DNA from: a virus
IMG/VR virus record: IMGVR_UViG_3300020163_000010
Span: 1-34,298 of that record
Length of the DNA stretch: 34,298 nucleotides
Direction: 5' to 3' (one strand)
Under the pieces are notes generated by a model that was given only the letters and a program-made list of their open reading frames with translations, did no database searches and was not told the DNA's origin. A program made the translations under genes and the position numbers. Positions 1 to 34,298 of this stretch are shown in pieces; within the stretch, counting starts at the first letter, position 1, and each line of letters begins with the position of its first letter.

Positions 1-256
1 GATTCAATCGTTATAAGGATATAACGCCATGAGCCTATTTAGTTCTATGTTACAACCCATTCTTGAGCACGAGCTTAAATCCCTTGAACCTGAAATAGCG
101 GCTTTCTTGTTAAACCTTACGAAGAACCTGGCCAAAGAAGTATTGGAATGGGCAGAGTTTAAATTCAATCTTGACCTAAACAACGATGGTGTAATTGGAG
201 AGCCTAAAAATGAAGCCTGAGAAACTAAAGAAGATGGCAGCTTTAAAGCCTATGAA
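1..256. repeat. left copy of imperfect terminal repeat
   Basis: The same 256 bases recur at 34043-34298 with no indels and run exactly to the end of the window. I count 17 mismatches: 16 fall within 128-172 and one is at 208. Positions 1-127 are identical. Bases 1-16 are the 3' end of the coiled-coil gene seen whole at 33888-34058 (stop TAA at 14-16). The simplest reading is an overlap of the ends of a circular or terminally redundant genome carrying two alleles. A true tandem duplication is the alternative. Confidence 0.9.
29..220 (+). CDS. small protein with EF-hand-like loop, allele 1
   Basis: A 63-residue acidic protein, preceded by AAGGATATAACGCC, a good ribosome binding site. Residues 1-45 look helical. 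A DLNNDGVIGE segment near residues 49-58 has the D-x-N-x-D-G-x-I spacing of an EF-hand or dockerin calcium loop, but the usual acidic residue at loop position 12 is a lysine. I do not recognise the family beyond this. The second allele at 34071-34262 is identical except in residues 34-48, where most codons are replaced. The gene is followed with overlap by a lysine-rich small protein. It lies upstream of TerL in what looks like one late operon. Function unknown. Confidence 0.75.
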   Translation: MSLFSSMLQPILEHELKSLEPEIAAFLLNLTKNLAKEVLEWAEFKFNLDLNNDGVIGEPKNEA

Positions 257-335
257 GAAACACATGGACGAGAAGCAAGATAAAGCCCTCATTAAAAAGT
301 CAGTCAAGAAAGACTGCATGAAGAAGGGTAAGTAA
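210..335 (+). CDS. lysine-rich small basic protein
   Basis: A 41-residue ORF starting ATGAAGCCTGAG and overlapping the end of the preceding gene by 11 bases, so it is probably translationally coupled. About a third of its residues are lysine and it has a few Met and one Cys. No membrane segment or known domain is visible. Very basic peptides of this size near packaging genes may bind DNA, but that is inference only. The 5' part of the same gene is repeated at 34252-34298. It is followed after 2 bases by another small basic gene. Confidence 0.6.
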   Translation: MKPEKLKKMAALKPMKKHMDEKQDKALIKKSVKKDCMKKGK

Positions 336-337
336 TC

Positions 338-517
338 ATGGATGACAAGAAATGGATTGCTAAGGCCATCAAGAAGCCTGGCGCGCTGCATAAAGAGTTA
401 GGTGTTCCCGAAGGTAAGAAGATACCTAAGAAGGCGCTAGACAAGGCAGCTAAGGCACCAGGTAAGCTTGGACAGCGAGCAAGGTTAGCAGAGGCACTTG
501 GTAAGATGAAGAAATGA
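338..517 (+). CDS. small basic phage protein (WIxxAIKKPGALHKxLGVPxGxKIP type)
   Basis: A 59-residue basic protein. The motif KKPGALHKELGVPEGKKIP near residues 12-30, followed by a helical K/A-rich tail with RARLAEALGKMKK, is a pattern I recognise from small uncharacterised proteins of many tailed phages, often near structural genes. Its biochemical role is not known to me. The start at 338 is two bases after the preceding stop, and its stop TGA at 515-517 overlaps the next possible ATG (ATGA). The charge suggests nucleic acid contact, which is inference. Confidence 0.75.
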   Translation: MDDKKWIAKAIKKPGALHKELGVPEGKKIPKKALDKAAKAPGKLGQRARLAEALGKMKK

Positions 518-708
518 TTTCTTCAGGAACTAGCGGTTATAGACTGGATTGCGGAGGTTATAAAGTAAGAAGTCCCTTTATCTCCGCACGAAACGCTCGA
601 AGGATAGAGCGGAAACACAATAAGGATATAGGGCATGGCCGTAATCAGAAACAGTTGGGTAGAGAAGGTCAAAAAGAAGAAGGTAGCGGAAACAGCGCCA
701 TCCTATGA
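514..708 (+). CDS. possible small ORF, doubtful
   Basis: A 64-codon ORF that starts in an ATGA overlap with the previous stop, which is how genes are often joined here. The predicted protein is rich in Gly, Arg and Ser, has no recognisable domain, and its last 24 codons overlap a better candidate at 635-820 in another frame. It may be a real coupled gene, or only the first part may be translated. Otherwise 518-634 would be a 117-base gap. I give it low weight. Confidence 0.35.
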   Translation: MISSGTSGYRLDCGGYKVRSPFISARNARRIERKHNKDIGHGRNQKQLGREGQKEEGSGNSAIL

Positions 709-820
709 GTCCTACGCCCAAAAGAATGATTTTGAACATCAGACACGCAAACCAAAAGAACGTCATACTCCATCACTAAAGGCTACGATGAGTAGGACTT
801 TACGAGGGGTGAGAAAATAG
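635..820 (+). CDS. hypothetical small basic protein
   Basis: A 61-residue lysine- and arginine-rich protein. The start ATGGCCGTA is preceded by AAGGATATAGGGC, a good ribosome binding site like others in this genome. No membrane segment, Cys pairs or known domain. Composition changes from a KVKKKK stretch near residue 11 to an Arg/Thr-rich C-terminus (near residues 43-61). The next gene starts right after its TAG stop. It is part of the run of small genes ahead of TerL. Function unknown. Confidence 0.6.
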   Translation: MAVIRNSWVEKVKKKKVAETAPSYESYAQKNDFEHQTRKPKERHTPSLKATMSRTLRGVRK

Positions 821-1015
821 ATGCAATGCAAAAATTGTGGCTATGGAGAATCTCGCGTAGTAGATACTAATAAGGACGAGAGAACCAATCAAATTTATCG
901 AAGACGCGAGTGCATCAAGTGCGGTGTTCGATTCACCACACAAGAGCATTTACGCGACACATATACCCGTTCCCCATACAAAACCCCACCGCCTAAAAGG
1001 ATTTTAGAGAAATGA
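821..1015 (+). CDS. NrdR-like zinc-ribbon protein, no ATP-cone
   Basis: A 64-residue protein. It carries two Cys pairs: CKNC at residues 3-6 and CIKC at 31-34. Between them lie a VVDTNKDE stretch and a RRREC run, followed by RFTTQE. This is the N-terminal zinc-ribbon signature of NrdR, the bacterial repressor of ribonucleotide reductase genes. NrdR is normally about 150 residues with an ATP-cone after the ribbon. That nucleotide-sensing domain is absent here, so the protein could bind DNA but probably not sense ATP/dATP. Its stop overlaps the TerL start (ATGA), so it is translated with the packaging ATPase. Whether it regulates host nrd genes or acts in packaging or late transcription cannot be read from sequence. 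Confidence 0.85.
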   Translation: MQCKNCGYGESRVVDTNKDERTNQIYRRRECIKCGVRFTTQEHLRDTYTRSPYKTPPPKRILEK

Positions 1016-2571
1016 CATTGAGCGCATCAGGCATATCCAAACGCATTGCAGCAATCGAAGAATCTCGCAGAAAAGGCATAGAGAAACAGATAACTATTAA
1101 TGAAACAAGGATGACAATACATGCTAAAGACCAGGATAAAATCTATATTCCAACTGCGACTGGTGATATTGCTCATATTGATGATAGCTTTGTGCGTGTC
1201 ATTATGGGGCCTTATGGTAGCGGAAAGAGTACATGGGCAGCAGCAGAAATTGTTAGAAGAGCTTGCGCAGTTCCACGTTGGCATAACGGTCGAAGACGAA
1301 GCAGGTGGGGAATTGTGCGAAATACTTCTGGGGAACTTGCCACAACAACCTTAGCAACTTGGCTTAGTTGGTTCGAAGATTTAGGAGATGTTCGCAAGAG
1401 ACAAAAGCCCATAATGACCTACGAACATAGCTTTAATGACGGGTTTGGCATTGTAGAGCTTGAACTATTGTTCATTGCCTTGGATAGACCCGAAGATGTG
1501 CGAAAGATTAAATCGCTTGAGTTAACAGGCTGCTACATTAACGAGTTATCGGAAGTTCCAAAGGCAGCATTAGCCCACATGAAAGGACGGGTAAACCGTT
1601 ACCCATCAAAGGCGTTTTGTCATGAACCGTATTGGTCTGGCATCATAGCCGATACCAACCCTCCCGAAGATGACCACTGGATATTCAAGGATTTTGAAGA
1701 GAATACCTACCCAGGACACGTACTCTTTAAACAACCACCTGGCTTGATAAAGGATGATGATGACAATTGGGTGCGAAATCCTGGATGTGATAACTTTAGC
1801 CATTTGCCTAATGATTACTATGAAAAGCTCGCCCATGGCCAGAGCCAGGAATTTATTAAAGTATTTTGTCTTGGCGAGTATGGCGCTGTTGGATTTGGCA
1901 AACGAGTTTATCCAGAATTTAATCCCGATTTTCACGCTGTTGAAGCTTTGGCTGCTATTCAAGGCGAGCCTTTAGTATTGGGCTGGGACTTTGGCTTAAC
2001 CCCTGCTTGCGTAGTTATGCAGTTGTCAGCCAGAGGCCAGTTGCTTGTGCTCAAGGAATATATAGCCGATGGCATGGGTATTAGAAGCTTTGCCGAGGCC
2101 ATTGTCATTCCTCAAATAGCTAAAGACTTTCCATATTGCAAAATAGGGATGTCCATTGCAGACCCAGCGGGTAACGCACGTAATGAAATCGTTGAGGAAA
2201 TGTCCTGTATTGGCGAGTTAAATACATTAGGCATTCCCACACATTCGGCACGAACCAATGACATTGACCCACGTCTTGGTTCAGTCCGATACTTTTTAAA
2301 CCGTATGGTTGATGGTAAGCCAGGGTTTGTACTCGATAAGAAACAATGCCCCACATTATTCAAAGGCTTTGTTAAAGGCTATGTATATGCTCGCGTTGCC
2401 GTTGGTGGTGAAGAGCGTTACAAAGACAAGCCCAATAAGAATGTGTACTCACATGCTATGGATGGCTTGGGTTATGGTTGTTTGGAATTAGCAAGCGATA
2501 GAATTACTAGCGACAAGGTAGAAAGCAATAAGTACGAAAACATGTTTAACCCTGTCATGAGGATTTTTTAA
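1012..2571 (+). CDS. terL: terminase large subunit
   Basis: Packaging motor ATPase and headful nuclease, 519 residues, a normal length. The Walker A motif GPYGSGKST is at 66-74. A Walker B-like strand ending in catalytic Glu (CYINELSEV) is near 174-182. The RNase H-like nuclease domain begins at GWDFGLTP (324-331), with ADPAG at 383-387 and a further acidic motif HAMDGLGYG near the C-terminus. The start at 1012 overlaps the stop of the zinc-ribbon gene. A second Met at residue 34 is a possible alternative start. The small subunit is not adjacent: it is at 32732-33148, about 1.9 kb upstream once the genome is circularised. The family and the P22-type portal downstream suggest headful packaging. 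Confidence 0.96.
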   Translation: MTLSASGISKRIAAIEESRRKGIEKQITINETRMTIHAKDQDKIYIPTATGDIAHIDDSFVRVIMGPYGSGKSTWAAAEIVRRACAVPRWHNGRRRSRWGIVRNTSGELATTTLATWLSWFEDLGDVRKRQKPIMTYEHSFNDGFGIVELELLFIALDRPEDVRKIKSLELTGCYINELSEVPKAALAHMKGRVNRYPSKAFCHEPYWSGIIADTNPPEDDHWIFKDFEENTYPGHVLFKQPPGLIKDDDDNWVRNPGCDNFSHLPNDYYEKLAHGQSQEFIKVFCLGEYGAVGFGKRVYPEFNPDFHAVEALAAIQGEPLVLGWDFGLTPACVVMQLSARGQLLVLKEYIADGMGIRSFAEAIVIPQIAKDFPYCKIGMSIADPAGNARNEIVEEMSCIGELNTLGIPTHSARTNDIDPRLGSVRYFLNRMVDGKPGFVLDKKQCPTLFKGFVKGYVYARVAVGGEERYKDKPNKNVYSHAMDGLGYGCLELASDRITSDKVESNKYENMFNPVMRIF

Positions 2572-2717
2572 TGACAACAAGATGTATGTATTGCGGTAAG
2601 TACACCGCTAAAGAACACGTTCAGAGCAAGTGCAAAGAGTGTGAGAAAGAGTATAGAATAATTTTGGACAAATTAACTAAGCAAAGGAGCGCAACATGCC
2701 ATCACAATCACAAATAA
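2571..2717 (+). CDS. small zinc-ribbon protein
   Basis: A 48-residue protein. The start overlaps the TerL stop (TAATG). It has two CxxC pairs, CMYC at residues 5-8 and CKEC near 21-24, spaced as in a minimal zinc ribbon, then a basic helical tail ending in a His-rich stretch. The 3' end overlaps the next gene by 22 bases in another frame. It is too small for a specific assignment. A DNA- or RNA-binding or scaffolding role near the packaging motor is inference. Confidence 0.6.
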   Translation: MTTRCMYCGKYTAKEHVQSKCKECEKEYRIILDKLTKQRSATCHHNHK

Positions 2718-2956
2718 CCCTAATATGCAGTTTTGCAGGGGAAAATAACGATGTAACCCCAAGGCTATGCCGTTTGTATTGCCCTAATAACACGCTAGCC
2801 GAAGTAAGTGCAGCAGGTTACCTGGACAATTACTTAAAAACTCAAAGCATTGCTTTGTTAGCTACAGACTTTGTGTTTACCGTGGCATCAGATGGCCATC
2901 AGGTTTACAAACCAGTGTTTGCAAACAGCATTTGTACACTAACCGTTTTACCATAA
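2696..2956 (+). CDS. conserved hypothetical, possible virion-associated protein
   Basis: An 86-residue protein with AAAGGAGCGCAAC before the start. Predicted to be mostly beta, with alternating hydrophobic residues, three Cys and no membrane segment. The pattern SQITLICSFAGENNDVTPR at the N-terminus is one I associate with uncharacterised phage structural-region proteins, but I cannot name a function. It sits between TerL and the portal gene and is followed by a Tad2-like gene. Confidence 0.7.
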   Translation: MPSQSQITLICSFAGENNDVTPRLCRLYCPNNTLAEVSAAGYLDNYLKTQSIALLATDFVFTVASDGHQVYKPVFANSICTLTVLP

Positions 2957-2973
2957 ACCAAGGAGAAATAAGG

Positions 2974-3219
2974 ATGTTATTGCAAGAAGCTTTAGTAAAT
3001 TTACAAGCAGGTAAACAAATGCACCGCGCAGCTTGGGACATCAAAGAAGGTTATTTGTCTTTAATGCCTGGTATGACTCATGTGTGGAAGGTTGTTATTA
3101 CTCCATCCACAAATGCAGGTAATTTTATGTTTTCAGTGGAAGACTTAACGTCTGATGACTGGCAAGAATTTGAATTACCAAAAGAAGCTGTTGACGCAGA
3201 AGTTGCAAACGCAGCTTAA
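2974..3219 (+). CDS. DUF2829 / Tad2-like protein (putative Thoeris anti-defence)
   Basis: An 81-residue single-domain protein. The start at 2974 has GGAGAAATAAGG upstream, and an in-frame ATG at 2932 lies inside the previous gene and is unlikely. It matches the DUF2829 layout: an N-terminal QEALVNLQAGKQMHRAAW helix-turn (residues 4-21), GYLSLMPGM (26-34), then a VEDLTSDDW C-terminal motif (55-63). The family includes Tad2, which sequesters the cyclic ADP-ribose signal of Thoeris immunity. The location among structural genes means late expression unless another promoter exists, which is unusual for anti-defence. A second, duplicated relative is at 25669-26043. Family assignment is firm; anti-Thoeris activity is inferred. 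Confidence 0.8.
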   Translation: MLLQEALVNLQAGKQMHRAAWDIKEGYLSLMPGMTHVWKVVITPSTNAGNFMFSVEDLTSDDWQEFELPKEAVDAEVANAA

Positions 3220-3276
3220 AACACCCTTAGTTTAGGGCGTTAAAAGGCGACTTTGACATGGAATTGTTAAAGTCGC
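3220..3276 (+). other. two hairpins between the Tad2-like gene and portal
   Basis: AACACCCT (3220-3227) pairs with AGGGCGTT (3234-3241) around a 6-base loop. GCGACTTT (3247-3254) pairs with AAAGTCGC (3269-3276). No run of T follows either, so these look less like classical terminators than like processing or stabilising structures or a weak attenuator ahead of the portal gene. Confidence 0.55.
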
Positions 3277-3319
3277 TCCTTAAGGACAAGGTATTTAACC
3301 CAACGGACGGGGAATTGGC

Positions 3320-5515
3320 ATGGAAATTATTGCTGAACAAATGCCCATTGAAGATGTTGAGGAAATCAACGAGCGTCTACAAGACCGATTAGAAGACGCT
3401 GGAATCGATGAGGCAGAAGTATTAAAAAGAGCACGCGAAGACCTGGTTCTTTGGGATGGGTACTTTGACGAAAACGTAGTGCGTGGCCGTGATGACATGA
3501 ACTTCTTATTGCGTGACCAGTGGTCGGCAGTAGAACGGTCTGAGTTCTCACGCCTGTTTAAACCTGCGATGACATTCAATAAACTTTACGATGTCACCAA
3601 AAAGATTGCAGGGGAGCAGCGCAAGAACAAGCCAGACCTTATGGTGCGTTCACTCAATGGAAAAGCAAACCAGAAACAAATAGACTTACGTGCTGACTTG
3701 GTTAGAACTATATCGTACAAAAGTCAAAACGATTTAGTCTATCAAACAGCCTTTAGGTCTGCGTTAATGATGGGTTACGGGGCATTTGAAATATGCTTAG
3801 ACTACGAAAACCCACTGTCATTTAACCAAACCATACGCTATGAACTAATTCCAGATGCCAGCAGAACATCGTTTGACCCCACGGCCATGATGCCACACAA
3901 AGGGGACGGTAACTTTTGTTCACGCCAATTTCTCTATACCAAAGAAGAATTTTATGCGACTTACCCGCATGTAATGAACCCTGTTAGCTATTCAGACCCA
4001 AGGTCATTACTAGATTTCCAATGGGAAACCCGAGATACCATAGTGGTCTGTAAATACACCCGTAAAGAATGGTTCCCTATTAAACTACTTCTTTTGTCGA
4101 ATGGCGAGTCAATCACTCAGGACGAATGGGATGAAAGACAGAAAGAATACAAAATGAAAGAGAAAATAGCCGAATCCTCACAGGTTGTTGGTGACATTAT
4201 CTTGCGCGAAATCCCAACCATTGTTGGCGAAAGAAATTCAAAAGATTATGTGATTCGTCAGTACGTATTAACCCAAAATCAAATTATCGACTTCACTGAC
4301 TGGCCATCAAAGTACCTACCTATCGTGTTTGTTGATGGTGACTCGAATTACATTAATGGCAAACAATACACCCGTTCGTTCATTCATGAAGCAAAAGACG
4401 CTCAGAAATTCATTAACTATGTGGGTTCTGAGATTGCAGCGGAGATTAAAAACCGTAGACGGGAACAATGGCTTGGGACACCCGATAATATTGTCGGGAA
4501 TGAGCAAGTGTGGCGTAACCCTGAATTACAGGCGGGTATTCTCACAGCAAAACCCGACCCTAAAACAGGGGCGTTGCCGCAAAAAATGCCAGCATGGGAA
4601 CTATCCCCTACCCTTTTACAACAATTCCAGCGTGGCTCTCAAGACATGCGCGAGATATTGGGCTTTTCTGAAAATGAAGCACTCCAAGGTCGTGACATGT
4701 CAGGAAAAGCCAGGCGCGAGCGCAAAATGGAAGGGTCAATGTCTGTTTATGTGTGGTTTGATAACTTAAACCAGGCAGTCGAGCAAGGCGGAAGGGTTGT
4801 AAATGACCTTCTGCCCGTGATTGCTGGAGAGCATGAGCGACATATGATTGTCTCTAAAGCTGACGGAAGGTCTGAGCCTATTACATTAAACAAGGTGACG
4901 GGTCAAACCGAATATGGTGAACCAATACGAGATAACGTACTTGATACAGGTGATTATGATGTTGAAATCGATACAGGGCCGAGCTTTGCGGTGCAAAAAG
5001 ACATTGCACTTGAGTTTTTCCAGCAGACGATACAAGCTAATCCGCAGACTTTCCCGCTTATTGCAGACCTTTGGGCTAAGAACCTTGATGTTCAATTCAT
5101 GCCACAGATTGCTTCTCGCTTTAAGTCTCTCGTTCCCCCGCAAATTATTTCCGAAGAGGAAGGAAAGAAACTACCACCTCAACCGCCAAGCCCTCAAGAA
5201 CAGATGATGCAGCAGCAAATGAAACAGCAGCAGCAACAAATGATGATGAACGAGCAAAAAATGCACCTTGAAGAACAACAGCTCATGGAACGTGCCGAAG
5301 AGTTGAAGATTCGGAAAGAAAAACACTTGCTTGAACAGGCTGAAATGATAATGAAGTCCCAAGAGATGGCCGACAAGCGACACCTTGAGCGCCAGAAACT
5401 TGGCCTTGAGAATCGCAAGGTTGAACTGGATTATGACAAAGCAGACAACGACTTTTCCGCCAAATTGGCACAAGTTTTGTCAAGCATTCACAAAGCACCA
5501 CCCAAAGAAAGATAA
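3320..5515 (+). CDS. portal protein, P22 gp1-like
   Basis: Dodecameric portal at the packaging vertex, 731 residues, close to P22 gp1 (about 725). The N-terminal acidic helix is followed by WDGYFDENVVRGRDDMNFL (near residues 46-64), typical of P22-type portals. The body is the mixed alpha/beta portal core. Residues from about 615 onward are a Gln/Met-rich region (PPQPPSPQEQ, then QQQMKQQQQQ) running into a long charged coiled coil, consistent with the extended C-terminal barrel of P22 portals. The start follows GGACGGGGAATTGGC. It lies between TerL and the scaffold gene, the usual order being terminase, portal, scaffold, coat. Confidence 0.93.
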   Translation: MEIIAEQMPIEDVEEINERLQDRLEDAGIDEAEVLKRAREDLVLWDGYFDENVVRGRDDMNFLLRDQWSAVERSEFSRLFKPAMTFNKLYDVTKKIAGEQRKNKPDLMVRSLNGKANQKQIDLRADLVRTISYKSQNDLVYQTAFRSALMMGYGAFEICLDYENPLSFNQTIRYELIPDASRTSFDPTAMMPHKGDGNFCSRQFLYTKEEFYATYPHVMNPVSYSDPRSLLDFQWETRDTIVVCKYTRKEWFPIKLLLLSNGESITQDEWDERQKEYKMKEKIAESSQVVGDIILREIPTIVGERNSKDYVIRQYVLTQNQIIDFTDWPSKYLPIVFVDGDSNYINGKQYTRSFIHEAKDAQKFINYVGSEIAAEIKNRRREQWLGTPDNIVGNEQVWRNPELQAGILTAKPDPKTGALPQKMPAWELSPTLLQQFQRGSQDMREILGFSENEALQGRDMSGKARRERKMEGSMSVYVWFDNLNQAVEQGGRVVNDLLPVIAGEHERHMIVSKADGRSEPITLNKVTGQTEYGEPIRDNVLDTGDYDVEIDTGPSFAVQKDIALEFFQQTIQANPQTFPLIADLWAKNLDVQFMPQIASRFKSLVPPQIISEEEGKKLPPQPPSPQEQMMQQQMKQQQQQMMMNEQKMHLEEQQLMERAEELKIRKEKHLLEQAEMIMKSQEMADKRHLERQKLGLENRKVELDYDKADNDFSAKLAQVLSSIHKAPPKER

Positions 5516-5527
5516 AAACCATTACGT

Positions 5528-5548
5528 AGCGGGTCTAATTAGCCCGCT
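5528..5548 (+). terminator. hairpin after portal, possible weak terminator
   Basis: AGCGGG (5528-5533) pairs with CCCGCT (5543-5548) around a 9-base loop, 13 bases after the portal stop. A T-rich stretch (AATTTTCT) begins 4 bases later rather than at once, so termination is likely partial. Confidence 0.45.
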
Positions 5549-5755
5549 ATGCAATTTTCTCTGATAACCCCTGATAAGACCCTAACTTTCTTTCCAAACC
5601 CCATATATGGCGTACAACGGATTTTAAATAGCGACTATACTATTAAGTATCGAGGAAAGGATTTCCTCTGGGTTTCAGGCCTACCGAAAAGTCTAGGGCA
5701 TGTAAATGTCGATATGGAGATAGAGAAATCATGGACGAAGACCAAAACGAATTAG
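5549..5755 (+). CDS. possible small ORF between portal and scaffold
   Basis: A 68-codon ORF filling most of the 215-base portal-scaffold gap and overlapping the scaffold start by 25 bases. The predicted protein has a reasonable composition, with aromatic and beta-prone segments (for example DYTIKYRGKDFLWVSG near residues 29-44), but no ribosome binding site precedes its ATG, which follows a hairpin directly. An RNA hairpin GAGGAAA-GGA-TTTCCTC at 5652-5668 lies within it. It may be real, or the region may only be a structured leader for the scaffold gene. I do not recognise it. Confidence 0.35.
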   Translation: MQFSLITPDKTLTFFPNPIYGVQRILNSDYTIKYRGKDFLWVSGLPKSLGHVNVDMEIEKSWTKTKTN

Positions 5756-6537
5756 CCGAAGCTTTAAGCGGTGATAACGAAGACGTTGAGAATGGCGGTG
5801 TTGGGCCGGGGGACGCCGAAGAACAGGGTGTTCAGGACGACCAGGGGCTTGCAAACGAGGATGATCCCATAAGCGTAAAGAAGCGATTGGGAATGCAAGC
5901 TAAAAAACACGCAAGGGAAATGCGCCAGTTACATGAGCGTTTAACGCACATGCAATCGGTAATGAGCGACAGCGCTAACCCTCAACATCAAAGTTATGAC
6001 TCAAATCCTTATCCTTCTACTGGGCAACCACCACCGCCTGGGCAGAATGAAGAGGAACGCATACAGAAAGCAGTACGCATGGCTCTTGGAATGAGGGAAC
6101 ACGAAGAGCGCCAAGCTAAAGAGGCACAAAGTCATGCCCATGTTCAAAAGCAATATCAGCGTTTGAATGATGAATTTGACCGTGCCTCTGACAAGTACGA
6201 GGATTTTGACGATGTTGTAAGAGAGGGCGATGCTCCTTTTACAGATGCAGTGCGGGACGCGCTGTTACTCGTTGAAAACCCAGCCGAAGTTGCTTACCGC
6301 TTAGGTAAAAATCGTTCTGAGTTGAAAAGAATCTCTAAACTCCATCCCCTAGACCAGGCAAGGGAAGTGAATAAATTGTCGTTTTCTTTAATGGGAAACA
6401 ATGGAACAAAGCAAGCGGGAAGCCGTTCTGCTCCATTGGGAACCGTCAGAGCAAACCCAATCGCTTCTCAAGCCGTTTCGGATAAGACTCCGCCCTCTGT
6501 TATCAGGGCGCGGATGAAGGCTGGTACATGGAAGTGA
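5731..6537 (+). CDS. scaffolding protein
   Basis: Internal scaffold for procapsid assembly, 268 residues. The N-terminal third is highly acidic and low in complexity (Asp, Glu, Gly, Asn). The middle contains charged helices and a Pro/Gly/Gln-rich linker near residue 95. The C-terminal part ends with a basic segment RARMKAGTWK, fitting the coat-binding basic helix-turn-helix at the C-terminus of P22 gp8-type scaffolds. Identification rests on composition and position between portal and coat. GGAG lies about 15 bases upstream of the start, a somewhat long spacing. Confidence 0.88.
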   Translation: MDEDQNELAEALSGDNEDVENGGVGPGDAEEQGVQDDQGLANEDDPISVKKRLGMQAKKHAREMRQLHERLTHMQSVMSDSANPQHQSYDSNPYPSTGQPPPPGQNEEERIQKAVRMALGMREHEERQAKEAQSHAHVQKQYQRLNDEFDRASDKYEDFDDVVREGDAPFTDAVRDALLLVENPAEVAYRLGKNRSELKRISKLHPLDQAREVNKLSFSLMGNNGTKQAGSRSAPLGTVRANPIASQAVSDKTPPSVIRARMKAGTWK

Positions 6538-6543
6538 TGTAGG

Positions 6544-6608
6544 GTTTTAAGGATTAAAACTCAATGAGACCCTTGTCAGTCTGTGTACCCATTTAAAGGA
6601 TTAAATGG
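6544..6608 (+). promoter_or_regulatory. tandem hairpins with AAGGA at the loop, coat gene leader
   Basis: Two perfect hairpins precede the coat gene. GTTTTAA (6544-6550), loop GGA, TTAAAAC (6554-6560). CCATTTAA (6589-6596), loop AGGA, TTAAATGG (6601-6608). Each presents an AAGGA Shine-Dalgarno-like core at its apex. The actual ribosome binding site GGAG (6607-6610) is partly in the second stem, so the structures could tune translation or protect the 5' end of coat mRNA. Confidence 0.7.
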
Positions 6609-6617
6609 AGACCCAGG

Positions 6618-7829
6618 ATGGCTAACCAATTTATTACTACTGACTTGGTCAGTAACACTGCATTGGCAATGTTTGCCAACAATGCACCGTTTGTAATGAC
6701 GGCTTCTCGTATTTACCAAGATGACTTCGTGTCTTCTGGTTATAAGATTGGCGATACATTACAAGTTCGTAGACAAAACCATTTCATCGTTGGTGATGGA
6801 AGTGTCGCAACTCCACAGTCAATCATAGAAACTGTTGAGACAATTGTTATCGCGCATCAATACCATGCGTTGATTGCTTACACAATCCAAGACTTGTCTT
6901 TGCGTATTGAGGACTTTTCCCGTCTGTTTATTGCTCCTGCAATCCAGGAAGTAATTACCCAGATGGAAAAAGACATTGCGCAAGCTGCTGAACAAGAGCT
7001 TAACTTCTTCACTGGTACTGCTGGTGTGGCTATTAACTCGTTCACCACTGTAGATACTGCTGGTGCTAAATTGCTTGAGCAAGGTGTGAATATTGCATCT
7101 GATGCTTACATGGCAATGACTGTACGAGACGGTTCTAGCTTAAAAGGTGCCTTGTTAAACAACTTCACTCCTGTATTTAACGAAGACATCGTTCGCTCTT
7201 CTGCAATTGGTCACTTGTCATATTTTGACATTTTCCAATCTCAGAACATTAAACATCACATAGCTGGTGCTGGCCCACGCCTGTACTCATCTGACCCACT
7301 GTTAGTAAACGGTGCCGTTGCTTCTGGTAACACAATCCTTATGGATGGTGCAACTATTAGCATAGCCGATTACTTTGTAGTAGGTGATGTGATTTCTATT
7401 GAAGGCGTACAGTCTGTTAACCCTGTAGGTCGTGCATCTACTGGCCAAGACATGCAGTTTGTTGTTACAGCAAACGCTGCTTCTGATGGCGCTGGTAACT
7501 TATCAGTACAAGTTGCTCCTATCATTATCTCTGATACTCAAAACCCTAACCGTAACGTGAGTAATCCGATTCCTAATAACGCACCCGTTACTATGGTCGG
7601 CTCTTACAACTGTAACGTGGCTTACCCAAGCCGTGGTTTGGATATCGTTTGTCCGCCCCTTTACAAACTGCAAGTTCCTTATGCGTCTGTAGCGGTTGAC
7701 CCTGAGACTGGTTTATCACTTGCGGTAACGCAAACTGGTGACATCTTAGGTTACCAAAACTATATGCGTATCGACTTACTTTGTGGCTTCAAGTGGCACG
7801 CACAGTACGCAGTTAAAGTACTGTCTTAA
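6618..7829 (+). CDS. major coat protein, P22 gp5-like
   Basis: Major capsid protein, 403 residues, against about 430 for P22 gp5. It has the N-terminal TTDLVSNTALAMFANNAPF pattern (residues 8-26), a region with the alternating charged helix of the HK97-fold spine (near 100-125), and a long beta-rich insertion in the middle. The C-terminal LLCGFKWHAQYAVKVLS is typical of the P22 coat family. Preceded by two hairpins and GGAG at good spacing. It is followed by two small genes and then by the tail-machine genes gp4-like and gp10-like, the P22 order. Confidence 0.93.
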   Translation: MANQFITTDLVSNTALAMFANNAPFVMTASRIYQDDFVSSGYKIGDTLQVRRQNHFIVGDGSVATPQSIIETVETIVIAHQYHALIAYTIQDLSLRIEDFSRLFIAPAIQEVITQMEKDIAQAAEQELNFFTGTAGVAINSFTTVDTAGAKLLEQGVNIASDAYMAMTVRDGSSLKGALLNNFTPVFNEDIVRSSAIGHLSYFDIFQSQNIKHHIAGAGPRLYSSDPLLVNGAVASGNTILMDGATISIADYFVVGDVISIEGVQSVNPVGRASTGQDMQFVVTANAASDGAGNLSVQVAPIIISDTQNPNRNVSNPIPNNAPVTMVGSYNCNVAYPSRGLDIVCPPLYKLQVPYASVAVDPETGLSLAVTQTGDILGYQNYMRIDLLCGFKWHAQYAVKVLS

Positions 7830-7842
7830 AGGAGAGCACCCG

Positions 7843-8052
7843 ATGCTAACTTGTGTCTTTCACCCAATCGATGCCATGCGAGTGGTCGAAGAAGATGAGG
7901 CGGAACGCCTGAGAGCAACGGGTGTTTGGTTTGACAGTCCACGTGATGCGCAGAATTACCGCATCAAAGTTGAGACTGACATTAAAAAGGAAAAGGCCGA
8001 CAAAGCGAAAGCCGAAGCTGCCAAGGACAAACAAAAGGAGAAATCCAAATGA
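7843..8052 (+). CDS. small virion-region protein
   Basis: A 69-residue protein starting at 7843, 13 bases after the coat stop, with AAAGGAGAGCACCCG upstream. The N-terminal half is compact (CVFHPIDAMRVVEEDEAERL near residues 4-23) and the C-terminal half is a Lys/Ala-rich helix. Small proteins of this layout often follow the coat gene in podovirus-type phages and may be connector or decoration factors. No specific family can be asserted. Confidence 0.7.
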   Translation: MLTCVFHPIDAMRVVEEDEAERLRATGVWFDSPRDAQNYRIKVETDIKKEKADKAKAEAAKDKQKEKSK

Positions 8053-8252
8053 AAGACAACAAAATGGTTCAATCTAACAATGCATTTGTTAGAAAAGAGC
8101 AAGCCAAAATGAAAACTCGTATGGGTAATCGTCCAGGCGCACCTAAAGAAATGTTGGAATTTAATGCCTACATGAGCAACGATGGCGAGAAAGCGCAAGC
8201 TGCTGGCCGTAAATTGTGCGCGGGCTTAGATGACGCATTCCCATTGAAATAA
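8049..8252 (+). CDS. hypothetical small protein
   Basis: A 67-residue protein with AAAGGAGAAATCCAA before the ATG, which overlaps the previous stop (ATGA). Basic N-terminal half, then a helical segment and a C-terminal CAGLDDAFPLK. No known domain. The gene ends 9 bases before a strong hairpin at 8262-8288, so this is the 3' end of a transcription unit before the inserted endonuclease gene. Confidence 0.7.
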   Translation: MKDNKMVQSNNAFVRKEQAKMKTRMGNRPGAPKEMLEFNAYMSNDGEKAQAAGRKLCAGLDDAFPLK

Positions 8253-8261
8253 GTTGATGCA

Positions 8262-8288
8262 ATCGACATGAGACGTTTTCATGTCGAT
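8262..8288. terminator. shared (bidirectional) terminator hairpin
   Basis: ATCGACATG (8262-8270) pairs perfectly with CATGTCGAT (8280-8288) around a 9-base loop, followed on the + strand by a T-rich stretch with TTTTTTT from about 8297. It lies between convergent genes, and the stop codon of the endonuclease gene (8279-8281) is within the stem. Confidence 0.75.
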
Positions 8289-8737
8289 GTTTCGTGTTTT
8301 TTTAGATATGAAATAGCATCTTGTAAGATTTTAATAGAGTCCTTTGCATTGCCAAGAAGCACATTACAGTTATGGCAAAGCAGTTCTCTAATTTTACCCG
8401 ATGAATGATTATGGTCTACGCTAAGACGCTTAACCAGTACTGCATGCTCAGGAAATCTTTTTGATTTTCTTCCTTTGAGAGTTTCTGGTTGTTTGCAAAT
8501 AGCACAAAGACCGTTTTGTAACGCAAGCATTTGTTCATAATCATTATGGGTTAAATTGAATTTTTGTTTTAAATGAGAATGCATTCGATTGTATAGCAAT
8601 TTAGCAGAATTAGTAGCTGCATATTTTCGATCTATATTTTGCTTGCAAATTCGACATCGATGTTTTCCGCCCATTGTTCTTATATCAGACAATGGTAAAA
8701 CACCGTGAATTTTACAAGTTTTAGTTATGGAATTCAT
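8279..8737 (-). CDS. endonuclease VII-family HNH nuclease (free-standing)
   Basis: A 152-residue member of the recombination endonuclease VII / HNH group. Cys residues occur in pairs at C28/C31, C78/C81 and C121/C124, and the catalytic motif VDHNHSSG is at 107-114, followed by IRELLCHNCNVLLG (117-130), the hallmark of this family. It is encoded antisense inside the structural operon between coat-associated genes and gp4, with its own promoter and shared terminator. That fits a selfish homing-type gene rather than the resident resolvase. It does not interrupt an ORF, so it is a free-standing insertion, not part of an intron. Target site unknown. Confidence 0.88.
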   Translation of the reverse strand: MNSITKTCKIHGVLPLSDIRTMGGKHRCRICKQNIDRKYAATNSAKLLYNRMHSHLKQKFNLTHNDYEQMLALQNGLCAICKQPETLKGRKSKRFPEHAVLVKRLSVDHNHSSGKIRELLCHNCNVLLGNAKDSIKILQDAISYLKKHETST

Positions 8738-8743
8738 ATGTGC

Positions 8744-8771
8744 ATTATAGATGATAAAAGGGTCGAGTTAA
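8744..8771 (-). promoter_or_regulatory. promoter of the HNH gene, leaderless transcript predicted
   Basis: On the - strand, AGTTAA at 8766-8771 reads TTAACT (-35), a 16-base spacer follows, and ATTATA at 8744-8749 reads TATAAT (-10). The ATG begins only 6 bases after the -10, about where transcription should start, and there is no ribosome binding site, so the mRNA is predicted to be leaderless or nearly so. Confidence 0.65.
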
Positions 8772-8807
8772 AGTATAAAACGATTTTTTCATCATAAGGA
8801 GGTCGCC

Positions 8808-9542
8808 ATGTCCCAAGTCGTAAAGACGGTCAACGAGTTAATTACAAACTCTCTTTACCTGCTTGGTGAACTGGGTACAAACGAAACTCCTGACTCGTTT
8901 ATGCTATCTACAGGTTTGGAATTAATTAATGAAATTCTAGCCATGTATGACTCTGATAGTATTTTTATACCCTATATCACCACCGTTAGCTTTGACATGG
9001 TTGTAGGCCAGCGTACCTATTCATTATCAGATATGGTTCCGGCAGATGTTATTACTAACCGAGTCGTAGATTTAAGTTATGCCAACTATACCGTGCCAAG
9101 CGCAGGTCAAGGCATTATTTACCCATTACAAATAATTAACAAAGCCCAATATTATGGCGTTACTCGTTTAACCCCATTAAATACTCGCCCAGGATTTATC
9201 TTTTTAGATAAACAAGCCGAAGAAAGTTTTATTACTTTATATCCATCACCCGACCAACCATATCCATGCCAATTAGGCGTGAAAAGCATGCTGGACAGTG
9301 TGATTGCAAATGGCAATTTAGGGCAAATGCCACCTTTTTACTACGGGCTATTAAAGTTCACTTTAAGCCGAAGATTCCTTGCATATTACCCATCCGGTAA
9401 TTGGCCTCAACAAAATGAGGACACCTACCAGGAATATATGAACATCATTAAAAATGCCAACGAAACGGATTTAACTATCAGACCATCTGCAATATTAAGC
9501 AGAGCTGAACCGTTCTACTGGCAAAATATATTGGCGTACTAA
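8808..9542 (+). CDS. head-completion / tail accessory protein, P22 gp4-like
   Basis: A 244-residue protein. The helical N-terminus (VVKTVNELITNSLYLLGEL near residues 4-22), the segment LELINEILAMYDSDS (37-51) and the later VGQRTYSLSD match the P22 tail accessory factor gp4 family, which binds under the portal and starts the tail channel. P22 gp4 is about 166 residues, so this is a longer variant with an extra C-terminal part. Strong site AAGGAGGTCGCC before ATG. It precedes the gp10-like gene as in P22. Confidence 0.88.
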   Translation: MSQVVKTVNELITNSLYLLGELGTNETPDSFMLSTGLELINEILAMYDSDSIFIPYITTVSFDMVVGQRTYSLSDMVPADVITNRVVDLSYANYTVPSAGQGIIYPLQIINKAQYYGVTRLTPLNTRPGFIFLDKQAEESFITLYPSPDQPYPCQLGVKSMLDSVIANGNLGQMPPFYYGLLKFTLSRRFLAYYPSGNWPQQNEDTYQEYMNIIKNANETDLTIRPSAILSRAEPFYWQNILAY

Positions 9543-9544
9543 TT

Positions 9545-11596
9545 ATGGCTAATAATGATGCAAAAGATTATGACATAGTAGGCAGTTACGACAACCAACG
9601 TGTGAGTACAATAAATGCGGAACGCACTGTTAACATGTTTGAGTATCTTGACCCACAAGGCAAAAGACCTAAGTCAATGCTACCTACAGCGGGCTTGGTT
9701 GATACGATGCTACCTTTTGGCGCTGAGACAGGTGGCGCTCGACAAACTTTTGTATTTGACGGCGCCATTTACCAAGTATATGGAACTTCTGTATATCGAA
9801 CTACAGGCACCACAGGCAATCTCATTAATACTCTTATCGGCACTATTGGCACCAGCGCAGGTTATGTGGGGATTGATGCTAATACCTTTCAGGTGATTTT
9901 TGTTGATGGCCAAGCGGGCTACATCTGGGACACTAACGCCACTAACTTTCAACCCATTACCGATACAGGATTTCCAGCAGCGCCCGTAGATGTGTGTTAT
10001 TTAGATGGATTTTTTGTTGTTGCTCATGGCGGAACAAATGAATTTCAACTAAGTTCTTACAACCAAGGGATGGTTTGGAGTGGCGCTACAGCTACATTTA
10101 CAGCCGATTCTACTACAGACACACTGACTTTAAGCATTAGCAATGCCAATTTCGCAACAGGCATTCCCGTTACTTTTGCAACAACAGGAACATTGCCAGC
10201 ACCATTGGCAGTTGGCCCACCACAAACCTATTATGTGATACGAATTGGTATTGCAAGTCAAAACCCAGGCACAATTAAGCTTGCGACAAGCTATGCCAAT
10301 GCTATAACAGGAACAGCGATTGACTTAACCACGAATGGTGCGCCAACCAATACAATTAATGTGTTTGGCCAGGTGCAATTGGGTCAAATTACATCCCATC
10401 CAGGCACAATTGTTGCCTGTAGAACCCTTCATAGGCGCATATTTTTCTTCTCTCAAAATTATACCGAGGTTTGGGAAAACGCAGGTGTAGGCACGAATTT
10501 ACCTTTTAGGCGCAATAATTCGCTTCTTATGGAAGTAGGGACGCCCGCAATAGGTAGTGTGGCCGTAGGTTTTGACCGCATGTTCTTTTTGGCTCAAGAC
10601 AAAGATGGTCTAGCAGGGGTTATGGAAGTACGGGGAACCGAATCTATCCCAGTAAGTAACCGAGCATTGGATTATCAACTTGCCCAATACGCTGCAACCA
10701 CGGGTGTTGATGATGCGCGTGGCATTTTAATTAAAGAGAATGGCCTTATATTTTATAGACTCAACTTTACGACCTCAAACCATACATTTGTATTAAATGT
10801 GTCCATGAGTACGCAAGAATCGCCTAAATGGCATGAAGAAGAGGTATTAAATGGCAATAGGCACCCCGCCCAAACTCACGCTTATTTTGATGGCGTTAAT
10901 TATTACGGCTCTTACAATTCACCAATATTTTACAGGGTAGATGACCGCATCTCGTCCAATGCAGGTGAAGCAATTAGACGCATGAGAATTGGTCGTCAAA
11001 TGACACCAGAAGGTTATACAAGACTACGTGTAGACCGATTTCAATTAGACGTATTGCAAGGTGCTGAACAGCTTTTGGATATTACATCGCCTTTTACAGC
11101 CAATGCGGCCACTGACATTATTACAATCGCAGACCTACAAGAGTTTTGGCAAACAGGCGAAGCAGTTCGACTTGACAGTAACGGGGCGTTACCCGCGCCT
11201 CTCGCCAAAAACACGACCTATTTTATTATTAGATTAAACACAGGAATTCCCGCGACCATCAGGCTTGCTTTAACTCAACAAGACGCACTGAATGGAATCT
11301 CAATCGACATAACTACATCGGGAAGCGGTGTTAATACCATCAAACTTGTTCCTGTGGTTATTAATGAAGAGACGCCAGTTATCTTTTTATCCATATCAAA
11401 AGACGGTGGCCAAACTTATGGGAATTTAACTAAGGCACCTATGGGAAGCATTGGCCAAAGAACCTTTAGAAGCGTTTGGAGAAAACTAGGAACAACCCCT
11501 AGAGGACAAGGGTATACCCCTAAGATTGAGTTTTTTAATAAGACTCCTTTTGTGGTATTGGGTGCAGCATGGGTATTTGAACAATTACCGGAGTAA
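9545..11596 (+). CDS. packaged DNA stabilisation protein, P22 gp10-like
   Basis: A 683-residue tail-hub protein. The N-terminal stretch with NAERTVNMFEYLDPQGK (near residues 24-40) and LPTAGLVDT (46-54), followed by a beta-propeller-like repeat body, is the signature of P22 gp10. P22 gp10 is about 470 residues. The excess comes from two inserted beta domains around 170-260 and 520-600 that resemble each other (FTADSTTDTLTLS and FTANAATDIITIA; LPAPLA occurs in both). They may be added receptor-facing or stabilising modules that arose by duplication. No ribosome binding site is evident; it starts 2 bases after the gp4-like stop and is probably coupled. Confidence 0.88.
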   Translation: MANNDAKDYDIVGSYDNQRVSTINAERTVNMFEYLDPQGKRPKSMLPTAGLVDTMLPFGAETGGARQTFVFDGAIYQVYGTSVYRTTGTTGNLINTLIGTIGTSAGYVGIDANTFQVIFVDGQAGYIWDTNATNFQPITDTGFPAAPVDVCYLDGFFVVAHGGTNEFQLSSYNQGMVWSGATATFTADSTTDTLTLSISNANFATGIPVTFATTGTLPAPLAVGPPQTYYVIRIGIASQNPGTIKLATSYANAITGTAIDLTTNGAPTNTINVFGQVQLGQITSHPGTIVACRTLHRRIFFFSQNYTEVWENAGVGTNLPFRRNNSLLMEVGTPAIGSVAVGFDRMFFLAQDKDGLAGVMEVRGTESIPVSNRALDYQLAQYAATTGVDDARGILIKENGLIFYRLNFTTSNHTFVLNVSMSTQESPKWHEEEVLNGNRHPAQTHAYFDGVNYYGSYNSPIFYRVDDRISSNAGEAIRRMRIGRQMTPEGYTRLRVDRFQLDVLQGAEQLLDITSPFTANAATDIITIADLQEFWQTGEAVRLDSNGALPAPLAKNTTYFIIRLNTGIPATIRLALTQQDALNGISIDITTSGSGVNTIKLVPVVINEETPVIFLSISKDGGQTYGNLTKAPMGSIGQRTFRSVWRKLGTTPRGQGYTPKIEFFNKTPFVVLGAAWVFEQLPE

Positions 11597-11599
11597 TAC

Positions 11600-11863
11600 A
11601 TGGCGCGTAATTTTGACAACTTCCCAACGTATGACCCAGTAACAAAGAGCGGGGATTATTTAAGCGGTGTCTGGTCAGATTTCATGGCAACGTTTGTTGA
11701 AACATTGCAGGGTTATCTGACGCAAAATGGAATTCAATTCCCAAGAATTACTACAGCAGAGCGTAACGCATTACAAAACGTGCAAAATGGATTTGCAATT
11801 TATAACACGACATTAAACAAGTTCCAGGGTTATGAGAATGGGGCTTGGGTTAATTTCGTATAG
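11600..11863 (+). CDS. small tail protein
   Basis: An 87-residue protein with CCGGAGTAATAC before its ATG, 3 bases after the gp10-like stop. The last 40 residues (RITTAERNALQNVQNGFAIY then KFQGYENGAWVNF) match the motif seen at the base of many phage fibre and needle proteins. It occupies the position of the P22 tail needle gp26 but is much shorter and lacks long coiled coils, so calling it a needle would go beyond the evidence. It may be a plug or adaptor. Confidence 0.65.
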   Translation: MARNFDNFPTYDPVTKSGDYLSGVWSDFMATFVETLQGYLTQNGIQFPRITTAERNALQNVQNGFAIYNTTLNKFQGYENGAWVNFV

Positions 11864-11879
11864 ACAAGGATAAATGACT

Positions 11880-12485
11880 ATGGCTTTTGACTCTAGCATG
11901 TTTAGAAGCGGCCTTGGCGGCTTATTGGGTGGCATGTTTGGCAACTCCGGCAAGCCTTATGATAAAGCTATGGAGCAATACCAAAAGTACCTGCAAATGG
12001 GTCAAGGCGTACAACAACCCTATCTTGACGCAGGTAAAGAAGGTCTTGGTAATTATCAGGAATGGCTTAAAGGACAAAAAGACCCAGCAGATTTTATTAA
12101 TAACTTAATGGGTCAATACCAGCAAAGCCCGTATAACTCTTATTTACAGGGTCAGGCACAAAATGCTGGTATCAATGCAGGTTCTGCTAACGGTACAATG
12201 GGAAGTTCCGCATTAATGCAGCAAATGCAGCAAAATGCCGCTAACATTGGCCAGCAAGGGATGGACTCCTGGCTGCAAAATGCACTTGGTATCAATTCCC
12301 AATACGGACAAGGCCAACAGAATTTAATGCAAGGTGGCCAAAACTCTGCAAACTCATTAATGAATATGTACAACAACATGGGTCAACAAATGGGTGATGC
12401 TGCTTATGGCAAAGAGGCTGGCAAGCAAAATGACTGGTGGAATATGCTTGGCGGAGTTGACGGCATCATTGGCAGCTTTTCATAA
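11880..12485 (+). CDS. ejection / internal virion protein, Gly-Gln-Asn rich
   Basis: A protein of about 201 residues, very rich in Gly, Gln, Asn and Met, with a repeating helical pattern (QYQKYLQMGQGVQQPYLDAG near 29-48). The composition and position after the tail hub match P22 gp7/gp20-type DNA ejection proteins that leave the virion ahead of the DNA. The Met at 11880 has AAGGA at a better spacing than the ATG six bases earlier. No membrane helix is certain, although LGGLLGGMFG near the N-terminus is amphipathic and membrane-active-like. Confidence 0.72.
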   Translation: MAFDSSMFRSGLGGLLGGMFGNSGKPYDKAMEQYQKYLQMGQGVQQPYLDAGKEGLGNYQEWLKGQKDPADFINNLMGQYQQSPYNSYLQGQAQNAGINAGSANGTMGSSALMQQMQQNAANIGQQGMDSWLQNALGINSQYGQGQQNLMQGGQNSANSLMNMYNNMGQQMGDAAYGKEAGKQNDWWNMLGGVDGIIGSFS

Positions 12486-12496
12486 GGATATAAATT

Positions 12497-13825
12497 ATGG
12501 CTCTACCATTACCAAGAGTTATTCCTGACGTTGGCCCAGGTGGCGGACTTGTTACTGCTATGGGCGGAATGAATAAACTTAGCAATGAAATGATTTTGCG
12601 TAAAATTAACGATATTAAAAAACAATACGCACCTTTGACAACGCAAGCAGAAGCTGCTAGCAAGTTGGCTTATGCTAATCTAATGGGGCCACAATTTATG
12701 GCTAAACTGCTAGGTAATGACTCAGCTATTGCCAATATGGGAAGCCACCAAGCAAAACAAGCGCTTCAACAAGCAGTCAATGCTGGTATGGGCGGTGGAA
12801 ATGCCAACAATATCTTTGCGCAAATGCAGCAACAAAACCAAGGGCCAGGACAAAAGCTTGGTAATTCCTTGTCTAATTTCTTTGCTGACAAACTTAAAGG
12901 TGTATTTGGTGGTGGACAAGGTCAACCTGGAATGGGACAAATGCCAGGACAAGGCCAACCACAACAAGCACCACAACAGCAACCAATGCAGATGCCAAAC
13001 GATGCTGGGCAGCAATCGGCACCAATGGCACCACCAATGGGTAACCGTCCTAAAGATGGTGTAACCCTTGAAGGTGAGCAATGGTATAACGCTAAAGGCG
13101 AGCCTGTTTACGAAGAAGATGTGAATACCCCTGACGGCTCAATGAAACTTGAACTGACAAAGGGTATTCCGCCAAAAACCTACGCTCAAAACACAGGTGA
13201 GTATAAAGGAACCGTTAAGCAACTTGAGAAAGAAGGCGAATACCGTGCTGATGCGCTAAAACAAATTGGTGAAAGCCAGCTTGGGTTAAGTAATTCTGGT
13301 GCTGTTTTGGATAGGATGACAGGCATTATTACTAATCCGGTGTACTTGAATATGCGTAACAAAATACCTGGATTTCAAAATAAGCAGTTGGAATATTTAA
13401 AAGTCATGGGAACGCCAGAAGAAAAAGAGTTAATTGGAGACCTTACTGGAACTGGAGAAAGTTTTATTGCTTCAACTGTACAGGGATTTGGTGGAAAGCC
13501 CCTAGTTAGAGAGTTTGATTTGGCTCAAAGACAGAAAATTACAGGGCATGATACACCCGAATCAGCAAAAGGAAAATTGAAATCAGCTATAGCCCTCCAT
13601 GATATTGCTGATAAAAAACTTCAAATAATATCTGAATTATTGCAAAAAGGTTATAACGAAACTGATGCAATCAAACAAGTTAATAAAATGGTTGATGTAG
13701 GTGCTATTGAAAAGGCTACAAAAGAGCGATTACAAAGAAAAATCCAGGTTAGAAATAACAAAACTGGCGTAACCAAGATGGTAACTCTTGAAGAGGCTCG
13801 AAAAATGGGGGTTCCAAATGTCTGA
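12497..13825 (+). CDS. ejection / internal virion protein
   Basis: 442 residues, with AAGGATATAAATT before the start. An N-terminal helical region is followed by a low-complexity Gln/Gly/Met/Pro stretch (about 140-180) and a charged helical C-terminal domain. This is the second of three consecutive genes with ejection-protein features (P22 gp7, gp20 and gp16 are the analogues by position, not by clear similarity). The next gene begins inside its last codons. Confidence 0.68.
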   Translation: MALPLPRVIPDVGPGGGLVTAMGGMNKLSNEMILRKINDIKKQYAPLTTQAEAASKLAYANLMGPQFMAKLLGNDSAIANMGSHQAKQALQQAVNAGMGGGNANNIFAQMQQQNQGPGQKLGNSLSNFFADKLKGVFGGGQGQPGMGQMPGQGQPQQAPQQQPMQMPNDAGQQSAPMAPPMGNRPKDGVTLEGEQWYNAKGEPVYEEDVNTPDGSMKLELTKGIPPKTYAQNTGEYKGTVKQLEKEGEYRADALKQIGESQLGLSNSGAVLDRMTGIITNPVYLNMRNKIPGFQNKQLEYLKVMGTPEEKELIGDLTGTGESFIASTVQGFGGKPLVREFDLAQRQKITGHDTPESAKGKLKSAIALHDIADKKLQIISELLQKGYNETDAIKQVNKMVDVGAIEKATKERLQRKIQVRNNKTGVTKMVTLEEARKMGVPNV

Positions 13826-14714
13826 TTGGGAAGTCGTAACAGAGGCACCACCACAAAGCCAAGGCGCACCCATGAAGTCTGATTGGAGTGAAGTACCTCA
13901 AGAAGACAACCAGGAAAGCGCTTGGAAAAGAATACCAAGAGACGTTTTAATTGGCTTAACTCATGCGGGTAGAAATCTTCATAACCTACCGCATGACTTA
14001 GCGTCTTTAGGCGAATGGCCTATAGAGAAATTAAGAGGGAAGCCATTTGAACACCCATTGTCTTCATACCTTCCCAATGATACGGCAAATTATGCCGATG
14101 TTTGGGGTCAAAAAGGCGCGGGAACCACATTGGATAATGTGCTGCAAAAAGGCATTGAAATCGCCCCTGATGTGATTGGTGGTGTTAATGCGTTGCGTAG
14201 TTTGAAACTACTACCACACCTTACACGCAAGGGCGCAAGTAAGAACATTGTTAAGGCTCGTGAATTGGGTAAAACCAGGAATATGGGGCCACTGGAAGTT
14301 AACCCAGACCTGATAGAAGACACAAGACAGTTCTTGCCTAATACCACTCCTTACCGTAACTTGATTGATGATGCAGGTTATGGGGACTATAACAAATTAT
14401 TTTCCCTACAATCAGACCTTGGTAAACATGCAGGTGGTATGTCAAAAGACCGGTTCTCTAAAGCAAATCGTGCGCATGGGCGAGCAGGTCTTGAGGTTAG
14501 GGGTAACATTCTTAATGAGATGAAAAACTCAATGAGACAACAAGGTCATGGCGATATTGCAGATTTACTGACAAAAGGCCAAGATGAATATCGAAGATAT
14601 ATGAAATTTAAGCCCTACAGAAATGCGTTAATGGCTGCTGGCGCTGCGTACTCGTTACCTAGAAACGTATTGATTGACCTAGTTAAAAAAATGGCGACAA
14701 TGAGCAAAGACTAA
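13818..14714 (+). CDS. ejection / internal virion protein
   Basis: A 298-residue protein. The start ATGTCTGA overlaps the preceding stop by 8 bases; the upstream in-frame ATG at 13788 lies inside the previous gene. The N-terminus holds two short repeats around SDWEVV and SDWSEVP (residues 2-7 and 21-27), a pattern common at the N-terminus of large phage ejection proteins. A central hydrophobic/helical region follows, and VLIDLVKKMATMS is near the end. The N-terminal repeats suggest the virion-export region; no lytic or enzymatic domain is seen. It is the last gene before the fibre block. Confidence 0.7.
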   Translation: MSDWEVVTEAPPQSQGAPMKSDWSEVPQEDNQESAWKRIPRDVLIGLTHAGRNLHNLPHDLASLGEWPIEKLRGKPFEHPLSSYLPNDTANYADVWGQKGAGTTLDNVLQKGIEIAPDVIGGVNALRSLKLLPHLTRKGASKNIVKARELGKTRNMGPLEVNPDLIEDTRQFLPNTTPYRNLIDDAGYGDYNKLFSLQSDLGKHAGGMSKDRFSKANRAHGRAGLEVRGNILNEMKNSMRQQGHGDIADLLTKGQDEYRRYMKFKPYRNALMAAGAAYSLPRNVLIDLVKKMATMSKD

Positions 14715-14788
14715 AAGTCGATGTCTTTTGTGATGAACATTTGAATGACGTTGTAGGCTAGGAAGCCAAACAGCAATAAACTAATCAT
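14711..14788 (-). CDS. micro-ORF, single-pass membrane peptide
   Basis: A 25-residue ORF on the opposite strand to its neighbours. The sequence MISLLLFGFLAYNVIQMF is a strong transmembrane segment followed by a short charged tail. A plausible - strand promoter lies upstream (14816-14845). In P22 the equivalent interval holds superinfection-exclusion and immunity genes on both strands, so a membrane exclusion peptide is a reasonable idea but is not shown. It overlaps the preceding gene's stop by 4 bases. Confidence 0.4.
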   Translation of the reverse strand: MISLLLFGFLAYNVIQMFITKDIDF

Positions 14789-14815
14789 AGAAATCCGATT
14801 GGTTAACAAAAATAC

Positions 14816-14845
14816 ATTATAGTGGTTTTGGTGGATAAAAAACAA
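14816..14845 (-). promoter_or_regulatory. candidate promoter for the antisense micro-ORF
   Basis: Read on the - strand, TTGTTT (14840-14845) is followed after 18 bases by TATAAT (14816-14821), about 27 bases before the micro-ORF start. The -10 is consensus and the -35 is moderate. Confidence 0.45.
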
Positions 14846-14872
14846 GCATTATTTATATCAATGAAAATGCTT

Positions 14873-14878
14873 TAGAAT
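14873..14878 (+). promoter_or_regulatory. candidate -10 box for the fibre genes
   Basis: TAGAAT matches five of six consensus -10 bases and lies about 30 bases before the fibre gene start at 14908, in an AT-rich gap. No good -35 is visible 16-18 bases upstream, so this is tentative. Confidence 0.3.
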
Positions 14879-14907
14879 AGATACATAATTTCACAAGGAA
14901 TGTGAAT

Positions 14908-16527
14908 ATGACGATAAGTTACTTGCTGGCACCTACTCCAAAGTGGGTAATCATAGACAATAGCGGTGGCGTGGCTGGCGGAGCAAAGCTATACACGTAT
15001 CGTTCTTTAAATAAGACAGAAAAGAAAACTGTTTACCAAGACCCAGCAGGGACAATTCCTTGGACTAACCCTATTCTTTTTGACCTAAACGGCACGCAAG
15101 GCCCATTTTATTGGGCAGTAGATAGTGACGATTTAGCCGATACCTATTATTTAGAAGCTTACGACTCTCAAAATAATTTGCTTTGGACGGTAGACGACTT
15201 CTACCCTCCTGGTAGCGGAGGCGGTGGCATCGTCACAAGTTACATTCCTATTGTAAACTACATTACAAATAACCAGTTTATCAACCACATTGATGACATT
15301 GCGGGCAATATTGCACCCAATAACTCTTTGTCTACCAACTTGGTTATAGCGCCATCCAATCACAAAGGATTTACTCCGGCAACGAGTGTTCCTGTTGTTG
15401 GAACCTATGGAACGCTTGGCCCTGATATTCGATTTGTTAAAAGCAATACCAACGCAGCCGACAATATATTTTTTCCATTATTCCCCTTGGCAAGTTATCC
15501 GCTAACAGGCGATGTAACGCCCGTTGATTATGTGCGCTACCAGTGTACGAACAGTCCGGCAGGTGAAACGTATAAATCCTTCCAGCTCCCTATAACCCAA
15601 AAAGTTAAGAATTTGTCAAACCAATCGATGACCTTTGGCTTTTGGGCGGCAGTGGCAGCAACGCCTACTGATATAAACATTTATGTACGACAGTATTTTG
15701 GCTCAGGAACGGCTGCAAGTGCCGAAGTTAGAACTTTGATTGGCACAGCAAGCCTTACCACCACATGGACTTGGTTTCCCTTTAACTTTGCCATTCCATC
15801 AGTTGCGGGAAAATCCCTAGGAACACCAGGGCAAACCACTAATGATGATGCGCTTTATATACAGATTGAAATGCCATTGGGCATTCCTTGTGACGTGTAT
15901 TTTATCAAGCCCGCATTGTTCTTGGGCGACATTGACCCAGAGCTTGAGTTTGATTCTTACGACCAAATTGACTCTATTAATACGACTCCAAGAACAGGTG
16001 ATGTTCGACCAGGGTATTTAATTACCGCACCTGGTGGCTGGGTTCCAATGAATGACGGGTCAATTGGTAACGTAGGTTCGGGTGCTACGACTCGCGCAAA
16101 CCAAGATACTTTTCAGCTTTATAAAACTGTTTATGATGCGGTTATTGATACTTGGGCACCTGTATCTGGTGGTCGTACTGGAAGTGCAACAAACGACTTT
16201 ATTGCTGGAAAGACTTTAACCCTACCCAGGGTTTTAGGTCGAGTATTGGCAGAGGCCGGAGCAGGTTCGGGATTAACTGCAACAGCACTTGGGCAATGGA
16301 GCGGTGCGGAAGCGTATAACACAACGCTTGTTGCTGCAAACCTTCCACCTCACTCACACACCTACACCTTTACTAACGTAGGCGCAGGGTTTGGATTTGG
16401 TTTTGCTCAAGGTACGAATCTTACAACTGCTGCTGGCAATACAGGGAATGGCCCTGGAACCTCAACGCCATTTGCAACGTCTGCGTTGCAGCCTGGCACG
16501 TACATGAATTTTTACATCAAACTTTAA
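14908..16527 (+). CDS. tail fibre / spike with collar-type C-terminus
   Basis: 539 residues from the ATG at 14908, which has AAGGA 8 bases upstream; a GTG at 14902 is less likely. The N-terminal domain (about 1-110) is a compact beta domain with GGAKLYTYRS and PGSGGGG, which looks like a virion-attachment head followed by a Gly hinge. The middle region is beta-rich and carbohydrate-binding-like. The C-terminal part (about 370-539), with GYLITAPGGWVPMNDG, LPRVLGRV and NLPPHSHTY, is a phage tail-collar domain. It is the first of four consecutive fibre-region genes and probably contacts the host surface. Confidence 0.82.
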   Translation: MTISYLLAPTPKWVIIDNSGGVAGGAKLYTYRSLNKTEKKTVYQDPAGTIPWTNPILFDLNGTQGPFYWAVDSDDLADTYYLEAYDSQNNLLWTVDDFYPPGSGGGGIVTSYIPIVNYITNNQFINHIDDIAGNIAPNNSLSTNLVIAPSNHKGFTPATSVPVVGTYGTLGPDIRFVKSNTNAADNIFFPLFPLASYPLTGDVTPVDYVRYQCTNSPAGETYKSFQLPITQKVKNLSNQSMTFGFWAAVAATPTDINIYVRQYFGSGTAASAEVRTLIGTASLTTTWTWFPFNFAIPSVAGKSLGTPGQTTNDDALYIQIEMPLGIPCDVYFIKPALFLGDIDPELEFDSYDQIDSINTTPRTGDVRPGYLITAPGGWVPMNDGSIGNVGSGATTRANQDTFQLYKTVYDAVIDTWAPVSGGRTGSATNDFIAGKTLTLPRVLGRVLAEAGAGSGLTATALGQWSGAEAYNTTLVAANLPPHSHTYTFTNVGAGFGFGFAQGTNLTTAAGNTGNGPGTSTPFATSALQPGTYMNFYIKL

Positions 16528-16542
16528 CAAGGAGAATAACGA

Positions 16543-16845
16543 ATGGCCGTACAACTATGTCTTATACAGCCCTTAGACCCAAATGCTTACACGGGGCCAA
16601 CTCGTGTTATGTCAGGAGTCGCACGCACAGGCGATGCAACACCAGACTCTTATTATGGGCCTAACGGTTCAGTCGAATTCGCTCGCTGGCTTTATATCGG
16701 TGTGCAAGGTGACGTTTCCTATACAAAGTGGGACGGCACGGAACAGACTCTTGTCGGATTGGCTGCTGGCGTATGGCACCCTGTTTTCTCTATTAGAATA
16801 AACAGCGCAGGTACAACAGCTACTGATTTGGTATGGGGAAGTTAG
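16543..16845 (+). CDS. small tail protein
   Basis: A 100-residue beta-rich protein with AAGGAGAATAACG before the ATG. The C-terminal half (WLYIGVQGDVSYTKWDGT near 47-64, then AGVWHPVFSIRINSAGTTAT) matches small conserved proteins found beside tail genes in many siphophages and podophages, thought to be tail-tip or capsid-surface components. No more specific role can be claimed. Confidence 0.75.
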   Translation: MAVQLCLIQPLDPNAYTGPTRVMSGVARTGDATPDSYYGPNGSVEFARWLYIGVQGDVSYTKWDGTEQTLVGLAAGVWHPVFSIRINSAGTTATDLVWGS

Positions 16846-16888
16846 CTAACTTCAAAGGGTAATTACTATTAATTAAAAGGAATTTAAA

Positions 16889-17965
16889 ATGACTATTCAC
16901 TTTTCACAAACAGTATTTTCACCATGGTTAACACCTGTGCGTTTGGCTTCAACATCAAATATCGCAGGTGTTTATAGCAATGGCCCTAGTAACAATGGCG
17001 TTGGTGCTACACTAACCGTTGCTGCATCGTCTTTGACTATCGACAGCGTTGCCGTAGAAGTTGGCGACCGTGTATTGCTTCAAACCCAAACAAACACTTA
17101 TGAACAAGGTGTGTACGTTGTTCGTGCAATCGCTTCAAGTGTCATCCTTGAGCGTTCAGATGACCAACAAGTCATTGAACAAATAAAAGCTGGCCAATAC
17201 GTAGCTGTTGGCGCGGGTTCCGTTCATGCTGGTAACTTCTACACGCTTGTCGAACCATTACCACAATTCATTGGTATCAGTGCCATTGTATGGAACGCAG
17301 ACCCATCTGCCGGAGGTGTTACATTTTCTGGAGGCGCGTCTACTGCGAACGCTTTGGCTGTCTTTTCTGATACGGCAGGAAACCTTAAAGAGGCATCTAC
17401 AACAACCACATTGGGCCAAGCGTTAAACATTACAGGCGCATTGGGTGTATCTGGTGGAGCAACTGTATCTACAGGTAACTTAGCTGTTTCTGCGGGAACA
17501 ATTACTGCTTCTGGCGCAATTACTTCTACTGCTGGAAACATTACCTCTGGTTCTTCTGGCGATGCTGGTACGTTTGTTGCTTTCCCTGCGACTGCTGCAA
17601 ACGGAACCATGATTATTGCTGCTGGTAATGCTGGTGGCGCGTTCAACACCACAATCACTAGCGGTACAATAGGTCAGTCTACTGTTTATACGGTTCCTGA
17701 TATCGGTGCTGCAACTGGTGGCGTGGTAGTTTCTACAGCTGCGGTTCGTATGAAATCAGTTGCAGGTGCTGCCGCTGCTGGTGGTGCTGCTGCTCAGTCA
17801 TTCACTGATGCTTTCTGTACTTCTGGAAGTAACGTGATTGGTAACTGGAATACTCAAGCAAACGCTGCCTCTGTACTGAAAATCGTACCAGGTAACGGAA
17901 GCTTTGTAGTAACCAGTTCTGCTGATGCGGGCGTTGGAACATTCAACTACATCATCATGAAGTAA
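16889..17965 (+). CDS. tail-fibre-like beta-repeat protein
   Basis: A 358-residue protein with AAAAGGAATTTAAA before ATG. The N-terminal domain (about 1-130) has a beta fold with LERSDDQQ, known from proteins at the base of phage fibres. After a Gly/Ser hinge the middle is a Thr/Ser/Gly/Ala-rich repeat region (alternating TSTAGN, SAGTIT), and the C-terminal domain resembles phage trimerisation heads. It is followed by a strong terminator, so it ends a transcription unit. Confidence 0.78.
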   Translation: MTIHFSQTVFSPWLTPVRLASTSNIAGVYSNGPSNNGVGATLTVAASSLTIDSVAVEVGDRVLLQTQTNTYEQGVYVVRAIASSVILERSDDQQVIEQIKAGQYVAVGAGSVHAGNFYTLVEPLPQFIGISAIVWNADPSAGGVTFSGGASTANALAVFSDTAGNLKEASTTTTLGQALNITGALGVSGGATVSTGNLAVSAGTITASGAITSTAGNITSGSSGDAGTFVAFPATAANGTMIIAAGNAGGAFNTTITSGTIGQSTVYTVPDIGAATGGVVVSTAAVRMKSVAGAAAAGGAAAQSFTDAFCTSGSNVIGNWNTQANAASVLKIVPGNGSFVVTSSADAGVGTFNYIIMK

Positions 17966-17972
17966 TAAGCCC

Positions 17973-17998
17973 AGGGGGATTAATTTCCCCCTTCTTTT
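17973..17998 (+). terminator. rho-independent terminator
   Basis: AGGGGGA (17973-17979), loop TTAATT, TCCCCCT (17986-17992), then TCTTTT. It lies 8 bases after the preceding stop and is the clearest terminator in the late region. Confidence 0.9.
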
Positions 17999-18000
17999 AA

Positions 18001-18147
18001 ATGGAATTAAAGATGCAAGGTGCATATGGTGGATTAATCATAGTTATTGCTTACGGCATGGGCCAAGGGATTATAGAAGACTATTTTCTATGGCTTGATA
18101 CCACACCGTTCACTCTTTTGAGTGGAGAGCGATTAACATTATTGTAA
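18001..18147 (+). CDS. possible small membrane protein
   Basis: A 48-residue ORF between the terminator and the large fibre gene. The N-terminal half (GAYGGLIIVIAYGMGQGII) is a likely membrane segment and the C-terminal half is polar. The ribosome binding site is weak for both the ATG at 18001 and the one at 18013. It precedes the 928-residue fibre by 12 bases. A role as a fibre chaperone or membrane factor cannot be told from sequence. Confidence 0.45.
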   Translation: MELKMQGAYGGLIIVIAYGMGQGIIEDYFLWLDTTPFTLLSGERLTLL

Positions 18148-18159
18148 GGGATTACAAGC

Positions 18160-20946
18160 ATGTCTAAAAATATATTGCAGGTCTATCAAGACAACCCTAT
18201 TGTAACGAATCAAACAACGGATTTGATGTATTTTGGTCGCTCACCTTATGGGCTTGGCGATGACACTGCAATGCGGTTTTCAGACTTTGCAGCCCAATTT
18301 GGTGCTTCTTACACACCTTCCCCATTGACTAAAGTGGATGATGCCAACGTTACGGTGACATTAACAGGCACGCCCGCAACAGCGTTACTTCAATCCGTCA
18401 CGATGACCCTTGGCTGGACTGGACTCCTTGCCATAGCCAGAGGGGGTACAGGTGTTGGCTCGGTAACAATCGTACCCACCGCGACTGCTTTTGCGGGTTG
18501 GGACGCTAACAGCAATCTTTCGGCTAACAACTTCCTAGCTGGAACTGCTTTAGTTACCAATAGCGGGGGTACAACCACATTGACAGTGGCAAGTGCAGGT
18601 CAACAAATATTTAGCGGAGCAACTTTCCAAACTGCACAAATGCCAGTTGTTGCAACTCTTGCAACAGGTCAAACATACCGATTAATTAATGACTCTAGCA
18701 ATGCGTTGTTTGTTGTTTCATCAGGTTCAAACGCTGTTGTAACCATGCAACCATTAACCCAGGCGCTTCTTACTTATAATGGGGTCGCTGGAACGGCTGC
18801 TGCTTCTTGGGATTTACAATACACCTCAAACACAATTGGGGTTCAATCATTAACCGGAACTGCTGGGCAAATTGCTGCAAGCTCTCCAACTGGAAACGTA
18901 ACTGTATCTTTGGTTTCAAACGCTGTATTGCCTGGAACTGGTGGGGTTACTTTGCCTCAAGGAACCACCGCACAACAAGCTGGCGCTGCTGGAACTATGC
19001 GTTTTAATACCCAGACTTCGGTTTTTGAAGGAACGGTTGATGGCGTTACGTGGACTTCATTTAGTACGGCTGCTGGAACCGTTGTAAGCGTAACTGGGAC
19101 TTTAAACAGAATCACATCCACTGGCGGAACGACCCCTGTAATTGATATTGCCGCAACTTATGTTGGGCAGACTTCAATAACCACACTAGGCACAGTGTCA
19201 ACAGGAACGTGGAACGCGACACCCATTGATTTGGCAACCTATGTAAGTGGGAATCTTGCTGTTACTCATTTAAATAGCGGTACTGGTGCCTCATCAGGTA
19301 CTTACTGGCGAGGTGATGGAACATGGGGAACACCTCCTGGAACTGGTGTAACCAGTGTTTCAGGAACAACAAACCGAATTACATCGACAGGTGGAACTAC
19401 TCCGGTTATCGATATTGCAGCCACATACGTTGGCCAAACATCTATTACAACCCTAGGCACTGTTACCACGGGAACGTGGAACGCAACGCCAATTGACTTG
19501 GCAACCTACGTGTCAGGGAATTTGGCCGTAACCCATTTAAACTCAGGAACGGGCGCCACATCCGGTACGTTTTGGAGGGGTGACGGAACTTGGGCGGCTC
19601 CTGCGGGAAGCGGCACTGTAAACTCAGGTAACATTAATCAATTGGCATGGTATGCAGCCAACGGAACAACGGTATCAGGATTAACCACGGCAAATAATGG
19701 CGTCTTGGTTACAAGTGGTGTTGGCGCTCCAAGCATAAACACCACATTACCAAACGGTTTGGCTATGGGGACACCTGCATCATTAACCTTAACCAATGCA
19801 ACCGGATTGCCCGTAGGTGGTATTTCTGCAACTGGTACACCAAGTTCATCAACTTATTTAAGAGGTGATGGTACATGGGCAACCAGTGCGACTGTTACAC
19901 CTGCTGCACTCACCAAGACAGACGATACGAACGTTACGTTAACTTTAGGTGGCACACCTGCTACAGCATTGCTGCAAGCCACATCACTCACTTTGGGATG
20001 GACTGGGACTTTAAGCCCAGCGCGAGGTGGTACGGGTGTAAATAACGGAACAAGCACCATTACATTGAATGGAAACTTAACAACTTCTGGCGCTTTTGCT
20101 AGCACGTTCACAATGACGGGCATTACTTCGGTAACATTTCCTACAAGTGGAACCCTGGCTACAACAAGTCAATTGCCAACACCTGCTGCATTAACGAAAA
20201 CGGATGATACCAACGTAACCCTTACACTTGGTGGCACACCTGCAACGGCTCTTCTGCAAGCCACGTCATTGACGCTTGGATGGACTGGAACATTAGCGGT
20301 AACTCGTGGTGGTACGGGTCTTGGCTCCGTGGCGCAAGGTGATTTGTTATATGGAAGTGCAGCGAATACAATCACTGCATTAACAAAAGACACCAATGCT
20401 ACGAGATACTTGTCAAATACTGGAACAAGCAATAATCCAGCATGGGCGCAAATAAATCTAGCCAATGGCGTTACAGGTAACTTGCCAGTAACGAATCTAA
20501 ACAGCGGAACTGACGCAAGTGCATCAACCTATTGGGATGGTTCAGGAAATTGGAGTACTCCACCGGGCGCAACACATTTACAATCTTCCAAAACGTATAC
20601 ACTTGCTCAAGTAGTTGCATCCAACGTAACTCCATTAACTTTAGTTGCTGCTGTGGCTAGCAAAACCATTGTCGTAACAAGCATCCAGGTTTATGTAAAT
20701 AATGGTGGTATTTCATTTTCACCATCAAATCCAACATTCCAAACTACTTATAATGCTACAGGTGTAACTGTTTCATCTCTCACTACAGGTTTAGGTACTG
20801 TTAACTCATTAAGTCAAATGACGTTAACTAATTCTGTAACCATGACATCAGTTCAAGGTTCTGCTTTGAACTTTAAAACAACATCTATAATTACGGGGGG
20901 AACAGGTTCTACCTTTGTAGTAACTGCCAACTATTACTTGCTTTAA
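18160..20946 (+). CDS. long repetitive tail fibre
   Basis: A 928-residue fibre with AAGGGATTACAAGC before ATG. It contains two kinds of internal repeat. One is an 89-residue unit present twice in tandem (about 19084-19350 and 19351-19617). The other is a unit of about 45 residues present three times (from about 18313, 19899 and 20178) with [19 protein letters not shown] and TLGWTG cores. The last 120 residues (from about [10 protein letters not shown]) form a separate, non-repetitive domain, probably the receptor-binding tip. Ser/Thr/Gly-rich beta repeats suggest a trimeric shaft. Tandem repeats of this kind can vary in number between relatives. Confidence 0.85.
19084..19617 (+). repeat. tandem 267-base repeats in the fibre gene
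   Basis: Two adjacent 89-codon units encode almost the same protein segment ([20 protein letters not shown] and following residues), but their DNA differs at many third codon positions. Selection has kept the protein while the DNA has drifted or been selected to differ, which would also limit recombination between the units. Confidence 0.85.
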
Positions 20947-20979
20947 TTGACTGCGATAGATGGAATTGATGCTATTTTT

Positions 20980-21067
20980 TGCCGGGCAACAAAATCAAAA
21001 AACCTCCTGTAAGTTGTTTATGATTGGAAAGCCTAAAAGTGGAAGCAATAAGCCCTCCTGCCCGGCA
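20980..21067. repeat. inverted repeat after the fibre gene
   Basis: TGCCGGGCA (20980-20988) and TGCCCGGCA (21059-21067) are perfect inverted 9-mers 70 bases apart, bracketing the start of the integrase remnant. There is no hairpin-plus-T-run, so a recombination site or an insertion scar is as likely as a transcript structure. Confidence 0.5.
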
Positions 21068-21290
21068 CTTTACAAGCACTATTGTCTTTATAAGTATTGA
21101 AAGGTCGATATCACCACATAAATTAAGACATTTTTTGTTTACTTGGCTAAAGACAAAGAATATAGACGATGCTTTTATTCAACCCTACTCAGGACATGTT
21201 AAAAGAGATTCTCTTGAAATTTATTCTAAGCTAAGTTTGGCTAACGCACAGGATAAATATAACGATGTTATTGGGGATTTTCCTGTATGA
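21024..21290 (+). pseudogene. C-terminal fragment of a tyrosine recombinase (integrase)
   Basis: An 88-codon ORF with only a TTG start. Residues 31-80 are the C-terminal catalytic part of a tyrosine recombinase: HKLRH (32-36, with the catalytic His and Arg), SGH (56-58) and the nucleophile-type Tyr67 in [12 protein letters not shown]. The N-terminal core-binding domain and the first catalytic Arg are missing. No longer frame exists upstream, where the fibre gene ends, so this cannot be an active integrase. It may be a relic of a lost lysogeny module or a piece of a host element picked up by recombination. Confidence 0.8.
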
Positions 21291-21370
21291 TGCCCTTAGT
21301 TTTGCGTCAGGGCGCGAGTTCCGGAGCCCTAGGCCTATATAGTAATCTTTAAAAACAGGGAGAGTTACAA

Positions 21371-21598
21371 ATGACGTATGGTTCACAGCAATTAAGTTCA
21401 GAATTATCCGCTTTAAATCAAAATAAAGAAATTGCATTTCAACAATACCATAAGATTTGCGGTGCAATTGAAATGGTAGAAGCTATGCAAAAAATTTGTC
21501 TTGAAAATGAAAAAGCATTGCAAGCTAAAAAAGACGAAGAGGAAAAAGCCGCTGAAATAAATAACGCTGCGACAATGGATTCAGCCGAAGCCGATTAA
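21371..21598 (+). CDS. hypothetical coiled-coil protein
   Basis: A 75-residue acidic helical protein with AGGGAGAGTTACAA before its ATG. Heptad-like spacing runs through about residues 8-60 (LSSELSALNQNKEIAFQQY, then a Lys/Glu-rich helix), ending in a small disordered tail. No domain is known. It is convergent with the early gene at 21595-21831 and overlaps its stop by 4 bases. Expression may be late, since it is on the structural strand. Confidence 0.7.
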   Translation: MTYGSQQLSSELSALNQNKEIAFQQYHKICGAIEMVEAMQKICLENEKALQAKKDEEEKAAEINNAATMDSAEAD

Positions 21599-21831
21599 TT
21601 CATTAGGGGCGCAATAAGTTCATAACCACGACTTTTGCGCCTTTTCATCATCTGCTCAATCGTTTTTTTCGCTTCTTCTTCGGAACACAATAAAATGCTC
21701 TTAGCACCACCGCGATTTGAATTGCAGCTACCCCAATGATAATCGAGAATAATATTAGTAAGTCCATTTTTTTTGACTGTTATTTGATAAAATCGGTCTT
21801 TAGTTTTGTTTAGCCATTGGTAGGTCAGCAT
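21595..21831 (-). CDS. WGR-domain protein
   Basis: A 78-residue protein made almost entirely of one WGR domain: FYQITVKKNG (14-23), HWG (32-34, with S in place of the usual Arg), GGAKSILLCSEEEAKKTIEQ (41-60) and the terminal KSRGYE (66-71). WGR domains bind nucleic acid or NAD-linked partners in PARPs and occur alone in some bacterial and phage proteins. It is the last gene of the - strand operon. Its ATG lies within the 3' end of the upstream ORF. Possible roles are DNA-end binding or regulation; neither is shown. Confidence 0.78.
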   Translation of the reverse strand: MLTYQWLNKTKDRFYQITVKKNGLTNIILDYHWGSCNSNRGGAKSILLCSEEEAKKTIEQMMKRRKSRGYELIAPLMN

Positions 21832-22012
21832 AGGTACTCAACATCTCATCTAAAGTTTGTTTGATTTCTGTATATTCCTCTTCGTCCATAAAGAAAGTTG
21901 GGTCTTGAACATCCAGTTCTAAACCTTCAACGTAAAAACGCAATGTATTCTCGCCTAAAAAGTAAGCATAGTACGAAAAAGAGATCTCGTGCGCAAGAGG
22001 AATAATTAATTT
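21800..22012 (-). CDS. probable small CDS with non-canonical start
   Basis: An open frame of 70 codons between two stops with a clearly protein-like sequence (HEISFSYYAYFLGENTLRFY, then FFMDEEEYTEIKQTL and DEMLSTYADLPMAKQN). It contains no ATG or GTG near its 5' end; the candidates are ATT at 22004-22006 or the adjacent ATT codon, or a TTG well inside. The stop overlaps the WGR gene start, the same coupling used throughout this operon. Either a non-standard start is used or the gene has lost its start and is decaying. The frame begins just after a TAA at 22013-22015. Confidence 0.5.
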   Translation of the reverse strand, partial: KLIIPLAHEISFSYYAYFLGENTLRFYVEGLELDVQDPTFFMDEEEYTEIKQTLDEMLSTYADLPMAKQN

Positions 22013-22031
22013 TTACAATTTCCGAAAAAAT

Positions 22032-22274
22032 TCAATCGATTCCGTTTCCTTGATTTTTACCTAACAATTGTGCTAGCTCAACATCGAGCGCAATAGAATT
22101 AGGCGTTAAGCAGCCCTCATTCATTTCACGAACAAGGTGAACCAAAAACATGTATGCTATTTGAACGGCTTCTGGGTTTCGTGTTTTAACATTGCGCTCC
22201 ATGTTATCCAGGAACTTGTGAACATTTTTAAGTTCACGCAATACGCCTAGGCGCATTTTATTAATGTCGTTCAT
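22032..22274 (-). CDS. hypothetical early protein
   Basis: An 80-residue predominantly helical protein (VLRELKNVHKFLDNMERNV near 11-29 and IAYMFLVHLVREMNEG). The start overlaps the preceding small zinc protein gene by 14 bases. I recognise no family. It lies between the zinc-ribbon gene and the ORF with the unusual start, within the operon driven from near 23259. Confidence 0.65.
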   Translation of the reverse strand: MNDINKMRLGVLRELKNVHKFLDNMERNVKTRNPEAVQIAYMFLVHLVREMNEGCLTPNSIALDVELAQLLGKNQGNGID

Positions 22275-22425
22275 CGGTTAATTCTGGGTTTTGCGTGTAC
22301 ATCTCCTGAGACTCTTTTTGAGAAAATATTTTAAGAGCTACGACATTCGTTACCGCATTACAATTACAGCAAATGCGCTGAAATGGGTTGATGGCGTGCC
22401 ATTCATGTTTGCATTCCTTGTCCAC
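22261..22425 (-). CDS. small Cys/His protein, zinc-ribbon type
   Basis: A 54-residue protein beginning with GTG, 7 bases after GGAG, and overlapping the end of the serine recombinase gene. It contains CKHEWH at residues 5-10 and CCNC at 19-22, a C-x-H ... C-x-x-C arrangement for one zinc ion, then a polar tail. It was too short for the usual ORF length cut-off. Such proteins in phage early operons are often DNA-binding or inhibitors; its role here is unknown. Confidence 0.65.
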   Translation of the reverse strand: MDKECKHEWHAINPFQRICCNCNAVTNVVALKIFSQKESQEMYTQNPELTDERH

Positions 22426-22981
22426 TAATTTGCTCCTTTACTTTGTAAATTGTTGCTCGTGAAACGTTCATATCTTTGGCAATGCTTCGTATGGATTGAC
22501 AACTTTCGAGCTTCTCTTTGACAACTTTTCTAAATTTATTGTCAATCTTACCTGGTCGCCCCAAATGTTTTCCTGCTTTCTTGGCGGCGTCAATTCCCTC
22601 TCGCTGACGAGAACGAATCATGTTACGTTCAAACTCAGCAAAGGCACCCATAATTTGCAAGGTTAGGTTTGCCATAGGGTCTTTTGAAGAATTGAAAGTA
22701 AGGTTTTCTTTAATAAATTTAACTGAGACACCCTTTTTAATAAGGGAATTGATTATTTCTTGAAGGTCTAGCAAATTCCTAGCCAATCTATCAATACTAT
22801 CAACAACAAGGGTGTCCCCTTCACGCACGTATTCCATACATGCAATAAGATTTTTTCTGTCCATAGTACTTCCTGTTATGGTATCGACAAATTCCTTATC
22901 TAATTGTATATCAACCAGTTGACGTGCAATATTTTGCCCTGTTGATGAAACTCTGATGTATCCTACAACTTGATGACTCAT
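22403..22981 (-). CDS. serine recombinase (resolvase/invertase family)
   Basis: A 192-residue small serine recombinase. YIRVSS at residues 8-13 carries the catalytic Ser12. The catalytic domain continues with DRLARNLLDLQEI and AEFERNMIRSRQREGI (the long E helix). After KHLGRPGK comes a helix-turn-helix (SIRSIAKDMNVSRATIYKV) near the C-terminus. The size and order fit the Tn3 resolvase / Hin invertase subfamily, not the large phage integrases. The ATG at 22981 is preferred over TTG at 22993, but neither has a clear ribosome binding site and translation may be coupled to the gene ending at 22984. I found no gix/hix-like sites near the fibre genes. Confidence 0.92.
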   Translation of the reverse strand: MSHQVVGYIRVSSTGQNIARQLVDIQLDKEFVDTITGSTMDRKNLIACMEYVREGDTLVVDSIDRLARNLLDLQEIINSLIKKGVSVKFIKENLTFNSSKDPMANLTLQIMGAFAEFERNMIRSRQREGIDAAKKAGKHLGRPGKIDNKFRKVVKEKLESCQSIRSIAKDMNVSRATIYKVKEQISGQGMQT

Positions 22982-22983
22982 AA

Positions 22984-23205
22984 TCAAAGCCAATGCAAAT
23001 ATTTCATAGCAGCAGGAAGCATTACAGTTCCTAGCATAATAGTAATAATGAAGTTCAGTTTGAAATCCATCTTGTCCATACGCTTCTCAAGAGAGCCAAA
23101 TTTATCTTGATAGCGTTTATCATTGTTTTGAAATAATTCTGAATGAAGCCTAAGCTGGACTTCATGTTCAATATAATGTTCTGTTTCTTTGGTAAATGCG
23201 GTCAT
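22984..23205 (-). CDS. small coiled-coil membrane protein
   Basis: A 73-residue protein with AGGAGATGTAAAG before ATG. A charged coiled-coil region spans about residues 5-50 and a hydrophobic segment (LNFIITIMLGTVMLPAAM) about 50-67, ending with KYLHWL. The layout suggests a peripheral-to-membrane protein, such as an antiholin, an exclusion factor or an anchor. It is the first gene after the strong promoter at 23232-23259, so it is probably expressed early and at high level. Confidence 0.65.
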   Translation of the reverse strand: MTAFTKETEHYIEHEVQLRLHSELFQNNDKRYQDKFGSLEKRMDKMDFKLNFIITIMLGTVMLPAAMKYLHWL

Positions 23206-23231
23206 CTTTACATCTCCTAATTTATAAAGAT

Positions 23232-23268
23232 ATTATAGCACCTTTTTATGCAATGTAAAATAAGGTGC
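23232..23268 (-). promoter_or_regulatory. strong promoter overlapped by a dyad operator
   Basis: Read on the - strand: -35 TTTACA (23254-23259), 16-base spacer, -10 TATAAT (23232-23237). A palindrome, GCACCTT (23238-23244) with AAGGTGC (23262-23268), overlaps the -35 and spacer, so a dimeric repressor bound there would block the promoter. It drives the coiled-coil/serine recombinase/WGR gene group. Confidence 0.75.
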
Positions 23269-23329
23269 CATATATAGTTTATAACATAGGTGATTCAGTA
23301 TGTTTTGATTGATTGTCGTTGAGTGTACC

Positions 23330-23467
23330 TTAAAGCCACCCTTCATATGTGGGATTTAGCTTTTTGCAGCGGGTGCAAAAAAACTTGTCGGGCATACGTT
23401 GTTCGTTAGGCGGTTCATAACCGCCAAAACGATGACCTAACAACAAACAAACCAATCTTTTAATCAT
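23330..23467 (-). CDS. small Cys-pair protein, DUF1660-like
   Basis: A 45-residue protein: MIKRLVCLLLGHRFGGYEP at the start and FCTRCKKLNP further on. A single CxxC plus an earlier Cys and His at residues 7 and 11 is the layout of small phage proteins of the DUF1660 type (hydrophobic N-terminus, GH, then CxRC). The ATG overlaps the stop of the DnaB-N gene. A perfect hairpin GGCGGTT-CAT-AACCGCC lies within the coding sequence at 23409-23425. Function unknown. Confidence 0.65.
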   Translation of the reverse strand: MIKRLVCLLLGHRFGGYEPPNEQRMPDKFFCTRCKKLNPTYEGWL

Positions 23468-24065
23468 GTTGCTCCAATTCAAAGTGATTCTCTTCAAAAT
23501 GTTGTAATGTGCAGCCTAGCGCCCTGTTTACCTCAACAATCGTGTGGCGTATATAGTCCTCGTCTAGTTCCGCAGTAGCGATTTCTTCGGCAAGCTCTCT
23601 TAAGTAATGGGTTAAATGCGTTTGCGCCGGACATGCGGTTACGTCCTCTTCTTCGGCAATGCTCATTACTTTGGCTTCGGCTTCGTCCAAAATCTCTTTG
23701 AAATCTTTATTACCAGGTTTCAAAGCACTTTGGGCAATCTCAGTCGCTACACCAATAAGCTGGCGTTTTACTGATTTCTCGCGCACGATGTCCACGTAAG
23801 CCAATATGTTTTTGGTCGATACCGTTTCGTTGGCCATCTCGAAAATATATTTTTCTAATGGCTTAAATCTCATGCTTACAAGTCCGGCCTCAAAGCTTTT
23901 GTGTTCGTCCCATAGCAACTGCATGACATGGTATATACAACGGTGGTCTTTTTTGGCAAAATCTTCGGTACACAGTTTGTCTTTTACGACATTGAAATAA
24001 CTGCTGTCTAACAGTAGTCCGCCTAAAACCGCTCTTTCTGCTTCAATTGATTTTGGTAATTGCAC
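23460..24065 (-). CDS. stand-alone DnaB N-terminal domain protein
   Basis: A 201-residue protein; GTG start at 24065 with AAGGAGCATAAC upstream. Residues 3-130 match the N-terminal domain of replicative helicase DnaB (PKSIEAERAVLGGLLLD at 4-20, a helical collar-forming domain that binds primase). DnaB is about 450-470 residues and carries its RecA-type ATPase at the C-terminus; that part is absent here. The remaining ~70 residues are acidic and not helicase-like. It may bind host DnaB or DnaG and redirect or block them, or act as an adaptor in phage replication. It is probably not a helicase. Confidence 0.8.
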   Translation of the reverse strand: MQLPKSIEAERAVLGGLLLDSSYFNVVKDKLCTEDFAKKDHRCIYHVMQLLWDEHKSFEAGLVSMRFKPLEKYIFEMANETVSTKNILAYVDIVREKSVKRQLIGVATEIAQSALKPGNKDFKEILDEAEAKVMSIAEEEDVTACPAQTHLTHYLRELAEEIATAELDEDYIRHTIVEVNRALGCTLQHFEENHFELEQHD

Positions 24066-24066
24066 G

Positions 24067-24417
24067 TTATGCTCCTTGTGGTTTATATCCTAAAAGTCCC
24101 TGGATTGTTTCGCAGCCTTGAATTATTTGCCCCAAAGCCTGGTTTAGTTTAACTATTTTTTTGCGATGCAATATTATCTCAATAGGCACTTCTCGCAAAA
24201 CCCATTTAGCCTTTCCACCTTCGCGCTTAATTGATAATTCCCATCCATGCTCTAGTAGAAGCTCGCGTACATCAGGGGTTAACGTCCCGCTTTTATTGCT
24301 TACCCCTGTGATTTCTGCAAGCTCATCAGACCTTAAACCTTCTGGGTGCTTAATGAGTGCGTCAATCATTTTGCGCTGGTTAAAACTTATCAATGGGTAT
24401 AAGGTTTCTATACTCAT
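24067..24417 (-). CDS. winged-helix DNA-binding protein
   Basis: A 116-residue protein with AATAAGGAGATTGGA before its ATG. Residues 9-60 form a winged helix: ISFNQRKMIDALIKHPEG, then LRSDELAEITGVSNKSGTL as helix-turn-helix, and a wing with KREGGKAKWVLREV. The C-terminal 40 residues are helical and may be the dimer arm. It precedes the DnaB-N gene in the operon (stop overlaps the next start region). It could be a replication or transcription regulator. Confidence 0.75.
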   Translation of the reverse strand: MSIETLYPLISFNQRKMIDALIKHPEGLRSDELAEITGVSNKSGTLTPDVRELLLEHGWELSIKREGGKAKWVLREVPIEIILHRKKIVKLNQALGQIIQGCETIQGLLGYKPQGA

Positions 24418-24465
24418 TCCAATCTCCTTATTGTTGTGAAAGTCCGTTTAACCATTTTGTTGGAG

Positions 24466-24747
24466 TTAACCAAATGGTAATTCAAAAATGTGCCAGACAA
24501 ACCCGTTAGGCATGTGAAGGGTTTTATAGAAGCGCAGTTTTTCCATGTCATCTATTTTGTGTCCGGTGCCATAAATTCTAAAGTACCGCTCTTCAAGGTC
24601 GGCACCTTCTTGGAGTGCCACCCAAAAACAAATGTCATTGCCCTGGTTATTGATGTCGCAAATGTGTGAGTTCTTTGGAAGGTTTACGGTTATGAGGCCG
24701 TCTTGAATGGGCAGGAAATACTTGTATATGACATTCATGAGTGACAT
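24466..24747 (-). CDS. DUF7352-type phage protein
   Basis: A 93-residue beta-rich protein. The ATG at 24747 has AAGGA at normal spacing. It shows the pattern of a widespread small phage protein family: YKYFLPIQDGLITVNLPKNS near the start, ICFWVAL, RYFRIYGTGHKI in the centre and GFVWHIFE at the end. This is what I know as DUF7352. No biochemical role has been established to my knowledge. First gene of the - strand unit downstream of a divergent intergenic region. Confidence 0.8.
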   Translation of the reverse strand: MSLMNVIYKYFLPIQDGLITVNLPKNSHICDINNQGNDICFWVALQEGADLEERYFRIYGTGHKIDDMEKLRFYKTLHMPNGFVWHIFELPFG

Positions 24748-24804
24748 CAATATATCCTTATATTAAAGTGTTAAGGTATTTAAAAAACTAAGGATAAATC
24801 ATAG

Positions 24805-25140
24805 ATGAAAATAAAACTACTGGCAGCAATGTTGGCTTTGGGTTCCAGTGCAGCGTATTGCGGTGGGTTACTGTTCGATGTGCAATCAGAAAATAAAGGA
24901 TTATCTTTACCGATTACCTTATGCTTAAATGGCGTTGCGCAAATGTCATGCCAAAACTATACGGCCACTGGCTTGGATTTGTACATAAGAACGCGCACCA
25001 CTAACCACACCAATTTCCCGAACGCAGGAATAAGGTTAAACACTACAGGCTATAAGATAAGTAACTGCACGCCTCACAGTAATGGGTATTGCATATTTAC
25101 GGCAAACAGTTTTAATCCCGTATTTATTGGGTTAAAGTGA
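24805..25140 (+). CDS. secreted Cys-rich protein, putative moron
   Basis: A 111-residue protein with AAGGATAAATCATAG upstream, read on the + strand within the - strand early block. The N-terminal 18-20 residues form a signal peptide (MKIKLLAAMLALGSSAAYC). The mature part is rich in Asn and Thr with four spaced Cys (LCLNG, MSCQN, SNCTP, GYCIF) that could form disulfides in the periplasm or outside the cell. The motif NHTNFPNAGI and a terminal GYCIFTAN resemble, from memory, repeats in secreted proteins of Legionella/Coxiella-type bacteria. Its own position, strand and terminator mark it as host-directed cargo rather than a phage-core gene. Confidence 0.8.
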   Translation: MKIKLLAAMLALGSSAAYCGGLLFDVQSENKGLSLPITLCLNGVAQMSCQNYTATGLDLYIRTRTTNHTNFPNAGIRLNTTGYKISNCTPHSNGYCIFTANSFNPVFIGLK

Positions 25141-25145
25141 AAAAG

Positions 25146-25212
25146 AAGCCCTCATCTTGAGCATACCTAATAGAGCTGAGCAGCGTTAGGGGTTAAGAGG
25201 CTTTGAGGGCTT
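25146..25212. terminator. bidirectional terminator with nested stems
   Basis: AAGCCCTCA (25146-25154) pairs perfectly with TGAGGGCTT (25204-25212). Inner complementarities (TCTT/AAGA, ACCTAA/TTAGGGGT, GCT..AGC) allow an extended rod. It sits between the convergent genes 24805-25140 and 25219-25515, with short T and A runs on both sides, so it should terminate both transcripts. Confidence 0.7.
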
Positions 25213-25218
25213 TAACGT

Positions 25219-25515
25219 TTACTTGGTTCCCTCACTCGTGAGGGTAGCGGCCGTGTATTGCTCTTTTGCGTCCAGCAGCGCTTCAAGGTATCCTTTGTTC
25301 CATTTTGGAAACTGGTACGGTTCCGTGTTTTCTAATTGTAATTCTTTTTGATTCAATATGGCAAACTCTAACCAATCTGCAAAGGGATCGACTTTTTTAG
25401 CACAGCTCTTTAGTATATGCCTATCCAGCGTAACTTTCTCTATCTCGTCCTTAGTTATTTCACCGCGATTAAAAAGTCCGTTTACATACTCTGAGCATTC
25501 CTTACAATCAATCAT
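25219..25515 (-). CDS. hypothetical early protein
   Basis: A 98-residue protein from the ATG at 25515, chosen because AAGGAAG lies just upstream; an ATG at 25542 lies inside the previous gene. It has a CKEC pair at residues 4-7 and a third Cys near 38, then a helical polar remainder. No family is recognised. It lies in the region with the Tad2-like gene, a zinc-ribbon gene and Sak4. Confidence 0.65.
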   Translation of the reverse strand: MIDCKECSEYVNGLFNRGEITKDEIEKVTLDRHILKSCAKKVDPFADWLEFAILNQKELQLENTEPYQFPKWNKGYLEALLDAKEQYTAATLTSEGTK

Positions 25516-25672
25516 GTTTGCTTCCTTCTTTTGGTTCGCCACAAAAATAAGCGTATGAAACGGGGTACCATGGATGCCCCGCTAAAAACTTTTTATCCTG
25601 CTCCGTCATTTTTCTACCGCACTCGTTTTTACAATCAGGAGATGCGCAGTATGTTCTATCTTTGAATGTCAT
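25508..25672 (-). CDS. small zinc-ribbon phage protein
   Basis: A 54-residue protein starting in an ATGA overlap with the Tad2-like gene. TFKDRTYCASPDCKNECGRK (2-21) with C9, C14 and C18, and a fourth Cys in YAYFCGEP, form a treble-clef-like zinc site. This is a common small phage protein type (DRTFC..p.C...CGR). Its cellular role is not known to me. Confidence 0.75.
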   Translation of the reverse strand: MTFKDRTYCASPDCKNECGRKMTEQDKKFLAGHPWYPVSYAYFCGEPKEGSKHD

Positions 25673-26043
25673 TCTTCAATCCAATCGGTTGCCATGAATG
25701 AATCAAACTCAGGAACGAAGGGGAAGCTGTCCATCATATGAAGTACCAGTCTGCCCGTGGTCTTATCCAGGAATATGTAAGAGTCCGTCCACTCTTCCAT
25801 TTGCGCACGTTTTCCATCATTTAAAAATGGAATTATTTCGCAAAAGGTAAGCGGCTGGGTATCTCCTTCAATAAACCACCCATCAGAAACCATAATGCTT
25901 TCATCGTAGGTGTAATCTAAAAATCTAGGCTGGTAAGACATTACCTCTTCGCCCTGCATCATGAAATAAAGGCTTCCTTTCCATACGCTTCTGGTAACTT
26001 TCGCCCCATTCTTAAGCAAATCCATTGCTTCGCAGAAATTCAT
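25669..26043 (-). CDS. two-module DUF2829 / Tad2-like protein
   Basis: A 124-residue protein with AGGGAGTCAAACTA before its ATG. Residues 1-59 and 65-124 are a tandem duplication: MNFCEAMDLLKNGAKVTRSVW against LTFCEIIPFLNDGKRAQMEEW, and the end motifs IMVSDGWFIE against FMATDWIEE. Each half is a shortened DUF2829 module. DUF2829 includes Tad2, which binds the Thoeris cyclic ADP-ribose messenger. The single-module relative is at 2974-3219. The two halves are diverged, so they may bind different ligands. It lies in the early operon, where an anti-defence protein is expected. Ligand binding is inferred. Confidence 0.75.
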   Translation of the reverse strand: MNFCEAMDLLKNGAKVTRSVWKGSLYFMMQGEEVMSYQPRFLDYTYDESIMVSDGWFIEGDTQPLTFCEIIPFLNDGKRAQMEEWTDSYIFLDKTTGRLVLHMMDSFPFVPEFDSFMATDWIEE

Positions 26044-26089
26044 TAGTTTGACTCCCTAGATAATTATTGCAGTAACTCCGAAACTTAAG

Positions 26090-26148
26090 AGCGCACATTC
26101 CCGTCATGACGGTGGGAAGTGATGTTGAAAAACCATCACGAGTGCGCT
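26090..26148 (-). ncRNA. three-way-junction RNA element between SSB and Tad2-like genes
   Basis: Outer stem AGCGCAC/GTGCGCT (26090-26096 with 26142-26148) encloses two hairpins: GTGATG/CATCAC (26119-26124 with 26134-26139) and TTCCC/GGGAA (26098-26102 with 26114-26118). The second can also form the palindrome CCGTCATGACGG. It lies in the 140-base gap upstream of the Tad2-like gene. It could be a riboswitch-like leader, a processing signal or a transcription pause. It is not a standard terminator because no T-run follows. Confidence 0.6.
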
Positions 26149-26183
26149 TACTCCAAAGACTTTTAAATATCCCATCATTCACC

Positions 26184-26687
26184 TTATAGAAATGGTGGAA
26201 TATCATCATCAGTAAACGGTGGTGGTGTATCGCCATTCGGTGCACCGTTCGCCCCTTGTTCGCCTTTTGTTAGGTAATCTTCCACCTTATTTTTGTCTGG
26301 ATACTTAGAACCCATCGGTTTGCCTTTTAACTTATCTTGGGGTATTTCGCCACCCTGCTCCACAGTTATTTTTACCTTAACGGTCTTGTTAATGGCAACT
26401 TGAGAACAAAGTTTACCGTCTGCATATTCTTTTTGAATTCCCGCAGATTCCGCAAAGTGTACGACTTTCCACATCATTTGTTTGGTGAACACTAAAAAGT
26501 CCCTAATGTCGTGTGGCTTGCCCGCTTCATCATAACAAGTAACGGTCATGTCCATCATAGGATTACCCGAATTTGCAGACGTGGTATCTTGCGAAGCGGT
26601 AATAACCGCCTCATAAATTCCTTCTTTCATTAATTGAAATCGCTCAGCCATTGCTTCCTGCTTTGACATTGGTTGATACTGAAACAT
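26184..26687 (-). CDS. single-stranded DNA-binding protein, DUF669-like
   Basis: A 167-residue protein with AAGGAGAATAAAGT before its ATG. An OB-fold-like body (MKEGIYEAVITASQDTTSAN near 20-39, then DFLVFTKQMMWKVVHF) is followed by a Gly/Asn-rich linker and the acidic C-terminal tip TDDDIPPFL, the SSB-type tail that recruits partner proteins. The body resembles DUF669. It lies next to the Sak4-like recombinase, the known Sak4-SSB pairing in phage single-strand annealing recombination. Confidence 0.88.
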   Translation of the reverse strand: MFQYQPMSKQEAMAERFQLMKEGIYEAVITASQDTTSANSGNPMMDMTVTCYDEAGKPHDIRDFLVFTKQMMWKVVHFAESAGIQKEYADGKLCSQVAINKTVKVKITVEQGGEIPQDKLKGKPMGSKYPDKNKVEDYLTKGEQGANGAPNGDTPPPFTDDDIPPFL

Positions 26688-26690
26688 ACT

Positions 26691-27536
26691 TTATTCTCCT
26701 TGTATTTTAGACTTCATGAAATCGATACACTTTTGAATCGAATCTTTTTGCATGTCCGACCAAGCATCAGAATTGGCTTTATCCAACCATTTTTGCGTAG
26801 TCTCCTCACTTACCTTGAGCAACTCAATGAGTCGTTCAATCTCTTTAATTTGGTCAGGTGTAGCCAGTTCTTGCGCCACTGCTTCACGTTCAATTACCGC
26901 CCGTCCGTAACGGTCTGCAATCTCTTCATAAGAGAATGGGAACGTGTCTGTATCTTGGAACGTCTCAAAGCGTGACTTCTTAACCAAGCCCACACGATGG
27001 GTTCCACGCTTTTGAATCTCAAACACTAAATCGAAAAGGTAATCTAATTTCTTGTAACAGTCGAACGTTTGCCCTAAAACTGCCAAATTTTGTCCGTACT
27101 CATTCTTGCTATGAGAAGTAATAATAACGTTCATGTCCAAGCGGAACAGCAAGTTTAATAGCTGCTTCATGCGCTTGTTAGCTTCACCGTAATGGCGACC
27201 AAAATCAGTACCCACTTTGCGCTCTGCCTTTTCGAGCAGGTCATTGTATGACAAGGTTAGCGAGTCGATGATTAACGTTTTATAGTCGTGCTTTGTGGTT
27301 AACAATTCACGTACTTCATTAATCATTTCGTCAAAGTCTACGGTCATAAGCACCGCACCGTCTGACTTTTCAATCAAGCGTACATACTGTGGCTTGTTGG
27401 TTGAACCCTCAGTGTCAATGATATAGGGCTTCGGGAATTGAATTGCAGCATACGTTTTGCCGACACCAGCAGAACCATAAAACAATGCTTTCATTCTGCA
27501 CTCAGACACCAAAGGTTTTTTTGCTTTTAACGCCAT
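26691..27536 (-). CDS. Sak4-like RecA-fold recombinase
   Basis: A 281-residue protein starting at 27536 with AGGAGAAGTAAAA upstream; an earlier in-frame ATG at 27563 has no good site. Walker A GSAGVGKT is at 21-28 and Walker B TLIIDSLT at 87-94, with HSKNEYGQ as a later sensor region. It belongs to the AAA/RecA-like group of phage recombination proteins (Sak4), which anneal single strands with help from the SSB encoded next to it. The C-terminal 60 residues are helical. It may also support replication restart; the Sak4 role is the best-supported. Confidence 0.88.
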   Translation of the reverse strand: MALKAKKPLVSECRMKALFYGSAGVGKTYAAIQFPKPYIIDTEGSTNKPQYVRLIEKSDGAVLMTVDFDEMINEVRELLTTKHDYKTLIIDSLTLSYNDLLEKAERKVGTDFGRHYGEANKRMKQLLNLLFRLDMNVIITSHSKNEYGQNLAVLGQTFDCYKKLDYLFDLVFEIQKRGTHRVGLVKKSRFETFQDTDTFPFSYEEIADRYGRAVIEREAVAQELATPDQIKEIERLIELLKVSEETTQKWLDKANSDAWSDMQKDSIQKCIDFMKSKIQGE

Positions 27537-27597
27537 TTTTACTTCTCCTAACATAGTTAACATAAAGTGCTCACTTAAGAGCTTAGATAAACCCCAT

Positions 27598-27643
27598 ATT
27601 CGCTCATTCGCCCTAAATTCGCTTTTTAACCGAATAAGCGAAT
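27598..27643. repeat. cluster of GCGAAT-type repeats before the Sak4 gene
   Basis: ATTCGC occurs at 27598-27603, 27606-27611 and 27617-27622. GCGAAT follows in the other orientation at 27638-27643, with a CCGAAT half at 27630-27635. The first and last halves can pair (ATTCGCTT/AAGCGAAT). ATAAAGTG(C/T)TCA flanks the cluster on both sides (about 27571 and 27642). It is probably a multi-site operator for a regulator of the recombination genes, or a minor origin-like iteron set. Confidence 0.6.
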
Positions 27644-27650
27644 AAAGTGT

Positions 27651-27854
27651 TCATCTACGCTGACCGTCTATGCACTCCATGACCATGTATAAGGCGTCCA
27701 ACATTCCCTTGTCTTCACCTCTTTCAAGACCTGTTCGCCATGTTTCACCAATGTCTGTAAACGTCTCGAAGTCATTGGGGTGTTGTTCAACAACATTTTC
27801 CCAGTAGTCAATTCGATGCTGTACCCATGCTTTGATGCTTTCAACTGATACCAT
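27651..27854 (-). CDS. hypothetical early protein
   Basis: A 67-residue acidic helical protein (SIKAWVQHRIDYWENVVEQH near 6-25). The start has AAGGGG in its upstream 20 bases. It lies between the GCGAAT repeat cluster and the preceding early gene. An alternative frame from 27910 overlaps it and encodes a less convincing basic protein. I recognise no family. Confidence 0.6.
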   Translation of the reverse strand: MVSVESIKAWVQHRIDYWENVVEQHPNDFETFTDIGETWRTGLERGEDKGMLDALYMVMECIDGQRR

Positions 27855-27910
27855 TTTTTACCCCTTGTAAAATCTAATCGCTCTTTCGCTGTCACATAGT
27901 CTTTAATCAT

Positions 27911-28153
27911 TTAACCTTCTCCACTTTCTAATAAATCGATATGTCCTATAGCTGCCAGTGATGCTTCGCCTGGTGAGTCAAAGTACTCGTCTGATTCCCT
28001 GATTACAGGCGTTCCCATCCAAAAATGATGGTCTCCGCCTTTGTCTAAAATCTTGTAGTAGTAGTACTTTGTGTCTGGGTAATCATCATCAGGATATGCC
28101 CATATCTCATACTCATAATGGCTAAACCTGTCTTCTCTAACTAGCGTCTCCAT
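27911..28153 (-). CDS. hypothetical early protein
   Basis: An 80-residue acidic protein, rich in Tyr and Asp in its first half (YEYEIWAYPDDDYPDTKYYYY). Its start lies within the 3' end of the upstream gene (overlap 13 bases). No domain is known. Its composition and small size fit the group of phage early inhibitors, but no function can be given. Confidence 0.65.
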   Translation of the reverse strand: METLVREDRFSHYEYEIWAYPDDDYPDTKYYYYKILDKGGDHHFWMGTPVIRESDEYFDSPGEASLAAIGHIDLLESGEG

Positions 28154-28662
28154 ACGAAGTCGCCGTGTTCCATGTCTTGCTCACATCGGTAACCTGCTTC
28201 GTGCATTTCGTTGTTATAAAAGTCTTCACAAGCAGTTTCTAAAAGGTCATTAAGTGTGTCTTTGTAATAAGTAAGGACGTTTACAGTTGTGACTTGAGCG
28301 AATTTAGCGCGTGTTTTAGGGTTAGAATCTTTGAGCATGGCAAGCATGGCGCAAAGAAAATCGCTGTTTAAAGTTTGGTCTTCGCCATAGCAAGCCCATT
28401 CAATCTCACGGTCTATTGATTCTATATATAGGCGTGCAAATTCAAGCTGGTATGGCGTTGAAAGCATGTCGAGGTTAAGCTCGTAATGGTCGCTTTTGAA
28501 CTTTCCAAAGCTTGCAACCATCTCCAAAGCATAATCTCTAAGATTACGTTGGTGGCCTGAAATTTTCGTTACTCCTGTAACAAAACCCTTAAATTCAAAC
28601 GGGTCATCAATCCATGATTCTTGCTTTTGCGCGTTAGAGTACGCTAAACTTAATGCGTTCAT
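28141..28662 (-). CDS. hypothetical early protein
   Basis: A 173-residue protein with AGGGGAATTAT before ATG. It is helical, with several aromatic residues and three Cys; the C-terminal part has CEDFYNNEMHEAGYRCEQDM, with two Cys about 15 residues apart. I do not recognise the family. It is the first gene after the RHH repressor on this strand, so it is likely among the earliest expressed. Confidence 0.7.
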   Translation of the reverse strand: MNALSLAYSNAQKQESWIDDPFEFKGFVTGVTKISGHQRNLRDYALEMVASFGKFKSDHYELNLDMLSTPYQLEFARLYIESIDREIEWACYGEDQTLNSDFLCAMLAMLKDSNPKTRAKFAQVTTVNVLTYYKDTLNDLLETACEDFYNNEMHEAGYRCEQDMEHGDFVWRR

Positions 28663-28696
28663 ATAATTCCCCTATCAAAGTTTTGTTTGAACAACC

Positions 28697-28724
28697 GAGG
28701 TTTTGGGGTGCAACCCGAAGCCTC
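28697..28724 (-). other. nested hairpin in the leader of the early gene
   Basis: GAGG (28697-28700) pairs with CCTC (28721-28724), and GGGT (28706-28709) with ACCC (28713-28716) inside it. It lies in the leader between the RHH gene and the gene starting at 28662. A transcription attenuator is possible but the stems are short. Confidence 0.4.
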
Positions 28725-28743
28725 AGACTCACTTATTTTACTA

Positions 28744-28947
28744 CTATTCTACATCTGCGAAATCACCTAAAACATCCATCTTTTTTGTCAACTTTACTCT
28801 TTCTTTTTCAACCAACTTAGTTACATACTCACCCATTGAAATCTCAGAAATCATGGCAGCCTTTTTTAGCAACAACCAAGTGTCTCTGGGCATTCTCATG
28901 TGAAATGCTCGGTCATCTTCCTGTATATTTTTTCTTTTTACTGACAT
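28744..28947 (-). CDS. Arc-type ribbon-helix-helix repressor
   Basis: A 67-residue protein with GAGGGAGTT before its ATG. Residues 14-48 form a ribbon-helix-helix fold: the strand AFHMRMPRDTW followed by two helices (LLLKKAAMISEI and MGEYVTKLVEKE). Arc, Mnt and MetJ repressors share this layout and bind operators as pairs of dimers. P22 controls its lytic/lysogenic balance with two such proteins. GATAC half-sites cover its own promoter, so autorepression is likely. Confidence 0.88.
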   Translation of the reverse strand: MSVKRKNIQEDDRAFHMRMPRDTWLLLKKAAMISEISMGEYVTKLVEKERVKLTKKMDVLGDFADVE

Positions 28948-28971
28948 AACTCCCTCGTATTAATGTATTGA

Positions 28972-29046
28972 GATACCATGGATACAAATGTATCACGACA
29001 CGGCAAGAGAATGCAATCGAAATTTAAAATAATTATATCAAGATAC
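28972..29046. promoter_or_regulatory. RHH operators and extended -10 promoter
   Basis: GATAC at 28972-28976 and 28981-28985, then GTATC at 28990-28994 (inverted), form a set of three half-sites. TATCAAGATAC (29036-29046) overlaps the - strand extended -10 TGATATAAT (-10 at 29032-29037), placing repressor over the promoter of its own gene. Confidence 0.7.
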
Positions 29047-29129
29047 AAAAAAGACTTTTATGTTTGTGTGATTTAGATTAGGATTGTGCAAATGAAGTTT
29101 GAAAGAGGGTTAGCAGCTAGTTACTTCCT

Positions 29130-29152
29130 GTTCCAAGCTGCTGGAACTTTTT
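29130..29152 (+). terminator. hairpin with T-run, possible small RNA end
   Basis: GTTCCA (29130-29135), loop AGCTGC, TGGAAC (29142-29147), then TTTTT. It is not downstream of an annotated + strand gene, so it may terminate a short RNA starting somewhere after 29050. In P22 the immunity region near RHH repressors encodes a small RNA, so this is worth a look. Confidence 0.6.
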
Positions 29153-29300
29153 GAATTGAATCGCATGATTGTACATCCGCCAAGACCATCAATCGTGCTT
29201 ATATTTACAACCGGACGCCATTGTTTGGCAAGTTACGGCTTAGTGCGTCCATACACATAAGGCAATTATAGTCATGACTCCATCCTTGCGCAACACTTCT

Positions 29301-29329
29301 TTAATTTATCCTACGATTCAACCTATACT
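29301..29329 (+). promoter_or_regulatory. promoter of the replication genes
   Basis: TATACT (29324-29329) is a good -10, 17 bases from a weak TTAATT (29301-29306). It is about 50 bases upstream of the initiator start codon and its ribosome binding site AAAGGGAA. Confidence 0.55.
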
Positions 29330-29377
29330 ATTCCTAAGCACAAGATGTGCTGCTCACCTCACTAAAGGGAATTAGTT

Positions 29378-30355
29378 ATGACTGATAAAATAATTCATAT
29401 AGAGAAATATGACATCAACGCTTTTCGAAAAGAACAAAAACCCTACGCCCAAATACTTAATGAAGTAATACAAAGATTTCCAATGAGTCATTCCTCCGAG
29501 TTTTTACTTTGGTGTTTCCTAGAAAGCCTACCAGAGACGTGGAAACCCAATAAGAAACACATTACGGATTACTTTTCAATAAGTGATAGGACTTATGAGC
29601 GCTTAATGTCATGGCTAAGAGCAGTAGGACTCATAGAGTACCGAAGAACGAGAAACAAAAACGGGTCTTTTGTAAAATGGGAATTGATTGTTTTAAACGG
29701 TACAAAATTTAATCCTGGAGCAGTTTTAAGCCACACCGCCAAAAATGACGGAGTAGTTATAAAGCGCAATTTTAAACCAAAAGTTATCCACAATTTGGGT
29801 GACAACCACACCGCCAAAATTGGCGAAGTGGGTAATGACGATAAAACCCAGGAAACACAAGCCCAGCAAGGAGTTTCACCACTCCGCCAAAAAGCCACTG
29901 AGTGGGTTTCTGACGCACATATAAATACAACAATAAAACAAAGAAAAGAAAGAAAACAAACAAACAAACCTGTTTCTGTTTTTTCTTGTAATGAATCTGT
30001 TAAAACCCATATCGAAATGGTTATTGAAAATCGCGATGCTTACATTGAGCAAGACATCCTAGAGCAAGGCGTCTATTACGCCTATGAAACCAACCCAGAC
30101 CAGAGCTTTGACTCAGTAAATAAGCGCATTAACATTTTCTTAAAAAAAGTGCGCGAGGATAAATGGTTAATCCCACAGGGATACAAAGGCATTACGTCCC
30201 AATCCATAAGAGAACAAGAAGAAGGGCAGAAAAGAGAAAAACAAGAGCAGTACAGACAAGACGGACAGGCTTTTAGGGATATTGCCAGTACTGTTCTTTC
30301 TCCTACAGGTGAGAAAACACTAGGTGACATCCTTAAAAAACTAAAGTCGGGGTAA
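29378..30355 (+). CDS. replication initiator, lambda-O-like
   Basis: A 325-residue protein with AAAGGGAATTAGTT before ATG. Residues 33-105 form a winged-helix DNA-binding domain (FLLWCFLESLPETWKP, then HITDYFSISDRTYERLMSWL), the N-terminal origin-binding type of phage O proteins. The middle linker (about 118-170) is encoded by DNA carrying the iterons, as in phage lambda where ori lies inside gene O. The C-terminal 100 residues are charged and helical and probably contact the helicase loader. The gene is the first of the replication operon and precedes the probable loader gene by 2 bases. Confidence 0.85.
   Translation: MTDKIIHIEKYDINAFRKEQKPYAQILNEVIQRFPMSHSSEFLLWCFLESLPETWKPNKKHITDYFSISDRTYERLMSWLRAVGLIEYRRTRNKNGSFVKWELIVLNGTKFNPGAVLSHTAKNDGVVIKRNFKPKVIHNLGDNHTAKIGEVGNDDKTQETQAQQGVSPLRQKATEWVSDAHINTTIKQRKERKQTNKPVSVFSCNESVKTHIEMVIENRDAYIEQDILEQGVYYAYETNPDQSFDSVNKRINIFLKKVREDKWLIPQGYKGITSQSIREQEEGQKREKQEQYRQDGQAFRDIASTVLSPTGEKTLGDILKKLKSG
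29731..29990 (+). other. putative replication origin inside the initiator gene
   Basis: Three iterons at 29731, 29806 and 29879 share CCAC-A/T-CCGCCAAAA; the first two continue as ATGACGGAGT and TTGGCGAAGT, the third diverges to GCCACTGAGT. Spacings are 75 and 73 bases, near 7 helical turns. A perfect DnaA box TTATCCACA lies at 29784-29792 between the first two. Just downstream (about 29925-29975) comes an A-rich strand asymmetry (runs of AAAGAAAA and AAACAAAC) suited to melting. The arrangement copies phage lambda ori. Confidence 0.8.
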
Positions 30356-30357
30356 AA

Positions 30358-30834
30358 ATGAATGTAGTGGAGTTTAGGTTCAATAAGTTTATAGAGAAAG
30401 ACCCGTTTCGAATTAACGAAAAAATAGAACCTATTTACATTGAAATAGCAGAAATGGTTTTTAACAGACTTTACAAGGCGTATTGCTTTAATGATTTGTT
30501 TGAAGGAATGGGAACCGTTGAAGAGAAGGCCCAAGGTCTTAAATCAGCAGTTATTACCTGGGCTGATTGTTTGATGGACTGGAAAATTGACAACGTAGAG
30601 CGAGCTAAAGAGGCAACAAATAATTTAATTTTTATAAATCTATACCCGACCATTGGTCTTTTCAGAGCATTTTATTTTAATGAAAACATGTTAATAGAAA
30701 AAAATATATACAAAGAGTACGTTAATTATTTATATAATTTTAGATTTAGAGGCAAAGACGGAAAAATCCACGGAGCGGATTATTTTACTACATGGGACAG
30801 GGAACGTACCAATGATAATAAAAATAATGAGTAG
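30358..30834 (+). CDS. probable helicase loader, lambda-P-like
   Basis: A 158-residue protein starting 2 bases after the initiator stop. A helical region (AEMVFNRLYKAYCF near 30-43, then KSAVITWADCL and NVERAKEATNNL) ends with LYPTIGLFRAFYF, which aligns with the FLPSPGQFVAW end of the lambda P family. Lambda P (about 233 residues) brings host DnaB to the O-bound origin; this is shorter. Position right after an O-like gene supports the call. Similarity is weak, so moderate confidence. Confidence 0.6.
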   Translation: MNVVEFRFNKFIEKDPFRINEKIEPIYIEIAEMVFNRLYKAYCFNDLFEGMGTVEEKAQGLKSAVITWADCLMDWKIDNVERAKEATNNLIFINLYPTIGLFRAFYFNENMLIEKNIYKEYVNYLYNFRFRGKDGKIHGADYFTTWDRERTNDNKNNE

Positions 30835-31108
30835 AGAATTTGATGATGAAAAGATAAACCCGTCCAATAAGCTTTTTGATAAACAGCACGCAAAAGAGTA
30901 TGAGGATTTCTTGGTATCTATCCCAGAAACAGACGTTATTAAATTGCCTGTGTCTCATGCTTATACGCGCGTAAAACTTATAAGCATGATAGAACAGCCT
31001 GAAATGTTAAGAAAAGCGGGTTACAGGCCTCAAGAAAAACCAACAAACAATGAGCCTAAACTATACAACAAGCCTATCCACATTGCAAAAAACTGGCATG
31101 ACAAATGA
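30827..31108 (+). CDS. hypothetical small protein
   Basis: A 93-residue protein from the ATG at 30827, which overlaps the preceding stop; an ATG at 30812 in frame is also possible. No ribosome binding site is seen, so translation is probably coupled. It is polar, with a Glu/Lys-rich first half and a Pro/Asn-rich C-terminal half. No family is recognised. It sits in the replication operon. Confidence 0.6.
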   Translation: MSREFDDEKINPSNKLFDKQHAKEYEDFLVSIPETDVIKLPVSHAYTRVKLISMIEQPEMLRKAGYRPQEKPTNNEPKLYNKPIHIAKNWHDK

Positions 31109-31320
31109 ACCGCGGACTATGGATTGCTCGCAAAAATTATTTATGCAGTTTGATAAAAAAGGTTTCTGATGGACACGGTGGAGATGACATTGAGTTCTTG
31201 CGGCAACATTGTAGGGAGGTGTTAGAAGCCCATCCAGAGGAAAAAATAGAGGAAGCCATCAAGTGTTATGAAGAGATGGTCGAGCAACTTAAATACTACC
31301 CAGAGAGGCAAAGGAAATGA
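31105..31320 (+). CDS. hypothetical small protein
   Basis: A 71-residue protein in ATGA overlap with the previous stop. It is predominantly helical with acidic stretches (EVLEAHPEEKIEEAIKCYEE near 38-57). Overlaps of 4 bases at both ends show tight operon packing. Function unknown; position suggests a replication/recombination accessory. Confidence 0.65.
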   Translation: MNRGLWIARKNYLCSLIKKVSDGHGGDDIEFLRQHCREVLEAHPEEKIEEAIKCYEEMVEQLKYYPERQRK

Positions 31321-31475
31321 CCCAGGTATTGAAAGGAACCGAAGCAGAAAAGTTTGTGGCATGGCTTACAATGGTAAAAGGATTTTTACCCAAAAGTATG
31401 CCCCTGTCCGAAGCCCAAGAAATCTATATGAGAAAGCGAGTCGATGAAAAAAAAGAACAAGCCGAAGCAAATTAA
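31317..31475 (+). CDS. hypothetical small helical protein
   Basis: A 52-residue protein, also in ATGA overlap. Helical, with KFVAWLTMVKGFLPKSMPLS near 12-31 and a Lys/Glu-rich end. It lies between two small genes in the replication operon. No family recognised. Confidence 0.6.
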   Translation: MTQVLKGTEAEKFVAWLTMVKGFLPKSMPLSEAQEIYMRKRVDEKKEQAEAN

Positions 31476-31623
31476 TCTACGCGACAGACAGGAAGTCATG
31501 GCGCTAATGAAGACAATTTACGGTAACGATGAGGTTAAGGATGACCAAACGTGTATCAATACCAACCGAGAACCAAGAGCAAAGGTGGTTGGTAAAGTGG
31601 TTGAGTTTTCATCCACAACTTAA
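31444..31623 (+). CDS. possible small basic protein
   Basis: A 59-codon ORF that starts inside the previous gene and ends inside the VRR-NUC gene (83 bases overlap). The N-terminal half is strongly basic (MKKKNKPKQINLRDRQEV) and protein-like, the second half is ordinary. The large overlap makes it uncertain, but 66 bases would be empty without it, and the start codon is spaced as others in this operon. Confidence 0.4.
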   Translation: MKKKNKPKQINLRDRQEVMALMKTIYGNDEVKDDQTCINTNREPRAKVVGKVVEFSSTT

Positions 31624-31927
31624 GGATTTCTTTTGTAAGAACAACAACGAGGGCAAAAGAACTGCCGCGCAAGGCCATAATTTGCGTTTAATGGGACTTC
31701 GAGCAGGGGTTAGTGACCTAACCATATACTACCCGACAAAAACGCACCACGGGTTATTTTTGGAGGTTAAAAGGGCTATGAATTATCCGCCATCTGCAAG
31801 AAAATCTGAAACATGGCTTGCGCAAGAAGAATTTGCACGGATTGTTAAGAGTGTTGGCTATGAAGCAAAAACGTGCTACGGTTGGGTTGATGGTAAAGAA
31901 ATCATCGAGAAATATCTCCTCTCCTGA
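31541..31927 (+). CDS. VRR-NUC nuclease
   Basis: A 128-residue protein. The start at 31541 has GAGG 6 bases upstream and is preferred over ATG at 31529. The VRR-NUC core has RAGVSDLTIYY (54-64, catalytic Asp59), LFLEVK (72-77, Glu75 and Lys77) and Gln95 in WLAQEEF. VRR-NUC nucleases are restriction-endonuclease-fold enzymes used in phages for DNA branch or Holliday-junction processing. It is the last gene before a terminator. Confidence 0.88.
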   Translation: MTKRVSIPTENQEQRWLVKWLSFHPQLKDFFCKNNNEGKRTAAQGHNLRLMGLRAGVSDLTIYYPTKTHHGLFLEVKRAMNYPPSARKSETWLAQEEFARIVKSVGYEAKTCYGWVDGKEIIEKYLLS

Positions 31928-31974
31928 TTTTTTATTATTAACTTCCGTTATTCATTATTGCCTCCTTATGTACT

Positions 31975-32008
31975 TAGCTCGGAGCCTCCCATTCGAGCTA
32001 TTTTATTT
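31975..32008 (+). terminator. rho-independent terminator
   Basis: TAGCTCG (31975-31981) pairs with CGAGCTA (31994-32000) around a 12-base loop, followed by TTTTATTT. It ends the replication operon. Confidence 0.75.
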
Positions 32009-32012
32009 CTTG

Positions 32013-32021
32013 TGCTATGAT
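32013..32021 (+). promoter_or_regulatory. extended -10 promoter for lysis genes
   Basis: TGCTATGAT is an extended -10 (TGn followed by TATGAT at 32016-32021), about 31 bases before the endolysin start. No close -35 is needed for such promoters. It follows the terminator, so it starts the lysis/packaging unit. Confidence 0.6.
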
Positions 32022-32051
32022 TTAAATAAAACATTCGTAAAGGATTGCGAC

Positions 32052-32462
32052 ATGCCAAAATTCAGCACTGTTTCACAACAAAAACTATTCACCTGTCACC
32101 AAGACCTGCAAACTTTGTTTCGTGAAGTAATCAAATATTTTGATTGCACAATACTGGAAGGATTTAGAAATGAAGCTGACCAAAACAAAGCGTTTGCTGA
32201 TGGGAAATCAAAACTTAAATGGCCTAATGGCAATCATAACAAAAGCCCGTCAATGGCTGTTGATGTGGCTCCTTATCCTATTGACTGGAACAACACTAAG
32301 CGCATGTACTGGTTTGGTGGATTTGTGCTAGGTGTGGCTCAAATGTTTAAGAATGATGGTAAAATGACCCATGATGTCCGCTATGGAGGAGACTGGGACA
32401 GTGACAAAGACATTAACGACCAGGCGTTTAATGATACAGTTCACTTCGAACTAATTCCATGA
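32052..32462 (+). CDS. endolysin, L-alanyl-D-glutamate peptidase (M15-type)
   Basis: A 136-residue protein; the start at 32052 has AAAGGATTGCGAC upstream, and a longer in-frame ORF from 31818 runs through the previous gene and is rejected. It matches the T5 endolysin type (137 residues): GFRNEADQNKAFADGKS near 37-53, His62 and Asp71 (zinc ligands) in a region with AVDVAPYPIDW (69-79), and the third ligand His131 in VHFEL. The zinc peptidase cuts the L-Ala-D-Glu bond in the peptide stem. Its export depends on a holin, found next. Confidence 0.9.
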   Translation: MPKFSTVSQQKLFTCHQDLQTLFREVIKYFDCTILEGFRNEADQNKAFADGKSKLKWPNGNHNKSPSMAVDVAPYPIDWNNTKRMYWFGGFVLGVAQMFKNDGKMTHDVRYGGDWDSDKDINDQAFNDTVHFELIP

Positions 32463-32468
32463 GTAGAG

Positions 32469-32687
32469 GTGGATGTGAACAAGGTGAAGAACTATTTTAA
32501 AAAAAATCCTCATATAGTACTTTCTGTTCCCACGATTTTGTGTTTTATTACGTTCATTACAAACCTTATCAAAGCCCTAAGTGATGGCAATATAGATGCT
32601 AACGAGTTCCACGCATTATTGGCGTCTGCTGATGGGTTTGCAATTATGTTTATGGTTATGCTCGTATTGAAGAATAAAAAGAAGTAA
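32469..32687 (+). CDS. holin
   Basis: About 72 residues; the GTG at 32469 or the GTG at 32475 may be the start, with AGAGGTG just upstream. Two hydrophobic segments (IVLSVPTILCFITFITNLI near 17-35 and GFAIMFMVMLVL near 56-67) with a short polar loop, charged ends and a basic tail KNKKK. It follows the endolysin gene, the usual lysis cassette. The short loop suits a class II-type holin. No spanin pair is visible. Confidence 0.75.
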   Translation: MDVNKVKNYFKKNPHIVLSVPTILCFITFITNLIKALSDGNIDANEFHALLASADGFAIMFMVMLVLKNKKK

Positions 32688-32701
32688 GATATCTTGGTAT
32701 C
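32688..32701. promoter_or_regulatory. RHH-type operator before terS
   Basis: GATATCTTGGTATC is a near-perfect palindrome with the same half-site as those near the RHH repressor. It overlaps a possible -10 (TAAGAT at 32685-32690) and lies 30 bases before the terS start codon. Confidence 0.6.
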
Positions 32702-32731
32702 TACACCAAACACATTAAAGGATTAGTGACT

Positions 32732-33148
32732 ATGGGCAAAAACTCTGTGAAGCCAGAGCCTGAGACAATTGGACGTCCCAGCAAATTCACACCTGAACGG
32801 TGTGCAGACATTATCAGCGCTATTTCAAGACGCGCACCCTATCAATTAGCAGCCGAAGCAAACGGCATATCTGAGCGTACTTTGTTCTATTGGTTAGAGG
32901 AAGGAATACGCGACCTAGACAACAATATTGAGTCTGAACATGCAGCGTTTTTGCAGTCTATAAAGAGGGCTGAAATGCAAAAGGTCATGGAGCATACCGA
33001 TATGATTGCGGCTAAACCTGAGCGTTGGCAAGCAGATGCGTGGCTTTTAGAGCGCAGATGGCCTAAGCACTTCGGAGCTAATGCCCAAGTAAACGAGCTT
33101 AACGAGAGGCTGGCTAGGCTTGAGGTTGGAGAGGGCAATAATGACTAA
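32732..33148 (+). CDS. terS: terminase small subunit
   Basis: A 138-residue protein; the ATG at 32732 has AAAGGA at a good distance, better than GTG at 32726. An N-terminal IGRPSKFTPERCADII (near 13-28) and a helix-turn-helix (AAEANGISERTLFYWLEEG) give the DNA-recognition domain. A central helical region forms the ring, and the W-x-A-DAWLLERRWPKHFG segment (near 99-113) is a strong marker for this TerS family. It recognises the packaging site, often located within its own gene in headful phages. It lies far from terL, which is unusual. Confidence 0.92.
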   Translation: MGKNSVKPEPETIGRPSKFTPERCADIISAISRRAPYQLAAEANGISERTLFYWLEEGIRDLDNNIESEHAAFLQSIKRAEMQKVMEHTDMIAAKPERWQADAWLLERRWPKHFGANAQVNELNERLARLEVGEGNND

Positions 33149-33257
33149 GAAGTCAAGCAAGACGCCTGAACGTGACATATACGGCAAGCATGAGAAGCAT
33201 TTGCACGAACCAGTCAAAAAGAAAATGAACATACCAAAACCTAAAGGGGAAAAATAA
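33141..33257 (+). CDS. small basic protein
   Basis: A 38-residue protein in overlap with the terS stop (GGCAATAATGACTAA). It is rich in Lys, Pro and His, with a YGKHEKHLHEP core. It is too short and plain for a family call. The following gene starts in its stop (TAATG). Similar basic peptides often flank phage packaging genes. Confidence 0.6.
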   Translation: MTKKSSKTPERDIYGKHEKHLHEPVKKKMNIPKPKGEK

Positions 33258-33433
33258 TGGGTGCTAAATACGTATCTGATAAGCCAGACGGTTACTTGTC
33301 TACTCGCAACAACGTGTACCTTGATAGAGAGAAAAAGCAGGAGGTTCGCACATTCAAAGAAGCTGGAGCCTGTCGCAATCTACCCGCTCAGAGCAAGGCT
33401 AACTACGGTAAGAAAAAAGGTATAGCATATTAA
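33257..33433 (+). CDS. hypothetical small protein
   Basis: A 58-residue protein starting in the previous stop (TAATG) with AAAGGGGAAAAA upstream. It is basic, contains GYLSTRNNVYLDREKKQEV (12-30) and one Cys, and ends with KKKGIAY. No domain is recognised. It is the last gene before a strong promoter/operator at 33444. Confidence 0.6.
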   Translation: MGAKYVSDKPDGYLSTRNNVYLDREKKQEVRTFKEAGACRNLPAQSKANYGKKKGIAY

Positions 33434-33443
33434 AATATTAATG

Positions 33444-33475
33444 TTGACAGATATCAAGATATGAGTAATGATACC
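33444..33475 (+). promoter_or_regulatory. strong late promoter with RHH operator in the spacer
   Basis: A perfect -35 TTGACA (33444-33449) is followed by GATATCAAGATAT (33450-33462), the RHH-type palindrome, then TAATGATACC, containing a -10-like TAATGA/AATGAT (about 33466-33472) and another GATACC (33470-33475). The operator fills the spacer, so repressor binding must shut this promoter. Downstream lie the small genes that lead round into the terL and structural genes, so this may be the late promoter. Confidence 0.75.
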
Positions 33476-33510
33476 ATCATATTGTTAATTGTTGTAACGT
33501 GAGGTGTTAA

Positions 33511-33684
33511 ATGTACTACCCAAGGATTGAGAATTGCACGGTGACTGAGCTTGGACTAATAGACTGGGAAACTGGCTATGATGTTTGAAATAGCAAAGGG
33601 TTTGAATCACAGCAGGAATCATTAGACTTTGGAGTTCGTATTAAAAAGATTGTACTTCATGCAGTTGTGAGGTATGACGTATGA
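33511..33684 (+). pseudogene. ORF interrupted by an in-frame TGA
   Basis: The first reading frame after the promoter, starting with GAGGTGTTAA then ATG. It encodes 25 residues to a TGA (33586-33588), but the same frame continues for a further 31 codons of protein-like sequence (NSKGFESQQESLDFGVRIKK ...) to a second TGA at 33682-33684. A single substitution from TGG would explain it. Alternatives are stop-codon readthrough or two separate small peptides. The next small ORF starts in ATGA overlap with the second TGA, which supports the full-length frame as the original gene. Confidence 0.55.
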
Positions 33685-33740
33685 GTATAGTTGACCAGCA
33701 CCATGAGCTTTGGAAAGCATTTGTTGAAGGTCGCCATTAA
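33681..33740 (+). CDS. very small ORF, uncertain
   Basis: A 19-residue ORF in ATGA overlap with the TGA at 33682-33684: polar, with HHELWKAFVEGRH. It is too short to judge. The overlap is the only support. Confidence 0.3.
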   Translation: MSIVDQHHELWKAFVEGRH

Positions 33741-33747
33741 TATTTAA

Positions 33748-33763
33748 CTCGATGTGTATCGAG
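33748..33763 (+). other. perfect hairpin CTCGAT-GTGT-ATCGAG
   Basis: A 6-base stem with a 4-base loop just after the small ORFs. No T-run. A 20-codon frame with a CxxC pair (33752-33814) starts inside it but has no ribosome binding site. Confidence 0.45.
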
Positions 33764-33816
33764 TGCAAAGCCGGAGGCCATACAAAAGCTTTACTTAACC
33801 CGCAAGGTCTATGATG

Positions 33817-33841
33817 CTCTTTGAGACTTAAAAGAGTTTTT
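33817..33841 (+). terminator. rho-independent terminator 1
   Basis: CTCTTT (33817-33822), 8-base loop, AAAGAG (33831-33836), then TTTTT. AT-rich stem, moderate strength. Confidence 0.65.
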
Positions 33842-33848
33842 AGATAAC

Positions 33849-33873
33849 AAGCGTTCATGATGAGCGCTTTTTT
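33849..33873 (+). terminator. rho-independent terminator 2
   Basis: AAGCG (33849-33853) pairs with CGCTT (33865-33869) with an inner TCA/TGA pairing, followed by a run of six T. Together with the preceding hairpin this is a tandem terminator between the small ORFs and the next gene, so the 33444 promoter may drive only a short transcript unless termination is incomplete or overridden. Confidence 0.7.
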
Positions 33874-33887
33874 ACAAGGAGTGTTGA

Positions 33888-34058
33888 GTGATTACATTGG
33901 ATGTATTGCAAAAAAGAAGGGAATCTTTAGCTAATGCCCTAACAACAAGCACAGTAGACTTGGATTTGTTGAAGGAGCGTCTAAAGGTCATCAAAAAGGA
34001 GATTGCAAACTGTCAGGGTGCAATCATTGAAATCGACCACATGATTCAATCGTTATAA
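33888..34058 (+). CDS. small coiled-coil protein
   Basis: A 56-residue protein with a GTG start and AAGGAG 7 bases upstream. It is a single amphipathic coiled coil (LQKRRESLANALTTSTVDL near 6-24, then LLKERLKVIKKEIANCQGAI) with a Cys near residue 42. Its last codons reappear at 1-16 of the window. No family is recognised. It precedes the EF-hand-like gene by 12 bases. Confidence 0.65.
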   Translation: MITLDVLQKRRESLANALTTSTVDLDLLKERLKVIKKEIANCQGAIIEIDHMIQSL

Positions 34059-34070
34059 GGATATAACGCC

Positions 34071-34262
34071 ATGAGCCTATTTAGTTCTATGTTACAACCC
34101 ATTCTTGAGCACGAGCTTAAATCCCTTGAACCTGAAATAGCGGCTTTCTTGTTAAACCTTACGAAGAACATGTCAAATGAAGTATTGGAATGGGCAGAAG
34201 AGAAGCTACACGCAGACCTAAACAACGATGGTGTAATTGGAGAGCCTAAGAATGAAGCCTGA
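34071..34262 (+). CDS. small protein with EF-hand-like loop, allele 2
   Basis: A 63-residue protein identical to the one at 29-220 except in residues 34-48, where NMSNEVLEWAEEKLHAD replaces NLAKEVLEWAEFKFNLD. The upstream site AAGGATATAACGCC and the C-terminal DLNNDGVIGE loop are unchanged. The changes alter charge (Phe/Asn-rich to Glu/Lys-rich). The two copies are probably the two alleles of one gene in a mixed phage population. Confidence 0.75.
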   Translation: MSLFSSMLQPILEHELKSLEPEIAAFLLNLTKNMSNEVLEWAEEKLHADLNNDGVIGEPKNEA

Positions 34263-34298
34263 GAAACTAAAGAAGATGGCAGCTTTAAAGCCTATGAA
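34252..34298 (+). CDS. lysine-rich small basic protein, truncated by window end
   Basis: The first 15 codons of the gene found complete at 210-335 (MKPEKLKKMAALKP), cut by the end of the window. Its sequence matches the left copy exactly after the ATG. Confidence 0.6.
   Translation, partial: MKPEKLKKMAALKPM

Follow-up and report, generated by a model that had tools for sequence, protein, structure and literature searches.

The Tad2 fold is used in other phages for mopping up bacterial alarm molecules. Classic Tad2 is a homotetramer whose gcADPR pockets are shared between protomers, one protomer contributing strand beta4 together with the beta1-beta2 and beta3-beta4 loops, and the other the beta1-beta2 loop, the beta4-alpha3 loop and helix alpha3 (PMC12043709). 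Some Tad2 proteins also have a second site, which takes up cyclic dinucleotides via an insertion between beta2 and beta5, which is long in the HgmTad2/SptTad2 type (PMC12043709). Tad2 from the Bacillus phage SPO1 is a single 89-aa module that forms a homotetramer (PMC12043709, PMC13299392). Tad2-like proteins are widespread in phages, and the Pfam name alone is easily read as an anti-Thoeris or anti-CBASS sponge. Here we describe a Tad2-like protein with two modules, encoded by a soil phage in a 34.3 kb IMG/VR virus record with podovirus-type head genes, which was analysed over its whole length of 34,298 nucleotides (the window).

P0001 contains two Tad2-like modules in a single chain

The protein and its modules map to the window as follows:
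25669..26043, minus strand: tandem two-module Tad2-like protein P0001, 124 aa (PF11195, AlphaFold2, dN/dS)
25864..26043, minus strand: module 1, residues 1-60 (PF11195 match of the N half, DSSP of the model, family alignment)
25672..25851, minus strand: module 2, residues 65-124 (PF11195 match of the C half, element order as in module 1)

The boundaries of the open reading frame were exact, and the gene was assigned to the minus strand, for which the original prediction had given no orientation; a reading of the same interval on the plus strand is interrupted by stops and was rejected. The whole protein matched Pfam PF11195 (Tad2-like, formerly DUF2829) in two separate stretches, with 47 bits (E=3.8e-12). 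Taken alone, the N half scored 29.5 bits (E=1.1e-6), above the curated cut-off of 25 bits, and the C half 21.9 bits (E=2.7e-4), just under it. Alignment of one half to the other gave a Smith-Waterman score of 52, reached by one in 5000 shuffles (mean 22.4, sd 4.3), and a comparison of module 1 and module 2 profiles built from 20 family members returned a probability of 93%. These comparisons indicate that the internal duplication proposed in the original prediction is real and old. The shared ends described for the two halves were found in part: the FCE...W start is present in both, whereas the DW end is present in module 2 but reads DGW in module 1. The tandem family has its own signature in module 1, Y.x.E.IM.S.GW, where its invariants are concentrated (Y46, E48, I50, M51, S53, G55 and W56); in the family alignment, invariant columns, polar ones included, were more frequent in module 1 than in module 2. 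Searching NCBIfam with the tandem protein gave no match.

Both halves are predicted to adopt a Tad2-like fold

An AlphaFold2 model of P0001 based on 14 family sequences had a pLDDT of 90.6, one of five runs being confident and the others reaching 57-62. The model of a 59% identical homologue, based on 17 sequences, had a pLDDT of 88.7, with two confident runs (88.7 and 82.5). DSSP analysis of the P0001 model assigned to module 1 a helix (3-11), three strands (16-18, 26-30 and 33-43), a helix (48-51) and a strand (56-58), and to module 2 a helix (67-75), three strands (80-82, 89-93 and 98-108), a helix (113-117) and a strand (121-123). The full-length models were thus checked for a DUF2829 fold common to both halves, the point on which the original prediction hung: in both models each half repeats the order helix, strand, strand, strand, helix, strand, the final strand being short in the homologue, and the prediction withstood this check.

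Comparison of the P0001 model with the PDB (VIA-align) returned strong matches to SPO1, Myroides, Spt and Hgm Tad2 only, with Z scores of 9.7-11.2 over 61-62 residues and an rmsd of 1.4-1.8 Å. The homologue model matched Tad2 chains with Z 8.3-9.8 over 60 residues, and non-Tad2 folds scored at most 3.1 with the models. The best match was SPO1 Tad2 (8sme, 8smf and 8wje; 61 residues, 1.4 Å, Z 11.2), whose alpha1-beta1 motif F.EA...LK.G..V.R..W is retained in module 1. HgmTad2/AcrIIA7 and SptTad2 (8kbi, 8kbk and 8wjd) share the fold with Z 9.7-10.7, as does a Myroides prophage Tad2 with bound His-ADPR (9eib; Z 9.3-10.4). Foldseek against BFVD aligned the tandem protein to A0A2K9VAK2, a short DUF2829 protein of 60 aa from Klebsiella phage KpS110 that has a single module instead of two, with a TM score of 0.81 over 124 columns.

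The Tad2-aligned range extended over residues 1..124 and 1..123 in the two models although 60-62 residues align, and the Foldseek match had the same span from residue 1 to the end. Because the range spans the whole chain with about 60 residues aligned, the matched Tad2 lobe combines the start of module 1 with the end of module 2. What is left for the second lobe would then be the contiguous middle of the chain, a circular permutant of the Tad2 fold. We give about even odds to an intertwined pseudo-dimer, with one lobe mixing both halves, as opposed to two beads. Far more confidence attaches to the predicted Tad2 fold of each module than to this arrangement, which could be an artefact because both AlphaFold2 jobs share most of a shallow alignment. 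A chimera of the module 1 start and the module 2 end scored 25.4 bits against the canonical profile, a small difference from the 23.8 bits of module 1. The earlier suggestion of a pseudo-dimer made from one chain is backed by the sequence and by both models, in a form more intertwined than had been imagined. With respect to the homotetramer pockets of classic Tad2, a single P0001 chain already holds two modules.

The tandem gene is an accessory gene of a replication and recombination operon

The genes next to the tandem gene are:
26691..27563, minus strand: AAA_24 / Sak4-like ssDNA annealing ATPase (PF13479, 3.2e-23; phrog_124, 6.8e-29)
26184..26687, minus strand: SSB-like protein with an acidic DDDIPPFL tail (phrog_378, E=3.3e-10)
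25508..25672, minus strand: following gene, encoding 54 aa with Cys, whose start overlaps the tandem gene stop (ATGA)

The Sak4-like ATPase gene lies upstream of SSB in one operon, within the minus-strand order RHH-like, Sak4-like AAA, SSB, tandem gene, DnaB N-terminal domain and DNA invertase. The operon is of the replication/recombination type and, judging from gene order, probably early. The ATG of the tandem gene is preceded by a Shine-Dalgarno-like AGGGAG, a good ribosome-binding site. No RNA structure was supported between SSB and the tandem gene (z = -0.7). In five relatives (L003-L006 and L008), this gap (26044-26183 of the window, minus strand) holds a small, conserved and hydrophobic open reading frame of about 39-43 aa that reads GFGVSALVMVFQHHFPL.WWECALLSFGITAIII. 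The window and L002 have an in-frame TGA that cuts it after HHFPPS. The DNA invertase/resolvase (22403-22993, minus strand; phrog_125, E=1.4e-55) is encoded near the tail-fibre region, and no clear pair of inversion sites was found in 13700-24100.

Relatives of the tandem gene were found in 24 other IMG/VR contigs, with identities of 57-100% for most and 39% at the lowest. None was found in the bacterial and prophage genome contigs searched, and no GenBank phage record matched most of the protein. In every carrier contig with a readable flank, the tandem gene lies downstream of the Sak4-like AAA and SSB genes on the same strand. Gene content in this region varies between relatives. In one relative (G835), which has AAA/Sak4, SSB is followed directly by the next conserved gene, with no tandem gene in between, and the tandem gene is therefore accessory; another contig (G841) breaks in this region and is uninformative on its presence. 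Several relatives carry a tandem gene only 59% identical, compared with 89% for SSB and 89-97% for the neighbours, and in several, additional small genes flank it, as in an accessory slot. In one contig (L033:5910-6518, minus strand), a calcineurin-like phosphoesterase gene (phrog_547) lies directly upstream of the tandem gene with a 4-base overlap. Among seven close relatives the dN/dS of the tandem gene was 0.07-0.15. It was low in both modules wherever dS was computable, so neither half is decaying. Such strong purifying selection is untypical of a fast arms-race protein, and it counts, as does the replication/recombination type of the operon, against a counter-defence reading.

The constant position behind AAA/Sak4 and SSB, the ATGA coupling with the downstream neighbour seen in the window and the strong purifying selection would all suit a replication or recombination accessory, in which the Tad2 fold would have been reused as a binder of SSB, the Sak4-like ATPase or DNA. 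We regard this role as unlikely, though less so than the other alternatives: the relative with AAA/Sak4 and SSB does without the gene, in several relatives the gene has diverged more than SSB, other small genes are inserted beside it, and P0001 is rich in acidic residues, which argues against plain DNA binding.

The canonical Tad2 ligand-loop residues are lost in both modules

Residue conservation was compared in an alignment that joined 20 tandem proteins and 22 late proteins of the single-module type to 73 canonical Tad2 proteins found in bacterial genomes, the ligand-touching parts of Tad2 being taken from an element-level description (PMC12043709). Ligand-loop columns conserved at 99-100% in the canonical proteins were N22, G23, K24, M26, W91, S94 and D97. 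None of the 20 tandem proteins keeps N22, K24, the W of W..SQ, S94 or D97 in module 1, and most of them have also replaced G23 and M26 there. The canonical columns are missing from module 2 as well, except D97 (8/20) and S94 (3/20). The canonical signature WNGK.M; W..SQ.D is thus lost in both modules; the structural residues F3, G13, W21 and W103 are retained. Neither module contains the cyclic-dinucleotide insertion (beta2-beta3 / beta2-beta5), the strands being joined by a turn of 2-4 residues. Unlike SPO1 Tad2, the tandem protein has two modules of about 60 aa per chain without the insertion and without both signature motifs; it also differs from HgmTad2/SptTad2 in the missing insertion, and from the Myroides protein, a single module with canonical signature residues. 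Because the signature residues and the insertion are lost, binding of gcADPR or cyclic dinucleotides is not indicated, and the sequence offers no support for known signals being bound as they are in classic Tad2. For the same reason, the original suggestion that the tandem modules could bind two cyclic-nucleotide signals found no support. With the ligand-loop residues lost, it is the fold alone that argues for sponge activity.

If the Tad2 fold served as a scaffold only, P0001 might bind and inhibit a defence enzyme, as an anti-CRISPR-like or anti-nuclease protein. The Tad2 structure 8kbi was deposited as the type II CRISPR-Cas inhibitor AcrIIA7, and the conserved hydrophobic residues I50, M51 and W56 of module 1 could form an interface; AcrIIA7/HgmTad2 was, however, also solved with small ligands (8kbj and 8kbk), and no target is indicated for the tandem protein. 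We consider this somewhat less probable than the replication role. A classic anti-Thoeris/anti-CBASS sponge, with one site per module and a different cyclic signal at each, is more doubtful again. P0001 belongs to the Pfam family of Tad2, which binds gcADPR and in some cases cyclic dinucleotides at its second site (PMC12043709), and the matched structures include ligand-bound entries; the replaced invariants of module 1, the near-complete loss of those of module 2 and the absent insertion speak against such sites, as do PF11195 module scores of 28 and 20 bits, compared with 78-97 for most canonical members. Least probable is a nested Tad2, in which a circularly permuted module would sit inside the second module at the classic ligand-insertion site, giving an obligate one-chain asymmetric sponge with a single new pocket for a novel defence signal.

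A second Tad2-like gene and the survey of tandem proteins

A further Tad2-like gene is present near the other end of the window:
2974..3219, plus strand: Tad2-like gene P0002 with a single module, flanked by TerL and portal (PF11195, E=6.2e-7)

This match confirms the count of three Tad2-like modules originally proposed for the phage. With one exception (G835), contigs of relatives of at least 33 kb have three modules, from the two-module gene and the single-module gene by the portal. The P0002 gene, a late gene, is conserved in relatives, and its family (window 2974-3219 and loci L138-L160) reads HVWKIVL.P.PNAGNYIFSVEDL..DW with very little change. Like the tandem protein, the P0002 family matches PF11195 as a short module and occurs in the same genomes; unlike it, P0002 adjoins the portal, is far more conserved (HVWK, NAGNY.FS.EDL..DW) and retains S..D and DW. 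Its conservation suggests a structural or core function more than an arms-race protein.

No tandem Tad2 was found in 26 genomes with 29 PF11195 matches, among the 16 matches listed from 796 Pseudomonadota and Bacillota genomes, or in 16 phage records, a survey that divergent tandems could escape. With a canonical Tad2 query, no more than 416 places were hit, spread over 410 phage records. PHROG families 6670, 1048 and 872 found no support as known tandems, and positions 60-120 of phrog_6670 were not matched by module 2 as a second repeat. The long Tad2-like proteins encoded by phages Iacchus, 521B, Lenus, PaBG and TJE1 were likewise rejected, profiles recognising one clear module in each. Adjacent single-module genes and clusters of Tad2-like genes are found elsewhere: Staphylococcus phage SpaA1 (L030) has neighbouring DUF2829 genes, P60 and P61, with a 1-base overlap and four PF11195 modules in total, and Lactobacillus phage Iacchus (L133), of the Herelleviridae, has several genes close together at 109800-114600 whose Tad2-like modules are weak and whose C-terminal extensions resemble one another, so that the Tad2-like family is expanded in this phage. 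One Pseudomonadota genome (G336) has five Tad2-like matches on four contigs, several of them in open frames of 218-292 aa. Tandem Tad2 modules were undescribed in the literature within reach of our search, which lay outside the primary Tad2 papers. PF11195 matches surveyed elsewhere never shared a frame, and P0001 thus appears to be novel as a tandem, miniaturised form of the known Tad2 fold.

Discussion

Our leading explanation, which we hold tentatively, is that P0001 is a tandem, miniaturised and diverged member of the Tad2-fold superfamily that acts as a one-chain pseudo-dimer and an early counter-defence protein, capturing a nucleotide-like ligand. The modules, the selection and the fixed place behind the recombinase and SSB were observed, and the fold comes from predicted models; early production and the counter-defence role are what we infer. 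Counter-defence leads as a guess because of the probably early operon, the accessory occurrence and the fold, and both the replication-accessory role and the protein-binding inhibitor are serious rivals to it.

On the explanation of early ligand capture, two modules of about 60 residues, lacking the long beta2-beta3 insertion, would pair within one chain into the pseudo-dimer. This small counter-defence protein would be made early in infection and would most likely act by stoichiometrically capturing a small ligand, nucleotide-derived or of a similar kind. The family-specific conserved residues of module 1 (Y, E, IM, S, GW) may form the ligand face, with module 2 mainly a partner scaffold in the role of the second protomer of classic Tad2. 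Binding of gcADPR, His-ADPR or a cyclic dinucleotide in the classic mode is improbable.

In this family the fold takes a shrunken tandem form that has lost the classic signature residues, and the Tad2-like name is therefore no licence to assign a function. If P0001 is a sponge, the one-chain pseudo-dimer with its changed pocket would point to a signal outside the known Tad2 range; if it is not, it would be a clear case of reuse of the Tad2 fold.
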